From: Prevotella sp.
GTDB lineage: Bacteria > Bacteroidota > Bacteroidia > Bacteroidales > Bacteroidaceae
NCBI GenBank assembly: GCA_017619755.1
Contig: JAFZRU010000035.1
Span: forward strand, 1-64,000
Reading direction: 5' to 3'
Length of the DNA: 64,000 nucleotides
Shown here: positions 1 through 64,000 of the stretch, in pieces
Numbering within the stretch: the first letter of the stretch is position 1
How the letters are laid out: each line of letters starts with the position of its first letter
The notes under the pieces: model-generated
What the model saw: the letters and a program-made list of their open reading frames with translations, nothing else
Database searches by the model: none
Told to the model about the DNA's origin: nothing
Translations under genes and position numbers: made by a program

Positions 1-547
1 CTATCTCCGCAATAAGTTGAGCAAAATGAACATCAACCAGAGCGCGGTCAAAGAAGCAATTACGACCTTGGTATGCTTTGGGGATATTGTATTTCTCCAC
101 TCTGGTCATAACTGCCTTCTTTGAGCACCTGAACTTCTCCATGATTTGTCTGAAGGTATAGTACTCACGCTTCTCCTGTTTTTTCTCGGAATGTGACTGG
201 TATTCAGGAGAATTGTCGAATAACTTCTCTATGTCTTTTCTTCTTATTATGGTCTTGCCTCTCAACTGGACGGCCTTGATTGTTCCAATGCTCATATAGC
301 GATAGAAAGTAGCACGGCTCAGTCCAAGCAGAGAGGCACCTTCAGTAGGAGTGAGGAATTCCTTGCTCCCAAGAATGTCATTCTGGGGAGTCTTCTTCTT
401 TTCTTCCTCTAAAAATTCGGCAATCTGCTTTTCCCTGATTGCTCTCTTGTAGTCCTTATTATTGCACGAAGGTGAGCAATAGAGAGTGTTCATCTTATGC
501 GCAATAAAGGAGCCACCACAGTACTTACAGCGTTTCTGAATCTCCAT
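1..547 (-). CDS. Zinc-ribbon plus excisionase-like HTH protein (partial)
   Basis: The reading frame opens at an ATG at 547 and is still open at the window edge after 182 residues. The N-terminus has a Cys4 knuckle (C7, C10, C24, C28). A helix-turn-helix of the excisionase/HTH_17 type follows at about residues 63-110 (core LTPTEGASLLGLSRATFYRY), then a linker and a second, similar HTH at about 129-175. Such proteins usually accompany tyrosine recombinases in Bacteroidales integrative elements and act as directionality factors or regulators; that role is inferred here, since no integrase is visible. It is preceded by a long leader with four phased repeats and a good Bacteroides-type promoter. 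It lies next to the 3' end of mnmE, which fits an element boundary. Confidence 0.75.
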   Translation of the reverse strand, partial: MEIQKRCKYCGGSFIAHKMNTLYCSPSCNNKDYKRAIREKQIAEFLEEEKKKTPQNDILGSKEFLTPTEGASLLGLSRATFYRYMSIGTIKAVQLRGKTIIRRKDIEKLFDNSPEYQSHSEKKQEKREYYTFRQIMEKFRCSKKAVMTRVEKYNIPKAYQGRNCFFDRALVDVHFAQLIAEI

Positions 548-587
548 ATAGTGTTGCACTTATTGGTTAATTTTCTCCTGCTAAAGT

Positions 588-668
588 GTCTCATAGTGTC
601 TCACCACGTCTCATGGTGTCTCACATTGTATCCTCGATTGCATTTGGCCCTTTTCTCACAGCGTCTCA
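588..668. repeat. Phased 10-bp iterons upstream of the HTH gene
   Basis: Four copies of GTCTCA start at 588, 598, 608 and 618, exactly 10 bp apart, so they lie on one face of the helix. On the minus strand the unit reads TGAGACNNNN. A fifth copy (CGTCTCACG) lies at 662-670 and a partial one (TTCTCAC) near 652. The array lies in the leader of the HTH gene, about 40 bp from its start codon. It is a likely binding site for the HTH protein or a recombinase accessory factor. Confidence 0.6.
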
Positions 669-739
669 CGCTTGTATCTAAGATGTCATCTTGGTGTGAA
701 ATCGACTTTCTATTTTACACTCGCGGTAGAAATATGGTG

Positions 740-771
740 CAAAAATAGCTGGAAAAACTGTAACTAACAAA
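740..771 (-). promoter_or_regulatory. Promoter of the HTH gene
   Basis: On the minus strand there is TTTG at 771-768, a 20-nt spacer, and TATTTTTG at 747-740, matching the Bacteroides -33/-7 consensus (TTTG / TAnnTTTG). Transcription would start near 736, giving a leader of about 190 nt that contains the iterons. Confidence 0.55.
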
Positions 772-799
772 TATGCAACTTGAAGTGTTAAAATACAAA

Positions 800-822
800 A
801 AGTCCCTCATTTAGAGGGACTT
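800..822 (-). terminator. Rho-independent terminator after mnmE
   Basis: A perfect 9-bp stem (AAGTCCCTC / GAGGGACTT) with a 5-nt loop is followed, in the minus direction, by a T-rich run (TTTTTGTATTTT). It lies 42 bp past the mnmE stop codon. The rest of 548-864 holds only the HTH promoter and the iterons. Confidence 0.8.
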
Positions 823-864
823 AGTTCAAATTACTCGAAGTTGTTCAGAGTTGCTTATAAGGCA

Positions 865-2259
865 TCATTTGCCCACGCAAAAGTGCGAAAATATGTTTCC
901 CAAGGTTTCCTCGGTGTTGATGGCTCCCCCGACAATCTCGGAGAGGTGGTCGATGCAGTCGCGGAGGTCTTCACTTAGGAGATCACCGCTGAGGCCGTCG
1001 CGCAGGCCGGAGACCACTTTAGAGATGCTGGAGTGGGCGGCGGTGAGGGCTTCATAGTGGCGGATGTTGGTGACGATGATGTCGTTTTCTGTGACGGAGG
1101 GTATGTCGGCGGCTGTGAAGATGGCTTCCTCCAACTGAGGAATACCGTCGCCGTGCTTGGCGCTGATGCGGATGACGGGGATGGACTGTCGCTTCTCGTC
1201 GGGAACGTGGGCGAGTGGGTCGTAGGGGGTGTTGTCGAGGTCGGTTTTGTTCACCACGGCGATGAGTTTTTTCCCCTCTGCATGCTGCAACACTTCAAGT
1301 GTCTCTTCAAAAGTGGGTGGCTGGTCGGTGAGCCACAGTGCGATGACGGCCTCGTCAAGTTTTTTGTAGGTGCGCTCGATGCCCATACGCTCGATGACGT
1401 CCGTCGTGTCGCGCAGACCGGCGGTGTCGATAAAGCGGAAGGCGACGCCATGCAGCAGCGTCGTGTCTTCTATCACGTCGCGAGTGGTGCCGTGGATGTC
1501 GCTCACTATCGCCTTATCATCGTTGAGCAGGCGGTTGAGCAACGTGCTTTTGCCTACGTTGGTCTTGCCGATGATGGTCACGGCAACCCCTTCGCGCAAG
1601 GCTTTCCCTTTTGCGAAAGAGCGAGAGAGGGTGTCGATGCGGTGCGCCGTCTCCTCTGCCAACGAGAGCAATTCGCTGCGGTCGGCAAATTCCACGTCTT
1701 GGTCGCTGAAGTCCAGTTCCAACTCCAAGAGGGTGGTGAGGTGGAGTAGTTGGTCGCGAAGTTGTGCAAGTTGGTGGCTGAAATGTCCCCGCAGTTGGCT
1801 CATGGCCATGGCGTGGGTGGCGTTGTTGGTGGATGCGATGAGGTCGGCCACCGCCTCCGCTTGGCTGAGGTCGAGCTTACCATTGAGAAAGGCCCGCTGT
1901 GTGAACTCCCCCGGCCGGGCTTGTCGTGCGCCGTGGTTGATAAGGGTCTGCAACACGCGGTCGATGATGTATCGCGAACCGTGGCAGGAAAACTCCACGG
2001 TATCCTCACCGGTGTAGGAATGGGGGGCACGAAAAACCAAGGCCACCACGTCGTCGATGGTCTTGCCATCCTTGCCTACCACCTCGCCGTAGTGGGCGGT
2101 GTGGCTGCAGGCGGAGGCTATGGATTTGCCACGGGGTGAACGGAAAATCGTGTCGGAAAGGACGATGGCATCCTTGCCCGACACACGTATGATAGCCATC
2201 GCGCCCCCTGCAGCGGTGGAGAGGGCGCAGATGGTGTCGTCATGAAGGAAAGCGCTCAT
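865..2259 (-). CDS. mnmE: tRNA modification GTPase MnmE (TrmE)
   Basis: With MnmG, MnmE forms the carboxymethylaminomethyl group at wobble U34 of certain tRNAs. At 464 residues it has the usual length. The N-terminal tetrahydrofolate-binding domain is at about 1-120, and the inserted G domain has GKTNVGKS (231-238), GTTRD near 257, DTAG (278-281) and NKTD (337-340). The protein ends in FCVGK, the family's C-terminal C-x-G-K signature with Cys461. The start codon comes one base after the stop of the upstream nucleoside phosphorylase gene, so the two are co-transcribed. A clear hairpin terminator follows. The 3' end of mnmE is a known integration target of SGI1-type islands, and here it borders a probable mobile-element gene. 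Confidence 0.97.
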   Translation of the reverse strand: MSAFLHDDTICALSTAAGGAMAIIRVSGKDAIVLSDTIFRSPRGKSIASACSHTAHYGEVVGKDGKTIDDVVALVFRAPHSYTGEDTVEFSCHGSRYIIDRVLQTLINHGARQARPGEFTQRAFLNGKLDLSQAEAVADLIASTNNATHAMAMSQLRGHFSHQLAQLRDQLLHLTTLLELELDFSDQDVEFADRSELLSLAEETAHRIDTLSRSFAKGKALREGVAVTIIGKTNVGKSTLLNRLLNDDKAIVSDIHGTTRDVIEDTTLLHGVAFRFIDTAGLRDTTDVIERMGIERTYKKLDEAVIALWLTDQPPTFEETLEVLQHAEGKKLIAVVNKTDLDNTPYDPLAHVPDEKRQSIPVIRISAKHGDGIPQLEEAIFTAADIPSVTENDIIVTNIRHYEALTAAHSSISKVVSGLRDGLSGDLLSEDLRDCIDHLSEIVGGAINTEETLGNIFSHFCVGK

Positions 2260-2260
2260 C

Positions 2261-3133
2261 TCAGATACGGTCGAGCACTTTTTCTATCAGCACTTCGATG
2301 TTGTTCTTGTAGTTGGAGTTGGCTTGCTTTGCCAAGCGGTTGGCTATCACCATGCAGCAGGTCATCGCCTTGTGACCTAAGAGGCGGGAAAGACCGGCCA
2401 CGGCTGAACTTTCCATCTCGAAGTTGGTGATGCGGAGACCGCCGTACTCGAAGCACTCCACTTTCTCATTCTGCTTCGGGTCGGCCAAGGGGATGCGAAG
2501 CTCGCGTCCTTGCGGGCCGAAGAAACCACCACAGGCGATGGTCACACCGCGCACCATGTCGTCGGCTGCCACGCGGTCGATGAGTTCGGCGTTGGCGTCT
2601 ATTACGTAGGGTGCCCCAAGCAGTGGGTTCCAGTTCATGTGACGCTTGAAAGCCTCCTCGAACTCCAGGTCACACACGTCGTTGCGTCCAGCGTAGAAAT
2701 TGAGCAGGCCGTCGAAGCCAATGCTCTTCACGCTGGCGATGAATGTGCCGGTGGGGGTGAAGGGTTGCAGACCGCCGCAGGTGCCGATGCGTACGATGTT
2801 GAGGCTGCGTAGTTGCTCCTTTTCCATGCGTGTGGAGAAGTCGATGTTGGCAAGGGCGTCGAGTTCGTTGAGCACGATGTCGATGTTGTCGCAACCGATT
2901 CCCGTACTTTGTGCGGTGATGCGCTTGCCCTTGTAAGTGCCGGTGATGGTGTGGAACTCGCGGTTGGACACTTCGCACTCTGTGCTGTCGAAGAAATTTG
3001 CCACTTGGGACACACGGCCCGGGTCGCCCACGAGGATGACGTTGTCGGCAAGTTGCTCGGGTTTCACATGCAGGTGGAAGATGCTTCCATCCTGGTTGAT
3101 AATCAGTTCTGATTCTGGAAAAAATCTTTTCAT
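2261..3133 (-). CDS. Nucleoside phosphorylase, uridine phosphorylase-like
   Basis: A PNP/UDP family phosphorylase of 290 residues, expected to cleave a nucleoside with phosphate to a free base and ribose 1-phosphate. Visible motifs are the phosphate-binding GDPGR (36-40), RIGTCGG (115-121) and the ribose-binding FEMESSA (238-244). The overall pattern is closest to uridine phosphorylases, but the exact substrate cannot be read from the sequence. It is the first gene of a two-gene unit with mnmE (1-bp gap). The start ATG at 3133 lies about 45 nt below a TATATTTG -7 box. Confidence 0.9.
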   Translation of the reverse strand: MKRFFPESELIINQDGSIFHLHVKPEQLADNVILVGDPGRVSQVANFFDSTECEVSNREFHTITGTYKGKRITAQSTGIGCDNIDIVLNELDALANIDFSTRMEKEQLRSLNIVRIGTCGGLQPFTPTGTFIASVKSIGFDGLLNFYAGRNDVCDLEFEEAFKRHMNWNPLLGAPYVIDANAELIDRVAADDMVRGVTIACGGFFGPQGRELRIPLADPKQNEKVECFEYGGLRITNFEMESSAVAGLSRLLGHKAMTCCMVIANRLAKQANSNYKNNIEVLIEKVLDRI

Positions 3134-3180
3134 ATTCCTGTCGTTTTAGTGCAACAAAGGTCGTTATGATTATTAAAGTA

Positions 3181-3188
3181 CAAATATA
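3181..3188 (-). promoter_or_regulatory. -7 box upstream of the nucleoside phosphorylase
   Basis: TATATTTG on the minus strand matches TAnnTTTG. No TTTG lies at the proper upstream distance, so only the -7 half of the promoter is supported. Confidence 0.4.
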
Positions 3189-3287
3189 CGATTTTTTCCA
3201 CAAATAGTATGCGCCAATAGCGTCGTTTAACAAACTTTAGCACAAGCGAGCCCCTTGTAACTCCGTTCAGCGGTTCAATTATGGAGT

Positions 3288-3570
3288 GCCCTAACGGGCA
3301 GAAATCCAACAAATCTTTCCAAATCTTACAAATCTTCAACAAAGAAGATGATGGAATTGAGGGAGGTCGTAAGAAATTTTTATATCTTTTTTTTCCACGG
3401 CTTGCCGTTTTTATCAAGCTTTAGCATTTCAGATCATTTGCAGACAACTCTTTTTATACGTCTTATTGTTTTTTATCAAGCGAAGCGGTTTTTTTTCTAT
3501 ATTTTATCACTGAAAGACTTAATGATTTGGATAGATTTGTTAGATTTGTATGATTTCTCGCCGAAGGCGA
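3288..3570. repeat. Inverted-repeat intergenic element
   Basis: The 478-bp gap between the HD hydrolase and nucleoside phosphorylase genes has no convincing gene. Its two ends carry related sequences in opposite orientation. The left arm (3288-3332) has a small hairpin (GCCC-TAAC-GGGC), then AGAAATC and repeated ACAAATC words. The right arm (3524-3570, reverse strand) has a small hairpin (TCGCC-TTC-GGCGA), then GAGAAATC and the same ACAAATC words. Cores such as TCYAACAAATCTWTCCAAATC are nearly identical. This looks like a MITE-like or decayed repeat unit present twice. Confidence 0.45.
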
Positions 3571-3611
3571 CTACTTTTACGATTAGATGAGTTGTTACGC
3601 CCCCTTATGCT

Positions 3612-4829
3612 TCACCTTTGGTAGCAGAGGTAGTATTTCTTCACTTTCTTTGAGAGGAGTTCGACGTTGAGGATTTCCGACGCCTCGGCGATGTCTTTCA
3701 TGGTCCCGTCTTTGTATAGGATGGTGATGTGGTCGTCATTGACATCGTACATGTCTTTCTGTATCGTACTCACATTGTAAAGGAATTTCACCTCATCGCT
3801 TCCCACGTCGTGAGCCTGCATCAGTGTATGTTCCAGTTCTTCCAACCGCTCCTGAGTGATGAGTTCCTCGTATATCTCCACTTTGAAAGGCCGGCGGGCC
3901 AGCACATTGTTGGCAAGCAGCGAGAGCACTTTGTCGCTACTGCGTGTCCACTCCTTGATGGAGCAATAGATGTCGGTGTCGTCCAACCGCTCATAATATC
4001 TCAAGGCTTCCGGATGACTGTGGAAGAAGTCGGCATCGACAGGGTGGGAGAGGAAATAGTGGAGCGACGGAGTGGCAAAGAGGTCGGCGCCCGAACGCAT
4101 GAGGCTTTTGGCGCGCAGCAGCAGGTTGACGAGCATCTTCTCCGTGGCCACCGTCGTCTTGTGCAGATACACCTGCCAGTACATCAAACGGCGGGAGGTG
4201 AGGTAGTTCTCGATGGAGTAGATGCCTTTGGAGTCCACCACCAACTTGTCGTCCACCACGTTGAGCATCTTGATGATACGTGCACTGCCGATGTTGCCTT
4301 CCGTCACGCCCGTGAAGAAACTGTCGCGGCGCAGGTAGTCCAAACGGTCCATGTCGAGTTGGCTGCTGATGAGCTGATGGAGGAAATGTTTGGGGTAGTG
4401 GTCTTTGAATATGCTGAGGGCAAGGTTGAGACCGCCGTTCATCTCGCTGTTGATTTGCTCCATCATCATCAGCGAGACATCTTCATGAGAAACACCCTCC
4501 ATCAGCGTGTGCTCCAACACATGCGAGAAGGGGCCGTGCCCAATGTCGTGCATCAGGATGGCCGCTTGGATGGCCTCCGCCTCGCTGTCGAAGATGAATA
4601 TGCCTTTCTGTATGAGCGTCACGATGGCTTCGCTCATGAGGTGCAGGGCGCCTATGGAGTGTTGGAAGCGCGTATGCTGTGCGCCGGGATAGACCACGGA
4701 GGCAAGGCCCAACTGCTTGATGTTGCGAAGGCGTTGCATCAAGGGGTGGTCCACCAACTCCATCAGGAGGCCGTCGGGGATTTTGATGAAGCCGAAGACG
4801 GGGTCGTTGATGATTTTGCCCGCTGCCAT
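3612..4829 (-). CDS. HD-domain phosphohydrolase (YwfO/SAMHD1-like)
   Basis: A 405-residue HD-superfamily metal-dependent phosphohydrolase of the COG1078 type, related to dNTPases. The metal ligands are visible as H56 in QHTRFQHS, H94-D95 in LMHDIGHGPFSH, and the Asp of DMDRLDYL near 161. The open frame runs further upstream, but the first 99 codons overlap pyrF and look non-coding. The ATG at 4829 shares one base with the pyrF stop codon (TGATG), the usual coupling arrangement. It is the last gene of the eight-gene phoH-to-HD unit. A role in nucleotide pool control is likely, but the substrate is unknown. Confidence 0.88.
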   Translation of the reverse strand: MAAGKIINDPVFGFIKIPDGLLMELVDHPLMQRLRNIKQLGLASVVYPGAQHTRFQHSIGALHLMSEAIVTLIQKGIFIFDSEAEAIQAAILMHDIGHGPFSHVLEHTLMEGVSHEDVSLMMMEQINSEMNGGLNLALSIFKDHYPKHFLHQLISSQLDMDRLDYLRRDSFFTGVTEGNIGSARIIKMLNVVDDKLVVDSKGIYSIENYLTSRRLMYWQVYLHKTTVATEKMLVNLLLRAKSLMRSGADLFATPSLHYFLSHPVDADFFHSHPEALRYYERLDDTDIYCSIKEWTRSSDKVLSLLANNVLARRPFKVEIYEELITQERLEELEHTLMQAHDVGSDEVKFLYNVSTIQKDMYDVNDDHITILYKDGTMKDIAEASEILNVELLSKKVKKYYLCYQR

Positions 4830-5656
4830 CAAATGCCTGCTTTTTCCAGTTCCAAGGCCATTTCTTCCTGCAACTTCCGTGTGCTTGCTGCGGCAGCCTC
4901 GGCAAAGTCGGTGCCATTGCTGGTGTAGATGATGCCTCGGGAAGAGTTGACTAACAGTCCGCAGTCGGAAATCATGCCGTAGCGGCACACCTCTTGCAAA
5001 CTGCCTCCCTGGGCGCCCACGCCGGGTACGAGGAGGAAATGTTCGGGGGCGAGGCGGCGGATTTCCTTGAACATGGCACCCTGGGTGGCGCCCACCACAT
5101 ACATCATCTTGTCGGGGCCGGCCCATTGTTGCGACACGCGGAGCACGCGCTCGAAAAGGCGCTCGCCGCCTTGGTCTTCCATCAACTGGAAGTCAGCACT
5201 GCCACGGTTGCTGGTGAGGGCGAGCAGGATCACCCATTTGCCGTCGTATCCCAAGAAAGGGCTCACACTGTCCTCACCCATGTAGGGGGCGACAGTCAGG
5301 GAGTCGATGTCGTATTCTTCAAAGAACGTGCGGGCGTACATGGCAGACGTGTTGCCGATGTCGCCTCGCTTGGCGTCGGCGATGATGAAGTGTGTGGGGT
5401 AGAATTTCTTCAGATACCTCACGGTTTGCTCGAAGGCGGCCATGCCACTCACTCCAAGGCTCTCGTAGAAAGCCAAGTTGGGCTTGTAGGCCACGCAATA
5501 GGGGGCGGTGGCGTCGATGATGGCCTTGTTGAAGGAAAACAAGGGGGATGCTTCCGTAAGCAGATGCTGTGGGATTTTCTTGATGTCGGTGTCGAGGCCC
5601 ACGCACAGGAACGTGCGCTTGGTGCGTATTTGTTCGACAAGTTTTTCTCTGTTCAT
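4829..5656 (-). CDS. pyrF: Orotidine 5'-phosphate decarboxylase
   Basis: PyrF converts OMP to UMP, the last step of pyrimidine synthesis. The 275-residue protein belongs to the longer type-2 subfamily. Landmarks are LCVGLDTD (17-24), the catalytic DAKRGDIG (94-101), GVGAQGG (212-218) and the phosphate-binding SSRGIIY (238-244). It is followed with a one-base overlap by the HD hydrolase gene and preceded by prfA with a 13-bp gap. Confidence 0.96.
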
Positions 5657-5669
5657 GGTTGATGGAATG

Positions 5670-6782
5670 TCAAAGTTCGCTTTCCTTCATCCGTTCGGCG
5701 TTTTCGGCCACGGTGAGGGCGTCGATCATGTCTTGGATGTTGCCGCCGAGGAAGCCCTGCAGGTCATGGGTGGTGTAGCCGATGCGGTGGTCGGTCACAC
5801 GGCCTTGAGGGAAGTTGTAGGTGCGGATTTTGGCGGAGCGGTCGCCGGTGCTTACCAAACTCTTGCGACGTGAGGCGATGTCGTCCATGTATTTCTGGTG
5901 CTCCTTGTCGTAGATGAAGGTGTAAAGGCGCGAGAGGGCGCGCTCCTTGTTCTTGGGTTGGTCGCGGGTCTCGGTGCACTCGATGAGGATTTCCTCTGTC
6001 TCGCCGGTGTTGGGATTCTTCCACATGTAGCGAAGACGAACTCCCGACTCCACCTTGTTGACGTTTTGGCCGCCGGCGCCCGAACTGCGGAAGGTGTCCC
6101 ATTTGATTTCGCCCTCGTTGATGTTCACCTCGAACTTGTCGGCCTCGGGCAATACGGCCACGGTGGCAGCGGAGGTGTGCATGCGGCCTTGGGTCTCGGT
6201 GGCGGGGACGCGCTGCACGCGATGAACGCCGGATTCGTATTTCAACGTGCCATAGACGTCGGTACCGCTAACGGCGAAGTCTATCTCCTTGTAACCGCCA
6301 ACGGCTCCCTCGCTCACGCTGGTGATGGCGAGTTTCCAACCTTTTGAATCGCAGAAGCGTTTGTACATCTGGAAGAGGTCGCCGGCAAAGAGGCATGCCT
6401 CATCGCCGCCGGTGCCAGCGCTAATCTCCATCTGCACGTTCTTCGCATCCTCGGGGTCCTTGGGCACGAGGGCCATCTTGATTTCCTCTTCCAACTGGGG
6501 TTGGAGTTCCTCGTTCTCCGCCAGTTCCTCACGTGCCATCTCGCGCAGGTCGGGGTCGCTCTCGTTGGCGATGATGTCCTTGGCTTCCTTGATGGTGGTC
6601 AGGCAAGCGATGTAGCGCTTGCGGGCGTCCATGATGTCGCTCAAGTCCTTGTATTCCTTGGTGAGCTTTACAAAGCGTTGTTGGTCGCTGATGACGTCGG
6701 GGTCGGTGATGAGGGTGGAGATTTCCTCGAAACGGGCCTCTAAGCCGTCGAGTTTCTGTAGTATGCTGTTGTTGTCTGCCAT
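5670..6782 (-). CDS. prfA: Peptide chain release factor 1
   Basis: RF1 recognises UAA and UAG stop codons and triggers release of the nascent chain. The 370-residue protein shows the stop-codon-reading PAT motif (193-195 in [10 protein letters not shown]) and the GGQ catalytic tripeptide (237-239 in [11 protein letters not shown]), whose Gln is normally methylated by PrmC. The PAT motif identifies RF1 rather than RF2. It lies between purM and pyrF with gaps of 18 and 13 bp. Confidence 0.98.
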
Positions 6783-6800
6783 TTCTTTGTTGATGCGGTG

Positions 6801-7979
6801 TTAGTTGTAGTGGTATTCGCCATGCTCCGAGCGGATGGTGAGGCTGCGAGGTCCTTCTTCTATGTGTCCGATTACCTGGGCTTCCACGCCAAACGACTGG
6901 CTGATGTCGATGAGAGCCGGGGCGAGAGTCGAGGAGACGTAGATCTCCAAGCGGTGCCCCATGTTGAACACCTGGTACATCTCGCGCCAGGAGGTGCCGC
7001 TCGACTCCTGGATGAGGCGGAAAAGGGGCGGGGTGGGGAAGAGGTGGTCTTTCACCACGTGGCAATCGTCGCCCACGAAGTGAAGCACTTTGGTCTGGGC
7101 CCCGCCGGTGCAGTGCACCATGCCGTGGATGGCATCTCGGTGGTTGTCGAGGATGGCTTTCACAATGGGGGCGTAGGTGCGGGTGGGTGAAAGCACCAAG
7201 CGGCCGGCGTCGAGACCGGTGCCGGGCACCGGGGTGGTGAGGCGTTGGTTGCCGCTATAGACCAGTTCACCAGGCATGGTGGGGTCGAAGCTTTCGGGGA
7301 AGAGGGAGGCTAAGTAATGGTCGAAGACATCGTGACGGGCGGAGGTGAGGCCGTTGCTGCCCATACCGCCGTTATAGCAATGCTCGTATGTGGACTGGCC
7401 GGTGGACGACAGGCCCACGATGACATCGCCGGGGCGGATGTTGGCGTTGTCAATCACGTCCTTGCGCTTCATGCGGCATGTCACCGTGGAGTCCACGATG
7501 ATGGTGCGCACGAGGTCGCCCACGTCGGCTGTCTCGCCGCCGGTGGAGTGGATGCCGACGCCCATGGAGCGCAATTCGGCAAGCAACTCCTCGGTGCCGT
7601 TGATGATGGCGGAAACCACCTCGCCCGGGATGAGCCCCTTGTTGCGGCCTATGGTGCTCGACACCAAGATGTTGTCGGTGGCTCCCACGCAGAGCAGGTC
7701 GTCGGTGTTCATCACGATGGCGTCCTGGGCGATGCCCTTCCACACGCTGATGTCGCCTGTCTCCTTCCAATACATATAGGCCAACGACGACTTGGTGCCG
7801 GCTCCGTCGGCATGCATGATGTTGCAGTAGGAGGGGTCGCCGCCAAGGATGTCGGGGATGATTTTGCAGAAGGCGCGGGGATAGAGCCCCTTGTCGATGT
7901 TCTTGATGGCGAGGTGTACGTCTTCCTTCGCAGCGGAGACGCCGCGAAGCATGTAGCGGTTGGTGTTGTTTGCTTCCAT
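6801..7979 (-). CDS. purM: Phosphoribosylformylglycinamidine cyclo-ligase
   Basis: PurM (AIR synthetase) closes the imidazole ring in purine synthesis using ATP. Visible family features are DGAGTKS (58-64), MNTDDLLCVGA (90-100) and GGETADVGD (147-155). The frame could begin at 8009, but the ATG at 7979 is preferred. It has an AAGGA ribosome site 6-10 bases upstream and starts MEANNTNRYM, while the extra upstream codons look like leader. It forms part of the packed minus-strand unit and shares the pathway with purC three genes upstream. Confidence 0.92.
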   Translation of the reverse strand: MEANNTNRYMLRGVSAAKEDVHLAIKNIDKGLYPRAFCKIIPDILGGDPSYCNIMHADGAGTKSSLAYMYWKETGDISVWKGIAQDAIVMNTDDLLCVGATDNILVSSTIGRNKGLIPGEVVSAIINGTEELLAELRSMGVGIHSTGGETADVGDLVRTIIVDSTVTCRMKRKDVIDNANIRPGDVIVGLSSTGQSTYEHCYNGGMGSNGLTSARHDVFDHYLASLFPESFDPTMPGELVYSGNQRLTTPVPGTGLDAGRLVLSPTRTYAPIVKAILDNHRDAIHGMVHCTGGAQTKVLHFVGDDCHVVKDHLFPTPPLFRLIQESSGTSWREMYQVFNMGHRLEIYVSSTLAPALIDISQSFGVEAQVIGHIEEGPRSLTIRSEHGEYHYN

Positions 7980-8021
7980 TTGTTTCCTTTTTGCAAGGTG
8001 GCTTGTCATACAAGCCGGAAA

Positions 8022-8765
8022 TCATTTGTTGTGCCAGAACTCCCAACTGGCGAACGCTTGCAGCAGCAGCATCTCCAAGCCATTCACCACCGTGGCTCCT
8101 TGTTTGGCGCCCTTGTGCATGAACAGCGTCTCGTTGGGGTTGTAGATGAGGTCGTAGAGCAGGTTGTGGCTGTCCATCGCCTCATAGGGAAGGTTCGGAC
8201 ATTCGTTGGTGTGAGGGAACATGCCGCAGGGAGTGCAGTTCACGATCACGTTGTACTCGCGCACGTCGTCACCGGTGAGTTTGTCATACTGGATGGTGCC
8301 GGGACGCTGGTATCGGCTCACGAAGACGGTCTCAAGACCCAGGGACTTCAAACTGTAGTTCACGGCCTTCGAGGCGCCGCCGGTGCCGAGGATGAGGGCT
8401 TTCTTGTGAAAAGACTCCAGCATGGGTTCGATGCTTTGGGTGAAACCAATCACGTCGCTGTTGTAGCCCTTGAGGATGGTTTCCTTGCCTCTATGGACGA
8501 CACTCACCACGTTGACGGCGCCGATGGAGCGGGCCTCGGGACTGACGTAGTCGAGATAGCTGATGACTTTCTCCTTGTAGGGGATGGTGACGTTGAGGCC
8601 GCACAAGTCGGGATGCGAGGCGATGATCTCCGGCAGCATCTCGATCTGTGGAATCTCAAAATTCTCATACTCCGCGTCGATGCCCTCGTTTTGGAATTTC
8701 TCGTTGAAATAGCCGAGGGAGAACGAGTGGGTCAGAGGGTAGCCGATAAGTCCATATCTTTCCAT
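8022..8765 (-). CDS. aroE: Shikimate dehydrogenase
   Basis: AroE reduces 3-dehydroshikimate to shikimate with NADPH. From the ATG at 8765 the protein is 247 residues: substrate-binding LTHSFS (11-16), catalytic-Lys segment NVTIPYKEK (58-66), NSD (102-104) and a Rossmann GTGGASKA (127-134). The longer frame from 8810 would overlap menG. The chosen start has an AAGGAT ribosome site and leaves a 17-bp gap. The protein is slightly shorter than E. coli AroE (272 residues). Confidence 0.94.
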   Translation of the reverse strand: MERYGLIGYPLTHSFSLGYFNEKFQNEGIDAEYENFEIPQIEMLPEIIASHPDLCGLNVTIPYKEKVISYLDYVSPEARSIGAVNVVSVVHRGKETILKGYNSDVIGFTQSIEPMLESFHKKALILGTGGASKAVNYSLKSLGLETVFVSRYQRPGTIQYDKLTGDDVREYNVIVNCTPCGMFPHTNECPNLPYEAMDSHNLLYDLIYNPNETLFMHKGAKQGATVVNGLEMLLLQAFASWEFWHNK

Positions 8766-8782
8766 ATCTATCCTTTTTTGAG

Positions 8783-9517
8783 TTATTTCGTTGCAAAGTA
8801 CATCGTACATACACCGAAGGTCATTCGGCGGAAGGAGGCCTCACGGAAACCGGCCTTCGTCAGTATGCCCGTCATCTCCTCCCCCTGGGGGAACGCCTCG
8901 ATGGTGGCGGTGAGGTAGCGGTAGGCGCGCTCGTCCTTGGACACCAATCGTCCCCACAGGGGGAGCACGGTGTGGCTGTAAACCCGGAAGAGCTGTTTCA
9001 TGGGAAAGCTCACCGGGTGGGTCAGCTCCACGATGCTCAAATGCCCGCCGGGGCGCAGCACGCGGCACATCTCACGAAGACCACGGTCGAGGTCGGCGAA
9101 GTTGCGGATGCCAAAGGCGGCGGTGACGGCGTCGAAACGGCTGTCGGGGTAGGAGAGCGATAGGCAGTCTTCCTTGTCGAAGCTGATGACGTCTGACAGT
9201 CCCTCACGCGACACCTTCTCGCGGCCAATGGCCATCATCCCCTCGGAGATGTCGGCACCGATGAGGTGGCGGGGTGACAGCATCTTGGCCGTCTGGATGG
9301 CGAAGTCGCCCGTGCCGGTGGCGATGTCGAGAATCTCCTGCGGACGATAGGGGGCGAGCTGGCGGATGGCGACGCGCCGCCAACGTTTGTCGATGTCCAA
9401 TGACATCCAGTGGTTGAGCATGTCATAGCGCGAGGCGATGGCGTCGAACATGTGCTCCACCTGCTCCCCTTTGGCCGATGGGCTGTCGTAGGGCTTGATC
9501 TCTTCCTGGTCGTACAT
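8783..9517 (-). CDS. ubiE: Demethylmenaquinone methyltransferase (MenG/UbiE)
   Basis: This SAM-dependent C-methyltransferase makes menaquinone, the respiratory quinone of Bacteroidales. In the 244-residue protein the SAM-binding motif is DIATGTGD (64-71), and the UbiE signature regions appear as FGIRNF (135-140) and RVLRPGGHL near 152-160. The gene begins three bases after purC ends and is followed closely by aroE. Confidence 0.95.
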
Positions 9518-9520
9518 CGA

Positions 9521-10468
9521 TCAGAGATTGGCCAGGTAGTCGCTGATGTTGCGCTCTATGCGTTCGGAGAGGTCGCCGGAGTAGGGGGATTTCACAAAGG
9601 CCTCACCGGTGATGTGCTCGTAGAGTTCGATGTAGCGCTCACTGACGCTTTCGGCGTAGGCATCGGTGATTTCCGGCATCGACTGGCCAGGTTCGTTCAT
9701 GAAACCGCGCTCGATAAGCCATTGGCGCACAAACTCCTTTGACAACTGCCGCTGGGGAAGTCCGGCGGACAGGTTGGCCTCGTAGCCGTCGGCGTAGAAA
9801 TAGCGGCTGCTGTCGGGCGTGTGAATCTCGTCGATGAGATACACCTGGCCGTCGCGCTTGCCAAACTCGTATTTCGTGTCCACCAGGATGAGACCTTGCT
9901 TGGAGGCTGTTTCCTGACCGCGGGCGAAGAGACGGCGCGTATAGTCTTCCATCACGGCATAGTCCTCTGCCGACACCAGCCCTTGGCTGATGATTTCCTC
10001 ACGGGAGATGTTCATGTCATGACCCTCGTCGGCTTTCGTCGTGGGGGTGATGATGGGCTCGGGAAAACGTTCGTTCTCTTTCATACCGTCGGGAAGGCGA
10101 ACACCGCATAACTCGCGGCAGCCGTCCTTGTAGGCGCGCCAGGCGGAGCCGGTGAGGATGGAACGAATGATCATCTCCATGCGGAAACCCTCGCATTTCA
10201 GACCCACTGTGACCATCGGGTCGGGGGTGGCCAACTTCCAATTGGGGCAGATGTCGCTTGTGCTGTCCAGAAATTTCGCAGCTATCTGGTTGAGCACTTG
10301 GCCTTTGTAGGGGATGCCCTTGGGCAGGATGACGTCGAAGGCGGAGATGCGGTCGGTGGCAACCATCACCAACAGGTCGTCGTTGATGGTGTAAACGTCG
10401 CGCACCTTGCCATGGTAAACGCTTGTCTGGCCGGCAAAGTGGTAGTCGGTCTTTGTTAATGCTTTCAT
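9521..10468 (-). CDS. purC: SAICAR synthetase
   Basis: PurC joins aspartate to CAIR in purine synthesis, using ATP. The 315-residue protein has the N-terminal GKVRDVY segment (20-26) and ATDRISAFD (37-45), the nucleotide-binding hallmarks, and central [11 protein letters not shown] and [14 protein letters not shown] motifs. It is the longer, eukaryote-like form common in Bacteroidetes. It lies 8 bp downstream of phoH and 3 bp upstream of menG. Confidence 0.97.
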
Positions 10469-10476
10469 TTTTTTTT

Positions 10477-11481
10477 CTATGTTGTTTCTGTTGTTGTCTT
10501 GGGGGTGGCCTCGGTGGAAACGACCTCATCGTGAGGCTCGGCCAAGCCCTTGTCGGCACGCTCGTAGGCGTTGACGATGCGCGTCACCAACTTATGCCTC
10601 ACGATGTCTTTCTTCTCCATCTTCACAAAGCCGATGCCCTCGATGTCCGATAGCAGTTCAAGGGCCTCGGAAAGGCCGCTGCGCTGGCCGCGTGGGAGGT
10701 CCACCTGGGTCAGGTCGCCCGTGATCACCATTTTCGTGTTCCAGCCCATACGGGTGAGAAACATGCGTATCTGGGCAGGAGTGGTGTTCTGGGCTTCGTC
10801 CAAAATAACCACCGCGTCGCTCAACGTGCGGCCGCGCATGAAAGCAAGAGGGGCGATTTGGATGATGCGCTTGTCCATCATCTCTTGTAGCTTCTGGGGA
10901 GGGAGCATGTCTTCCAAAGCGTCGTAAAGAGGCTGGAGATAGGGGTCGATCTTGTCCTTCATGTCGCCGGGAAGAAAGCCGAGTTTCTCACCGGCTTCCA
11001 CGGCCGGACGGCTGAGGATGATTTTCTTGGCGCTCTTCTCCTTCAGCGACTTCACTGCCAAGGCGATGCTCAGGTAGGTCTTGCCCGTGCCGGCGGGTCC
11101 TTCGGCGAACACCATGTCACAGCTCCCGAACAAATCGACGAGCTTCTGTTGGTTGGCGCTGCGGCTCTTGATGGGGCGGCCGGAGATGCTGTAAACCACG
11201 ACGTCCTTCACGCTCTCGGCCTTGGTCTTGCGGCCTTTCACGATGTCGAGGATGTCCTCGTCGCTCAAGGAGTTGTAACGTTCCACATGCTTGCGCATCG
11301 TCTCCACATGGTCTTCGAAACGTTCCGTTTCCTCGGTGTCGCCAAGCACTTTCAGCACATTGCCACGAGCTACAATGCGCAGTTTGGGAAACAACGATTT
11401 CACCATCTGAAGGTGAACGTTGTTGATGCCGTAGAACATCACCGGGTCGATGTCCTCTAATACAATATGCTTCTCTATCAA
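10477..11481 (-). CDS. phoH: PhoH-like ATPase
   Basis: A 334-residue cytoplasmic PhoH family P-loop ATPase, probably RNA-associated; its precise biological role is not settled. An N-terminal KH-like segment (about 15-60) precedes Walker A GPAGTGKT (128-135) and the Walker B region [11 protein letters not shown] (224-234). It is the first gene of the eight-gene unit. A TACTTTTG -7 box at 11506-11513 places the transcription start about 20 nt before the ATG. Confidence 0.93.
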
Positions 11482-11505
11482 GGGATGAATGTTCTAATTC
11501 GAATG

Positions 11506-11597
11506 CAAAAGTAAGCAATTTCCCCGAATTTCTATAGCAAATACAAAAAGATTTTGCCTTTTCTCCATATAAAATTAAGATTTAATAGGTAACTTTG
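11506..11597. promoter_or_regulatory. Divergent promoters of phoH and the DUF5715 gene
   Basis: The minus strand has TACTTTTG at 11513-11506 (phoH operon) and the plus strand TAACTTTG at 11590-11597 (DUF5715 gene). Both match the Bacteroides -7 box. Neither has TTTG at the ideal distance. Between them lies AT-rich sequence without a gene. Confidence 0.5.
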
Positions 11598-11626
11598 CAG
11601 TCGATTTCTATGATTATATAGTAACA

Positions 11627-12448
11627 ATGTCTAAAAACAACTATTTGAAAGGGTTTGGCATCGTTGTCATCGTACTCGCTTTGGTGAGGTGCGTGTTCCC
11701 GTCCATTGCCCTGAAGGCTGACGCCGTTACCGAAGAGGACAAGGTAAAGCAGCCAACGGAGCAGAAGGAGCAGACGGAACAGGCGGAGCAGACAATGCAG
11801 CCGGAAAAGATAAAGCAGAAGGAACAGACAAAGCAGACGGCGTTGACACGCGACGACACGAAGACGAAGAGGCAGGGCGTCCATCCCATCGTGGGTGTGC
11901 TCAGCTATTCAGAAGCCTTCCCCGACTCCAACGACGTGCAGTTGGAGACGGCCAAACGATTGGGGGTGCAAGCGGTGAGTGACCGTCAAGAGGCGGAACA
12001 GAGGAAGAATGAGTTGGTTTATATGGCGGCAAGCCCCTATTACCATGTTGACCGCCTCAAAAGCAGCATCCCCTACCTCGTGCCAAGGGCCGCAGTGCTT
12101 CTCAACGACCTGGGCAGGCATTTCTTCGACAGTTTGTACGTGAAAGGCATTCCGTTGCACAAGATGGTGGTGACAAGTGTCTTGAGGAGTCAGGAGGACC
12201 TCCAACAACTTAAAACAAAGAATTTCAATGTGTCGGAGAACAGTTGCCACCTTTATGGCACCACGTTCGACATTGCCTACAATCGATACAAAACGGTGAG
12301 CGACCCCTTCGGACCCCAAAGAAGGGAAGTCTCCAACGACACTCTCAAATGGGTGCTCTCAGAAGTGGTGCGCGACATGAGAAAACAAGGGCGGTGCTTC
12401 GTGAAATACGAGGTGAAACAAGGGTGTTTTCATATTACCGTCAGATGA
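11627..12448 (+). CDS. DUF5715 protein, probable M15-like peptidase fold
   Basis: A 273-residue protein with an N-terminal membrane or signal segment (about 8-30), then a Glu/Gln/Lys-rich linker (about 35-83). The conserved C-terminal domain resembles DUF5715. It carries the ordered elements of zinc D-Ala-D-Ala/M15 peptidases: TSVLRS (183-188; family TSxxR), SCHLYGTTFDI (206-216; family SxHxxGxAxD, so H208 and D215 would bind zinc), and a C-terminal FHITV with H269. This suggests a periplasmic peptidoglycan peptidase; the assignment is inference from motif order. It stands alone between divergent phoH and the C10 protease gene. Confidence 0.7.
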   Translation: MSKNNYLKGFGIVVIVLALVRCVFPSIALKADAVTEEDKVKQPTEQKEQTEQAEQTMQPEKIKQKEQTKQTALTRDDTKTKRQGVHPIVGVLSYSEAFPDSNDVQLETAKRLGVQAVSDRQEAEQRKNELVYMAASPYYHVDRLKSSIPYLVPRAAVLLNDLGRHFFDSLYVKGIPLHKMVVTSVLRSQEDLQQLKTKNFNVSENSCHLYGTTFDIAYNRYKTVSDPFGPQRREVSNDTLKWVLSEVVRDMRKQGRCFVKYEVKQGCFHITVR

Positions 12449-12528
12449 CAAGGTGTATTTGATGCAAGCGTAAAACGTTAATTAATACAAACAAACGGCT
12501 TTTTTTTCACCGATTGCATTTTTATCAC

Positions 12529-12536
12529 TACCTTTG
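12529..12536 (+). promoter_or_regulatory. -7 box of the first C10 protease gene
   Basis: TACCTTTG matches TAnnTTTG. Transcription would begin near 12540, 24 bases before the ATG at 12564. Confidence 0.5.
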
Positions 12537-12563
12537 CAAAATATTTCAATTTTAATGTGATAA

Positions 12564-15500
12564 ATGAGACAATTCATCATTTTCGCCTTCCTGCTCCTTG
12601 CCATTGGACAAGTGGATGGAAACCCAATTAAATTACACAAAGCCCAAGTAAAAGCCGCTTCGTTTGTTGGCAAACAAATCAATAGACAACCCCGAATGAA
12701 GATGGTTTATGCTCCCGGTGGCAACGCCGAGGAGGCTCCCTTGTATGTCTTCAACGTGGGGGATAAGAAGGGTTTTGTCATCGTGGCAGGTGAAGAGGAC
12801 GGAGAGGACGTCATAGGATACGCCGACGAGGGGGAGTTTGACTACGACAATATGCCCGACAACCTCAAGGCTTGGGTGGACACTTACGCCGCAAGGGCGG
12901 CAGCCAAGGCTCCCACGAAAGCAAAAAGAACGCAGCATCCCACAGAGGTCGTGGAACCGCTCATCACCACCAAATGGGGACAAAGGGTGCCATTCAACAG
13001 GGCATGCCCCAAGGTGGATGGCGAACCATGCCCCACGGGATGCACGGCAACGGCTTTGGCGCAGGTCATGAGATACCACAGATTTCCCATTGAGCAAAGC
13101 ACCGCCATTCCCAAATACACCACGCAGACACTGAAATTGGTCATGCCACAACTGCCTGCCACGACATTCAACTGGGATGACATGCCGGATGAACTGGACG
13201 AGGAGACATCGCCCCAAAGCAGCATCGATGAAGTGGCCAAACTCATGCTCTATTGCGGACAAGCCACCGATATGAACTATACAGCAGAAGGTTCAGGGGC
13301 GTTTACCTACAAGATACCCGATAGGCTCCCCAAGTATTTCGGATATCCCGCCACCATGCACTATGTCTATCGCCAGTCGTATGACGAGCAAGGGTGGGAC
13401 AGTCTGCTCGTCAGCGAACTGCTGAAGAGCCGCCCCGTCATCTACACTGCTTATACCAACGTACCATTAGGACATACATTCATCTGCGATGGATACGACG
13501 GCAACGGCATGTTTCACATCAACTGGGGATGGTACGGAGTTGGTAACGGATATTTCAGAATTTCAGAGGCTTATGCCACTGACGAGGGACTTAATCCCAA
13601 TATCAAGAACTACCATCTCAGTCTCAACCAAACGGCACTTGTCGGCCTTATGCCCTCAGGGGAAGACGACTATGTATTCCCACAGGAATCATACGTGGCT
13701 TTCACACGACCCAGCTTGAAAAATGGGAAAACCTACACTCGGGAGAGCACAACGGACGGTTTCATCATCACCATGAAGCAGTCGTTTGTCAATTCCAGCG
13801 AGGAAACCAAAAGACTGGCCCATGGAATAGGCCTTTACAACGAGGAGGGTGGTCTCGTCACGGTGGCCACTTCCAGCGCAGCATCGCTCTCTGCAGGTGG
13901 AAAAAAGGACTACGAGGTGAAGCAAATAGCCATTGGAGGCAATATCAAGTCTGGACATTACACCATCAAGTCTGTTTACAAGCCCACATCGACTTCACCC
14001 TGGAGGCCCATGGGGGGAACAGAGAGGAATTATGTCGATGTGGTCATCGACGAACTGAATGCCACGCTTACCCCCATGCCGAAAGCTGATTTCGTCGTGG
14101 GGAAGGTCTCCAAGGAGAAAAGTTTCATGCTTTTCGACTTCTCCAACTATGATGAAGACTTCTACGGCCCCGTGTATCTAAGGAGGCTCAACACCGCCAA
14201 CAACACCATCTCACAGGTCTCATACGACTATATGTCGGTGGATTCCAACACCAGGAGAACGTTTGAGCTGTACATCGACGACTCGATGGGATTTGACATC
14301 GACAACGATGTGTTCTACCTCTCCGTGGATGAGTATGACAACCAGTATTTCTATTGCAGCAAGTCAACACAAGAGAATGTGTTGGTGGAAAAGAAGGTGG
14401 AGATTCTCAACCTCGACGAAGATTCCACCACCATCGTGGGCGACAGGGCTTTGTGCAAACTTACAGTCACCAACAACAACGCTGAGGATACGGAGGTGGA
14501 AATGACCCTGTCGTTGGTGGACGACATGGGGAGGATTGTCGGAACACAACAACTCTGCGACAACCTTGAGGCGGGTGCCGACACCGTCGTGTATCATGAG
14601 ATACCCCTTACCGACTATGAGAGGAAATACATGGTCGTGGTCAGCCACAGGAAAAACGAATATACCATAGATGAAAGCACCACATCATTATATAATGTGG
14701 CACAAGGTGCTTTTTATTGGACCAAGGACGGAAGCATGAAGACAATGTTGGCGGCGAAGAATTTGAAGGTGCCGGAAGAGGCACTTGCCATCCACCTCAG
14801 AGGGGCGTATTCTTCGAATGTCACGGCCAACTCCAACCCCAACACCATCTATATGCTGGACAAAACCTTGCCCAAAGGGTTGGTGGGGAAAAACTACGTG
14901 AACAATTCGAACATGGCTGCCACCATGGTGTTCACCGACGGATTTGACTATTTCATCCCACAAGAGTTTGTCTTCGCATCTGCCATCAAATATACCAGGG
15001 AGATTCCCATGGATAGCACGGCGACATTCAGCACCATCTGTCTTCCTTTCTCACCCACCAAGGTCACTGCCGACGGGGTGGAGGTGAAATGGAAGGAAAG
15101 CGAGGATGACACCTCGGGCGTCTTCCGCATCATGTGCATTGACAGCATCACGGCAGACACCACGAAATTGTCGTGCGTGAGCAAGATGGAGGCTTACAAG
15201 ACCTACCTCATCGTGACCGACAGCTTGCTGGTTGGGGCGACACTGGAGTTCTCTTGTGCAAAGGACACGCTCCGCCCAACCTTGCAACAAGACTATGTGA
15301 CCATCGTCGATGAGAAGTTTGCTTGGATGGGTGTGCATGGTGAATCACAACCCGACAACTGTTTTGTCGTCAGCGACAACCACCTTGTTTTCAAGGAGAC
15401 GGGCAATGAAGTGACGGCTTTCAGAGGATATCTCACTACGACGGGGGAAGTGGAATACACCAGCATCGCATTGGGGACGAAAACTTCAACGGATGAAGAA

Positions 15501-15686
15501 CAATACCCTGTAGGTGATGTCAACGGCGATGGGGCCGTCGATGTCTCCGATGTCATGCTCATCGTGGCCATGGCTCTTGGTGAAACAGTACAAGATAGTT
15601 TCGTACCAAGGGCGGACATCAATGGCGACGGTGTGGTGGATGTGACCGATGTGATGACGGTGGTGCAGATGATTCTCACTCATTAA
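12564..15686 (+). CDS. Secreted C10 (streptopain-like) cysteine protease with dockerin-like C-terminus
   Basis: A 1040-residue secreted protease. A signal peptide (about 1-19) precedes a propeptide/inhibitor domain (about 20-120). The catalytic domain has Cys160 in PTGCTATALAQVMRYH and His304 in GHTFICDGYDG, followed by the conserved FHINWGW. The long middle part is probably beta-rich and has no motif I recognise. The last ~60 residues hold two EF-hand-like dockerin repeats (GDVNGDGAVDVSDVM and ADINGDGVVDVTDVM), each with calcium-binding Asp/Asn positions. No type IX C-terminal sorting motif is seen. A paralogue of the same design lies at 53897-57097. The helicase gene starts nine bases after the stop. 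Confidence 0.92.
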   Translation: MRQFIIFAFLLLAIGQVDGNPIKLHKAQVKAASFVGKQINRQPRMKMVYAPGGNAEEAPLYVFNVGDKKGFVIVAGEEDGEDVIGYADEGEFDYDNMPDNLKAWVDTYAARAAAKAPTKAKRTQHPTEVVEPLITTKWGQRVPFNRACPKVDGEPCPTGCTATALAQVMRYHRFPIEQSTAIPKYTTQTLKLVMPQLPATTFNWDDMPDELDEETSPQSSIDEVAKLMLYCGQATDMNYTAEGSGAFTYKIPDRLPKYFGYPATMHYVYRQSYDEQGWDSLLVSELLKSRPVIYTAYTNVPLGHTFICDGYDGNGMFHINWGWYGVGNGYFRISEAYATDEGLNPNIKNYHLSLNQTALVGLMPSGEDDYVFPQESYVAFTRPSLKNGKTYTRESTTDGFIITMKQSFVNSSEETKRLAHGIGLYNEEGGLVTVATSSAASLSAGGKKDYEVKQIAIGGNIKSGHYTIKSVYKPTSTSPWRPMGGTERNYVDVVIDELNATLTPMPKADFVVGKVSKEKSFMLFDFSNYDEDFYGPVYLRRLNTANNTISQVSYDYMSVDSNTRRTFELYIDDSMGFDIDNDVFYLSVDEYDNQYFYCSKSTQENVLVEKKVEILNLDEDSTTIVGDRALCKLTVTNNNAEDTEVEMTLSLVDDMGRIVGTQQLCDNLEAGADTVVYHEIPLTDYERKYMVVVSHRKNEYTIDESTTSLYNVAQGAFYWTKDGSMKTMLAAKNLKVPEEALAIHLRGAYSSNVTANSNPNTIYMLDKTLPKGLVGKNYVNNSNMAATMVFTDGFDYFIPQEFVFASAIKYTREIPMDSTATFSTICLPFSPTKVTADGVEVKWKESEDDTSGVFRIMCIDSITADTTKLSCVSKMEAYKTYLIVTDSLLVGATLEFSCAKDTLRPTLQQDYVTIVDEKFAWMGVHGESQPDNCFVVSDNHLVFKETGNEVTAFRGYLTTTGEVEYTSIALGTKTSTDEEQYPVGDVNGDGAVDVSDVMLIVAMALGETVQDSFVPRADINGDGVVDVTDVMTVVQMILTH

Positions 15687-15695
15687 GGCGTTGGC

Positions 15696-18600
15696 ATGCG
15701 TGACATGGACAGCAGGCAGGCCGGCGTGTGCTTTGAGGAGGTGGGGCGGCTGCTCGACATGGGCGATAGCGTATGTGCCGTCCGTTACGACAGGGCTTAC
15801 AGGCTCTTTGTCAACATCCTCGACCGTCTCACTGTCGGAAGTTCGCTGCTCTTCTCTGGTACATATTCCAAACTTGACTTTGTAGTTAGAAGGACGGCCA
15901 TTTCCAATGACTTGCTCAGAAGACTCAACGCATTCAGGTGCAGGGCGACGGGAAAAGGCCATGGTGATGAAGACTTGAACCAAACATGGCCTTACGACAT
16001 CAAGGCCTTGTGTCTCTTCATCGCCCAAGTTTGCAAGACGAAGATTCCGGAGGAGTTGGTGCGCCGTCTGCCGGCATCTTTTCCTCCAATGGAGTACCAA
16101 GGGAGAGTGGAAGGATGCATCAGGGGAGTGGTCACCAAAATCGACGGTACCCTGATGCATCTCCAACCCATCGACATGGATGCTAAAGAGGTGGTGGTAT
16201 GCTGCTCGGAAGACAGTCCTTTTGGTGATTTTGCATACGTACTCTCACTTGTCAGGATAGGGACGAGGGTCAATGTCGTCAAACCGGTCCTTCGGGATGG
16301 TGTGTATCATCCACAACTCATGGTGGTCATGCCCGACATGCTCATCGACATTTCCTCCGTGGCTGCTTGTTTTGAGAGTTACGCCGACACATACCTCATA
16401 CATCTTTTGCGCTTGTTCTCGCCGGCTGCCAACAGCCAAGCCATCTTGCTGGGTAATTTTGCAGGACAACTGCTCGATGAGGTTGTACACAACGACAACC
16501 AACCTTTGCCGTACGCACAGAGCGCACGCTCTTTTTTCAAACAGTCGGCCATGAGAATCGCCACGTGTCCTGACATGCAACTCGATTTCCATGCCAACGC
16601 CGTGGAACAGCAGAAAAACATCTGCAACATCGTTTCAAAACAACTTCCTCAACTCCAAGGATATGCACCCGAAAAAGTACTGCTCGAACCTTCTTTCTTT
16701 TGCGAAATGCTGGGATTGCAAGGACGTATGGACTTCCTTCAGACAGACTTGAGGGTTCTCGTGGAGCAGAAATCGGGTAAAAAGGACTGGAAAGGTGGTC
16801 ACGTGGAGAAGCATTATGTCCAGGTGCTGCTTTATCAGGCATTGCTACATTATAACTACGACATCCCCAACAACCAAATAGAAAGTTGCCTCCTTTATTC
16901 GAAATATCCCGACGGCCTCATCAAGGAGGGGCCAGCACCGCAACTCCTTTTCGAGGCCATGCGCATCAGGAACCATATCGCTGCCATGATGGAGGATTTG
17001 GCAGAGGGAAAGGGCAGGGAATTGCTCGACACACTCACGCCGGAGAGACTGAAGGAAAAAACGATGTCGGATAAGTTTTGGACAACCTACATCAGACCGG
17101 AAATCGACGCCGTACTGGCCCCCCTGCATCATGCTGACAAGCTGACAAGCGACTATTTCCACCGGATGTTGGCCTTTGTGGCAAAAGAGCACATCCTTGC
17201 CAAGGTGGGCACGCCGGGGAGGGAGGCCAGCGGTCTGGCAGCACTGTGGAATGCTTCCTTGGGAGAAAAACAGTCGGCGGGCAACATCCTCACGCCTCTC
17301 GTCATCAGTTGTCTTCACGATGAGGGAATAGGGCGGGGCATCACCGAGGTGACTCTATCCGTGGAAGAGGCCATGGGGGAATGTCTGCCCAACTTCAGGG
17401 AATCGGATGCCGTCGTGCTACATTCCTTCCGACGGGATGCCATGCCCGACGCCACGCACACCATGGTGTTCAGGGGGTCGATGATGAGCCTCGAAGCGGG
17501 GAAAGTGACCATCGCCCTAAGGGCGCCGCAGAAGAACAAGGCGGTGTTCCACATGGGGGACGACAACGTCAGATGGGCCGTGGAGCACGACAACATGGAG
17601 ACTACGTTCACAACGCTTTACCGCTCTGTGGCTTCCATTCTCAAGGCTGGGGAGAGCCGCAGGAGGTTGCTCCTTGCGCAAAGACCACCCGAAGTGGACA
17701 AGGAGGCGAGACCAACAGGGGGAAAGACGACATCCCCGCAATTGTTGAGTAAATTTGTCAAGGCGAAGGACTATTTCCTGCTCATCGGCCCTCCGGGAAC
17801 GGGAAAGACATCGTTGGGACTGGTGGCTATGCTACAGGAGGAACTGTCACGAGGGGGGAGCGTATTGCTGCTTTCTTTCACCAACAGGGCGGTGAATGAA
17901 ATATGCTCGAAATTGGTGGAGCAGGGGATGGACTTCCTTAGATTGGGCTCCCCGTTGTCGTGTCCCGAAAGGTATCACGACTTCTTGTTGGGAAAAAGGG
18001 CGGAAAATTGCGTCAACATCCAACAAGTGAAGAACATGATTTCGACGGCACGGGTGATGGTGTCCACCACCTCCACCATGCTGTCCAATGTGGATTTGTT
18101 CTCGCTAAGGTCATTCTCGCTCGCCATCGTTGATGAAGCCTCGCAAATCCTCGAACCACATCTCTTGGGCATCCTCTGCGCAAGACATGGCCAGGTGGAT
18201 GCCATCAGCCGCTTCGTACTCATTGGAGACCACAAGCAGTTGCCCGCCGTGGTGCAGCAATCTGAAAATGACTCCTCGGTGAGCGAGAAGAGGCTGAGGG
18301 ACATCGGTTTGTGCGACTGCCGTCTCTCCCTCTTTGAAAGGTTGTTGAAAATCAATGCTGGTCGCGATGATGTGGTGTTCCACTTCACGAAGCAGGGAAG
18401 GATGCACCACGATGTGGCGGGTTTTGCCAACAAGGCGTTCTACAAGGACATGTTGGAGGAAGTGCCGCTCAAGCACCAGGTGGGCGACCTCGTCTTCCCG
18501 CATGTGAACCATGACGACCAGGCACAGCACTTGCTCGCTTCAACAAGGTTGCTCTTCGTGGCCTCACACCAACCCGACAGGATGGAGTTGGAGAAAGTGA

Positions 18601-19058
18601 ACGAAGAGGAGGCGCATATTATCGCCAAACTGGTGCATGCCGTCTATTGTCTTTATGGGAAGGAAAACTCCCGGACATTCGACCCCGACAGCACTGTGGG
18701 GGTCATCGTGCCTTATCGACACCAAATTGCCACCATACAGAGGGAATTGGGAAAATATGGCATTCCGCAGCTGATGAATATTTCCATCGACACCGTGGAG
18801 AGGTTCCAGGGAAGTCAGCGCGATGTCATCATCTATGGCTTTACCGTGAAAAGACTTTGGCAACTCGACTTCCTCACCGCCAATGTCTTCGAGGAGGACG
18901 GATGCGTCATAGACCGAAAACTCAACGTGGCTCTCACCAGGGCAAGGGAACAGATGGTGGTGGTGGGCAATCCCGCCTTGCTTCAAGGGGTGGAGGTGTT
19001 TGCCAAACTCATCGACTATTGCAAAACACACGGTGTTTTCTGTGAACAGGGACTGTAG
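15696..19058 (+). CDS. Dna2-like PD-(D/E)XK nuclease-SF1 helicase
   Basis: An 1120-residue cytoplasmic protein with two recognisable modules. The first is a RecB/Cas4-type nuclease: GRMD (343-346), the EQK triad segment (E357, K359, in LVEQKSGKK) and YVQVLLYQ with Gln376. The second is an SF1 helicase: Walker A GPPGTGKT (698-705), SFTNRAVNEI (727-736), DEAS (813-816), GDHKQLP (844-850), a FQGSQRDV motif and the C-terminal LNVALTRARE. This order matches Dna2, suggesting processing of DNA ends or flaps. The Fe-S cysteines of Dna2/Cas4 are not obvious. ATGs at 15696 and 15705 are both possible starts and neither has a clear ribosome site. It begins nine bases after the protease gene, so may be co-transcribed. 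Confidence 0.85.
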   Translation: MRDMDSRQAGVCFEEVGRLLDMGDSVCAVRYDRAYRLFVNILDRLTVGSSLLFSGTYSKLDFVVRRTAISNDLLRRLNAFRCRATGKGHGDEDLNQTWPYDIKALCLFIAQVCKTKIPEELVRRLPASFPPMEYQGRVEGCIRGVVTKIDGTLMHLQPIDMDAKEVVVCCSEDSPFGDFAYVLSLVRIGTRVNVVKPVLRDGVYHPQLMVVMPDMLIDISSVAACFESYADTYLIHLLRLFSPAANSQAILLGNFAGQLLDEVVHNDNQPLPYAQSARSFFKQSAMRIATCPDMQLDFHANAVEQQKNICNIVSKQLPQLQGYAPEKVLLEPSFFCEMLGLQGRMDFLQTDLRVLVEQKSGKKDWKGGHVEKHYVQVLLYQALLHYNYDIPNNQIESCLLYSKYPDGLIKEGPAPQLLFEAMRIRNHIAAMMEDLAEGKGRELLDTLTPERLKEKTMSDKFWTTYIRPEIDAVLAPLHHADKLTSDYFHRMLAFVAKEHILAKVGTPGREASGLAALWNASLGEKQSAGNILTPLVISCLHDEGIGRGITEVTLSVEEAMGECLPNFRESDAVVLHSFRRDAMPDATHTMVFRGSMMSLEAGKVTIALRAPQKNKAVFHMGDDNVRWAVEHDNMETTFTTLYRSVASILKAGESRRRLLLAQRPPEVDKEARPTGGKTTSPQLLSKFVKAKDYFLLIGPPGTGKTSLGLVAMLQEELSRGGSVLLLSFTNRAVNEICSKLVEQGMDFLRLGSPLSCPERYHDFLLGKRAENCVNIQQVKNMISTARVMVSTTSTMLSNVDLFSLRSFSLAIVDEASQILEPHLLGILCARHGQVDAISRFVLIGDHKQLPAVVQQSENDSSVSEKRLRDIGLCDCRLSLFERLLKINAGRDDVVFHFTKQGRMHHDVAGFANKAFYKDMLEEVPLKHQVGDLVFPHVNHDDQAQHLLASTRLLFVASHQPDRMELEKVNEEEAHIIAKLVHAVYCLYGKENSRTFDPDSTVGVIVPYRHQIATIQRELGKYGIPQLMNISIDTVERFQGSQRDVIIYGFTVKRLWQLDFLTANVFEEDGCVIDRKLNVALTRAREQMVVVGNPALLQGVEVFAKLIDYCKTHGVFCEQGL

Positions 19059-19072
19059 GCATTCAAGGATGA

Positions 19073-20173
19073 CTACTCTTCCACCACCTTGGGGCCGCGC
19101 ACCAGTTCCTTCGTGCTCAATCCGCTTTTGATTTCTATTTTCAGCCCGTCGCTCAATCCGGTTTTCACGGGGCGGCGCTCGTAATGTTTCTCGTCCCCCT
19201 CGCCTCTGATGACCCATACGTAGGTCTCGTCGCCCTCGAACATCACGGCACTTTCCGGCAAGGTCACCACGTTGGTCACGCTGGCAAGCACGATTTCGGC
19301 GTTGGCACTGTAGCCGGAGCGGATGCGGTTGCCGCCTGGCATATGCACGGCGGCCTTGATCTCAAACTGGTTGGCGCCGTTACTCTCCACCGCCTTGGGC
19401 GAGATGTATTCCAAGTTGGCGTTGAACTGAAGATCCTGCAAGGCGCCGATGGTGATGTTCATTGGCATGCCGGTTGTCAGTTGGCCCACTTCGGTCTCGT
19501 CGATGTTGCCGCGAAAAATCAAGTCGTTCATGTTGGCGACCGTGGCAATCGTCGTACCGTCGTTGAACGTGTTGCTCAATATCACGGAGTTGCCCACCTT
19601 CACCGGGATGTCCAAAATCAGACCGCTCACCGTGCTGCGCACAAGGGTGCTGCTCGCGCTGGCGTTGCTGCGCGACACGCCGTCGCGCACCACCTCCAAG
19701 TTGTCCTGGGCGGCGTTCACCTCTTCGGCGCATTGGTTGTAGGTCTGCAGCGACTTCTCATACTCTTCGCGACTCACCAACCCCTTGTCATAAAGAATCT
19801 TCTCGCGGTCGTAGTCGGTCTTCGCCTGCTCCACGTTGATGCGGGCGAGACGAACACGGGCCTCTGCGGAACTAAGTTGGTTCATATCGGGTATCACCTT
19901 CACCTTGGCAATCACCTCGCCCGCCTGTACCTGATCGCCGGCCTCCTTCAGGAGTTCGGTGATGATGCCCGAAATCTGGGGCTTCACGCTCACCTCGTTG
20001 CGCGGCTCTATTTTGCCGGTGACGATGGTGCTCTTGCTGATGGCTCCCATCTCGGGAATAAACTCCTCATAAACTTCCGGCTGAGGTTGCGACTTCTTCC
20101 AAAGGAAGACGAAGGTGCCGATGAAAACAAGCAGCACCACAAGGGCTAACAACGTCTTAATGATTTTTCCCAT
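19073..20173 (-). CDS. Periplasmic adaptor subunit (MacA/HlyD-like)
   Basis: A 366-residue membrane-fusion protein with an N-terminal anchor (about 5-25), a lipoyl/barrel-sandwich domain split around an alpha hairpin (the coiled region about 100-170, with LARINVEQAKTDYDREK), and beta-barrel and membrane-proximal domains to the end. It should bridge the inner-membrane ABC permeases to an outer-membrane channel. It is the last gene of the ABC export unit, 78 bp after the first permease stop. The gap is filled by a 7-bp tandem repeat. No TolC-like gene is present in the window. Confidence 0.9.
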   Translation of the reverse strand: MGKIIKTLLALVVLLVFIGTFVFLWKKSQPQPEVYEEFIPEMGAISKSTIVTGKIEPRNEVSVKPQISGIITELLKEAGDQVQAGEVIAKVKVIPDMNQLSSAEARVRLARINVEQAKTDYDREKILYDKGLVSREEYEKSLQTYNQCAEEVNAAQDNLEVVRDGVSRSNASASSTLVRSTVSGLILDIPVKVGNSVILSNTFNDGTTIATVANMNDLIFRGNIDETEVGQLTTGMPMNITIGALQDLQFNANLEYISPKAVESNGANQFEIKAAVHMPGGNRIRSGYSANAEIVLASVTNVVTLPESAVMFEGDETYVWVIRGEGDEKHYERRPVKTGLSDGLKIEIKSGLSTKELVRGPKVVEE

Positions 20174-20212
20174 TTTATTGATATCTCATTTTTTAATTTT
20201 TCATTTTTAATT

Positions 20213-20247
20213 TTTCATCTTTCATCTTTCATCTTTCATCTTTCATT
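20213..20247. repeat. Heptamer tandem repeat before the adaptor start
   Basis: There are about five units of TTTCATC (GATGAAA on the minus strand) at 20213-20247, followed by related AT-rich sequence up to the adaptor start codon at 20173. The minus-strand unit carries ATG and a purine-rich AAAGATG, so it places alternative starts in every frame inside an operon. A very similar run precedes the gene at 27644. Confidence 0.65.
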
Positions 20248-20251
20248 TCCC

Positions 20252-21493
20252 TCACTCTCTCATGGCGTCCACCGGCTTGATGGACATGGCACGGGCAGCG
20301 GGAGCCAGACCAGCGAGGACGCCAAGCGCCACGAGCATGGAAAGCGAACCTATCGCCGTCCAGAAGCCCACTTGGAAATGAGCCTCCACGATGCCGTCGG
20401 TGGTGTTGCCAAGTTCCAACATTTGAAGCACTAGGACTGCCAACAGGATGCCGGCCATCCCGGCGATGGACGTGAGCACCACGCTCTCGGAGATGATTTG
20501 CGAGAGGATGTTGGCGGGTGTGGCTCCTATAGCACGACGGATGCCTATCTCGGTGGTGCGCTCGCGCACGGTCACCATCATGATGTTCGACACGCCGATG
20601 GCTCCGGCCAGCAGTGTGCCGATGCCCACCAACCACACCAGGAAATTGACTCCGGAGAAGAGGTTGTCGAGCATGCCGAACATCACCTCCGTGTTGAACA
20701 CCATCACGCCTTTCTCGTCGTCGGGAGCCACCTGGTGGGCTCGGGCAATCACCTCGCGAAGTTTGGGCGTGATGCTACTCATGGTCACGCCGCGTTTGGC
20801 TGTGAGGCAGATCAGATGCACGCTGTCACCAAGGTTGTAGGTGCGCTGCACCAGCGTCAGTGGCACCGTCACAGCGTCCTCGGCATTGCCATTGATGCTC
20901 ATGTTGCCGGAGTTGTAGTCCACGCCAACCACTCGGTAGTAACTCTGGTCGATGCGCACTTGCTCCCCGCAGGGGTCGCCACCCTGTGGGAAGAGGTCTT
21001 TATAGACGTGCTTGCCAATGACGCACACATGCCGGAGTTGGCGCATGTCCATGTCATTGATGTAGCGACCATAACGCAACTTGGGCGTTTCCACTTCACG
21101 GTAAGCGGGAGTCAGGCCTTTCATGGTGCAGGAGAATTTTTTGTCGCCATGGACGGCTTGCAGTCCCCACCGCGAGACCATGGGCGTCACCACGTCAAGC
21201 TCCGGCACTTGTTGCTCCAAGCGTTCCACATCGCTGTACGACATGCACCACGTGCGCCCCTTTCGGAAACCGGCGTATGGCTTGGTGGTGGGTTGCGCCC
21301 AGATGAGGGCGGAGTTGGTGGCAAAACCCTCAAAGGTGTTGCTCAGCATCTCTTTCAGTCCTTTGCCGCCGCCAATGAGTGTCACCAGCATAAATACGCC
21401 CCAGAACACACCGAAGCCCGTAAGCAGCGTGCGGCTCTTGTTGCGCGACAAAGTGTCGGCGATTTCTCGGTAGCGGTCGATGTCTATTCGCAT
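20252..21493 (-). CDS. MacB-like ABC transporter permease
   Basis: A 413-residue permease of the MacB/FtsX type. The first transmembrane helix is near residues 20-45, a large periplasmic MacB_PCD domain spans about 50-270, and three C-terminal helices end in MSIKPVDAMRE, the typical family ending. It lacks an ATPase domain; that is encoded separately upstream. It lies 15 bp downstream of a second, different permease gene, so the transporter is probably a heterodimer of the two. Confidence 0.92.
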   Translation of the reverse strand: MRIDIDRYREIADTLSRNKSRTLLTGFGVFWGVFMLVTLIGGGKGLKEMLSNTFEGFATNSALIWAQPTTKPYAGFRKGRTWCMSYSDVERLEQQVPELDVVTPMVSRWGLQAVHGDKKFSCTMKGLTPAYREVETPKLRYGRYINDMDMRQLRHVCVIGKHVYKDLFPQGGDPCGEQVRIDQSYYRVVGVDYNSGNMSINGNAEDAVTVPLTLVQRTYNLGDSVHLICLTAKRGVTMSSITPKLREVIARAHQVAPDDEKGVMVFNTEVMFGMLDNLFSGVNFLVWLVGIGTLLAGAIGVSNIMMVTVRERTTEIGIRRAIGATPANILSQIISESVVLTSIAGMAGILLAVLVLQMLELGNTTDGIVEAHFQVGFWTAIGSLSMLVALGVLAGLAPAARAMSIKPVDAMRE

Positions 21494-21508
21494 GGGCTGA
21501 AAGATGGT

Positions 21509-22768
21509 TTATTCGGCGCGAAGCGCTTCTATGGGACGGGTGTGGGCAGCTTTGCGGGCTGGTATCAGTCCGGCAATCGTGCCAGCGATTATCATTACCA
21601 GCGTTGCCTCAATACATACGTCGATGCCCACGGTGGGGTTGACGAACATCGTGGCCTCGAACAGGCCGGAATTGACTTTCGTGTGTCCTAACGTGGCGTC
21701 CATGTAGAGGTTGGCGCTGATTCCAAGCAACATGCCGATGTAGCCGAAAAACGTGGTGATCAGCACGCTCTCGATGATGATTAGACGGAGCAGGGAACCG
21801 GGCGTGGCGCCGATGGCCTTGCGGATGCCAAACTCCCTCGTGCGCTCCTTCACCGTGATGAGCATGATGTTGCTCACACCGACAATGCCGCTGAGAAGGG
21901 TGAAGATGCCTATCACCCACAGGGCGGTGTGAATGATGGAGATGCCTTGGTTCATTTGAAGGTTCTGGGTGAAGCGGTTCCAGATCCACACGGCACTCTC
22001 GTCGTCGGGGGCTGCACGGTGGTTGGTGTTCAGACGATGGCGGTAATTGTCCTCGAAGGTCTCGTTGGCCTCCTCGTCGTCCAAGCCGTGGAAGGTGAAG
22101 ATGATGTTCTCGGCACGGTCGCCAAGGTTGTACATCGTGCGCAGGGTGGTGAAGGGAACATAGACGGAACTATTGAAACGGCTCTTGTCGCTTTTGATGA
22201 TGCCCACCACGAGGAAGGCGAGGTTGCCTACTTTTACATGCTGGCCCAAGAGATTTTTGTAATTGCGGGGGAGCAGTTCGGAGGCTTGGGAGTCGTCCAT
22301 CACTAGCACCTTGCGCTGCATCGACAGGTCGGTGTCGTTGATGAAACGGCCGCAAAGCAACTCTTTCTTGTTGATGCGGGCTTCCACAGGATAGACGCCG
22401 GAGAGGGAGCCACTGAAATAGTTCTCGCCAAGGCTGATGATGACACCTTGTTTCTCCACCTCCGCGCCCACGCCGTCGATGTTGGAGGTGAACTCGGTGG
22501 AAGTGGTGCGGGTGTCCTTGTCGTTCAGCGTGATGTTGCGTCCCTCGCCCAACCCGTCGTGGGCCTTGGAGGTGCTGCCGCCACCCACCATCATGGAGTT
22601 GTCGAGAAAGCGGTCCATGTTCTTCAACTGGGCGTTGATCAGTCCGTTGCCACATCCCAAGAGGAAGATGAGCATGAAGATGCCCCATGCCACGGCAAAG
22701 CCGGTGAGGGCCGTGCGCAACTTGTTGCGGCGGGCGGTGCTCCATATCTCTGTCAGGATGTCTCTCAT
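21509..22768 (-). CDS. MacB-like ABC transporter permease
   Basis: A 419-residue MacB/FtsX permease with the same layout as its downstream neighbour: an N-terminal helix (about 18-43, LTGFAVAWGIFMLIFLLG), a periplasmic domain, and three C-terminal helices ending HTRPIEALRAE. It differs clearly in sequence from the neighbouring permease. It sits 10 bp after the ATPase gene. Confidence 0.92.
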   Translation of the reverse strand: MRDILTEIWSTARRNKLRTALTGFAVAWGIFMLIFLLGCGNGLINAQLKNMDRFLDNSMMVGGGSTSKAHDGLGEGRNITLNDKDTRTTSTEFTSNIDGVGAEVEKQGVIISLGENYFSGSLSGVYPVEARINKKELLCGRFINDTDLSMQRKVLVMDDSQASELLPRNYKNLLGQHVKVGNLAFLVVGIIKSDKSRFNSSVYVPFTTLRTMYNLGDRAENIIFTFHGLDDEEANETFEDNYRHRLNTNHRAAPDDESAVWIWNRFTQNLQMNQGISIIHTALWVIGIFTLLSGIVGVSNIMLITVKERTREFGIRKAIGATPGSLLRLIIIESVLITTFFGYIGMLLGISANLYMDATLGHTKVNSGLFEATMFVNPTVGIDVCIEATLVMIIAGTIAGLIPARKAAHTRPIEALRAE

Positions 22769-22778
22769 ACAGGAGGGG

Positions 22779-23498
22779 TTATTTCATCATTCCGTTGATA
22801 CCGAAAGGCGAAGAGTTGTGGTCGAGGTTCTCTTCCACCAACCCAATCATGCCGTCCTTGATGTGTACGATTTTGTTCGTCTCATTGGCCACACCGCTCT
22901 CATGGGTCACCACGACGATGGTCATGCCTTCCTCCTTGTTCAAGCGTTTGAGGAGCTGCATCACCTCGATGCTCGTCTTTGAATCCAAGGCACCGGTGGG
23001 TTCGTCGGCCAGGATGATGTCGGGATGGGTGATGAGGGCGCGGGCGATGGCCACGCGCTGCTTTTGGCCGCCCGACAGTTCGTTGGGGTAGTGGTGCCAC
23101 CACTCGGCAAGGCCGAGCTTTTCAAGGTATTCCATGGCCATCTTGTGACGTTTCCGACGACTTACACCTTGGTAGAACAAGGGCAGTTCCACGTTTTCTA
23201 CGGCGGTTTTGAAACTGATGAGGTTGAACGACTGGAAGATGAAGCCGATCATGCGGTTGCGGTATTCGGCGGCGCGCTTTTCAGACAAATTCTTGATGAG
23301 TGTGCCGTTGAGGATGTATTCGCCGCTGTCGTAGTTGTCGAGGATGCCGAGAATGTTGAGCAAGGTGGACTTGCCCGATCCCGACGCACCCATGATGGAC
23401 ACAAACTCGCCACGGCTGATGTCGAGGTTGATGCCCTTCAGCACGTGGAGGGGTTGCGCTCCTTGGTAGGTCTTGTGGATGTCGGTCAGGTGTATCAT
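22779..23498 (-). CDS. ABC transporter ATP-binding protein (MacB/LolD type)
   Basis: A 239-residue nucleotide-binding subunit with Walker A GASGSGKS (37-44), signature LSGGQKQRVAIARAL (141-155) and Walker B ILADEPTGALDS (162-173). It belongs to the LolD/MacB group that works with MacB-like permeases. Its start codon shares one base with the stop of the nitroreductase gene (TAATG). Two permease genes and an adaptor gene follow, giving a complete inner-membrane exporter. Confidence 0.95.
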   Translation of the reverse strand: MIHLTDIHKTYQGAQPLHVLKGINLDISRGEFVSIMGASGSGKSTLLNILGILDNYDSGEYILNGTLIKNLSEKRAAEYRNRMIGFIFQSFNLISFKTAVENVELPLFYQGVSRRKRHKMAMEYLEKLGLAEWWHHYPNELSGGQKQRVAIARALITHPDIILADEPTGALDSKTSIEVMQLLKRLNKEEGMTIVVVTHESGVANETNKIVHIKDGMIGLVEENLDHNSSPFGINGMMK

Positions 23499-24250
23499 TA
23501 CAAAGTGGGGGTGGGGAGGAAACCTTGACGGACCAATGCCTTGAGCAGACTCGACGACATGGCTTCGTTGTCGGATTTGGTGTAGCGGCAGTCTGTAAAC
23601 ACCTGTGCGAGTGTTTCCTTGCCGTTCAACTCCACAAAATGCTTGTTCTCTTCAAGGCTTTCCTTGGCTGTATAAAACTCGTCGATGCGTTCGCGAGTAT
23701 AGGGGGCGTAGGTCTCCTCATGCACAAATGCCTCCACGGCGAGGCGGTCGGTGAGTGGGGGTTCTTCGTCCGGCCAACCCAGTGTGATAGTGGCCACGGG
23801 CATGACGAGATGGGGGAGTTGGAGCGTATCGATGATGCTTTCAGGCATATAGACCGTCGTGCCAAGATAGCAACAGCCAAGGCCTTCTTCTTCGGCCAAG
23901 TTGCACAACGTCTGGGTGAAGAGCAAGGCGTCGGTGGCGGCATTGATGAATGACAGGAAATTGTCATAGCCAGGGGTGGCGGATCGCTCCAAGCACCAGT
24001 CGGTGGTGCGGCGGAAGTCGGCGCAGATAGTCAGTACCACGGGAGCCTCCGTCACCATCGGCTGGTTGAAATGGGCGGGGGCGAGACGGGCTTTCATTGC
24101 TGCGTCGCGTGTGACAACAACACTGTAAAGTTGCAAGTTGCCCATCGTCTGTGTGCGAGAGGCATCGGCGAGAAGACGATGCAACAACTCCTCCGATATG
24201 TCGTCGCTGCGGTATTTGCGAATGGTGCGGCGGGTGTGGATGGTTCTCAT
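23498..24250 (-). CDS. Nitroreductase family protein
   Basis: A 250-residue FMN-dependent oxidoreductase of the NfsA-like group. The family pattern is seen in RRTIRKYRSDDIS (7-19), the FMN-contacting segments around SRTQTMGNLQ, and EEEGLGCCYLGTTVY. The longer start at 24274 lies only two bases below the predicted transcription start, so the ATG at 24250 is chosen. It is the first gene of the ABC exporter unit and overlaps the ATPase gene by one base. Its substrate is unknown; a link to the exporter's cargo or to redox stress is only a guess. Confidence 0.88.
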   Translation of the reverse strand: MRTIHTRRTIRKYRSDDISEELLHRLLADASRTQTMGNLQLYSVVVTRDAAMKARLAPAHFNQPMVTEAPVVLTICADFRRTTDWCLERSATPGYDNFLSFINAATDALLFTQTLCNLAEEEGLGCCYLGTTVYMPESIIDTLQLPHLVMPVATITLGWPDEEPPLTDRLAVEAFVHEETYAPYTRERIDEFYTAKESLEENKHFVELNGKETLAQVFTDCRYTKSDNEAMSSSLLKALVRQGFLPTPTL

Positions 24251-24279
24251 AACGGATGTAATTTTTCGTTTCAATCCGC

Positions 24280-24287
24280 AAAGTTAA
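24280..24287 (-). promoter_or_regulatory. -7 box of the nitroreductase/ABC exporter unit
   Basis: TAACTTTG on the minus strand matches the Bacteroides -7 consensus. The predicted start of transcription is near 24276. This excludes the ATG at 24274 in practice and supports 24250. Confidence 0.5.
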
Positions 24288-24386
24288 TGTTTTTCCCACA
24301 ATTCATCCACTCTTGCAACCTTTTTTTAACTTTTCACCCGTTAATCTCTCTTTTTGTAATAGATTTCCCAATCCATGGGTGCGCCC

Positions 24387-24430
24387 GTAGGGGTGGACTT
24401 TATGTCCATCCGTTCGCCCGGCAGGGCGAA
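24387..24430. repeat. Dispersed GTAGGGGTGGAC-type repeat with hairpins, copy 1
   Basis: The first 26 bases (24387-24412), beginning GTAGGGGTGGAC and ending GTCCATCCG, are identical to 33408-33433. The unit is itself palindromic (GGTGGAC / GTCCATCC around TTTAT). It is followed by a second perfect hairpin TTCGCCC-GGCA-GGGCGAA at 24413-24430. The rest of 24251-24509 holds only the promoter box and a small GCTATC/GATAGC stem at 24488-24501. Confidence 0.7.
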
Positions 24431-24509
24431 TGTTACACCATTGCAACGCTATCATCCATTTTAAGAACTCTAAAGCATCTACGCGGCTGCTATCAAGATA
24501 GCTGCCATC

Positions 24510-26282
24510 TTAAAAAGTTGCATTTTGCAGTTTCACGATGGCGTAAGAGGTGGCGGGCATGTGGATGGTTATGTCACCGGATTTTTTGTCACGCTCAATG
24601 GGGAAGGAGTCGCCGGCGAGAAGTTTGGTCTTCTTGTATTTCACGTTGATGTGGAACGTGGCTTCCGATGCTTTTGCTCTCGGATTGAGCATCACCAACA
24701 CCACGTCGTTACCGGCAGCACGGGCATAGACGAAGGGATAGACGGAAGGTGATGGCTTTTCCACGTCGGAGGATGGATAAACAGGCACGAACTCGGCGTA
24801 GTTGGCGAGGGCTGGTTCTTTGTGTCGAAGCGCGATGAGTTGGCGTGTCTTGTTGAGAAGTGAATTGGGGTCTTTTTCTTGTGTTTCCACATTGGGGGCG
24901 TCGGACGAAGGGTCCACGGGGAGGTAGAGCCGCGAGGGGTCGCCGGTGGAGAAACCGAGGTTTTTACCATTGCTCCATTGCATGGGCGTACGGGCGCCGT
25001 TGCGAGGCTGGTAGGCGCCTTCCACTTGCGGCCAGTCGTTGGGCAACTGCCTCATGCCTATCTCATTGCCATAGTAGAGGAACGGTACACCGGGCATGGT
25101 GAAGCCAAAGGCATAGATGAGCTCAAGTTCCTTGGCACTGCGGCGGTTGCCGAGACGGGCGTTGTCGTGGTTGCCCATTGGCAGACTGATGTATCCCTTG
25201 CCCACCGTCTTTTCATATTGGTCCATGTAACTCCTGAGGAATGCCGTGATGTCGCCTTTTCCTTCAGCGTCGAAATAACTGTGCCCCTCACTCACACCAT
25301 TGAGGATTCTCCAACTCTCTTTCTGGAACAAATCATTGTAGCCATTGAACCAATGGAAGAAGTCCACATGGAAGCAGTTGTCGAGGGCATCGGAGGGGTA
25401 TGACCATTCCGCCACCATGAAACCACGGGGGTATTCCTTCTCCAAGAGGTGCCGTATCTCTCGCCAGAAAAGTTTTGTTTCGTTCTCGTTGGTGTTGAAG
25501 AACTGTTCGTTGCCTCTCACACGGCGTGTCTTGACAAGTGCTCCGGCCATGTCGGCACGGAAGCCGTCGGCTCCCATGTCCATCCAGAAACGCAGCACTT
25601 TTTTCAGGTCCTCACGCATGGCCATCACGTCGGGATGGTTGGTGGGCAACTGCCAAGGCTGTTCGGGGTCGGGATTGGAGAAACCGAAATTGAGGGCGGG
25701 CTGGCACCAATAGAAATTTCTCATGAACTGACCATTGCGCTGACCGTAGCCCTTGATGAAGGAGCCGGCAAACTCGCGTGGTGGGTCCACCCAGTTGGTC
25801 TCTGTCCAAATATAGTAGTTGGAGTATTTGTTCTTCTCTTGTTTCTGGGACTCCACAAACCAAGGGTTGTCGATGGACGTGTAGCTTACCACATAGTCGA
25901 AGATGACGTGCATCCCCCGCTTGTGAGCTTCCTCGAACAGTTGTCGGGCATCTTCGTTGGTGCCATAGCGAGGGGCGATTTTGTAGTAGTCACGGATGTC
26001 GTAACCAGCATCATGGAAAGGGGAGTCAAAGAATGGGTTCAACCAAATGGCATCAACGCCGAGGCTTTTCACATAGTCGAGTTTGCTGATGATGCCACGA
26101 AGGTCCCCAATGCCGTCACCGTCAGAATCGCAAAAGGTCTGAGGGTAAATCTGGTAGAACACGGCGTTTCGTGCCCAGTCTGGTGACTTCGGGACCTCAT
26201 ATTTTCCAGTGATGGTCTGGGCAGTGGCGGCAACCGTCATCAAAAAGATGAAGGAGCAGGACAAAAATGTTATTCTCTTCAT
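24510..26282 (-). CDS. Secreted GH13 alpha-amylase family protein
   Basis: A 590-residue enzyme with a signal peptide (about 1-22, ending in ATAQ). The (beta/alpha)8 domain starts at YQIYPQTFCDSDGDGIGD, with nucleophile Asp244 in GFRADMAG, acid/base Glu292 in MVAEWSY and transition-state Asp373 in GNHDN. A beta-domain closes the C-terminus. Alpha-glucan or oligosaccharide hydrolysis in the periplasm is expected. Odd point: conserved region I, normally DxxxNH, reads DYVVSYTS, so the usual Asn-His pair is absent. The ATG at 26282 is preferred over a TTG at 26300. No susCD genes are nearby. The adenosine deaminase gene ends 52 bp upstream. Confidence 0.9.
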   Translation of the reverse strand: MKRITFLSCSFIFLMTVAATAQTITGKYEVPKSPDWARNAVFYQIYPQTFCDSDGDGIGDLRGIISKLDYVKSLGVDAIWLNPFFDSPFHDAGYDIRDYYKIAPRYGTNEDARQLFEEAHKRGMHVIFDYVVSYTSIDNPWFVESQKQEKNKYSNYYIWTETNWVDPPREFAGSFIKGYGQRNGQFMRNFYWCQPALNFGFSNPDPEQPWQLPTNHPDVMAMREDLKKVLRFWMDMGADGFRADMAGALVKTRRVRGNEQFFNTNENETKLFWREIRHLLEKEYPRGFMVAEWSYPSDALDNCFHVDFFHWFNGYNDLFQKESWRILNGVSEGHSYFDAEGKGDITAFLRSYMDQYEKTVGKGYISLPMGNHDNARLGNRRSAKELELIYAFGFTMPGVPFLYYGNEIGMRQLPNDWPQVEGAYQPRNGARTPMQWSNGKNLGFSTGDPSRLYLPVDPSSDAPNVETQEKDPNSLLNKTRQLIALRHKEPALANYAEFVPVYPSSDVEKPSPSVYPFVYARAAGNDVVLVMLNPRAKASEATFHINVKYKKTKLLAGDSFPIERDKKSGDITIHMPATSYAIVKLQNATF

Positions 26283-26334
26283 GATGATGCTTTTAATCAA
26301 ATGATGGTGTAATTGGATATGAGGTGTTGATGCA

Positions 26335-27339
26335 TCAATGAGATAGGCGACGGTTTCTGTAAATTCTCCTCAGTTGTTCTTTCTCCCTCTCACTTAGGAA
26401 ACAGTGGCTGATGGCCGACTCTACTGTCCGCTCTGCTTGTTCTGGAGTGATGATGCCAGCATGGAAACAATGTTCCAGTTCTTTCCGCAAGCTTGTGTCC
26501 GACACGGTCATGTTGTCGGAACTGATGTTCACACTCACTCCGTCATCGAAAAACGCTCCCATGGGGTATTCGCAATAGGAATTCACTCCCTGTAGTGCCT
26601 TTGTCTGGAGGTTGCTCGAAGGACAGAGGGTGAGACAGACATCGTGGTCTTTCAGTATCTGCTTCATCTCGGCATCAGCATGACTGCGGATGCCATGGCC
26701 AATGCGGCGTGCTCCAAACTCAATGGCATGGCGCATGCTCTCCACGCCCGCTGCCTCGCCAGCATGGATGGTGAAAGGCACTTCCATAGACTTGGCATAA
26801 GCGAAGAGCGAACGGAAATTCTCCGTGGGATACAATGCCTCGGCTCCTGCAAGGTCGGTGCCGCAAATGCCATCGCCAAGGTATTTCCCTGCCAAACGTA
26901 CCGTCTCCATATTCAGATGCTCATTTCCCTTGCCACGCATGCAACTAATAATAAGGTTCGCTTTGAAACCGTTTTGGCAGTTTGCCAATCCCTGTCGGAG
27001 CCCTTTGATGGCCGCTTTCACTATCGTTTCCTGGGTGAGCCCTTTCTTTGTATGCTGTTGCGGGGCAAAACGGAGTTCGGCATAAAGAAGACGTTGCGCA
27101 TCAAGACGCATCACCAAACTCTCCACACCATAGGCGATGGTGTTTTCTTGTTGCATCACGGCGATGGGTAGTGAGAAGCAATTGAGGTAGTCGTTCAGGT
27201 CTTCACAATGATTGGGACAGATGAGCCTCTTGCTCAGTTCCTCACGCGACGAAGGAACATCCACGCCCTCCTCTTTGGCCATCAACAACACGTCATCGAC
27301 CGTCAGAGACCCGTCTATGTGCAAATGCAACTCCACCAT
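26335..27339 (-). CDS. add: Adenosine deaminase
   Basis: Deaminates adenosine to inosine for purine salvage. From the ATG at 27339 the protein is 334 residues and begins with the metal-binding ELHLHIDGS at 3-11. TIHAGEAAG (substrate Glu and a zinc His), GHGIRSH and the zinc/catalytic SDNMTVS region follow. A longer start at 27399 is open, but it lies one base below the predicted transcription start (promoter 27404-27435), so that form would be leaderless. The residue spacing to HLHIDG fits the shorter form. It stands upstream of the GH13 gene without a clear functional tie. Confidence 0.9.
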   Translation of the reverse strand: MVELHLHIDGSLTVDDVLLMAKEEGVDVPSSREELSKRLICPNHCEDLNDYLNCFSLPIAVMQQENTIAYGVESLVMRLDAQRLLYAELRFAPQQHTKKGLTQETIVKAAIKGLRQGLANCQNGFKANLIISCMRGKGNEHLNMETVRLAGKYLGDGICGTDLAGAEALYPTENFRSLFAYAKSMEVPFTIHAGEAAGVESMRHAIEFGARRIGHGIRSHADAEMKQILKDHDVCLTLCPSSNLQTKALQGVNSYCEYPMGAFFDDGVSVNISSDNMTVSDTSLRKELEHCFHAGIITPEQAERTVESAISHCFLSEREKEQLRRIYRNRRLSH

Positions 27340-27403
27340 GGCATATTGAGAAGCGTCGGTGGCGCAAAATGTGGTATCCTTGCTTCGAAACCTTTCCATG
27401 GGG

Positions 27404-27435
27404 CAAAGATAATAAAAGGTAAAAGAAGTTCCAAA
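27404..27435 (-). promoter_or_regulatory. Promoter of the adenosine deaminase gene
   Basis: On the minus strand, TTTG at 27435-27432, a 20-nt spacer and TATCTTTG at 27411-27404. Both boxes match the Bacteroides consensus. The start of transcription would be near 27400. Confidence 0.6.
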
Positions 27436-27544
27436 AGAATCGCTGTTTATTTGTCATTTCATTGATTTTTTATACTGCCCAAACAAAACGGGTGCTTTAT
27501 AGTTACTTTTTTCTAATAATCGTCGCATATTCAACTTTTATTTG

Positions 27545-27643
27545 TAATTTTGCAAGCCTCACCCCCGACCCTTCTCAAAGGGGAGAGGGGAGTAGATGAA
27601 AAATGAAAGATGAAAGATGAAAGAAGAAAATGAAAGGTGAAAG
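27545..27643 (+). promoter_or_regulatory. -7 box, GC palindrome and ATGAAAG repeats before the 126-aa gene
   Basis: TAATTTTG at 27545-27552 is a -7 match. CTTCTCAAAGGGGAG at 27571-27585 is a short palindrome almost identical to one at 49551-49565. From 27599 to 27646 there is a purine-rich run of GATGAAA-type heptamers leading into the start ATG at 27644. It resembles the repeat at 20213-20247. No other gene is seen in 27412-27643. Confidence 0.45.
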
Positions 27644-28024
27644 ATGAAAAAAGAAAAATTTTGGGTATATCGACGATATGCAAATAAAGGAGAACCTACT
27701 TATTCGGAGAAGTCTTATTCCGTGCCGCATGATGTAGGGGGTAGGAGAATAGAGGGGATGGAAGAGTGGGCTTCCTGGTACTGTTTCAACAAAAATGAAG
27801 ATGGTGTGTATGAAGCCGAGTTGGATGAAGCCTGGAATGAAGGTAGCCACAACGGCGGAGGAACCATTTGCGTGGAAATACCGAAAGAGTGGTTCGACTT
27901 TTCCTATGACGAATTCCTTGAGCACGTGGTGACTTTATCCGCTGCATCTCACTATGGTTTTACGCCTGATGACCTGCGGACGAAAGAAGGTCTGAAGGCG
28001 TTTTTTGGGTTTGAAGACAAGTAA
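27644..28024 (+). CDS. Hypothetical protein, 126 aa
   Basis: I do not recognise this protein. It has no signal peptide or membrane segment and is acidic and aromatic-rich (YRRYANKGEPTY, EEWASWYCFNKNEDG, PKEWFDFSYDEFLEHV). The composition suggests a folded cytoplasmic domain. The start follows a stretch of GATGAAA heptamers, so the exact start is uncertain; the ATG at 27644 gives MKKEKFWVYRRY. It is 13 bp upstream of the TonB receptor gene and on the same strand, so may be co-transcribed. Confidence 0.65.
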   Translation: MKKEKFWVYRRYANKGEPTYSEKSYSVPHDVGGRRIEGMEEWASWYCFNKNEDGVYEAELDEAWNEGSHNGGGTICVEIPKEWFDFSYDEFLEHVVTLSAASHYGFTPDDLRTKEGLKAFFGFEDK

Positions 28025-28037
28025 CGGCCTTGTAGTC

Positions 28038-30110
28038 ATGAAACGATGGGGGGCACTTGCGATGTTTGTGTGCATGGGGTTGACGCTCCATGCGCAAACC
28101 GATGACGTGGTTCGTGAAGACACGCTCCAGGGCGTGACTGTGATGTCACGGTCGGCACAACGCAGGCTCAGCGAGGTGCAGGTGGGGGTGGAGCGCATTG
28201 ACGTAGGCACCATGGCGAAGGTGCCCGCGCTCTTTGGTGAACGCGACATCACCAAGTCGCTGCAGCTGCTACCAGGGGTGAAGAGCGAGGGGGAGGCCTC
28301 TTCCGGCTATCAGGTGAGGGGAGGAACGTCGTCACAGAACCTCATCCTCCTCGACGGGGCAACCATTTACAACGCAGGGCATCTCATGGGACTTTTCTCC
28401 ACCTTCAACGACAACGCTCTCAGCAACGCCGCTCTCTACAAAGGCATGGTGCCGGCAAATTTTGGCGGGGCCACATCATCGGTGCTCGACATCAGCACAA
28501 AAGTGGGAGACATGGACAATGTTCATCTTAGTGCTTCCGTCGGACTGCTCTCCGCCAACGTAGCCGCAGAGGGCCCCATCCAGAAGGAAAAGTCATCCTT
28601 CCTCTTCGCTGGACGTCGCTCCTACCTCGACCTCTTCCTAAAAGCGTCAGAGAAATATAAGGACAACACGCTCAATTTCCATGATGCCAACCTGCAACTC
28701 ACTTTCCGCCTGTCACCTAACGACAGGTTGGCGCTATCGTTCTTCAGGGGACACGACAACATGGGACTTGAGGAACTCATGGACATGAACTGGGGCAACA
28801 CTGCCGCCAACGTGAGTTGGCTGCACAATCACAAAGACCAACTCTATGCGCACACACAACTCACCTTTAGCGATTTCAACGACAAGGTGGGTATTGACAT
28901 GCTCAACATCTACTACACGATGAAGGGCTTCATCCGGCATTTCACCTTTCACCACGACCAGCGATGGACACCCTCAAACAAACTCACTGTCAAATATGGC
29001 GTGGAAAGCACTTTCTTGCAGCTGCAGTCGGCGGAATGGGACATCAACCTGTTGCATCAGCGCGAGAAACGCGACGCATGGAGCAATGCCTTGTGGATAG
29101 GACAAGAATACATCATTGGAGACCGGGTCAACCTCTCGGCTGGCCTCCGGGTGCGCTTCCATTCCGTGCTTGGAGGAGCACCTTATTATGAAATGGACGA
29201 AAAGGGGAACATCACCCACACCATAACCCCTAAGAAAGGCAAGTTGGTGAAGACATATTGCAACTTGGAGCCACGTCTCAGCGCCAACATCAAACTCTCA
29301 CCTCATCATGCCATCAAGGTGGGGTACAGCCGCACCACACAGGATGTCCATGCCATCAGGGCGGCCTCCATGTCCATGCCCTTCGACAGATACACCATGA
29401 CCAGCAATTGGCTCAAGCCCGAACTGGCAGACCAAGTGGCCATGGGGTGGAATGGCGTCATCAAGGATGCCGGCTATGACTTCACAGCCGAAGGGTATTA
29501 CAAATGGGTGAGGAATGTGTATGACTATCGCGACGGCAAGTCGTTTTATTCCGAAATCGAAATAGAAAGGCTTCTTCTTGGCGGGAAGGGGCGTTCGTAT
29601 GGTCTGGAGTTTTGCGCCCATAAAAACAAAGGAAAACTCACAGGGTGGGCGAGTTACACCCTCGCTTGGTCGGAGAACAAAATCCCGGGCATCAACCAAG
29701 GGCGGTGGTACACCGCTTCCAACGACAGAAGGCACGACTTCAGCATCATTGCCATCTACAAGACGGGGCCCGCATGGGAATTTTCAGCCATGTGGCATTA
29801 CAACACCGGACAAGCCCTCACGGCACCAAGTGCCAAATATGAAATCGACGGGAGGACATTTTACTATTATGCTGAGCGCAATGGATATCGTGCACCAGCC
29901 AACCACCGCCTCGACTTGGGAGCCACATACACCAAGAAATGGCGAAAAACAACGCATGTATGGAACATGGGCGTTTACAACGCATACAATAGATATAATC
30001 CCTTCGTCATCAGGTTTGAAAATGATGACGACGAACCTTCAGGCACCTCTGCCGTGCTAACTGCCATGTTTGGCATCGTGCCTTCCGTTTCTTTCACCAT
30101 CAAGTATTGA
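28038..30110 (+). CDS. TonB-dependent outer-membrane receptor
   Basis: A 690-residue outer-membrane receptor. From the ATG at 28038 there is a clear signal peptide (MKRWGALAMFVCMGLTLHAQ). The plug domain follows (about 30-150, with LQLLPGVKSEG, YQVRGGTSSQNLILLDG and GMVPANFGG), then a beta barrel ending ...SVSFTIKY with a terminal aromatic residue. No N-terminal carboxypeptidase-like domain is present, so it is shorter than SusC proteins. A DUF4249 lipoprotein gene starts 2 bp after the stop, a common pairing in Bacteroidetes. The transported substrate is unknown. Confidence 0.9.
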   Translation: MKRWGALAMFVCMGLTLHAQTDDVVREDTLQGVTVMSRSAQRRLSEVQVGVERIDVGTMAKVPALFGERDITKSLQLLPGVKSEGEASSGYQVRGGTSSQNLILLDGATIYNAGHLMGLFSTFNDNALSNAALYKGMVPANFGGATSSVLDISTKVGDMDNVHLSASVGLLSANVAAEGPIQKEKSSFLFAGRRSYLDLFLKASEKYKDNTLNFHDANLQLTFRLSPNDRLALSFFRGHDNMGLEELMDMNWGNTAANVSWLHNHKDQLYAHTQLTFSDFNDKVGIDMLNIYYTMKGFIRHFTFHHDQRWTPSNKLTVKYGVESTFLQLQSAEWDINLLHQREKRDAWSNALWIGQEYIIGDRVNLSAGLRVRFHSVLGGAPYYEMDEKGNITHTITPKKGKLVKTYCNLEPRLSANIKLSPHHAIKVGYSRTTQDVHAIRAASMSMPFDRYTMTSNWLKPELADQVAMGWNGVIKDAGYDFTAEGYYKWVRNVYDYRDGKSFYSEIEIERLLLGGKGRSYGLEFCAHKNKGKLTGWASYTLAWSENKIPGINQGRWYTASNDRRHDFSIIAIYKTGPAWEFSAMWHYNTGQALTAPSAKYEIDGRTFYYYAERNGYRAPANHRLDLGATYTKKWRKTTHVWNMGVYNAYNRYNPFVIRFENDDDEPSGTSAVLTAMFGIVPSVSFTIKY

Positions 30111-30112
30111 GC

Positions 30113-30991
30113 ATGAGATATTCGACAATCATTGTTCTGTTGTTGGCATTCCTCACTTCTTGTGAAAAGGAAATCAACATCGATTACCACGAGGTGGACC
30201 CCATGGTGGTCATCGAGGGAAGAGTGACCAACGAAGGCACGGAGGTGCAGGTCAGACGCTCCCGTTCTGTCAACGACTCCGTGCATGGGCCTTCGCTTCC
30301 GGGAGCCGACATTTCCATCTATGATGACAGAGGGGAGCACCGGCTGACCTATGACCCACAGGATGGATGCTACAAGACGGATCTGATAGGCACACCCGGA
30401 CACACCTATCGCATGGAGGTGGAGTTTGAGGGAAAGCATTACGAGGGTGTCTCCACCATGCCCAAACCATCCAGCATCATCTCAACCGATTTCTTCTGGC
30501 TGAAGATGATGGATGAGAGACTGTTGGTGGATGTGATGTGGGCCACCGACCCCGAACCGGAAGAACGCAACTATTTCCTTTATAGGGTGGATAGGCGCAC
30601 AGACAATCCCCACATCACAAAGAGGATGCAGCAGAGGGCATATCGGTGGAATGTCTTCGACGACCGCGGCAACCCGCCCGGGAGGGTCTATCGAGACATT
30701 CATTGCATGATGGAGCAAACAGCCATCGACGACAAGGAGGATGACTGGGACCAGATACTCTATGACGGAGACACCATCATGCTCCAACTGTTCACCATCG
30801 ACTTGAGGGCATACGATTATTTCCGATCGTTGATTGCAGGACAAAGCCAAGGAGCCAACCCGGAGAGCAACATCTCCGGGGGCGCCTTGGGTTATTTCAT
30901 GGCTGCTGGCGTGGCACGTGCCGACACCGTTGTCTTCCACCTCGACGAAGTGGTGGAATACACGGCACCGGAAAGGAGCGACACAAAGTAG
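30113..30991 (+). CDS. DUF4249 surface lipoprotein
   Basis: A 292-residue lipoprotein. The signal peptide ends in a lipobox (AFLTSC, Cys at about 18), followed by EKEINIDYHE. The body matches the DUF4249 pattern: an N-terminal beta domain with VIEGRVTNEGTEVQVRRSRSVND and GHTYRMEVEFEGKHYEGVSTMP, then a C-terminal part with DYFRSLIAGQSQGANPESNISGG. DUF4249 proteins usually follow TonB receptor genes and are thought to assist uptake at the surface. A TTG six bases upstream is less likely as start. It is the partner of the receptor gene immediately before it. Confidence 0.88.
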   Translation: MRYSTIIVLLLAFLTSCEKEINIDYHEVDPMVVIEGRVTNEGTEVQVRRSRSVNDSVHGPSLPGADISIYDDRGEHRLTYDPQDGCYKTDLIGTPGHTYRMEVEFEGKHYEGVSTMPKPSSIISTDFFWLKMMDERLLVDVMWATDPEPEERNYFLYRVDRRTDNPHITKRMQQRAYRWNVFDDRGNPPGRVYRDIHCMMEQTAIDDKEDDWDQILYDGDTIMLQLFTIDLRAYDYFRSLIAGQSQGANPESNISGGALGYFMAAGVARADTVVFHLDEVVEYTAPERSDTK

Positions 30992-31036
30992 CGGTGGAGA
31001 CATGCCGGAAAGGCGCAAAGAGCGCCTTGTGGACGG

Positions 31037-33175
31037 TCAGAATCCTCTGGCCTTCAGCAGTGATGACGTGTCGGGGGACTTCATCCCGGTGAAATCGGTG
31101 AACATCTCCATCAAGTCGCGGGTGTTGCCGTGACTGAGAATCTTGTCACGAAGGGCTTGCCCAACTTCTGGCTTCAGAGGTCCGTGAGCCTTAAAATAAT
31201 CGGCCACATTGTCGGCAAGAACCTCTGTCCACAGATAGCTGTAATAACCTGCCGCATAACCGCCTCCCCACACATGGTTGAAATAGGAGGTGTAGTAGCG
31301 GGGAGGTATTTGCTCGTCGTACATGCCCACTTCCTTGAGGGCGGCCGTCTCGAATGCCGAGGCGTATGCAGCGGTGGGTATTTCATCGGCTGACAGCTTG
31401 TGCCAGGAAAGGTCGAGACAGGTGGCGGCCAGGTTCTCGCCAAGGGCGTAGGCTGGTTGGAAGTTGATGGAACTAAGCATCTTCTCCTTCAACTCTGCCG
31501 GCATCGGCTTCCCCGTTGACGCATGCTTGGCATAATGGTCGAATATTTCTGGGACGGAAGCGAAAAACTCATTGAACTGCGAAGGCATCTCCACAAAATC
31601 ACGAGCCACGGCCGTGCCGCTCAATGTGTTGTACTTGCAGTTGGAGAGAATGCCGTGGAGGGCATGGCCAAACTCATGAAAGAGGGTGGTCACCTCGTCC
31701 CAAGTGAGCAATGAGGGTTGTCCATCAGGAGCCTTGGCGTTGTTGCACACGTTGAAGATGAGGGGGATCTGCCCGCGAAGTGTGCTTTGCTTGGCAAACG
31801 AACTCATCCATGCGCCGCCACGCTTCGTAGGACGGCGGAAATAGTCGTTGTAGAAGAGTGCCAGCGTCTTGCCGTCACGGTCGGTGACTTCGTAAACCTT
31901 CATGTCGGGATGATAGACGGGGATGTCTTTGCGCTCCTTGAATTGGAGCCCATAGACACGGTTGGCGGCATAAAACACACCATTCACCAGCACGCTGTCG
32001 ATGTTGAAATAGGGCTTCACCTCGTCTTCGGAAAAGTTGTAGGTGGCTTTCTTCATTTTGGCTGAATAGTAGAAGCGGTCGTAGGGAGCCAAGTCGATGT
32101 CGGCTCCCTCGAACTGACGGGCGAATGCCTCGATGGCCTTTGTCTCTTCCTTTGCCTTGGGACTGTATTCACGGATGAGTTGCTGCAGAAAAGCATCAAC
32201 TTGCTCCGGTGTCTTGGCCATCGTCTTCTCCAAAGACAGGGAGGCATAGTTCTTGTAACCCATCAGAAGGGCTTTCTCGGCACGTAGGCGGGCTATCTCC
32301 ACCACGAGGGGGTAGGTGTTGAAAGACCTTGTGCCGTCGGAGCGATGGATGGAAGCTTCATAGACGCGCTTGCGTAGCTGACGGTTTTCCAAGTTGGCCA
32401 ACAGGGGTTGCTGCGTCGTGTTGACAATGACGATGCAGTAGGGTGTCTTGCCATCTCGGCTCTCGGCATCTTTCTTGCACTGGGCGATGTCGGCCTCGCT
32501 AAGCCCGGCCAACTCCTCCTCGCTGTTCACCCACACCACGGAGTTGTTGGTGGCATTGGGAAGAAGGTCGCCCCATTGCTGTTGGAGTTCGGCGATGCGG
32601 AGGTTGATTTCCTTCATTCGGGCCATCTTGTCGTCAGACAGAAGAGCTCCGGAACGGACGAATTCTTTATAGGTCTCTTCCAGCAATTTCTTGTCCTCGC
32701 CTTTTAAAGACTTGTATTGATGGTCATACACGTATTTGATGCGCTCGAACAATGCCTTGTTGAAAGTGATTTCGTTTTCCAACTCCGTAAGCATTGGGGT
32801 CACAACTTTTTGCGTCTCAGCTATCTCCGGTGTTTTGTCGGCACTCACAAGCGCATAGAAGATGCTCGACACACGGTCAAGAAGAACGCCGCTTTGCTCT
32901 AAAGCCAGAATGGTGTTCTCGAAAGTGGGCTTTTTCTTGTTTTCCACAATGCGATTGATTTCATCGCGGTTTTGTTGGATGGCAGCCTTGAAAGCAGGAA
33001 GATAGTCTGTTGGCTTAATCTTGCTGAAATCGGGAGCACCGAAGGGTAGGGTGCTGGGCTGCAACAAGGGGTTGTCGGAACTTCCCTCAACGTCCAAAGA
33101 GGTGAGGGGTGCGGCGGGAGACTGAAGCATCGTCCCGGTCAGGCAGATGGTCAAAAAAGTCTTCAAAATGTTCAT
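31037..33175 (-). CDS. Exported M3 metallopeptidase (peptidyl-dipeptidase Dcp-like)
   Basis: A 712-residue thimet-oligopeptidase family protein with zinc motif HEFGH in LFHEFGHALHGILSN and a C-terminal family segment (YYTSYFNHVWGGGYAAGYYSYLW). The chosen ATG at 33175 gives a signal peptide (MNILKTFLTICLTGTMLQSPAAP), so it probably acts in the periplasm on short peptides. ATGs at 33199 and 33208 are alternatives. A full promoter lies at 33237-33267. The gene is convergent with the DUF4249 gene, with 45 bp between stop codons. Confidence 0.93.
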   Translation of the reverse strand: MNILKTFLTICLTGTMLQSPAAPLTSLDVEGSSDNPLLQPSTLPFGAPDFSKIKPTDYLPAFKAAIQQNRDEINRIVENKKKPTFENTILALEQSGVLLDRVSSIFYALVSADKTPEIAETQKVVTPMLTELENEITFNKALFERIKYVYDHQYKSLKGEDKKLLEETYKEFVRSGALLSDDKMARMKEINLRIAELQQQWGDLLPNATNNSVVWVNSEEELAGLSEADIAQCKKDAESRDGKTPYCIVIVNTTQQPLLANLENRQLRKRVYEASIHRSDGTRSFNTYPLVVEIARLRAEKALLMGYKNYASLSLEKTMAKTPEQVDAFLQQLIREYSPKAKEETKAIEAFARQFEGADIDLAPYDRFYYSAKMKKATYNFSEDEVKPYFNIDSVLVNGVFYAANRVYGLQFKERKDIPVYHPDMKVYEVTDRDGKTLALFYNDYFRRPTKRGGAWMSSFAKQSTLRGQIPLIFNVCNNAKAPDGQPSLLTWDEVTTLFHEFGHALHGILSNCKYNTLSGTAVARDFVEMPSQFNEFFASVPEIFDHYAKHASTGKPMPAELKEKMLSSINFQPAYALGENLAATCLDLSWHKLSADEIPTAAYASAFETAALKEVGMYDEQIPPRYYTSYFNHVWGGGYAAGYYSYLWTEVLADNVADYFKAHGPLKPEVGQALRDKILSHGNTRDLMEMFTDFTGMKSPDTSSLLKARGF

Positions 33176-33236
33176 GGATGTAGATTTATTTGTTTTCATG
33201 GGAGCCACAAGGGAAACACCTCGTGGCTTTACGCTG

Positions 33237-33267
33237 CAAAGTTACGAAAAATCGAGGGCAGGACAAA
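33237..33267 (-). promoter_or_regulatory. Promoter of the M3 peptidase gene
   Basis: TTTG at 33267-33264, 19-nt spacer, TAACTTTG at 33244-33237 (minus strand). An AGGACAA/TTGTCCT hairpin at about 33259-33280 overlaps the upstream box and could be an operator. Confidence 0.55.
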
Positions 33268-33343
33268 AAGAACTTGTCCTTTTTTCATGCCGAGATGGAG
33301 TAACTTATCTAAAGTTACGAATAAACGAGCGAAAAGGAAAAGG

Positions 33344-33433
33344 AAAGCTCGCTTTTCTTTTACCTATACTCAGCATCAACATGCCATTCCAAGTAATTGG
33401 TGCAGCTGTAGGGGTGGACTTTATGTCCATCCG
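33344..33433. repeat. Dispersed repeats in the M3-nrdJ intergenic region
   Basis: AAAGCTCGCTTTTCTTT at 33344-33360 recurs at 57181-57197. The 26-bp palindromic unit at 33408-33433 is identical to 24387-24412. The remaining part of 33268-33706 is AT-rich, with two ATTGACAAAAA(A)TG words near 33448 and 33480. I see no gene in it. Confidence 0.6.
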
Positions 33434-33706
33434 CCCAACTTTGAGAATTGACAAAAAATGAAATGATGAATATGATGAAATTGACAAAAATGGTAATTTC
33501 ATACTTAAATAATTACTTTAATCATTTAATTTAAAATTATCGTAAAATTGAAAATTATGAAAAATGATTAAATCTTTAATTTAACCTTTTTCCCATCTTT
33601 TTGGCACCAAGACTTGTCTGAAAAGTTTAACTTGTTGTGCTTCAACGCTTTTCATTTTTGCCACTTTTTTCTTCTCCTTTTTCTTCGTTTTCTCACAAGT
33701 TATTCG

Positions 33707-33714
33707 TACTTTTG
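33707..33714 (+). promoter_or_regulatory. -7 box of nrdJ
   Basis: TACTTTTG matches TAnnTTTG. It places transcription start near 33718, which rules out the longer open frame from 33637 and fixes the nrdJ start at 33742. Confidence 0.55.
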
Positions 33715-33741
33715 CATTCCAAAAAATCAAAACATATCCTT

Positions 33742-36294
33742 ATGGACCAACCTACCACCTATTCTTATGAAGAGGCATATCAAGCCTCTCTCAACTATTT
33801 CGATGGCGACGAATTGGCTGCACGCGTGTGGGTCAACAAATATGCTGTGAAAGATAGTTACGGCAACATATACGAGAAGTCGCCCGAAGACATGCATTGG
33901 CGAATAGCAAAGGAAATAGCACGCATTGAGAACAAATATCCCAATCCCGTGGACGAGAAGACCATCTTCGACTTGCTCGACCATTTTAAATATGCTGTGC
34001 CGGCAGGAAGTCCCATGACTGGAATTGGCAACGACCATCAGGTGGCATCGATTTCCAACTGCTTCGTGATAGGTCTCGACGGCAATGCCGATTCTTACGG
34101 AGCCATCATGCGCATCGACCAAGAACAGGTGCAGCTCATGAAAAGGCGTGGAGGGGTAGGGCATGACCTCACCCACATCAGGCCCAAGGGAACGCCGGTG
34201 AACAATTCCGCACTCACCAGCACTGGACTTGTCCCATTCATGGAGCGATATAGCAACTCCACACGCGAGGTGGCTCAGGACGGAAGGAGGGGAGCACTCA
34301 TGCTCACCGTCAGCATCAAGCATCCCGACAGCGAGGCGTTCATCAATGCTAAGATGACGGAAGGAAAGGTGACAGGAGCCAACGTCTCCGTAAGGATTGA
34401 CGACGAGTTCATGCAGGCTGCTGTAGAGGGGAAGGAATATGTGCAGCAATTCCCCGTGGACAGTCCGCAGCCTTGGGTGGAGAAAAAAATCAAAGCCAAG
34501 GAACTTTGGGCTAAAATCGTACACAATGCATGGAAAAGCGCCGAGCCTGGCGTACTTTTCTGGGACACTATCATCAGGGAGAGCATACCCGACTGCTATG
34601 CAGACCTTGGCTTCAGAACCATCTCCACCAACCCATGCGGAGAAATCCCCCTGTGCCCATACGACTCTTGCCGACTGCTTTCCATCAACCTCTACTCATA
34701 CGTCTTGGACCCCTTCACAAACCAAGCACGTTTTGACTTCCAACACTTCCGCGAACATGTGGCACTTGCACAACGATTCATGGACGACATCGTTGACCTG
34801 GAGCTGGAGAAGATAGTGACCATCATGGATAAAATCAAAAGCGACCCGCAAAACGAGGAGGTGAAAGAAGCTGAATACCACCTCTGGGAGAAAATATACC
34901 ACAAGAGTGGAAAAGGAAGGCGCACTGGCTTGGGCATCACTGCAGAAGGCGACATGATTGCCGCCATGGGTCTCAGATATGGCACGCAGGAAGCCACAGA
35001 TTTTGCTGTGGAGGTGCAGCGCACCCTTGCATTGGCTGCATACGGCTCATCGGTCAACATGGCAAAGGAGAGGGGTGCTTTTGAGATTTATGATGCAAAA
35101 AGGGAGGAAAACAACCCGTTCATCTTGAGAATCAAGGAAGCCAACCCGGCTCTCTATCAGGACATGGTGGCATACGGAAGGCGAAACATTGCTTGCCTGA
35201 CCATCGCACCCACTGGCACCACCAGCATCATGACACAGACGACAAGCGGTATCGAACCTGTTTTCATGCCGGTATATAAAAGAAGGAGAAAAGTCAACCC
35301 GGGAGACGCAAGCGTACATGTGGACTTTGTGGACGAAATGGGAGACTCCTTTGAGGAATACATCGTTTATCATCCCAAGTTCCTCTCTTGGATGAAGATT
35401 AACGGATACGACACAAAGAAAAAATACTCACAGGAGGAAATTGACGCCATTGTCGCACAGTCGCCTTATCACAAGGCAACGGCCAACGATGTGGACTGGC
35501 TCATGAAGGTGAAAATGCAAGGAGCCATTCAAAAATGGGTGGACCATTCCATCAGCGTCACCGTCAACCTTCCAAACAACGTGGACGAGGCACTCGTCAA
35601 CAGACTCTATGTGGAGGCATGGCGCTCTGGATGCAAGGGGTGTACCATCTACAGGGACGGCAGCAGGGCCGGGGTGATGGTCTCCGTGGAGAAAGAGAAA
35701 AAGAAAAATGCCAAACCTCAGGAACCTATATGCAGAAGACCTGAAGTCACGGAAATCAGGCCGCAAACGCTGGAGTGCGATGTCGTCAGATTCCAAAACA
35801 ACAAGGAGAAATGGGTCGCTTTCGTAGGACTGCTTGACGGTTACCCATACGAAATCTTCACGGGACTACAGGATGACGACGAAGGCATCGTGTTGCCAAA
35901 AACCGTCACAAAAGGAAAAATCATCAAGCAAACCAACGAGGACGGCTCTCACAGGTATGACTTCCAGTTTGAAAACAAACGTGGGTACAAAACTACTGTT
36001 GAGGGACTGAGCGAAAAATTCAATCCCGAATACTGGAACTACGCCAAACTCATCTCCGGCGTGCTTAGATACAGAATGCCCATCGACCACGTCATCAAAC
36101 TCGTAGGATCGCTGCAACTCAAAAGCGAGAGCATCAACACATGGAAAAACGGTGTGGAAAGGGCCTTGAAGAAATACGTCGTTGACGGAACGGTGGCACA
36201 CGGAAAAATATGCCCCGTCTGCGGACAAGAAACACTCGTTTACCAAGAGGGATGCCTCATCTGCAAGAATTGCGGAACGTCAAGGTGTGGATAA
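33742..36294 (+). CDS. nrdJ: Class II (adenosylcobalamin-dependent) ribonucleotide reductase
   Basis: Reduces ribonucleotides to deoxyribonucleotides with adenosylcobalamin, with or without oxygen. The 850-residue protein has the disulfide/catalytic Cys at 107 (ASISNCFV), the active-site STNPCGEIPLCPYDSC, the phosphate-binding APTGTTSIM followed by SGIEPVF, and a Cys-rich tail (CPVCG ... CLICKNCGTSRCG) that could carry redox or zinc-binding cysteines. The first 35 codons of the open frame lie before the promoter box and are excluded. It implies that the cell takes up or makes B12. folB follows after 34 bp. Confidence 0.95.
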   Translation: MDQPTTYSYEEAYQASLNYFDGDELAARVWVNKYAVKDSYGNIYEKSPEDMHWRIAKEIARIENKYPNPVDEKTIFDLLDHFKYAVPAGSPMTGIGNDHQVASISNCFVIGLDGNADSYGAIMRIDQEQVQLMKRRGGVGHDLTHIRPKGTPVNNSALTSTGLVPFMERYSNSTREVAQDGRRGALMLTVSIKHPDSEAFINAKMTEGKVTGANVSVRIDDEFMQAAVEGKEYVQQFPVDSPQPWVEKKIKAKELWAKIVHNAWKSAEPGVLFWDTIIRESIPDCYADLGFRTISTNPCGEIPLCPYDSCRLLSINLYSYVLDPFTNQARFDFQHFREHVALAQRFMDDIVDLELEKIVTIMDKIKSDPQNEEVKEAEYHLWEKIYHKSGKGRRTGLGITAEGDMIAAMGLRYGTQEATDFAVEVQRTLALAAYGSSVNMAKERGAFEIYDAKREENNPFILRIKEANPALYQDMVAYGRRNIACLTIAPTGTTSIMTQTTSGIEPVFMPVYKRRRKVNPGDASVHVDFVDEMGDSFEEYIVYHPKFLSWMKINGYDTKKKYSQEEIDAIVAQSPYHKATANDVDWLMKVKMQGAIQKWVDHSISVTVNLPNNVDEALVNRLYVEAWRSGCKGCTIYRDGSRAGVMVSVEKEKKKNAKPQEPICRRPEVTEIRPQTLECDVVRFQNNKEKWVAFVGLLDGYPYEIFTGLQDDDEGIVLPKTVTKGKIIKQTNEDGSHRYDFQFENKRGYKTTVEGLSEKFNPEYWNYAKLISGVLRYRMPIDHVIKLVGSLQLKSESINTWKNGVERALKKYVVDGTVAHGKICPVCGQETLVYQEGCLICKNCGTSRCG

Positions 36295-36328
36295 ACAAAG
36301 GCTAATGATTTATTAAGAGGGTTGGAAT

Positions 36329-36718
36329 ATGGCATGCGTTTTTATCAAAAACATGAGATTCCACGCAAAGCACGGAGTGCTGATGCAAGAGAGAAAAGTG
36401 GGGGCGGATTTCATCGTTTCCATTCAGGTGATGGCGGACATTCAAAAGGCTTTCACCACTGACTGCGTGGAAGACATCATCAGCTATGCCACACTCTTCC
36501 ATCTTGTCAAAAGAGAGATGGACATACCATCTGCACTGCTTGAACACGTGGCTGCAAGAATCGCCACGTCCATCTTCAAGGTGTTTGATAAAGCCAAGGA
36601 GGTGGAGGTGGAAATCACCAAAACCAACCCGCCCATGGGGGCACAATGCGACGGCGCCGGCGTTAGGGAAACATTCACAAGACATGGTTTGATTGACGAC
36701 GAGTATATTAATAAATGA
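36329..36718 (+). CDS. folB: Dihydroneopterin aldolase
   Basis: Converts 7,8-dihydroneopterin to 6-hydroxymethyl-dihydropterin in folate synthesis. At 129 residues it has the family length. It shows NMRFHAKHGVLMQER, SYATLFHLV, the catalytic-Glu segment LLEHVA, and ITKTNPPMG with the active-site Lys. It lies on the same strand 34 bp after nrdJ and may be co-transcribed. Confidence 0.93.
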   Translation: MACVFIKNMRFHAKHGVLMQERKVGADFIVSIQVMADIQKAFTTDCVEDIISYATLFHLVKREMDIPSALLEHVAARIATSIFKVFDKAKEVEVEITKTNPPMGAQCDGAGVRETFTRHGLIDDEYINK

Positions 36719-36759
36719 TAAAATAAGGAGCGCAAGGCGGTTTTTCACACAAAATTCAG

Positions 36760-36767
36760 TAATTTTG
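36760..36767 (+). promoter_or_regulatory. -7 box of the amidase gene
   Basis: TAATTTTG overlies the region just past the folB stop codon. Transcription from about 36771 excludes the longer frame from 36693 and supports the ATG at 36786. Confidence 0.5.
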
Positions 36768-36785
36768 CACTCGAATTGTAAGGAA

Positions 36786-38663
36786 ATGCGTAAAATATTC
36801 TGCTTCATATTGATAATCATCGCGTTCGGGACGCTATGTTCCTATGCCGCTGACAAGTTCGTGCTTGTCATTGATGCAGGGCATGGTGGGCACGACCCCG
36901 GAGCGCGTGGAAAAGTTTCCAATGAAAAAGACATCAATCTTCAGGTGGCACTGGCGTTTGGTAAATATGTTGAAAAAAACTGTTCCGACGTAAAAGTGAT
37001 TTATACCAGGAAGACGGATGTCTTCATAGAACTAAGTGAAAGGGCTAACATCGCCAATAGAAACAAGGCCGACCTCTTCATATCCATCCACACCAACGCC
37101 CTTGACAAGGGGAAAATATCAAGGGGGGTGGAGACATACACTCTTGGTATGCACAGGGCGGCTGAAAACCTCAATGTGGCTAAAAGGGAAAACTCCGTCA
37201 TCCTCATAGAGAAAAACTATAAACAAAGATATGCCGGCTTCGACCCCAATTCTGCTGAAAGCTATATCATGTTTGAACTCTTGCAGGACAAGAACATGGC
37301 CAATAGCGTGGAACTTGCAAAAGTTATTCAATCAGAGGTTTGCGCTTCCAGCGGAAGGGTCAACAAGGGAGTACACCAGGCCGGATTCCTCGTGCTCAGG
37401 GAGACATCCATGCCAAGCTGCCTGCTCGAACTGGGATTTATCACCACTGCCGACGAAGAGACGTTCCTCAACACGACGGAAGGACAGGACAAAATGGCCA
37501 AGGGCATTTACAATGCTTTCGTGAAATACAAGAAAAAGTTTGGTAAAAAACTGGCTCAAAATGATGATGAAGAGGGATTAGGTGATGATCGCGACATCGC
37601 ATTGGATGACTTTCATTCCTCTGTGGAAACGCTGCAAGGGGAAAGCTTGGAGGATTATGTGGGTGAAGATGTGCTTGAAAGTGCAAGGGAAAATGCAGAC
37701 GTATCAAGACAGCTTGTACAAGAGGACGAATCGATGTTGGCCACCATTGAATATGCACAACCAAGAGCTGTGAGGTCACTCGACGATTTCTTCGCCCTTT
37801 CTACTCCCATGGAGAATGCTGACACTGATATACAGCTACAACAAAACAGACAGCCACCAGAGAAAGAACAAACGGAACCTGCGCCCACCCCCACACCTCC
37901 GACCAACGACACAGCCACGTCTCCAACCAATGACCCCCCAACGTCACCAGTTGCTGACAACTCTTCTACCAAGGAATCTTCTCTCTCACCTTCCGTTACT
38001 GCCACACCCGAATCTTCCGTTACAGAAAATCCCCCTGCCGAGGAAACTTCTTCTTCAACTCCTGTTACTCCCATCCCCACCGACAATACCGCTCCCGTTG
38101 AGCCAGTCGCTCCCGTTGAGCCAGTCGCTCCCGTCGAGCCAGTCGCCCCAAAAGAGCCAGTCTCCCCAAAAGAGCCTGTCGCTCCTAAAGAGCCTGCCGT
38201 TCCTAAAGAGCCTATATCTCCTATAGCTCCTACATCTCCTACATCTCCTACATCTCCTACATCTCCTACATCTCCTACATCTCCTACATCTCCTACTCCT
38301 CCTATACCTCCTACTTCCCCCAAAGACCAAAAAACACCCATTAAGGAAGTTACCGCTCCTCCACAAGGCATGAAATTAATGGGAAAACCTGTCTTCAAGG
38401 TTCAAATAGCGGCTTCATCCGAGCCAAAACCCGTTGATAGTGAATTCTTCAAGGGGGTGAAAGACATTGACATCTATAAGGAGAACGGGATGGTGAAATA
38501 CGTTGTCGGAGCCACCGAGAATTTCGCCGAGGTGGAGAAAATCAGAGCCTCGCTTCTCGAAAAATTCCCCGGTGCCTTCGTCGTGGCCTTCAGGGATGGA
38601 TACAAGGTGTCTCTGCAACATGCTTTGACAGAGTACAGAAAACAGCAAAAACAACAGAAATAA
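36786..38663 (+). CDS. N-acetylmuramoyl-L-alanine amidase with Pro-rich linker and SPOR domain
   Basis: A 625-residue periplasmic cell-wall hydrolase. A signal peptide (1-21) is followed by an Amidase_3 zinc domain: H33 (IDAGHGGHDPGA), E47 (NEKDIN), H102 (ISIHTNA) and E215 (LLELGFI). An acidic stretch (about 255-350) leads to a long Pro/Thr/Ser/Glu linker (about 370-520) encoded by tandem DNA repeats. A SPOR-like peptidoglycan-binding domain (about 538-612, starting FKVQIAASSE) ends the protein. Such enzymes split daughter cells at the septum; SPOR would target it there. The gene is followed after 27 bp by an MCE-domain gene. Confidence 0.93.
   Translation: MRKIFCFILIIIAFGTLCSYAADKFVLVIDAGHGGHDPGARGKVSNEKDINLQVALAFGKYVEKNCSDVKVIYTRKTDVFIELSERANIANRNKADLFISIHTNALDKGKISRGVETYTLGMHRAAENLNVAKRENSVILIEKNYKQRYAGFDPNSAESYIMFELLQDKNMANSVELAKVIQSEVCASSGRVNKGVHQAGFLVLRETSMPSCLLELGFITTADEETFLNTTEGQDKMAKGIYNAFVKYKKKFGKKLAQNDDEEGLGDDRDIALDDFHSSVETLQGESLEDYVGEDVLESARENADVSRQLVQEDESMLATIEYAQPRAVRSLDDFFALSTPMENADTDIQLQQNRQPPEKEQTEPAPTPTPPTNDTATSPTNDPPTSPVADNSSTKESSLSPSVTATPESSVTENPPAEETSSSTPVTPIPTDNTAPVEPVAPVEPVAPVEPVAPKEPVSPKEPVAPKEPAVPKEPISPIAPTSPTSPTSPTSPTSPTSPTSPTPPIPPTSPKDQKTPIKEVTAPPQGMKLMGKPVFKVQIAASSEPKPVDSEFFKGVKDIDIYKENGMVKYVVGATENFAEVEKIRASLLEKFPGAFVVAFRDGYKVSLQHALTEYRKQQKQQK
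38094..38300 (+). repeat. Coding tandem repeats in the amidase linker
   Basis: Three 18-bp units (CCCGTTGAGCCAGTCGCT and variants) span 38094-38147, then degenerate Lys-Glu-Pro units, then seven exact 9-bp units CCTACATCT at 38229-38291 flanked by variants. All unit lengths are multiples of three, so changes in copy number would alter linker length without shifting the frame. Confidence 0.85.
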
Positions 38664-38690
38664 GCAAATCACACCTATTTATATAACACA

Positions 38691-39635
38691 ATGAAAGGAT
38701 TCACTAAGGAAATAAAAATCGCACTCGTTGCCATCGTGGGTATCGTCGTGCTTTTTTTCGGGATGAATTTCCTGAAAGGGGTCAACCTCTTCTCGTCTGG
38801 AAACACCTATTACATCACCTTCAACAACATCAGTGGACTTTCAGGTTCCAGCCCCATCAAGGCAGACGGATACAAGGTGGGTACTGTCACCGACATCAAT
38901 TACGACTTCGAACACCCGGGAGTCATCGAAGTAGAGGTGGATATTGACAAGGAATTCAAAATTCCCAATGGCACCATAGCGGAAATATCGAGCGATTTGC
39001 TTGGGAATGTTCAAATCGACCTCGTCAAAGGACTACCCATGGAGGGCTATGTCCAGCCGATGGGAAAAATCGAGGGTAGGATTAATGGTGGTGCCTTGGC
39101 TCAACTCAAGGAGATGGTGCCACATGTGGAGAGGCTTCTGCCCAAAATCGACTCCATTCTTACAAGTGTCAACTACATCATGGCAGACCCGGCACTGCCT
39201 TCCACCCTGCATCATGCAGAGCAAGTGACATACGACCTCACCAGCACCACCAAGCAAATCAACAGCCTCATGGCGACTGTCAACAAGGAGGTGCCAGGAC
39301 TAATGGGGAAGGCTGGCGGAGTACTCGACCATGCAAACAACGCCATGGGTAGTGTCGTCAACGTCACCGACAACCTTTCCGGGAAAATCAGCCAACTCGA
39401 CCTTGAGAGCACACTCAACGAACTACATACGACTTTGGCCAACCTCAAGTCTTTCACGGAGACACTCAACAACAGCAACGGCTCCCTCGGACTGCTGATG
39501 AAAGACAGATCCGTTTACGACAATCTCAACAGCACCATGGCACACGCCGATTCCCTGCTTGTCAACCTCAGAGAGAACCCAAAGCGATACGTTCACTTCT
39601 CTGTCTTCGGGAAGAAGGACAAGAAGGAAAAATAA
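38691..39635 (+). CDS. MlaD/MCE family lipid-transport protein
   Basis: A 314-residue inner-membrane-anchored protein: N-terminal helix (about 9-28), MCE domain (about 35-120, with YYITFNNISGLSGSSPIKADGYKVGTV and EISSDLLGNVQIDLVKG), and a long helical tail (about 125-290). MCE proteins form hexameric tunnels that carry lipids across the periplasm. The ATPase and permease partners (MlaF/MlaE) are not adjacent here. It follows the amidase gene at 27 bp. No terminator is obvious downstream. Confidence 0.9.
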   Translation: MKGFTKEIKIALVAIVGIVVLFFGMNFLKGVNLFSSGNTYYITFNNISGLSGSSPIKADGYKVGTVTDINYDFEHPGVIEVEVDIDKEFKIPNGTIAEISSDLLGNVQIDLVKGLPMEGYVQPMGKIEGRINGGALAQLKEMVPHVERLLPKIDSILTSVNYIMADPALPSTLHHAEQVTYDLTSTTKQINSLMATVNKEVPGLMGKAGGVLDHANNAMGSVVNVTDNLSGKISQLDLESTLNELHTTLANLKSFTETLNNSNGSLGLLMKDRSVYDNLNSTMAHADSLLVNLRENPKRYVHFSVFGKKDKKEK

Positions 39636-39972
39636 CAATACCTCTATCCCGACATACCACTTAAAGGGCTGCAAAAATCACATGCAAAAAAATCACATAG
39701 CAAAGCCTTAAATAAATTATGTCTAAATAATATGAGGATGATAATTTACTTGAATTATTAACGGCAATATATTGAAAATTAATAATATATCAATGTTTTA
39801 AAAGCAGATTTTTACTTCATTGACAATTTTTGTACTTTCGTTATAACTAACAAAATCTCAACGACTTGCAAAAATGCAAATGTAAAGAATTTTGAACAAT
39901 CGCCGCCTACTACATAACTACCCATTTCATAGCATTTTACGGCTATTCGTTAAAACAATGCTAAAAAGACCA
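39636..39972 (+). other. AT-rich region upstream of dnaA
   Basis: No gene is seen. It holds a pair of direct repeats (TGCAAAAATCACA and TGCAAAAAAATCACA, 39670-39698) and runs of AT-rich sequence. No exact DnaA box (TTATCCACA) was found, so there is no direct evidence for an origin. Confidence 0.4.
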
Positions 39973-40004
39973 TTTGTGTATCACAAAAAAAATAACGAAA
40001 TTTG
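39973..40004 (+). promoter_or_regulatory. dnaA promoter with an overlapping inverted repeat
   Basis: TTTG at 39973-39976, a 20-nt spacer, and GAAATTTG at 39997-40004 (one mismatch to TAnnTTTG). The perfect palindrome TTTGTG-TAT-CACAAA at 39973-39987 covers the upstream box and looks like an operator. The leader to the ATG is about 55 nt. Confidence 0.5.
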
Positions 40005-40062
40005 CATTCGAAATACTAATACGGCGGCACTTATTCGCCTCCTTACCTTTTCTAAATAGTCA

Positions 40063-41475
40063 ATGAAACAAAAACCCATGCTTCTCTGGGAAAAATGCCT
40101 CAGGCTCATCAAGGCCAACGTTACAGAGCAGCAATTCAAAACATGGTTCGAGCCCATCGTCTTCGAGGCCTATTCACCGGCCACGATGACCATTGTGGTA
40201 AAGGTACCCAGCCCATTCGTGTATGAGTACCTGGAGGAGAACTTTGTTGACTTGATAGGAAAGGTTCTTAAAAGGGAATTTGGACAAGGGGTCAAACTGG
40301 CATACAAAATCGTCACTGACAAAACCAACGACAAAGACATGGTGGTGGAGTCTGACAACACTGAGGACAGTATTGAGAAGCCACTCCCAAGAACCAGGGC
40401 CAACCAGTCGTACACCGCCCTCGACGCTGCACAGCCACAACCCATCGACTCACAGCTCAACCCTCTGCAGACTTTTGAGAATTTCATTGAAGGGGTCAGC
40501 AACAAACTCCCAAGGGCTGTAGGCCTGTCAATAGCGGCAAATCCCTCTTCCACACAGTTCAACCCCATGTTTGTCTTCGGCCCATCAGGGTGTGGAAAGA
40601 CACACCTCATCAACGCCATCGGAGTGAGGGTGAAGAATATCTTCCCGCAAAAAAGGGTGCTGTATGTAAGTGCAAGACTCTTCCAGGTGCAATACACCAA
40701 TGCTGTGAGATACAACACGCTCAACGATTTCATCAATTTCTACCAAACCATCGACGTGCTCATCGTTGACGACATACAGGAGTGGATGACAGCCACCAAG
40801 ACACAGGACACGTTCTTCCATATCTTCGACCATCTCTTCAGAAACGGTAAGAGAATCATTCTGGCATGCGACAGACCGCCCGTTGACCTCAAGGGAATGA
40901 ACGAGAGACTCGTCACGAGGTTCTCATGCGGACTGATTGCAGAACTCGAAAGACCCGACTTCCAACTGTGCGTGGACATTCTCACCGCAAAAGTCAAGCA
41001 TGACGGGCTCGACATTCCTCACGACGTGGTGTGCTACATCGCGGAAAATGCCAATGGAAGCGTCAGAGACTTGGAGGGAGTTGTCAATTCTCTCATGGCA
41101 TATTCCATCGTCTATAACAAAAAAATCGACATGGAATTTACGGAGAGCATCCTGAAAAGGTCTGTCAAGATGGACAACCACCCACTTACTGTCGATGATA
41201 TCGTTGACAAGGTGTGCGATTTCTACCAAGTCTCTCCAGAGGAGGTAGGTGGAAAAAGCAGGAAGAGAAACCTTGTACTGGCAAGGCAGGTCTCCATGTA
41301 TCTCGCTCAAAAGCATACAAGAATGCCGGCGGCAAGGATTGGAAAACTCATTGCCGGCAGAGATCATTCCACCGTCCTGCACAGTTGTGAGAAAGTGGAG
41401 GAAAAAATAAAAACCGACAATAAATTCTCCGAAGAAATAGCTTTGATAGAAAATTCGTTCAAACTAAAAAAATAA
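40063..41475 (+). CDS. dnaA: Chromosomal replication initiator DnaA
   Basis: The 470-residue initiator has an N-terminal interaction domain (about 1-85, starting with LLWEKCLRLIKANVTEQQF), a variable linker, and the AAA+ domain with Walker A GPSGCGKT (173-180) and Walker B LIVDDIQ (233-239). The C-terminal DNA-binding domain carries the DnaA signature (AGRDHSTVLHSCEKV). It is monocistronic: a promoter with an inverted repeat lies upstream and a strong terminator 20 bp downstream. The usual partner dnaN is absent, which is common in Bacteroidetes. Confidence 0.98.
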   Translation: MKQKPMLLWEKCLRLIKANVTEQQFKTWFEPIVFEAYSPATMTIVVKVPSPFVYEYLEENFVDLIGKVLKREFGQGVKLAYKIVTDKTNDKDMVVESDNTEDSIEKPLPRTRANQSYTALDAAQPQPIDSQLNPLQTFENFIEGVSNKLPRAVGLSIAANPSSTQFNPMFVFGPSGCGKTHLINAIGVRVKNIFPQKRVLYVSARLFQVQYTNAVRYNTLNDFINFYQTIDVLIVDDIQEWMTATKTQDTFFHIFDHLFRNGKRIILACDRPPVDLKGMNERLVTRFSCGLIAELERPDFQLCVDILTAKVKHDGLDIPHDVVCYIAENANGSVRDLEGVVNSLMAYSIVYNKKIDMEFTESILKRSVKMDNHPLTVDDIVDKVCDFYQVSPEEVGGKSRKRNLVLARQVSMYLAQKHTRMPAARIGKLIAGRDHSTVLHSCEKVEEKIKTDNKFSEEIALIENSFKLKK

Positions 41476-41495
41476 CTTACGCACTATTGCTTCAG

Positions 41496-41526
41496 AGGGG
41501 GGATGCAGGGATGCATCCTCCTTTTT
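41496..41526 (+). terminator. dnaA terminator
   Basis: The stem GGATGCA-GGGA-TGCATCC (41501-41518), extended by further G-C/G-T pairs, is followed by CTTTTT on the plus strand. Confidence 0.8.
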
Positions 41527-41529
41527 CGA

Positions 41530-41740
41530 TGGGCCTTTCGATGGGCCTATGAATCAACATACACCGAGTCTCACGACCCAGTGCATGCCTATAACTTACT
41601 ATAATTAATTAACTCAAAGATGTCGACTCTCTCGAGGGGACTTAACCTCACAAATGTGAGGTTTAGCGAAAATTATTATTGTCTTTGTCTAAATCGCTTG
41701 CCGTTTTGAGGGTTGATATTACAATCAATTTCAAAATGCT
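41530..41740 (-). ncRNA. Candidate structured non-coding RNA downstream of dnaA
   Basis: A full promoter points into 377 bp that has no gene. On the minus strand the predicted RNA contains a 9-bp hairpin at 41583-41562 whose loop is GUGA, a GNRA tetraloop. Two of its pairs are G-U on this strand and would be A-C mismatches on the other, so the signal is strand-specific. It also contains the perfect hairpin AACCTCACA/TGTGAGGTT (41663-41644) and AGCGA/TCGCU and CTCAAA/TTTGAG pairings. The 3' end is not defined, and 41530 is a working limit before the dnaA terminator. I could not match it to a known RNA family. Confidence 0.4.
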
Positions 41741-41743
41741 ATG

Positions 41744-41775
41744 CAAAGTTACATTTTTTTTCCCACTTTGACAAA
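41744..41775 (-). promoter_or_regulatory. Promoter for the candidate RNA
   Basis: On the minus strand, TTTG at 41775-41772, exactly 20 nt, and TAACTTTG at 41751-41744. Start near 41740. It lies downstream of the pnuT stop codon and faces the 3' end of dnaA, so no protein gene explains it. Confidence 0.55.
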
Positions 41776-41852
41776 ATATCTATCACTTTACTTGCCAAAT
41801 AAATGTTTTTTAACATTCGTGTGCGTACACAAATTTATTATATGCTTTTTTT

Positions 41853-42458
41853 CTATGTTTTTTTGTGATTTTCATCCTCTTTCATCATCAAACGCCATTT
41901 CCTGTAGCCAAAAATGGCAATGAGGGTGTAGAGGCCATATAAGCTCGCCTTGAAGGGGATGTCCTTGTAAAAATACAACGCACAAGTCACCACATCGACG
42001 CCAATCCAGATGAGCCATTGTTCCAAATATTTCCTTGCAAGCGCCCAGATACCAACAAAACTCAACGCCGTGGTGAAACTATCGGCAACAGGAACGCGTG
42101 AATCGGTTTGGGTGACAAGCAACCACCATATTCCACCCCAAAGGGCAAGTGTGGCGATTATCCAAGGCAAAATGAGGCTCGACTTGAAATGAGTGATAGG
42201 GAGTTCTGAGTGACCGGTTTTACCTCCTTTTGTGTATTTCCAGGTGATGAAGCCGTAAATGGTCATGCTGATGTAATAGAACTCCATTCCACAATCAGCG
42301 TAGAGGCCATGGTTGTAGTAAAGCACGATGTCCAAAGCTTGCATCAGAAAGCCCACGATCCACAGCCAGATGTTTGCCTTGTATTCCAAGAGGATGTAGG
42401 CAAGCCCCAGCAGCGTGGTGGTGATGTCAAGCCAGTGGTCGATGATGAAGGAGTTCAT
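41853..42458 (-). CDS. pnuT: Thiamine transporter PnuT (PnuC family)
   Basis: A 201-residue membrane protein of the PnuC family with about seven hydrophobic segments and the family motif region WLWIVGFLMQALDIVLYY. PnuC proteins move vitamins by facilitated diffusion coupled to phosphorylation. Here the gene is second in an operon led by a TPP riboswitch and follows a TonB receptor gene by 7 bp. That context identifies the thiamine-specific branch (PnuT) rather than the nicotinamide riboside transporter. A thiamine pyrophosphokinase gene is often the third member but is absent here. Confidence 0.87.
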   Translation of the reverse strand: MNSFIIDHWLDITTTLLGLAYILLEYKANIWLWIVGFLMQALDIVLYYNHGLYADCGMEFYYISMTIYGFITWKYTKGGKTGHSELPITHFKSSLILPWIIATLALWGGIWWLLVTQTDSRVPVADSFTTALSFVGIWALARKYLEQWLIWIGVDVVTCALYFYKDIPFKASLYGLYTLIAIFGYRKWRLMMKEDENHKKT

Positions 42459-42465
42459 GGTGGAT

Positions 42466-44844
42466 TCAGAATTTCAATGTGATGTTGCACATCGCCGTGA
42501 AGCCGGCCATGGGAATGTAACCAATTTGATAGTAGCGGTTGTCGTTGCTGTGGCCATAACTCTCGCAGATGGCGGAATACACCCATCCACTGCCTGCATA
42601 ACGACGTCCGAAGATGTTGTTGAGGTTCATTCCCACTTTCACTTCCTTCATGCCCAAGGCCTTGGTCACCTTGAAGGTTCGGTTGATGGAGAAATTGGAG
42701 GTGCTATAGCAGGGCAGCGAACGCTCGCTGTTCTCTGTGTTGTCGAGATATTGGCGGCTCACGAAGTTGGTGTGCCATGTGGCTTGCCACCCTTTGTGTT
42801 GGATGTGAATGAGGCCGTTGAGGATGGTGGAGGGAGAGAAAGCGAGCGTGGAGTTGTTGTAATGGATGATGCGTTCGCCATTGTCCCAGTCTTCCACCAC
42901 CTCGTCGAAATCTTTGATGGTATTCTTGCTAAATGCGGCATTGCCACCCACCGTCAGCCAGGAAAACGGCGACCACGAGACTTCCAACTCCACGCCGGCA
43001 CGGTAGGAATCCTTGACGTTGGTCGTCAGGGCCTCGCCAATGTCGCTCACCGCACCTGTCCGCACAAACTGGTCGGTGTAGTCCATATAGTAGAAATTCA
43101 CACCGGCACGAAAGGAATTCCCAATGAAGTTGTACCCTAATTCGTAGTCTAAGAGTTTCTCCGCACGGGGGAAGGGGTAGCTGCCGTTGTCGGTGAAGTT
43201 GTTGCGCTCTGGCTCGCGGTGGCTTGTGGCTATCGAGGCGTAAAGGTGATGACGCTCCGTCTTGTAACTCAGGCCGCCTTTGAGATTAGCGAAGTCATAC
43301 TGTTGGTCGATGTCTATACGTTGGTTGGTGTAGCTCCCGTCGTCGTTGGCATAAAACTTGTCGTTGATGCCGTCAGTCTGGTAATTGACGTGGCGATATT
43401 GCACATCGCCGAAGACACTGAGGTGGGGGAGGATGATCCAAGCTCCCTTCACGTAGCCGCTGTAGTCATCTTTGTTCGCATCGGAGTCGTAATACTTGTA
43501 ATCGCTATTGTTCAGTATCATTTTCGACAGTTCGCTGTTGCTACAATAGGTCAGGTAACCGAAATGGTTGGCATCAAACTGCTGCAGCGACATGCCTCCG
43601 GCAATATCCCAACGCTCGTCTTTATAGTTGGCGTTCCACACGATGCCGTAGGTGTCCTGGCTCAAGCCTTTCTTTCGGATGAAGTCGGAACGTTTCACCT
43701 TCTCGCCTTGGCTGTTGGTGAAGGTGGCAAGTCCAAACTTGCTCAACTTGTTGTTTGGCCGAAACTCGTTATAGTAGCCATATCCGTGGGTATAGTGTAA
43801 AGAGGCACTGGCTTTCCAATGCTCGGAGATGTCCCACGAGGCGGAGGCGATGTTGTGGCTCTGCCAGAAATTGTCAGTGGCCTTCTTCCAAAGGCTGCCG
43901 TCAGACATGGTGTAACGCTGCGTCAGGTAATTGCCTTTGGCATCTTGGGCGAAGTTGCCGGAGGCGTCGTAGGCAAGTGTCTCATAGAGAGTGTTGTATC
44001 GTCCAAGGCCGACCTCGTAAAGGTCTTTGTAGGAGTGGATGCCTGTATGGGAGCCGTAGGTGCCGTCCATCAGCGAGAGGTCGTTGTCGCCAGCTGTCAC
44101 GCCGTTCCATGCCTGCCCAGTCTTCTCGAAGTTGCCGAAATTCTTGTAACTTACTTGAAAGCGTGGGCCAAGGTAACGTAGGCCGCCGTAGTAGCTGCCA
44201 GAGCGACCGGAGGTTCCGTGGAGATAGCCATCGGTGTTGGTCTCGTGATAAGCCCCATCGAGCACCAGATGGTCCCACAGCAGACCGGAGGAGAAGGAGC
44301 CACCCACGTTAAAGGTGTTGTAGGAGCCGTAGGAACCACTTATTTCCGCGTAGGGAGTGGGCGATGCCGCCTTGGAGAGCAAGGAGATGGTGCCGCCGAA
44401 CGCGCCGTCGCCATTGGTCGATGAGCCAACACCACGTTGGATTTGCACACTGCCCAAGAGAGATGAGTAACTGTTCATGTTGGCCCAGAACACGCATTGG
44501 TCTTCGGGGGAGTTGAGTGGCACACCGTCGAGTGTTACGTTGATGCGGGAGTCACCGGAACCGCGAATGCGCATGTAGACAGTGCCGGTGCCAAGGCCGT
44601 TCTCGCTCCAAGAAAGCACGCCGGGGGTCTGTGAGAAGAGGAAGGGCAGTTCCTTGCCGGTCTTGGAAAATTCCTGCAAATCGGCTTTGTCTATCTTCGT
44701 GATGGCATACGGCGCATTTTGCTGGGCTTGCACGCCTTTCACCACCACTTCCTGCAACTGCTCCATACGAAGCGAGTCAACGGACTGTGCGCTGACGCCT
44801 GCTGCAAGAGGCAGCAAGATACATGTGATAATTGTTCTTTTCAT
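42466..44844 (-). CDS. TonB-dependent receptor, probably for thiamine
   Basis: A 792-residue outer-membrane receptor with signal peptide (1-19, ...GVSAQ) and a plug (about 35-150, with MRIRGSGDSRINVTLDGVPLNSPED and QIQRGVGSSTNGDGAFGGTISL). A 22-strand type barrel ends ...AMCNITLKF. It is the first gene of the TPP-riboswitch operon and is followed by pnuT. This matches the omr1-pnuT arrangement predicted for Bacteroidetes thiamine uptake. The transported form (thiamine, phosphate ester or a precursor) cannot be told from sequence. Confidence 0.9.
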   Translation of the reverse strand: MKRTIITCILLPLAAGVSAQSVDSLRMEQLQEVVVKGVQAQQNAPYAITKIDKADLQEFSKTGKELPFLFSQTPGVLSWSENGLGTGTVYMRIRGSGDSRINVTLDGVPLNSPEDQCVFWANMNSYSSLLGSVQIQRGVGSSTNGDGAFGGTISLLSKAASPTPYAEISGSYGSYNTFNVGGSFSSGLLWDHLVLDGAYHETNTDGYLHGTSGRSGSYYGGLRYLGPRFQVSYKNFGNFEKTGQAWNGVTAGDNDLSLMDGTYGSHTGIHSYKDLYEVGLGRYNTLYETLAYDASGNFAQDAKGNYLTQRYTMSDGSLWKKATDNFWQSHNIASASWDISEHWKASASLHYTHGYGYYNEFRPNNKLSKFGLATFTNSQGEKVKRSDFIRKKGLSQDTYGIVWNANYKDERWDIAGGMSLQQFDANHFGYLTYCSNSELSKMILNNSDYKYYDSDANKDDYSGYVKGAWIILPHLSVFGDVQYRHVNYQTDGINDKFYANDDGSYTNQRIDIDQQYDFANLKGGLSYKTERHHLYASIATSHREPERNNFTDNGSYPFPRAEKLLDYELGYNFIGNSFRAGVNFYYMDYTDQFVRTGAVSDIGEALTTNVKDSYRAGVELEVSWSPFSWLTVGGNAAFSKNTIKDFDEVVEDWDNGERIIHYNNSTLAFSPSTILNGLIHIQHKGWQATWHTNFVSRQYLDNTENSERSLPCYSTSNFSINRTFKVTKALGMKEVKVGMNLNNIFGRRYAGSGWVYSAICESYGHSNDNRYYQIGYIPMAGFTAMCNITLKF

Positions 44845-44850
44845 TTCTTA

Positions 44851-44960
44851 CCTTATTAAAAATACAATAAGGGGGTGGAGAGTGTATTTTCCCTACGCCG
44901 GCATTACCCGGATCAGGTCAGAGGGTCTGATCTCAGCCCGAAACATCGGGCACCCCTTAA
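44851..44960 (-). promoter_or_regulatory. TPP riboswitch (THI element) with start-site hairpin
   Basis: The minus strand shows the conserved THI-box words in order: GGGGTGC (44956-44950), CTGAGAT, ACCTGATCCGGGTAATGCC and GCGTAGGGAA (to 44889). Downstream, CCTTATT (44872-44866) can pair with AATAAGG (44857-44851) just before the ATG at 44844. The sequence CACCCCCTTA can instead pair with TAAGGGGTG at the 5' edge of the aptamer. This suggests translational repression when TPP is bound. Confidence 0.95.
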
Positions 44961-44982
44961 CTTGCTCCTTGCAAGTCGGATG

Positions 44983-45013
44983 CAAAGGTAGTGATTATTT
45001 TGAGACTGGCAAA
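44983..45013 (-). promoter_or_regulatory. Promoter of the thiamine operon
   Basis: TTTG at 45013-45010, 19-nt spacer, TACCTTTG at 44990-44983 on the minus strand. Transcription starts near 44979, about 20 nt before the aptamer. Confidence 0.65.
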
Positions 45014-45028
45014 GCCTTTCAAGAATTT

Positions 45029-45096
45029 TTATAGTGTCTATAGTCTCTATAGATGCTATAGTCACTATAGATGCTATAGTTACTATAGCCACTATT
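45029..45096. repeat. 9-bp periodic CTATAG array
   Basis: The palindromic hexamer CTATAG starts at 45038, 45047, 45056, 45065, 45074 and 45083, exactly every 9 bp, with variable trinucleotides between, and degenerate copies at both ends. It lies between the thiamine-operon promoter and the terminator of the Omp28-like gene. Confidence 0.7.
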
Positions 45097-45101
45097 ATAA
45101 A

Positions 45102-45131
45102 AAGCCGGCACCGAATACTCGGTGCCGGCTT
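45102..45131 (-). terminator. Terminator of the Omp28-like gene
   Basis: A perfect 13-bp stem (AAGCCGGCACCGA / TCGGTGCCGGCTT) with a 4-nt loop is followed by TTTTTATAA in the minus direction, 21 bp after the stop codon. Confidence 0.88.
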
Positions 45132-45152
45132 GGCTATAAGGGGGGATTGGGA

Positions 45153-48100
45153 TTATTTGAAAATCTTTATAGCCTTCTTAGTGCCGTCGGAGTAGGTCAC
45201 CTCCATGATGTTCACACCTTGTTGGGCCTTGTTCAAGCGGCGGCCACCAAGGTCGTAGAAGGTCACACCAACTACCTTGCCGTTATTGCCGTCCACCTCG
45301 CTGATGCTGGTGTTCACGCTGACAGGGACGGAGTTGGCGTTGAGAACCTCGCCGGTGGATTGGTCAATCAGCAGACCCACAACACGGAGTTTGCTATTGT
45401 CCTGGATGATATTCTCCGCACTGGTGTTCACTGCGTCTGACAGTTTGAAGCTGTAGCTGTGCTTCACCACATCCTCGGCCTTCACATTGGCGGGGATGCT
45501 GCCTTTCAGGCCACCTATCTCCGAAACGAGAATGGCTACGTCGTTGAACACAAGACCTGGGATGCTGCTCTCAAGAGCTTCGAAACCGCCCATCTCACCA
45601 TAACCGCCACCGGCATAGTAGTTGGACTGGTTCCAGTCACTGCCCTCACCTGTGAGACCGTCGGACACCAGTACGTACTCAATGGCATACTTGCCTTCGG
45701 TGATGTCAAACGGGAAGGATACCTCGGCGTTCACATCAACATTTTCTCCATCCTCACTGAGAACTGCGGTGAAATCAATGGTTGCATAGGCGAATTGCGT
45801 GGCACGTGCCTGCAAGTCGGACACTACGCCGAAGTCATCGTTACCTGTTCCGTAATACGGGTCAACCTCTATCTTGCGGTCAATCCATGCGTCGGGGAAG
45901 CCTGTGACAACGTTGGGGAAGAAACTGGAGCCCATGATTTCCATCGGGTCGCCATTATGATAGCTGATGCGCACGAAATCATTGGGATAGAGTTCGGCAA
46001 GCTTCTCCAAGGCCACCAAGCCACGTGTACACCAACCGCACCAAGTGCCGGTGTATTCCTCAATGAGGGTCTTGTGAGTGGGCACCCAATTCATCACGTT
46101 CACCGGGATGGTGGTGCTGGCTGATGCGTCTTCGTTGTCTGCACCATTCACCTTCGACACTTTCACGTTCAGCTCATAAGAGCCTATTTCTGCAATGGCG
46201 GGAAGGTTGATGGTAGTGACGAATGCCTTGCCAAAGAAGCCCTCCACAGGCTCAGCAAGGTCAATGTGCTGCGTACCATTCTGACTGGCCACGGTATATT
46301 CCACATCGATGGACTGGGCACCATTGGCGCCATGGTTGGTGAGGTCGAGTTGGATGTCGAATGGAGCATTGGCCAGCACGTATGCCTCTTCTCCTTCTGA
46401 GGTAGCCACGGCGTTGGCTTTCACCTTGCTGCCGCCCAAGGTGACTTGGATGGCGGCGTTCACCCCGAACAGGTCGGACAGGTTGAGCCATTTCATGAAG
46501 CCGGCACTGGTGTGCAGGTAGAAGCCTTCGTCGCTCTTCTCCTCAATGATGGCGATGGGGCTCAGGTTGTCCTCGAACGAGGTATCATCGATGGTGAAGG
46601 TGTAGCCCACATAGACACCTTCCTCTGGGATGATGTAGGGCTTGTCCAACTTCACGTTGATGAAGCCAGCCTCATCGGGGGTAACGCTTACGCTGGCCAA
46701 ATCGGGAACGTTCTTGCCATCCTCAATGCGCAGTTGGCTGGAAATCCAAGCAGAGATGCCGCTGACACCCCTCACTTCCATCATCGGGATGGTGATGCTC
46801 TCAATGTAAGTGCCTACCAAAGCGGGGTCGGAGAGTTTCATAGCCACATCATAGGTCTCGGGGCGTAACTCGCCGAAAACATAGACATCCTCATCACCAG
46901 TGAAGAAGCCGTAAGAAATGCTGGAACCCACGTCGCTTGGATCGATGTCGGGATAAGCGGGGGTGGCAGCGGCTGGCTGCACCTCGGAGCCAAGGCCTTC
47001 CATCTCATACCAAACGATTTCCGAGCGGCGCTCCTCACCGGCACCACGATAAATGGCTTGTACGCCGTAGGCTTCGGCACCAACGCAATAATAATAAGTG
47101 TAGTGGGTGGTGCCCAAGGCCATGATGTCCCAATTATCGGAGAAGTCGTAGGGAATCTCCGTCATATCCTCGTCGAGGTAGATATAGTCGTCTGCACTGA
47201 GCGTCAACTCTTTCTCCTCACCGTTCACACGGGTGTAAAATACGTATGACAATTTCTCCGGAAGAATGTATTCACCATTGGCATCACTACAGGGGAGTTC
47301 GAATTGTAAGGTACCCCATCCGTAACCGTAAAGGTAGTAATCAACGTCAGGTTCCTCTACATAGAAATCAGTGGGGGTGGCGGGGGTGGCGGCCACTTCC
47401 ACGAAGGGCTTGAGGGTTGCCTTGTCATAAGCGGCAGAATAGTAAACATCGGTGGTGCCGGCGTTAATCAAGAAGGTGGTGCTGTTGCTCAGCGTCTTCG
47501 TCTCCGGGTCGTAATCGAACACGATGTCGCCCTCAGCCAAGCTGTATTCGGTGTACCATTCCTCATACCAGTCATCCCACACCTCCTCTGCGGTGGCGGA
47601 GACAAGATATTGATGGAAATTGGTGTTGTAGTCGGGGCCCATGTACTGGCCGCTCTTGAAGATGGCCTTGTCGCCCTCAATGGTACCCTTCACCCATCCT
47701 TCGGGCATGCCGCTGTAGATGCCCTGAATGTAGATGTCGTTGCCGTCGAAGCCCACATTGGCCAAGCCACCGCTGTATCCTTTGGCGGACACAGAGTATT
47801 GGGTGGTTTCCATACCTTCAGGTGCTACCACCGGCTCGTCTGTCAATGGCTTGAAATAGATGTCCCAGTCGCCATAACCGGCCCACTCTCCATCACCGTA
47901 AACCAAGCCGATGATACTATAGCCATTGGAAAGGTCGGACATCAGCGGACAGCTGATGGTGTTGGTTGTGGCGTTGTAGTTCAGGGTGACGGAATGGCTG
48001 CCTTTAGCCGACGCAAACCATTGTTCCTCTGCGTCGTATGTCAGCAGGTCGGCAAATAACTCATCTCCATCAAGGACATATACTTTCTGGGGGAAGTCGA

Positions 48101-48614
48101 TGGTGATTTTCGAACCATTGATCGTGCCTTTCACCCACGTGCCAAGACCTGCTTGTGAAATAATGTCCTTGATATACACCTCGTTGTTGGGGCCGAACAC
48201 CACCGTGCCAACCATGTTGTCAAAGGTTGTGCTCGTAACATATATGAAATAAACATAGTAGGCAGAACCTTCACGCACGCAATTGATCAATGTGCCTTCA
48301 GGCGTCTTGGTAATCATTTCAAAGTCATTACCAAGAACACGTGCAGGCTTCAGTTGCACGTCTTTGCTGTCAAGACTTTGCTTGGTGAGCTTGGATTGGT
48401 TTTTCTTCATGCTGAAGGCCATGCGTGTGGATTTCAGGCGTTCAGCATCAATTTGTTTTTGTTGCGAGGCCTTCGGGGGCTGGCTCTTGATGACCTTCCC
48501 ATTGGCAGCCTTGGGTGCGGGAAGGTCTTTGGAGAGCGGCCTCAGAGGACGCTGCGCCAAACTGGTGGCAGACACCATGAGGGCTGCCAGGGCAAAAAGC
48601 GTAAACTTTTTCAT
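45153..48614 (-). CDS. Large secreted protein with Omp28/thioredoxin-like domain and type IX sorting domain
   Basis: An 1153-residue secreted protein. The signal peptide (1-20) is followed by a basic, Ala/Pro/Gln-rich stretch and a long region of probable beta domains. An Omp28-like thioredoxin-fold domain begins near residue 850 (TLIEEYTGTWCGWCTRGLV). It retains a CxxC, so oxidoreductase activity is possible. The last ~75 residues (GVTFYDLGGRRL ... GVNIMEVTYSDGTKKAIKIF) form a typical Por/type IX C-terminal sorting domain. Outer-membrane translocation and surface attachment or release are expected. Function otherwise unknown. A strong terminator follows. Confidence 0.85.
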   Translation of the reverse strand: MKKFTLFALAALMVSATSLAQRPLRPLSKDLPAPKAANGKVIKSQPPKASQQKQIDAERLKSTRMAFSMKKNQSKLTKQSLDSKDVQLKPARVLGNDFEMITKTPEGTLINCVREGSAYYVYFIYVTSTTFDNMVGTVVFGPNNEVYIKDIISQAGLGTWVKGTINGSKITIDFPQKVYVLDGDELFADLLTYDAEEQWFASAKGSHSVTLNYNATTNTISCPLMSDLSNGYSIIGLVYGDGEWAGYGDWDIYFKPLTDEPVVAPEGMETTQYSVSAKGYSGGLANVGFDGNDIYIQGIYSGMPEGWVKGTIEGDKAIFKSGQYMGPDYNTNFHQYLVSATAEEVWDDWYEEWYTEYSLAEGDIVFDYDPETKTLSNSTTFLINAGTTDVYYSAAYDKATLKPFVEVAATPATPTDFYVEEPDVDYYLYGYGWGTLQFELPCSDANGEYILPEKLSYVFYTRVNGEEKELTLSADDYIYLDEDMTEIPYDFSDNWDIMALGTTHYTYYYCVGAEAYGVQAIYRGAGEERRSEIVWYEMEGLGSEVQPAAATPAYPDIDPSDVGSSISYGFFTGDEDVYVFGELRPETYDVAMKLSDPALVGTYIESITIPMMEVRGVSGISAWISSQLRIEDGKNVPDLASVSVTPDEAGFINVKLDKPYIIPEEGVYVGYTFTIDDTSFEDNLSPIAIIEEKSDEGFYLHTSAGFMKWLNLSDLFGVNAAIQVTLGGSKVKANAVATSEGEEAYVLANAPFDIQLDLTNHGANGAQSIDVEYTVASQNGTQHIDLAEPVEGFFGKAFVTTINLPAIAEIGSYELNVKVSKVNGADNEDASASTTIPVNVMNWVPTHKTLIEEYTGTWCGWCTRGLVALEKLAELYPNDFVRISYHNGDPMEIMGSSFFPNVVTGFPDAWIDRKIEVDPYYGTGNDDFGVVSDLQARATQFAYATIDFTAVLSEDGENVDVNAEVSFPFDITEGKYAIEYVLVSDGLTGEGSDWNQSNYYAGGGYGEMGGFEALESSIPGLVFNDVAILVSEIGGLKGSIPANVKAEDVVKHSYSFKLSDAVNTSAENIIQDNSKLRVVGLLIDQSTGEVLNANSVPVSVNTSISEVDGNNGKVVGVTFYDLGGRRLNKAQQGVNIMEVTYSDGTKKAIKIFK

Positions 48615-48702
48615 AGGTTTGGTTTTTGATGAATATTAGTGTGTCTCCTTGTGGGAGACGGCACGTGAATGAATAAAAATTTGAAAATCAAGATTGTAAG
48701 GC

Positions 48703-49353
48703 TCAGAATTGTTGCTTCTGGGTCTTCACCGCACCATTGACGTAGGTAATGCGTGAGACATAGATTCCATGCGACGGATGCGAGATGCGACGACCGTCGA
48801 GGGTGAAGTACTCAACGGTGGAAATGGCAGCCGAAACATCGGTATGGTGGATGTGCGATGGGTCATAGACGAAATTAAGCGTCACCTTTGGGCCGCGAGT
48901 GTCAAGCGATGGCTTCTTTGTCACCGGATTGATCTTGTATTTGAGCAATTGAAATTCTGCCACAGCAGTACCATCGGAAATGGGAAGCCACTCTGTCAGC
49001 ATGTTGCGCTTCTCATTGCCTTTCATTGTGCCAGTTTCAGATGTCCAACTGCCTGTTGTCTCGCGCATCACGCAGTTGGTGGGGAAACAAGTTTGAAAGG
49101 CACCATTGGGCAATGCGGTGATGGAATATTCAGTGCCGCAGGTCACTTCCTCGGAGGTCTTGTTTTCCACAGACAAGCCGGAGGGAATTTGCACGTCACC
49201 ATAACCCAAGTCTTCAATAGTGGTCAGTTGGAGGACGGTGCCATCAACCACCACATTGCCTTGACTATCCACGAACTGCAAGGGGAAGTCTTGAGCGTGA
49301 AGTGTTGGAACACCCATCAGCATGGGGATGATAAAAGTAAACAATTTCTTCAT
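48703..49353 (-). CDS. Small secreted protein with type IX-like C-terminus
   Basis: A 216-residue protein with signal peptide (1-20, ...PTLHAQ). The body has no motif I know. The C-terminus (EYFTLDGRRISHPSHGIYVSR) follows the same F/L-x-G-R-R-I ... G-I-Y pattern as type IX sorting domains. It stands upstream of the Omp28-like gene on the same strand, with an 88-bp gap that contains a GTCTCC/GGAGAC stem (48643-48660). The two may share a transcript. Function unknown. Confidence 0.75.
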   Translation of the reverse strand: MKKLFTFIIPMLMGVPTLHAQDFPLQFVDSQGNVVVDGTVLQLTTIEDLGYGDVQIPSGLSVENKTSEEVTCGTEYSITALPNGAFQTCFPTNCVMRETTGSWTSETGTMKGNEKRNMLTEWLPISDGTAVAEFQLLKYKINPVTKKPSLDTRGPKVTLNFVYDPSHIHHTDVSAAISTVEYFTLDGRRISHPSHGIYVSRITYVNGAVKTQKQQF

Positions 49354-49443
49354 ATAAGATTTTTTTTGTGAAAGTTAGAATGTATGGAATCGGCCAGGTG
49401 GAACGTGTCCTCCTGTTGGTGTTATTTTGTCATTTCCAACGTG

Positions 49444-49572
49444 CAAAATTAGCACAAATGCATCAATTTGCCAAGTGAATGCTTCGTTTTTTTCATTTTT
49501 CTCTCATTTTTATACCATTTCTTTTCTTCTTCCTCAACTATTTCCCCCGGCTTCCCAAAGGGGAGCCGGGGG
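49444..49572. promoter_or_regulatory. Promoter for the 216-aa gene and GC-rich palindrome
   Basis: On the minus strand, TTGG at 49474-49471, 19 nt, TAATTTTG at 49451-49444. At 49544-49572 there is a GC-rich palindrome (13-bp arms around AAA, one wobble pair) that may end the cellobiose phosphorylase transcript. Its core CTTCCCAAAGGGGAG recurs at 27571. Nothing else is seen in 49354-49646. Confidence 0.45.
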
Positions 49573-49646
49573 ATGAATGTGTTCAGAAAAAGATGGCGAG
49601 AGATTTTCCCTGATGAGTCAATCCCCATTTATGAACTGAAGATTGT

Positions 49647-52091
49647 TCATCCCATCACGACGGTTACCTCGTGGCTTCCGGGGTGATAGGGGATGGTGTT
49701 GCCTTCCACGGGGGTGCCGTCAACCTCCATGCTGACTACACCGGTGTTGACGCCCTGCGGGTTGCAGATGCGGATGCGGTATTCAGCATCTCGGAACTTG
49801 CGTTTCACGGAGTACTCGGTGGCGGTGGATGGCACGCAGGGGTCGATGAGCAGGCCGTCATATTCGGGCTTGATGCCAAGAATGTATTGGCTTACCGTGA
49901 GCCACATCCATGCTGCGGTGCCGGTGAGCCAACTGTTCTTCCCCTCTCCGGGGCGGGCGGCGTCCTTGCCGGCAACCATCTGGCAATTGACGTAAGGCTC
50001 CACTTTGTGCAGGGTGCTGTATTTCTCCTCCACATAGCTTGGGAGGATTTTGCGATAGTGGCTCCAAGCATCGTCACCACGTCCGGCGAGGGTCTCACCG
50101 ATTATCACCCATGGGTTGTTGTGGCAGAAGATGCCGGCATTCTCCTTGTAACCTTCTGGGTAGCTGCTTATTTCGCCGTACTCATAGACATACTTGGTGA
50201 AGGCGGGGTTGTTGAGTACAATGCCATGTTCACATTCCAAACGCTCCTTCACGGAATCGAGGGCCTTTTCAACCATGCCATCGTTGGCACCGATGCGGGC
50301 CATTGTGCACCATCCCTGGCTCTCGATGAAGATTTGAGCCTCCTCGTTTTCTTTTGAGCCGATTTTGCGACCGTAATAGTCGTAGGCACGGAGATACCAA
50401 GCGCCATCCCAACCGTCGCGTTTCACTGCCTCCACCATCTCAGCCACATACTTGCTGGCGCGCTCGGCTTCCGCCTCTTCGCCTACACGGCGGCAGAGAG
50501 CAACGTATTCGTTACCGGTCACGACGAAGAGGCCGGCAATCATCAGACTCTCTGCTTTCGAACCCTCCGTCTTGTTCTCAGTCGTTTGGAACGATTCGTT
50601 CGGATCCCAAGAGAAGCAGTTCAAGTTGAGGCAGTCGTTCCAGTCGGCACGACCGATGAGTGGCAGCTGGTGCGGCCCGAGATTGTTCACTACATGGTCA
50701 AACGACACACGCAAGTGCTCCATCAGCGGAACCTCGCTGCCCGGTTGGTTGTCGAAAGGCACCATCTCGTCGAGAATGCTGAAGTCGCCTGTTTCCTTGA
50801 TATAGGCCACAGTGCCGAAGATGAGCCAGCAGGGGTCGTCGTTGAACCCACCTCCAATGTCGTTGTTGCCGCGCTTTGTCAGAGGTTGGTACTGGTGGTA
50901 GCATCCTCCGTCGGGGAACTGCGTGGAGGCGATGTCGATAATGCGCTGACGGGCGCGCTCCGGTATCTGGTGCACGAAGCCCACCAGGTCTTGGTTGGAG
51001 TCGCGGAAGCCCATCCCACGACCGATGCCGCTCTCAAAGAAGGAGGCGGAACGCGACATGTTGAACGTCACCATGCACTGGTATTGGTTCCAGATGTTCA
51101 CCATGCGGTCAAGCTTGTCATTGCCGGTGTCCACCACGTAGATGTCGAGCAGACGGTCCCAGTATTCATGCAGGGCTTCGAAGGCTGCATCCACCTTTTC
51201 TGTCGTGTCATAAAGAGCGATGGCGGCTTTGGCTTTCTCCTTGTTGATTACCTGCGGGGCGATGAATTTTTCCTCTTGGACGTTCTCTACATAACCGAGC
51301 ACAAAGATGAAATCACGACTCTCGCTGGGTTGCAGCTCCACTTCGATGTAGTGGGAGGCGATGGGGCTCCATCCATGGGCGTGGCTGTTGCGTGGACGTC
51401 CTTCCATCACGGCATCGGGTTGGTCGAAGCCGTTGTAGAGACCCACGAAAGTTTCGCGGTCGGTGTCGTAGCCGTCGATGGGTGTATTGACACTGTAGAA
51501 GGCGTAGTGGTTGCGGCGTTCGCGGTATTCCGTCTTGTGGTAGATGACAGAACCTTCAATTTCCACTTCACCCGTGGAGAAATTGCGTTGGAAATTCTCC
51601 ATGTCGGTGGCGGCATTCCACAAGCACCACTCCTCGAAGGAGAAGAGTTGCAGACGCTTCACCTCGTCGGTGGTGTTCGTCAGCGTGAGTTTCTGCACCT
51701 CACACCAGCTTTTCAGTGGTACGAAGAAAAGTACGCTGGCTTCAATGCCATCTTTGCGCGATGTGATTCTCGTATAACTCATGCCATGTCGGCACTCGTA
51801 GAAATCAAGCGCAGTCTTGCATGGCTTCCAACCGGGATTCCATACGGTGTCGCCGTCCTTGACATAGAAATATCTTCCTCCATTGTCCATCGGCACGTTG
51901 TTGTAACGATAGCGAGTGAGCCGGCGGAATTTGGCATCCTTGTAGAAGGAGTAGCCGCCGGCGGTGTTGCTGATGAGGGAGAAAAAATCTTCGTTGCCAA
52001 GGTAGTTGATCCATGGCCACGGGGTTTGTGGGTCTGTAATGACATATTCGCGATGCTCATCGTCGAAATGGCCGTATTTCTTCTGGTTCAT
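49647..52091 (-). CDS. Cellobiose phosphorylase (GH94)
   Basis: An 814-residue cytoplasmic enzyme that splits cellobiose with phosphate to glucose 1-phosphate and glucose, saving ATP. It begins [19 protein letters not shown] and carries the GH94 landmarks [15 protein letters not shown] (with the catalytic Asp), [13 protein letters not shown] and [21 protein letters not shown]. Length and N-terminus fit cellobiose phosphorylases rather than cellodextrin or chitobiose phosphorylases. There is no signal peptide. No cellobiose transporter or cellulase gene is adjacent. It is third in a minus-strand row after paaK and the ACT protein (35-bp gap). Confidence 0.93.
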
Positions 52092-52126
52092 TGTCTTGTT
52101 AGGTTTTGGGATGTGTTGGGATGTGA

Positions 52127-52552
52127 TTAAAGTCTGTAGAGGTCGCTGGCGGCGAGGAGGTCCACTTTTTTCGATTGCAGGATTTGCTCGCAGAGAGCCA
52201 GGTCGGAGGGGCGAATCACCACATTGGCGCCATCGCCGTTGCTGAAGGAGTACATGTACTCGATGAAGACATTGGCGTCACTGAGGCATTTGAGAACCAC
52301 AGCGAGAGAGCCAGGAGTGTTGGGGCATGAGAAGCCGATGACATCAGTGATTTTCACAGTGAAATGTGCTTCCTTGAGCACCTTGTAGCCCAATTCGGGG
52401 TCGCTCACGATGCAGCGGAGGATGCCGAAGTCGGAATTGTCGGCAATGCTCATGGCAGACAGGTTGACACCGGCCTTGCCTAAGACGTCGGTCACCTCGG
52501 TGAGGCGGCCAGACTTGTTCTCTAAGAAAACGGATAATTGTTTTGCTAACAT
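52127..52552 (-). CDS. Double ACT-domain protein
   Basis: A 141-residue protein made of two ACT domains (about 4-70 and 72-140; [25 protein letters not shown] and [21 protein letters not shown]). ACT domains bind amino acids and related ligands as allosteric sensors. It lies 15 bp after paaK. This paaK-ACT pairing is common in Bacteroidetes and archaea near indolepyruvate:ferredoxin oxidoreductase genes, which are not in this window. A regulatory role for aromatic acid metabolism is inferred. Confidence 0.88.
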
Positions 52553-52567
52553 GGTAGTAGGTGTTAT

Positions 52568-53866
52568 TTATAGTACTCGTTTGTCTATTACTCTCTTGGC
52601 CTTGCCTGTGGAACGCTCGATGCCCTTTGGCTCCACAAGCTTCACCTTGAAGCCCAGGCCGATGACACTGCGCAACTCGCCTTCGAGCTTGCGTTGGAGA
52701 CCAACCATGTCGGACATGTTGTCGGTGAAGTATTCCTCTTTCACTTCCACTTTCAGCAAACTTGTGTCGGTGTTGTTCACGCGGTCCACCTCCAAGAGGA
52801 AGTGTGGCTCGAATTCGGTTTGCTTGAGAATAACGGCTTCTATCTGTGATGGGAAGACGTTCACACCGCGGATGATGAGCATGTCGTCGCAACGACCCAA
52901 GATGCGGTCCATGCGAACCAACGTACGTCCACAGGAACATTTCTCGTAGTGAAGGGCGGTGAGGTCGTGTGTGCGGTAGCGCAGAAGAGGCATGCCTTCC
53001 TTGGTGAGATGGGTGAAGCATAGTTCGCCGAACTGCCCTTCGGGCAGAGGCTCCCCAGTCTCTGGATTGACAATTTCAGGATAGAAATAGTCTTCATTGA
53101 GGTGTGTGCCATGCTGACATTCACATTCGAAACCAACACCGGGACCGGCAATCTCGCTAAGACCGTAGATGTCGTATGCCTTGATGCCCAAGGTCTCCTC
53201 CAACTTCACGCGCATGTTTTCCGTCCAAGGCTCGGCACCGAAGGCGCCGATGCGTAGTTTGAATTCCTCACGAGGCCATTCCGACTCACGCATGGCCTCT
53301 CCAAGGAACATGGCGTAGGATGGGGTACAACAAAGGGTGGTGGCACCAAAATCATGCATCAGCGTGATTTGTTTCTGCGTGTTGCCCGAGGACATGGGGA
53401 TGACACTGGCACCGATGTTGGTGGCTCCGTCATGCGCACCAAGGCCCCCTGTGAATAGTCCGTATCCGTATGAAATTTGGAAGATGTCTTCCTTGGTGGC
53501 TCCGTAGGAAGTAAAGGCACGGGAGATGCTCTCCGTCCACATGGCAATGTCCTTGCGCGTATGAAGAACCACCACGGGCTTGCCGGTAGTGCCGGAGGAT
53601 GCGTGGATGCGCACAATCTGGCTCATGGGCACGGCGGCGAGGCCAAAGGGGTAAGTGTCGCGAAGGTTCGTCTTGTCTGTGAAAGGCAGTTTGGTGATGT
53701 CCTCAATGCCGTGGATGTCGTCGGGAGTGAGGTCCATCTCCTGGAACCGCTTGCGGTAGAAGGGGGTGTTGTGGTAGCAATAATCTACGATTTTCTTCAG
53801 TCTTCGGCTTTGGATCTCGCGCATTTGGTCGCGGTCCATGCACTCAATACTTTCGTTCCAAAACAT
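52568..53866 (-). CDS. paaK: Phenylacetate-CoA ligase
   Basis: An ANL-family AMP-forming ligase (432 residues) that activates phenylacetate or a related aryl-acid. The P-loop is HASSGTTGKP (88-97). A5 region YGLSEIAGPGVGFECE and the C-terminal hinge region ILGRCDDMLIIRGVNVFPSQIE are clear. No aerobic paa ring-degradation genes are present, so in this anaerobe it more likely works with aryl-acids from amino acid fermentation. It is followed by the ACT gene. Confidence 0.93.
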   Translation of the reverse strand: MFWNESIECMDRDQMREIQSRRLKKIVDYCYHNTPFYRKRFQEMDLTPDDIHGIEDITKLPFTDKTNLRDTYPFGLAAVPMSQIVRIHASSGTTGKPVVVLHTRKDIAMWTESISRAFTSYGATKEDIFQISYGYGLFTGGLGAHDGATNIGASVIPMSSGNTQKQITLMHDFGATTLCCTPSYAMFLGEAMRESEWPREEFKLRIGAFGAEPWTENMRVKLEETLGIKAYDIYGLSEIAGPGVGFECECQHGTHLNEDYFYPEIVNPETGEPLPEGQFGELCFTHLTKEGMPLLRYRTHDLTALHYEKCSCGRTLVRMDRILGRCDDMLIIRGVNVFPSQIEAVILKQTEFEPHFLLEVDRVNNTDTSLLKVEVKEEYFTDNMSDMVGLQRKLEGELRSVIGLGFKVKLVEPKGIERSTGKAKRVIDKRVL

Positions 53867-53896
53867 GTTTTAGGTGTGTTATTGATTGATGATTAA

Positions 53897-56800
53897 TTAG
53901 TTACTAAGAATTTCCCTCACCAGCATCATCACGTCGCTCACGTCGATGATATCGTCGTAGTTCAAGTCGCCGTTGCCTTTGATGAAGATGTTCACGGCTT
54001 TGCACAAAATGACATTGACGGTGGTCATTACGTCGATGATATTCACCTCCTTGTCGCCGTTGACGTCGCCGAGGTGGGCGGTATGGTTGATGATATGGAT
54101 GGCCGGAGGAGGAGTGGCGCCCTCCATGGGCAGCAGATAGGCAGAGGTGGGAGTGGCGATCGTGGAGGCAGGGATGAATGCATCGCCCGAGGCATTAAGC
54201 ACGTAGGCTCCCACAGGTAGTGCGTGGCCGCTGACACCTGTGAATTCGTATGCTCCGCACACAACCTTGGGCGAGGCTGTGCTTTCCACGAGGGTGTTGG
54301 TGGCGGTGAGATACAGGGTGTGTCCCACAAGGTCGCAAGTTTCCCCCCAATGACTGTCGGGCACTGCCATAAGGTAGGGGGTGTTGGAGCGCCAGCGATA
54401 GACATCTGTGAACAGGGCCTCGTCACCATTGATTCCGGCCAACTCGCGTAACCAAAGGTCTTTTCCATCGTTGGAGGGAGTGGTGGTGATGCTCCACTTC
54501 AACTGCCGTTGACTGTCGGATGTGTCATAGATGCTATCCACGACGAAGGGTAGTGAGATGGTTTGCCACCCGCACCTGCCGTCGAAGCCGATGGTGGGCT
54601 TATGTGTGGCACTCACATAGGAGGCTTTGAAAGAATAAGGTATGTAGTAATCCTTGCCTTCCACAAGACAGATGTTTTCGGCCTTGTTGCCCAACACCAC
54701 GTTCCTCCCTTGGAAGGAGGCGGGTATGATGGCATCCCTGTCGAAATAATAGATGGTGTTCACATTGCTGTTGGGCATGATGCCGGTGAGCGACAACCCT
54801 TCAAGACTGGCGGCAGCCGCAGTCTCTGGGACACGTGCGAAGAAGGGTGGGGCAGTGGCGTTGCGTTCACCAGTAGCAGTCCAAGTAACAAAACCAGGGG
54901 TGACCGTCCATGTGTTCGATTGATGATAATAAGTGGTGAAGGGGTCCCCAATATCCATGACTGACACATGGTCTCCGAATTCCAAGTTTTCAAATGTCAG
55001 AGGGATGGTGGCACTTTCTCCAGCCTTGATGGTAACCAGTTGCGACATCTGATATTTGTAGTCAGTGTCATGATGGTAGATGTAATAGGACATCAAGCCG
55101 CAATAGTCTTCTTTTGTCTCGTTGCGCAATGTCATCGAACCATCAATCACACGACCGTAATGTATGTCACCACTGATGTTTTTAAAAGATACATTCTCCA
55201 ATGTGAGAATGGGCAGAGAGCCATCTTCGGTGAGGGTGAGTTTTCCCAAACTAAAGGTTTTGTTATAGTTGTTACCTTTGGCCTGTAGTTTGGCAGTATA
55301 GCTGCCGGCTGCCTTGTCAGTGTGGAAATTGATGGTGGCCTCTTGGCCGGCGTCAACGAAACAACCTTCGTAGAGGCTCATGTCATTGTTGAGGATGAGG
55401 TAAGCGGTACCGATAAAGTCAACGTTGCTCGTGTTTCTCACTACCACACGGATTTGCTTGGGGTTGACCCCGCTTTCAAATACTTGTGAGAAACTGGACA
55501 CTTGTAGTACCGGCACAGATGTTTCACCGCCGGAAGGTGCATCGGCATTCGTGAAAACAGCCTTGCCATTGCTTACTTCCATGGTGATGAAATAAATGTT
55601 GTTATCGAGATTTTCACGCCATTGGTTCTCGCCTGGAAGACGGTTGACACCTCTGATTTCATAAGTGCCGTCTTCCAAATTGGCTCCGAACGTACAAGTA
55701 AACTTCATAGTGACAGCACTATCGCGAACCACGCGAAGGTTGGATTTGGTGGAGAGCACTTCAACTAAGGAGTCATTGCTGAAAAGACCAATACCGGCAT
55801 CGGCGTGTACGAGGTTGACAACGCCGGTGACGCTGTAGTTAAATGACTTCTTGACACCCGATATTTTACTATAGGTGTTGGTGCCGGCCGTGGTGTTGAG
55901 TTGTTGTGTTGCGAGATAGGAGGGTGAGGGGTCAACCTTTGTGGTTGGGGGATGTATTCCCACTGTTATGCGCTGGGAATTGTCGAAGGCGGAATATTCT
56001 TCAGCCAACACGGAAGGGCGGAGGGAACTAAGGCTGAAATAGCCGTTGGACTTGCCGCCAGCACCCCAGTTGATGTGAAAGAGTCCGTGACCGTCGTAGC
56101 CGTCGCAAATGAACACATGGGTGAGAGTGGACGAAGTGGCACCGGTGTAAAGCACGGGGCGGTGGTTGAGCAACTCGTTGTAAACGATGTCGCACCACAC
56201 ATCGTTGTTATAATTGGAGCGGCGCAACTCGCGAACCTCGTCGGAAAAGCCGAAAATGTCATGAAGAGCTTGAGGAATCATGGTGGTGTAGGCTCCAGCG
56301 GCATCGCTCTTGTAATTCATTTCCACAGAATGACCACAGTATAGCATCAAGTCGGCCACGGCTTCCAAAGAGGCGTCCACATCCTCATTTTTGGACAAGG
56401 GATAGTAAGCACCTTTCATCTTTTCCCAAGAAAACGTAGTAGGGGGAAGAGAAGCGTAGCGCATGCCATTGATGGCTGTGTAGGCGGGGATGGAGGGGGT
56501 GGCTGTCACCGGCCATTCGTGATAATTCATCACCTGGGCCATGGCGGTGGCCACACAACCAGCAAGCGATTGTGTGCCGTCGGCCATGAAGCATTTCAAG
56601 TTATAGGGGGCTTTCTGGTCCCATGTGGTGGTCAACAACGGGGGGATGGCATGGCGGGGAGAACTGTTGGTTGATGAGGTGGAGGCGGCACGGGTGGCAG
56701 TGGTTTGGATGGCGGTTTTTTTGCTCGGGTGACGGGTGATGGTTAACTCGTCAGCATACCAATCAAGGAGATATCGCAAGCCACCAGGTATGTCTTCGGC

Positions 56801-57097
56801 ATCAAACGTACCTGTGTCGCTGTAGCCCAACACTTGTTGAGACTGTTCTTCGCCAGAGACGATGACAAATCCCCTGCCTGTTTCGCTGGTGAAGACATAG
56901 TAACAAGGATCATCGGTTGTGGCTGTCGAGGAATGGCCGCTGTAGGCGAGGGAAAGATGATGAGAGGTGAAAGCTTGGCGAGTGGCCAAAAAGGAATTGG
57001 CCACCCGAGAGGCTTCTTCCTTGCCTATGGGACCTCCCTTGGCCACACCAAGGGAAGACAACAGCAGAGCTGTCAACAGCAGCGTTCTTGGGCTCAT
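53897..57097 (-). CDS. Secreted C10 (streptopain-like) cysteine protease with dockerin-like C-terminus
   Basis: A 1066-residue paralogue of the protease at 12564. It has a signal peptide (1-21), propeptide (about 22-150), catalytic Cys181 in LAGCVATAMAQVMNYH, and His327 in LTHVFICDGYDG followed by HINWG. A long beta-rich middle follows. The C-terminal dockerin-like pair (GDVNGDKEVNIIDVMTTVN and GDLNYDDIIDVSDVM) has degenerate acidic positions compared with the first protease. It is preceded by a TAACTTTG box. Confidence 0.92.
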   Translation of the reverse strand: MSPRTLLLTALLLSSLGVAKGGPIGKEEASRVANSFLATRQAFTSHHLSLAYSGHSSTATTDDPCYYVFTSETGRGFVIVSGEEQSQQVLGYSDTGTFDAEDIPGGLRYLLDWYADELTITRHPSKKTAIQTTATRAASTSSTNSSPRHAIPPLLTTTWDQKAPYNLKCFMADGTQSLAGCVATAMAQVMNYHEWPVTATPSIPAYTAINGMRYASLPPTTFSWEKMKGAYYPLSKNEDVDASLEAVADLMLYCGHSVEMNYKSDAAGAYTTMIPQALHDIFGFSDEVRELRRSNYNNDVWCDIVYNELLNHRPVLYTGATSSTLTHVFICDGYDGHGLFHINWGAGGKSNGYFSLSSLRPSVLAEEYSAFDNSQRITVGIHPPTTKVDPSPSYLATQQLNTTAGTNTYSKISGVKKSFNYSVTGVVNLVHADAGIGLFSNDSLVEVLSTKSNLRVVRDSAVTMKFTCTFGANLEDGTYEIRGVNRLPGENQWRENLDNNIYFITMEVSNGKAVFTNADAPSGGETSVPVLQVSSFSQVFESGVNPKQIRVVVRNTSNVDFIGTAYLILNNDMSLYEGCFVDAGQEATINFHTDKAAGSYTAKLQAKGNNYNKTFSLGKLTLTEDGSLPILTLENVSFKNISGDIHYGRVIDGSMTLRNETKEDYCGLMSYYIYHHDTDYKYQMSQLVTIKAGESATIPLTFENLEFGDHVSVMDIGDPFTTYYHQSNTWTVTPGFVTWTATGERNATAPPFFARVPETAAAASLEGLSLTGIMPNSNVNTIYYFDRDAIIPASFQGRNVVLGNKAENICLVEGKDYYIPYSFKASYVSATHKPTIGFDGRCGWQTISLPFVVDSIYDTSDSQRQLKWSITTTPSNDGKDLWLRELAGINGDEALFTDVYRWRSNTPYLMAVPDSHWGETCDLVGHTLYLTATNTLVESTASPKVVCGAYEFTGVSGHALPVGAYVLNASGDAFIPASTIATPTSAYLLPMEGATPPPAIHIINHTAHLGDVNGDKEVNIIDVMTTVNVILCKAVNIFIKGNGDLNYDDIIDVSDVMMLVREILSN

Positions 57098-57146
57098 TAT
57101 GACTAATAGGATGTGGTCACTCGCTCGCTTGAAACGAAAATCGCCG

Positions 57147-57154
57147 CAAAGTTA
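57147..57154 (-). promoter_or_regulatory. -7 box of the second C10 protease gene
   Basis: TAACTTTG on the minus strand; transcription start near 57143, about 46 bases before the ATG. Confidence 0.45.
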
Positions 57155-57167
57155 CGAAAAAACAAGC

Positions 57168-57205
57168 GAAAAGTGAAAGAAAAGCTCGCTTTTCTTTCAC
57201 TTTTC
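57168..57205. terminator. Long perfect palindrome between the acyl-CoA synthetase and C10 genes
   Basis: 18-bp perfect arms (GAAAAGTGAAAGAAAAGC and its complement) with a 2-nt centre. It lies 18-55 bases after the stop of the NDP-forming ligase, so it can act as its terminator, although no T-run follows. Heptamer-like TTTCATC words continue at 57208-57225. Confidence 0.5.
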
Positions 57206-57222
57206 AACTTTCATCTTTCATT

Positions 57223-59298
57223 TCATCTTTTCCCACTCGTTGGCTCCACGTAAATGCGGGCGTCCACAGTGGTCACGCCTGCCTCGTCGGCAAGGAGCGG
57301 ATTGAGGTCCATCTCCTTGATTTCCGTGGCGAAGCGCAACAATGTGGAAAGCCGAACGATAACCTCGGCAAACCGAGCTTCGTTGATGCCGACTTGTCCA
57401 CGTGTGCCCTTGATGATTTTGTAAGCGCGTAACGAATGAATCATAGAGTAGGCTTCAGCGTAGGAAAGAGGAGCCAGGCCGCTGCTGACATCCTTGAGCA
57501 CTTCCACGAAGATACCTCCAAGGCCACAAAGCACGATGTGACCGAAACGGGGTTCATATTTCGCACCGATGAAGAGTTCCGTGCCACGGAGCATCTTCTG
57601 CACCATGACTTGAGTTGCACCTTCGATGGCCATCAGGCGCTCAAATTCCAAACGTAGGTGCTTGGCGCTCTTGATGTCGAGAGCCACGCCGCCAACATCG
57701 CTCTTGTGTATGGGGCCTACCACCTTGGCTACAACAGGGTAGCCCACGCGCTCTGCAAAGGCCACGATCTCGTCGGGATTCGTGCTTGTCAACTCGGGAA
57801 CCAGGGGAATTCGGGCGCAATTGAGCAGTTCATGGACGAGGGTGGGGGAGATGTAGCCGCTCTCATGGATGCCGGAGATGATGTCGCGGATACGGGGAAC
57901 GTCGATGCCGAACAGTTCGATTTCGGGAGGGGCGGGGGGAGGTGTGCGCATCACCTGGGTGAGTGCGGTGGCAAGTGTCACCTCGTCGCTGAAATTCACA
58001 TGGCCTTTTCGGAGGAACTCCTCCACCTCGGGTCCAGCGGTGTGCAGACTGGGAAGGATGGGGAAGATGGGCTTGTGGCACTCCAATATCTTCTTGTGGA
58101 GGATGTCGTAGGTCTCATAGAGCTGCACCAAGCCAGGGGTGCCAAATATCACCATGATAGCGTCGATGTTGTCGAAACGATTCTCACAATAGTCAATGGC
58201 TACACCCAATTGTGTGGGGGTGGCGGTGGCGAGGATGTCGATGGGGTTGGCGGTGGAGGAACCTGGGAAGAGCTGTGTCTTGAGCTCCTCGCCAATGACA
58301 GGGTCAACAGGTGGCACGGAAAGACCGCCTTTTGACAGGGCGTCGGTGAGCATCACCCCGGGACCTCCGGCATGGGTTACAATGGCAAAATTCTTTCCCT
58401 TGATGGGAGGCAGGGTGAAGATGCAGCCCACTGTGGTGAGTTCCTCACGTGAGAAGCATCGTACGATACCGGCCTTGCGGAAAAGGGCTTCTACGGCGGA
58501 ATCGCTGCTCGCAATGGCACCAGTGTGTGAGGAAGCGGCTCGGCTTCCGCTCTCTGAACTGCCAGCTTTGATGGCCGCGATGCGGCAGCCTTTGCGGATG
58601 AGCGAGGCGGCATGGAAGAGTAGTTTGTCGGGATTGGAGATGTTCTCAATGTAGAGCAATTTCACCTTGGAGTCGCGCTCCGCGTCAAAATGCTCATCCA
58701 TATATTGAAGCACGTCTTCTATGCCAATCTGCTTGCCGTTGCCAATACTCCACACGGAGTTGAACTGCAAGCCCTTGATGACTGCAGATTCAAGGATGAA
58801 GACAGCGGTTGCTCCAGAACCGGAAATGAAATCTACTCCATAGGGATTAAGATGCGGGATGGGTTTGGTGAACACACTGTGATGCCAAGAGGTGAGCAGA
58901 CCGATGCAGTTGGGGCCAATCAATGCGGCACCGTATTCTTCACATGTGTTGAGGATGTCCTGCTCCAAGGCCGCCCCCTCAGGGGTCTCTTCGCCGAAAC
59001 CGGCAGAGATGATGATAAAGGCACGCACATTCTTCTCTGCTGCAAGCAGGCGCACCGTGGCCGGACAAAGACGGGCGGGTATGACCACCACGGCCATGTC
59101 GGTGGGTGGCAGTTCTTTCGCATCGTGAAACACTTTGATGCCTTGCACTTCGTCTTCCTTGGGATTAACGATGCGAAGGACGCCCTGGTAACCGCCGTTG
59201 AGGATGTTGCGTACCACGGCGCCGCCGGGTTTGTGGATGTTGTTGGAGCCGCCGATGACGACGATGCTCGATGGGGTGAGAAGTTGTTGGTTGATCAT
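57223..59298 (-). CDS. NDP-forming acyl-CoA synthetase (acetate-CoA ligase family)
   Basis: A 691-residue fused alpha-beta enzyme with a CoA-binding domain (about 8-130), a succinyl-CoA ligase-like domain (about 150-430, phospho-His258 in ASSHTGAIAS), and a C-terminal ATP-grasp domain (about 475-690, PVVAKVVGPIHKSDVGGVAL). It interconverts acyl-CoA plus ADP plus phosphate with acid plus ATP, so can harvest ATP from fermentation products. It starts 34 bp after yjbQ. Substrate is unknown; acetate or aryl-acetates are candidates given paaK nearby. Confidence 0.92.
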   Translation of the reverse strand: MINQQLLTPSSIVVIGGSNNIHKPGGAVVRNILNGGYQGVLRIVNPKEDEVQGIKVFHDAKELPPTDMAVVVIPARLCPATVRLLAAEKNVRAFIIISAGFGEETPEGAALEQDILNTCEEYGAALIGPNCIGLLTSWHHSVFTKPIPHLNPYGVDFISGSGATAVFILESAVIKGLQFNSVWSIGNGKQIGIEDVLQYMDEHFDAERDSKVKLLYIENISNPDKLLFHAASLIRKGCRIAAIKAGSSESGSRAASSHTGAIASSDSAVEALFRKAGIVRCFSREELTTVGCIFTLPPIKGKNFAIVTHAGGPGVMLTDALSKGGLSVPPVDPVIGEELKTQLFPGSSTANPIDILATATPTQLGVAIDYCENRFDNIDAIMVIFGTPGLVQLYETYDILHKKILECHKPIFPILPSLHTAGPEVEEFLRKGHVNFSDEVTLATALTQVMRTPPPAPPEIELFGIDVPRIRDIISGIHESGYISPTLVHELLNCARIPLVPELTSTNPDEIVAFAERVGYPVVAKVVGPIHKSDVGGVALDIKSAKHLRLEFERLMAIEGATQVMVQKMLRGTELFIGAKYEPRFGHIVLCGLGGIFVEVLKDVSSGLAPLSYAEAYSMIHSLRAYKIIKGTRGQVGINEARFAEVIVRLSTLLRFATEIKEMDLNPLLADEAGVTTVDARIYVEPTSGKR

Positions 59299-59332
59299 GG
59301 TTGAATGTCAGAGGTTTTCGTGATGGATGGGT

Positions 59333-59743
59333 TTATTCCATAATGGTGGCTACAATTTTCCTTGGGCCGCCATAGTCGCGGAATTCACAAAGATAGATTC
59401 CTTGCCAAGTACCGAGGTTGAGACGTCCACTGGTGATGGGGATGGTGATGCTCGTTCCAACAAGGGCTGCCTTGGCATGTGCGGGCATGTCATCGCTACC
59501 TTCCAAAGTGTGAAGATAGTATCGTTGGTTCTCAGGAACGAGATGGTCGAGGATGGCTGCCATGTCGTGGCGCACGTCGGGGTCGGCATTCTCGTTGATG
59601 CTCAGTCCGCAACTGGTGTGCTTGACAAAGAGGTGGAGGAGACCAGCCTTGGGGAGAGGTGGCAACTGGCGGATGATCTCCCCGGTCACCAAATGGCATC
59701 CTCTCCGACGAGCCGTCAGCGTAAACTCCACTTGAGTTGTCAT
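59333..59743 (-). CDS. YjbQ/UPF0047 family protein
   Basis: A 136-residue member of the YjbQ family (secondary thiamine-phosphate synthase enzyme). Family segments are LLHLFVKHTSCGLSINENADPDV and DDMPAHAKAALVG. The open frame extends to 59890 but the ATG at 59743 overlaps the bcp stop by 4 bp (ATGA) and starts the conserved domain. YjbQ can replace ThiE weakly in E. coli. Its real role is unsettled. It sits between bcp and the NDP-forming ligase. Confidence 0.92.
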   Translation of the reverse strand: MTTQVEFTLTARRRGCHLVTGEIIRQLPPLPKAGLLHLFVKHTSCGLSINENADPDVRHDMAAILDHLVPENQRYYLHTLEGSDDMPAHAKAALVGTSITIPITSGRLNLGTWQGIYLCEFRDYGGPRKIVATIME

Positions 59744-60195
59744 ACGCCAGAGAGGATTTGGTTGGCGTGATCCTTTGTCTTGATCTTCTTCGGCCCGATG
59801 ATGCGCTCCACGACACCCTCCTCGTTGATGATGAAGGTGGTTCGGAACGTACCAAAATACTTGCGACCGTACATACTCTTCTCCCCCCACACGCCAAACT
59901 GTTCCACCAAACTCTTGTCAGTGTCGGCAATGAGGTGGAAAGGTAGTTCGTGTTTGGCGATGAATTTCTGGTGCGACTTGGCATCATCCACACTAACGCC
60001 AACCACGGCGTAGCCAGAGTCATTCAATGACGAAAGATTGTCACGCAGGTTGCAGGCCTCCGCCGTGCAGCCTGACGTCAAGTCCTTGGGGTAGAAATAC
60101 AGCACCAGCTTCTTGCCGGCAAAGTCGCTCAGGCGAACAGCGTCGCCGTTCTCGTCGTAGCCCAACAACTCCGGGGCTTTGTCTCCTATTTCCAT
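59740..60195 (-). CDS. bcp: Thiol peroxidase BCP (peroxiredoxin)
   Basis: A 151-residue thioredoxin-dependent peroxidase that removes peroxides. The peroxidatic Cys43 and resolving Cys48 are seen in DLTSGCTAEAC. Length matches the family. It is first in a three-gene unit with yjbQ (4-bp overlap) and the acyl-CoA synthetase. A TACCTTTG box lies at 60226-60233. Confidence 0.96.
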   Translation of the reverse strand: MEIGDKAPELLGYDENGDAVRLSDFAGKKLVLYFYPKDLTSGCTAEACNLRDNLSSLNDSGYAVVGVSVDDAKSHQKFIAKHELPFHLIADTDKSLVEQFGVWGEKSMYGRKYFGTFRTTFIINEEGVVERIIGPKKIKTKDHANQILSGV

Positions 60196-60225
60196 ATTCT
60201 TTTCTTTTTTGTTGACTTATATATG

Positions 60226-60326
60226 CAAAGGTAATGAAAAAAAGTGATTCTACGGCAGAGTTTACGCGGATTTTAAGAAAAATCTCCCCTCTTTTTTGGA
60301 TTCTTCGACTTTTTCATGTAATTTTG
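60226..60326. promoter_or_regulatory. Divergent promoters of bcp and the repeat-rich secreted protein
   Basis: Minus strand: TACCTTTG at 60233-60226 for bcp. Plus strand: TTTG at 60295-60298, 20-nt spacer, TAATTTTG at 60319-60326 for the gene at 60382, a complete match to the Bacteroides promoter. Confidence 0.6.
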
Positions 60327-60381
60327 CGTATTCTAATGGTAATCATCAACCTCCAACTCTTTATAATACATACAACAAACA

Positions 60382-61254
60382 ATGAAAAATCACATCATCA
60401 CTTGGGTAGCCTTCGTGGTCTTCTCCCTTGGAGCACACGCCATGGGGTTTGACCAGGCACGGCAGGAAGCATTGTTCCTCACAGACAAGATGGCATACGA
60501 ACTCAACCTCTCCATGGAGCAGATGGAAGCCGTCTATGAAATCAATCTCGATTATTTCCTCAGCGTCAACCTTGAGCGGGACCTCTATGGCATTTATTGG
60601 GAAAGGAGAAACAGCGACCTCAGGTATGTGCTCAGCCGCAACCAGTACGCCTTCTTCATCAACATCAACTATTTCTACCGCCCGCTCAATTGGGTGCGAG
60701 GAGCATGGAGCTTGGCACTATATGGCAGATACACCAACCGGCACCATTTCTACTATGCAAGACCCAATGCATGGATAACTTTCCGTGGTGGAAGAAATAC
60801 AGGGGTTAAAAGCCATTACAGCTATGGAAACTTTTACCCTCCAACAGGAAATGGAAGACCCGCCGCCGGCCATACACCCACACCCAGCGGACGCTCTGGT
60901 TTCCAAAGAGGAAATGGAAATGGTCATCGTCCCGGCAACAACGGCTATCATCCTGGAAATAATGGCAATCGTCCCAACAACGGTTATCAACCAGGCAACA
61001 ACGGAAATCGTCCCAACAACGGCTATCAACCTGGCAACAACGGAAACCGTCCCAACAATGGCTATCAACCAGGCAACAACGGAAACCGTCCCAACAACGG
61101 CTATCAGCCTGGAAACAATGACAATCGCCCCAACAACGGCTATCAGCCTGGAAACAATGACAATCGCCCCAACAACGGCTATCGGCCTGGAAACAATGAC
61201 AATCGCCCCAACAACGGACAACCATCCAATCGCCCGCGCCGATCAGGAAGATAG
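60382..61254 (+). CDS. Secreted protein with Asn/Pro/Gly-rich 13-residue repeats
   Basis: A 290-residue protein I cannot assign to a family. It has a signal peptide (1-20) and a folded, aromatic-rich N-terminal part (about 22-135, with ELNLSMEQMEAVYEINLDYF and a Tyr/Phe/Arg-rich segment). A low-complexity C-terminal half has six tandem 13-residue repeats of NRPNNGYQPGNNG from residue 196, ending in a basic tail (RPRRSGR). The tail could bind polysaccharide or the cell surface, but that is only a guess. It has a good promoter of its own and ends before a bidirectional hairpin. Confidence 0.75.
   Translation: MKNHIITWVAFVVFSLGAHAMGFDQARQEALFLTDKMAYELNLSMEQMEAVYEINLDYFLSVNLERDLYGIYWERRNSDLRYVLSRNQYAFFININYFYRPLNWVRGAWSLALYGRYTNRHHFYYARPNAWITFRGGRNTGVKSHYSYGNFYPPTGNGRPAAGHTPTPSGRSGFQRGNGNGHRPGNNGYHPGNNGNRPNNGYQPGNNGNRPNNGYQPGNNGNRPNNGYQPGNNGNRPNNGYQPGNNDNRPNNGYQPGNNDNRPNNGYRPGNNDNRPNNGQPSNRPRRSGR
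60967..61200 (+). repeat. Six 39-bp in-frame tandem repeats
   Basis: Units at 60967, 61006, 61045, 61084, 61123 and 61162, each coding NRPNNGYQPGNN(G/D) with one Arg variant, plus a partial seventh. The near identity of adjacent units suggests recent expansion or ongoing recombination. Confidence 0.9.
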
Positions 61255-61309
61255 GATGGACAGGGACTTTGCCTTCTTGGAATCAGAATTCAAATAAGAC
61301 AAGCAAATC

Positions 61310-61354
61310 AATGGAAAAGCGAGTTCCTAATATGAAGGAACTCGCTTTTCCATT
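61310..61354. terminator. Bidirectional hairpin between convergent genes
   Basis: Perfect 18-bp arms (AATGGAAAAGCGAGTTCC and complement) with a 9-nt loop, placed between the stops at 61254 and 61381. It would serve both strands. Confidence 0.7.
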
Positions 61355-61380
61355 GGGCGTTGAAAGGTTGGGTCATTCTC

Positions 61381-62142
61381 TTATTCTTGCTCCACAGCGG
61401 CTTGCTGGTCGAAATACGCGTTAAGCTCATCGGCGGCACTATGGTCGATGTTCGACAAATCCTTCACGATGTGCCCGTGTTCCAGCAAGGTGATACGGGG
61501 GCAAATGTCAATGGTGTGCGCCAGATTATGGCTGCTGATGATGATGGTTGCCCCTGTCGCGTGATTGTATTCTGTCAACGTGCGCTTCAAAACGCTCTGG
61601 CTCGATGGGTCAAGGAAATTGAAAGGTTCATCGAGAATGACTAACGAGGGTTGGTGAAGCAGGGCGGCGATAATGCCTATCTTCTGCTTGTTACCGGCAG
61701 AGAAGTCGCGGATGAGCTTCTTCTGATCCAAAATCTCGCCAGCCATCAAATGCTCGAAAGTCTTCACACGTGTCTCTACTTCTTTTTTGCCCAAGCCGCA
61801 CACCTTTCCGACAAACTCGAAAAACTCCTCCGGGGTGAGGAAGTCGATGAGGAAACCATCATCCACGTAGGCTCCGGTGTGCTCCTTCCACTCTTCACTC
61901 TCAGCAGGATTGACAACGTGCTCAACGGGAGTGTCAGTGCCGTTTTCGACAGCGAAGGTGAACCCCACTGTTCCGTCATCGGACTTGAGCAAGTCGAGCA
62001 TCAAGCGGAAGAGTGTAGTCTTCCCTGCACCGTTGTTGCCCACCAAACCAATCATTTCACCATCATTAGCGTGATATTCGTCGATGTCAACAGCTACTTT
62101 CTCGCCGAAAGTCTTTCGAAGGTGTGTGATATCTATTTTCAT
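61381..62142 (-). CDS. Lone ABC transporter ATP-binding protein
   Basis: A 253-residue ABC ATPase with Walker A GNNGAGKT (35-42) and Walker B VILDEPFNFLDP (about 182-193). The signature motif reads FSAGNKQK rather than LSGGQ. It resembles ATPases of the multi-subunit export/DrrA-like group that pair with a separate permease. No permease gene is adjacent: secA lies 46 bp upstream and a convergent gene downstream. An AAGG ribosome site precedes the ATG. Partner and substrate are unknown. Confidence 0.88.
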   Translation of the reverse strand: MKIDITHLRKTFGEKVAVDIDEYHANDGEMIGLVGNNGAGKTTLFRLMLDLLKSDDGTVGFTFAVENGTDTPVEHVVNPAESEEWKEHTGAYVDDGFLIDFLTPEEFFEFVGKVCGLGKKEVETRVKTFEHLMAGEILDQKKLIRDFSAGNKQKIGIIAALLHQPSLVILDEPFNFLDPSSQSVLKRTLTEYNHATGATIIISSHNLAHTIDICPRITLLEHGHIVKDLSNIDHSAADELNAYFDQQAAVEQE

Positions 62143-62188
62143 ATACCTTATTTATTATAATGGGATTGGAAAAGTGCGTATGTGGTGA

Positions 62189-64000
62189 TTATACGATGCC
62201 ACGCCCGTGACAGTTCTTGAATTTCTTCCCACTACCGCAGGGACATGGGTCGTTACGCCCTGGCAACTTGTCCTTGCGGATGGGCTGACGCTGCTGACGC
62301 TGCGCACTCTCTCTCGTGTCGTGGCTTGCAGCTGCCTTCTGTCCCGGATCCACCATCTCGTCACCCTTGCTTTCCTGGTAACGCTGTGTATGACGCTCAG
62401 GAGCTGCTTCTTGCACGTTTTGAGGCTGTTGCTGTACCAACTGTGGTATTTGGCCTCGCATGAGAATCTCACACATGCGGTTGTGCATATCGTCGATCAT
62501 GTTGTCGAAAAGCTTGGCACTCTCAATCTTGAAAATCACCAACGGATCCTTCTGTTCATAAGACGCACTGTTCTGCACGTTGTGCTTTAGTTCGTCCAAA
62601 AGACGCAGGTTCTCTTTCCAGAAATCGTCGATGATGTGCAACATCACCACCTTCTCGAATTGCTTCACCACAGACTTGCATTCCGTGTCATAGGCCTCTT
62701 TTAGGTTGCAGGGGATGTTCATGACACCACGTCCGTCACTGATGGGAACGTTGATGCGCTCGTATAGTTGCCCCTGCTCCTCATACACCTGTTTGATGAT
62801 GGGCCAAGCCACCTCGTGGATGCGCTCCGAACGGCGCTTGAAAGTGTCCATGACGGCAGTATAGCTCTTCTCTTCCAAGTCTTCGCGGCCCATGCTCGAC
62901 AATTCGCTGCTCCTGAAAGGACACTCCATGGCAAAGGTCTTGAGGAACATCTCACTGCACCCACGGTAGTCGGTAGCGTTGTTCTCGATGATGCGCGTGA
63001 CGCGATCCCACATCATGTCGGCGATGTCCATGCCAATGCGTTCGCCCATCAAGGCGTGACGGCGCTTCTCATAGATCATCTTGCGCTGCATATTCATCAC
63101 GTCGTCGTATTCCAAAAGGCGCTTGCGGATGCCGAAATGGTTCTCCTCCACTTTCTTCTGTGCACGCTCGATGCTGTTGCTGATCATGTTGTGCTCGATG
63201 CGCTCGCCGTCCTCAAAACCAAGGCGGTCCATCACCTTGGCGATGCGTTCAGAGGCGAAGAGGCGCATCAACTTGTCTTCCAAAGAGACGTAGAAGACGG
63301 ACGAGCCTGGGTCGCCTTGACGACCGGCACGACCTCGAAGCTGACGGTCCACACGGCGGCTTTCGTGACGTTCCGTGCCAATGATGGCCAAACCTCCAGC
63401 CTCTTTTACTTCCGGGGTGAGCTTGATGTCAGTACCACGACCTGCCATGTTGGTGGCGATGGTAACGGCACCCTTGCCATCGGTGCTGCGACCAGCCTGG
63501 GCGACGATGTCGGCCTCCTTTTGGTGGAGCTTGGCATTGAGCACGTTGTGGGGGATGTTGTTCATCTTCAGCATGCGGGAGAGCAATTCCGAGATTTCCA
63601 CCGATGTCGTACCAACGAGGGTGGGGCGGCCTTGCTCACGCATGGCAATGATCTCCTCAATCACAGCTCTGTATTTCTCGCGTTGTGTCTTATAGACACG
63701 ATCGTTCATGTCGTTGCGCACCACTGGCTTGTTGGTGGGGATTTCCACCACGTCAAGTTTGTAGATGTCCCAAAACTCTCCAGCCTCCGTGATAGCCGTA
63801 CCAGTCATGCCGGCAAGCTTGTGGTACATACGGAAATAGTTTTGCAACGTGATGGTGGCGTAGGTCTGCGTGGCGGCCTCCACAGTCACGTGTTCCTTGG
63901 CTTCAACAGCCTGATGCAAACCGTCGCTCCAACGACGACCTTCCATGATACGACCCGTCTGCTCATCCACAATCTTCACCTCGCCGTCAATCACCACGTA
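62189..64000 (-). CDS. secA: Preprotein translocase ATPase SecA (C-terminal part)
   Basis: The last 603 residues; the frame is open to the window edge, where the N-terminal half is missing. Visible motifs are [21 protein letters not shown], the helicase motifs [12 protein letters not shown] and [16 protein letters not shown], and the C-terminal zinc/SecB-binding [17 protein letters not shown]. SecA drives export through SecYEG; signal-peptide proteins in this window would depend on it. Confidence 0.97.

Follow-up and report, generated by a model that had tools for sequence, protein, structure and literature searches.

The 64,000-nt stretch of Prevotella sp. DNA analysed here (the window) belongs to a 3.7-Mb draft genome that is 86% complete. 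On its plus strand, dnaA (40063..41475; TIGR00362, E 1.5e-133) is followed by a terminator hairpin and a T-run (41495..41526; sequence and predicted fold). An operon on the minus strand converges on dnaA and has the order TPP riboswitch (44873..44967; RF00059, 68.2 bits), TonB-dependent receptor (42466..44844; PF07715), which is the operon's first gene and is OMthi by context, and pnuT (41853..42458; PnuC family, PF04973 E 9.7e-52, TIGR01528; thiamine transport by context). According to passages of PMC5613172, OMthi, pnuT, and tnr3 lie mostly in one thiamine-uptake operon in gut Bacteroidetes. Between the stop codons of dnaA (41475) and pnuT (41853) lies the 377-bp gap in which a sequence-only reading had placed an undescribed small RNA with a minus-strand promoter at 41744-41775. 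Both gap and promoter are present, the latter read from the sequence as TTTG at 41775-41772, a 20-nt spacer, and TAACTTTG at 41751-41744. From the promoter position, a terminator-like hairpin, and a conservation drop at 41551, we infer a minus-strand sRNA of approximately 190 nt (41550..41738), with its 5' end near 41738 and its 3' end near 41550.

Several shorter sequences flank the predicted sRNA. Just 5' of the -33 box, GTGATAGAT (41778..41786, minus) is kept in close relatives as judged by eye, and conservation at 41791-41772 is 0.82. The interval between pnuT and the sRNA promoter holds the palindrome TGTG-TACG-CACA (41820..41831, unstranded), a possible regulator site. A TGTG...ACA-type match occurs in 9 of 20 loci, and in G087, G225, and G073 the palindrome appears by eye to be doubled in an inverted form. 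A stricter pattern had no copy in the source genome, and it misses the window's own site as well, owing to one extra base. On the other side, the short direct repeat TTTCGATGGGCC (41527-41549) lies in the spacer that separates the sRNA end from the dnaA terminator, and in its place the nearest relative, the rumen MAG RUG13814 (L032; dnaA 96% identical), carries other short repeats of the CGTTAT type.

Three hairpins were modelled in the transcript. The first, hp1 (41644..41663), pairs 41656-41663 with 41644-41651 in 8 bp around a 4-nt loop; hp2 (41622..41641) reads GUC-CC-CUC-GAGA-GAG-UC-GAC; and hp3 (41556..41589), judged from its sequence the presumed intrinsic terminator, joins 41575-41589 to 41556-41570 in 15 bp, with five G-U pairs and a GUGA loop at 41571-41574. 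The sequence-only reading had rightly seen a GUGA hairpin with G-U pairs and a second hairpin nearer the 5' end, though it gave both stems 9 bp, and the former two G-U pairs; hp2, between them, was absent from it. A U-rich tract follows hp3 in many homologues but is weak in the window and the members nearest to it. The linker AGUUAAUUAAUUAUAGUAAGUUAUA (41590..41614, minus) is the most conserved part, with AGUUA-UU invariant in 24 sequences, and is a candidate seed or protein site; its mean predicted unpaired probability is 0.35-0.47, and hence it is not clearly single-stranded. RNAalifold on alignment A1 suggested a possible long-range pairing whose 5' half is CAAAGA (41682..41687, minus) and whose partner is UCUUUG at 41615-41620, which is weakly supported, no pair showing a both-sided change on A1. 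This outer pairing and a linker stem, UAAUUUA/UAAGUUA, were kept out of the covariance model R2 described below because both had little independent support; the linker stem is also broken in the window itself.

When 60 relatives were searched by DNA similarity, the hits beyond the element's own locus were all short, and many covered some 20 nt at the promoter. The homologues were instead reached via dnaA by reading downstream from it in 80 named loci and 30 from whole genomes (own included). The relatives sampled bear the names Prevotella or Prevotellaceae (some are now Hoylesella, Xylanibacter, and others), and the genus in our counts is a database grouping taken as Prevotella in the broad sense. 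The motif GACATCTTTGAGTTAATT, with up to three errors, was found in 11 of 93 distinct 900-nt stretches downstream of dnaA. A covariance model from 11 members (R1) found more distant members, and a second from 24 members (R2) was used for counting. At E <=0.01, R2 matched 89 of the 249 genomes of the genus in two score groups, 20 genomes scoring at least 81.8 bits and the rest at most 56.2 bits. Two of the latter, G193 (56.2 bits) and G216 (55.3 bits), are also members by position and layout, bringing the family to 22 of 249 sampled genomes, or about one in eleven. The training set of R2 includes 14 of the 20 top genomes; G203, G167, G207, G195, G183, and G150 were found independently of it, as were G193 and G216. 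Matches of 31-51 bits (67 further genomes of the genus and 12 of an order sample) were not counted as family, and the 11 lower R2 or R1 matches inspected were other sRNA-like elements or chance-like.

In the order sample of 295 genomes, R2 found nothing above 44 bits outside the own genome. Within strict filters, this sampling, and incomplete genomes, the family looks confined to the genus by sequence. No copy was recognised in 227 of the 249 genomes, indicating that the sRNA is not generally required. The own genome, at 86% completeness, yielded one match up to E 10, indicating that the element is not a dispersed repeat. Phage and plasmid collections gave no match to it, and dnaA was not found in viral contigs; a 15-nt pattern sought in viral contigs was unspecific among the matches listed and was left unused. 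Pairwise identity in six close genomes was 0.78-0.98 over 41691-41552, exceeding most of the pnuT end (0.60-0.83 over 42071-41872, 0.35 in the outermost alignment bin, and 0.29 in the last codons), with 0.59-0.71 for the 5' portion of the predicted RNA (41751-41692). At the predicted 3' end conservation breaks off sharply, to 0.02-0.54 beyond 41551.

The covariance test that the sequence-only reading had proposed was run on these homologues, and compensatory changes were found, supporting a structured, strand-specific RNA. In alignment A3 (24 homologues aligned with MAFFT from sequence only), the three hairpins had standard pairs in 90.7% of their cells, compared with 74.1% in shuffled and at most 45.2% in slid controls. 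At least one both-sided change occurred in 19 of 24 pairs (6 of 7 scored pairs in hp1, 3 of 6 in hp2, and 10 of 11 in hp3), against a shuffled mean of 10.8. None of 500 shuffles reached any of five covariation measures, whose values can be inflated by relatedness and refer to a structure chosen from the same sequences; the slid controls retain the relatedness yet score far below A3. In the 11 closest sequences alone, both-sided changes were present in 8 of 32 pairs. A further alignment, A2, was fitted to R1, and its very high scores are not our main evidence.

The same alignment bears on the strand. Its paired cells comprised 460 Watson-Crick, 54 G-U, 13 A-C, 40 other, and 9 gapped cells. Because a G-U pair becomes A-C on the opposite strand, the excess of 54 over 13 implies that the minus strand is the RNA, which bears out the same argument as made from the window's hairpin in the sequence-only reading. 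Folding z-scores for 41476-41743 were -5.36 on the minus strand and -4.77 on the plus strand, where the dnaA terminator lies; restricted to the 140-nt element, they were -4.43 and -3.08 (60 shuffles). Folded singly, most members were in agreement, but three of 20 folded poorly (G024, G183, and G150, with z of -2.11, -1.63, and -0.73). The opposite strand had the lower energy in 4 of 20 and the better z-score in 7 of 20, so that single-sequence folding alone cannot fix the strand. The promoter pattern TTG, 19-23 nt, TAnnTTTG, defined after the homologue sequences had been inspected, preceded the element in 22 of 22 homologues, compared with 0 of 22 on the opposite strand and 1.5% of doublet-shuffled controls. 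Taken together, the original observation was confirmed on stronger evidence than had been claimed for it, and, judged from these sequence comparisons, 41550-41738 on the minus strand is very probably transcribed as an sRNA.

With Rfam 15, the TPP riboswitch was the sole gathering-level match in the whole window. Between 41400 and 41900, six matches up to E 10 were obtained, of which the best had E 0.31 and fell well short of its gathering score, and in 15 of 20 chosen loci the search at E up to 0.05 found none. The sRNA thus looks uncatalogued so far, with no matching family in Rfam 15. Titles and abstracts of the literature on Prevotella sRNAs and on dnaA-linked and pnuT-linked RNAs contained no recognisable description of the element. 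A survey of structured RNAs in the human microbiome reports Prevotella motifs near uvrC in passages of PMC8040213; its main text contains no mention of dnaA, thiamine, or pnu. A simple ORF listing of 20 members gave no reading frame running through the whole family, and several members had none at all. A 21-codon ATG frame of the MVVKTTLK type (M-VKTTLK--SDLDKDNNNFR) was found in the 5' half in G225, G073, and G087 (L113, L114, and L115) but not in the window; hp3 itself contains a 10-codon frame in 6 of 20 members. The best reading of the sequence is an independently transcribed sRNA of approximately 190 nt that is new to Rfam.

Part of the linker, GUUAAUUUA-UUUUAGUAAG, recurred in other sRNA-like elements, before the terminators of other transcripts. 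With up to two mismatches, GGTTAATTTAGTTTTAGTAAG was found 17 times in 15 of 60 genomes and the reversed pattern not at all; 5 of these matches carry two mismatches and may represent something different. In the own genome, the module pattern gave no match with up to three mismatches, and the backward control gave one. A second conserved Prevotella sRNA-like element, family B, has the linker module and the terminator loop in common with the sRNA. It was recognised at 13 loci (L277, L275, L283, L284, L289, L290, L292, L293, L295-L298, and L300) after one locus without the pattern was set aside from 14 chosen for inspection. Family B combines a promoter-like sequence of its own with a U-rich stretch that contains GUGGUUAAUUUAGUUUUAGUAAG; the loop of its terminator is of the UCGUGAGA type. 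At 9 of the 13 loci it lies directly behind homologues of one protein gene on the same strand (45-59% identical to the L289 protein over the aligned parts), and at a tenth, L297, the same gene lies on its far side. This neighbour is probably an outer-membrane beta-barrel gene, to judge from one weak, sub-cut-off Pfam match in four fragments. Against the FopS model, family B scored 23.2 bits (cut-off 56, E 0.084), and unrelated families score similarly.

Further elements were observed alongside. UUGAGUUAAUUU immediately precedes a terminator-like hairpin at three further sites in G006 and at one in G195; at the G006 loci L376, L389, and L395 the hairpin is preceded by CTTGAGTTAATTTG, and at L391 in G195 by TTTGAGTTAATTTT. 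A third long, well-conserved element, GTCAAAAGGTTAATAGATTGTTTTAGGTTAGTAG..., with promoter-like and terminator-like ends, was seen in four genomes (L270, L271, L274, and L276). It was weakly caught by R1, and its L271 copy had no Rfam match up to E 0.05.

As to function, we consider it rather probable that the element is a free-standing sRNA gene with its own promoter, most likely acting in trans by base pairing via the linker. On this account, the Bacteroidota-type promoter behind pnuT would start the sRNA, and the transcript would fold into hp1, hp2, and the AU-rich conserved linker before stopping at the hp3 terminator, short of dnaA. Pairing would most likely use the linker stretch GAGUUAAUUUA-UUUUAGUAAG as the seed; the targets are perhaps mRNAs of envelope or uptake functions, and the position behind thiamine-uptake genes may couple the level of the sRNA to them. 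That the linker may pair with mRNAs is suggested by analogy with FopS, GibS, and BatR, as portrayed in passages of PMC11697453 and PMC10861873.

Targeting of SusC mRNAs in the manner of FopS was examined and rejected. The start regions of SusC genes (27 of 37 own-genome matches above the family cut-off, with the most upstream ATG taken as the start) gave -9.76 kcal/mol with the real linker and -10.14 kcal/mol with the shuffled one, and other window genes gave -8.30 kcal/mol. The real linker was no better than its letter-shuffled versions, indicating that composition explains the apparent complementarity to SusC. The family-B stretch likewise gave -15.43 (real) and -16.05 (shuffled) against SusC starts. 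Exact 12-mer complements of the linker in 20 genomes numbered 24, of which 15 were the sRNA itself and 9 were others, compared with 8 in the control, which is chance level.

These searches, yielding no target by complementarity in SusC starts or 12-mers, fit the main rival, in which the RNA acts by protein binding: its GNGA-capped hairpins and U/A-rich linker would be binding sites, and the RNA would be a sponge or scaffold for a partner such as an RRM protein of the RbpB type. The recurrence of the linker before terminators of unrelated transcripts also favours this view, as do the hairpin loops, which by eye read G-N-G-A in hp2 of all 24 aligned sequences and in hp3 of the aligned members. 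However, GNGA is also the commonest GNRA-type loop group among terminator-like hairpins at loci L032-L141 (12 of 102, GNAA 0), a sample that includes the sRNAs themselves. We regard protein binding as the sole mode of action as improbable, at roughly one chance in five.

A constant feature of the sRNA gene is what precedes it. The modelled element begins 59-271 nt beyond a pnuT match of the same orientation in 20 of 20 genomes, and in G193 and G216 tnr3 (thiamine diphosphokinase; TIGR01378, E 1.5e-38 and 9.1e-37) lies between pnuT and the element. The thiamine-uptake genes are thus its constant partner: all 22 members follow pnuT or pnuT-tnr3. Among 36 distinct dnaA loci with pnuT (44 of the 110 loci fetched, less duplicates weeded out by hand), 20 hold the element, always between the two genes; in 7 of the 16 without it, the gap is just 62-165 nt, too short for the element. 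At L078, another of these 16, an apparent 5' half of the element lies behind tnr3. This same-strand association would also be expected if the element were the structured 3' end of the pnuT operon, either a 3' UTR element or a 3' UTR-derived sRNA, dependent on the TPP riboswitch and with an incidental promoter. A well-spaced promoter nevertheless lies directly before the element throughout the family, at a frequency far above that of shuffled controls, and identity falls to 0.16 just after pnuT (41851-41832) before returning to 0.53-0.82 towards the -33 box (0.47 in the spacer). An origin in the pnuT operon transcript therefore appears unlikely, holding perhaps one chance in eight. The first frame after the element is opposed in 19 of 20 genomes and runs in the same direction in one (G006), where a leader role is formally conceivable.

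The association with dnaA is looser. The gene lies within the 1.5-kb flank of the element in 13 of 20 genomes, and in the other 7 of 20 different reading frames are found there instead; all 20 have it convergent and downstream on the element's contig, at distances of up to 12.3 kb, and in G193 and G216 (2 of 22) it is on another contig than the element. The sequence-only reading had proposed that the RNA runs towards the 3' end of dnaA and controls it in antisense, and both the convergent arrangement and the existence of an antisense RNA for dnaA in B. subtilis (PMC12112137) speak for this. In the window, however, the terminator is predicted to end near 41552, 77 nt past the dnaA stop, with the dnaA terminator in between, and by sequence prediction the sRNA (end 41550) does not overlap the dnaA transcript (terminator 41495-41526). 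The spacer is not conserved, being unrelated sequence in L032, and synteny with pnuT, directly or through tnr3 in every member, is steadier than with dnaA. On the predicted terminator, spacer, and synteny, we rejected dnaA antisense control, to which we assign a very small probability. Equally improbable is a DNA element (a repeat, replication, or integration site), for which the nearness of dnaA and the inverted repeats could be cited, against the G-U over A-C bias, the promoter, the compensatory changes, and the single copy.

Regulatory RNAs of the Bacteroidota are known mainly from Bacteroides thetaiotaomicron. The sRNA resembles FopS and GibS of Bacteroides (RF04319 and RF04182; passages of PMC11697453) in its Bacteroidota promoter, in a conserved AU-rich segment followed by a terminator hairpin whose loop is GUGA-like (Rfam consensus), and in belonging to a set of sRNAs with a stretch in common. 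FopS is described in the same passages as an RNA of about 65-70 nt with a 5' single-stranded seed and 14 members in one genome; in contrast, the Prevotella sRNA is approximately 190 nt long, has two extra hairpins in its 5' half, and occurs in one copy, and neither the FopS nor the GibS model was among the six Rfam matches at 41400-41900. BatR of Bacteroides, as described in passages of PMC10861873, is a 154-nt sRNA with a structured 5' part, a stretch turning single-stranded, and a terminator; it represses surface-related genes, and the likeness is one of description, from passages that deal with Bacteroides species. EcpR1 of Sinorhizobium (PMC4414408) and the B. subtilis dnaA antisense RNA are small RNAs tied to the cell cycle or dnaA. 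Unlike them, the Prevotella sRNA has no overlap or demonstrated pairing with dnaA. The TPP riboswitch heads the operon before the sRNA, and the sRNA itself does not match RF00059.

On sequence grounds, the element is a new sRNA family of a known general type, the bacterial intergenic sRNA, with a possible wider network around it. Tentatively, and at about one chance in four, Prevotella may possess a network of sRNAs behind uptake or outer-membrane genes that carry a common 3' module, GUUAAUUUA-UUUUAGUAAG with a GNGA-capped terminator. If so, its members would include the sRNA behind the thiamine operon and family B behind the beta-barrel-like gene, and the module would be a common recognition site, for mRNA targets or for an RNA-binding protein, coupling several surface systems. 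The clear structure, promoter, and fixed neighbour make the element a concrete entry point to sRNA in Prevotella; the partner operon suggests thiamine as a growth condition, and the module found also in other sRNA-like elements brings the hunt for targets or a protein partner within reach.
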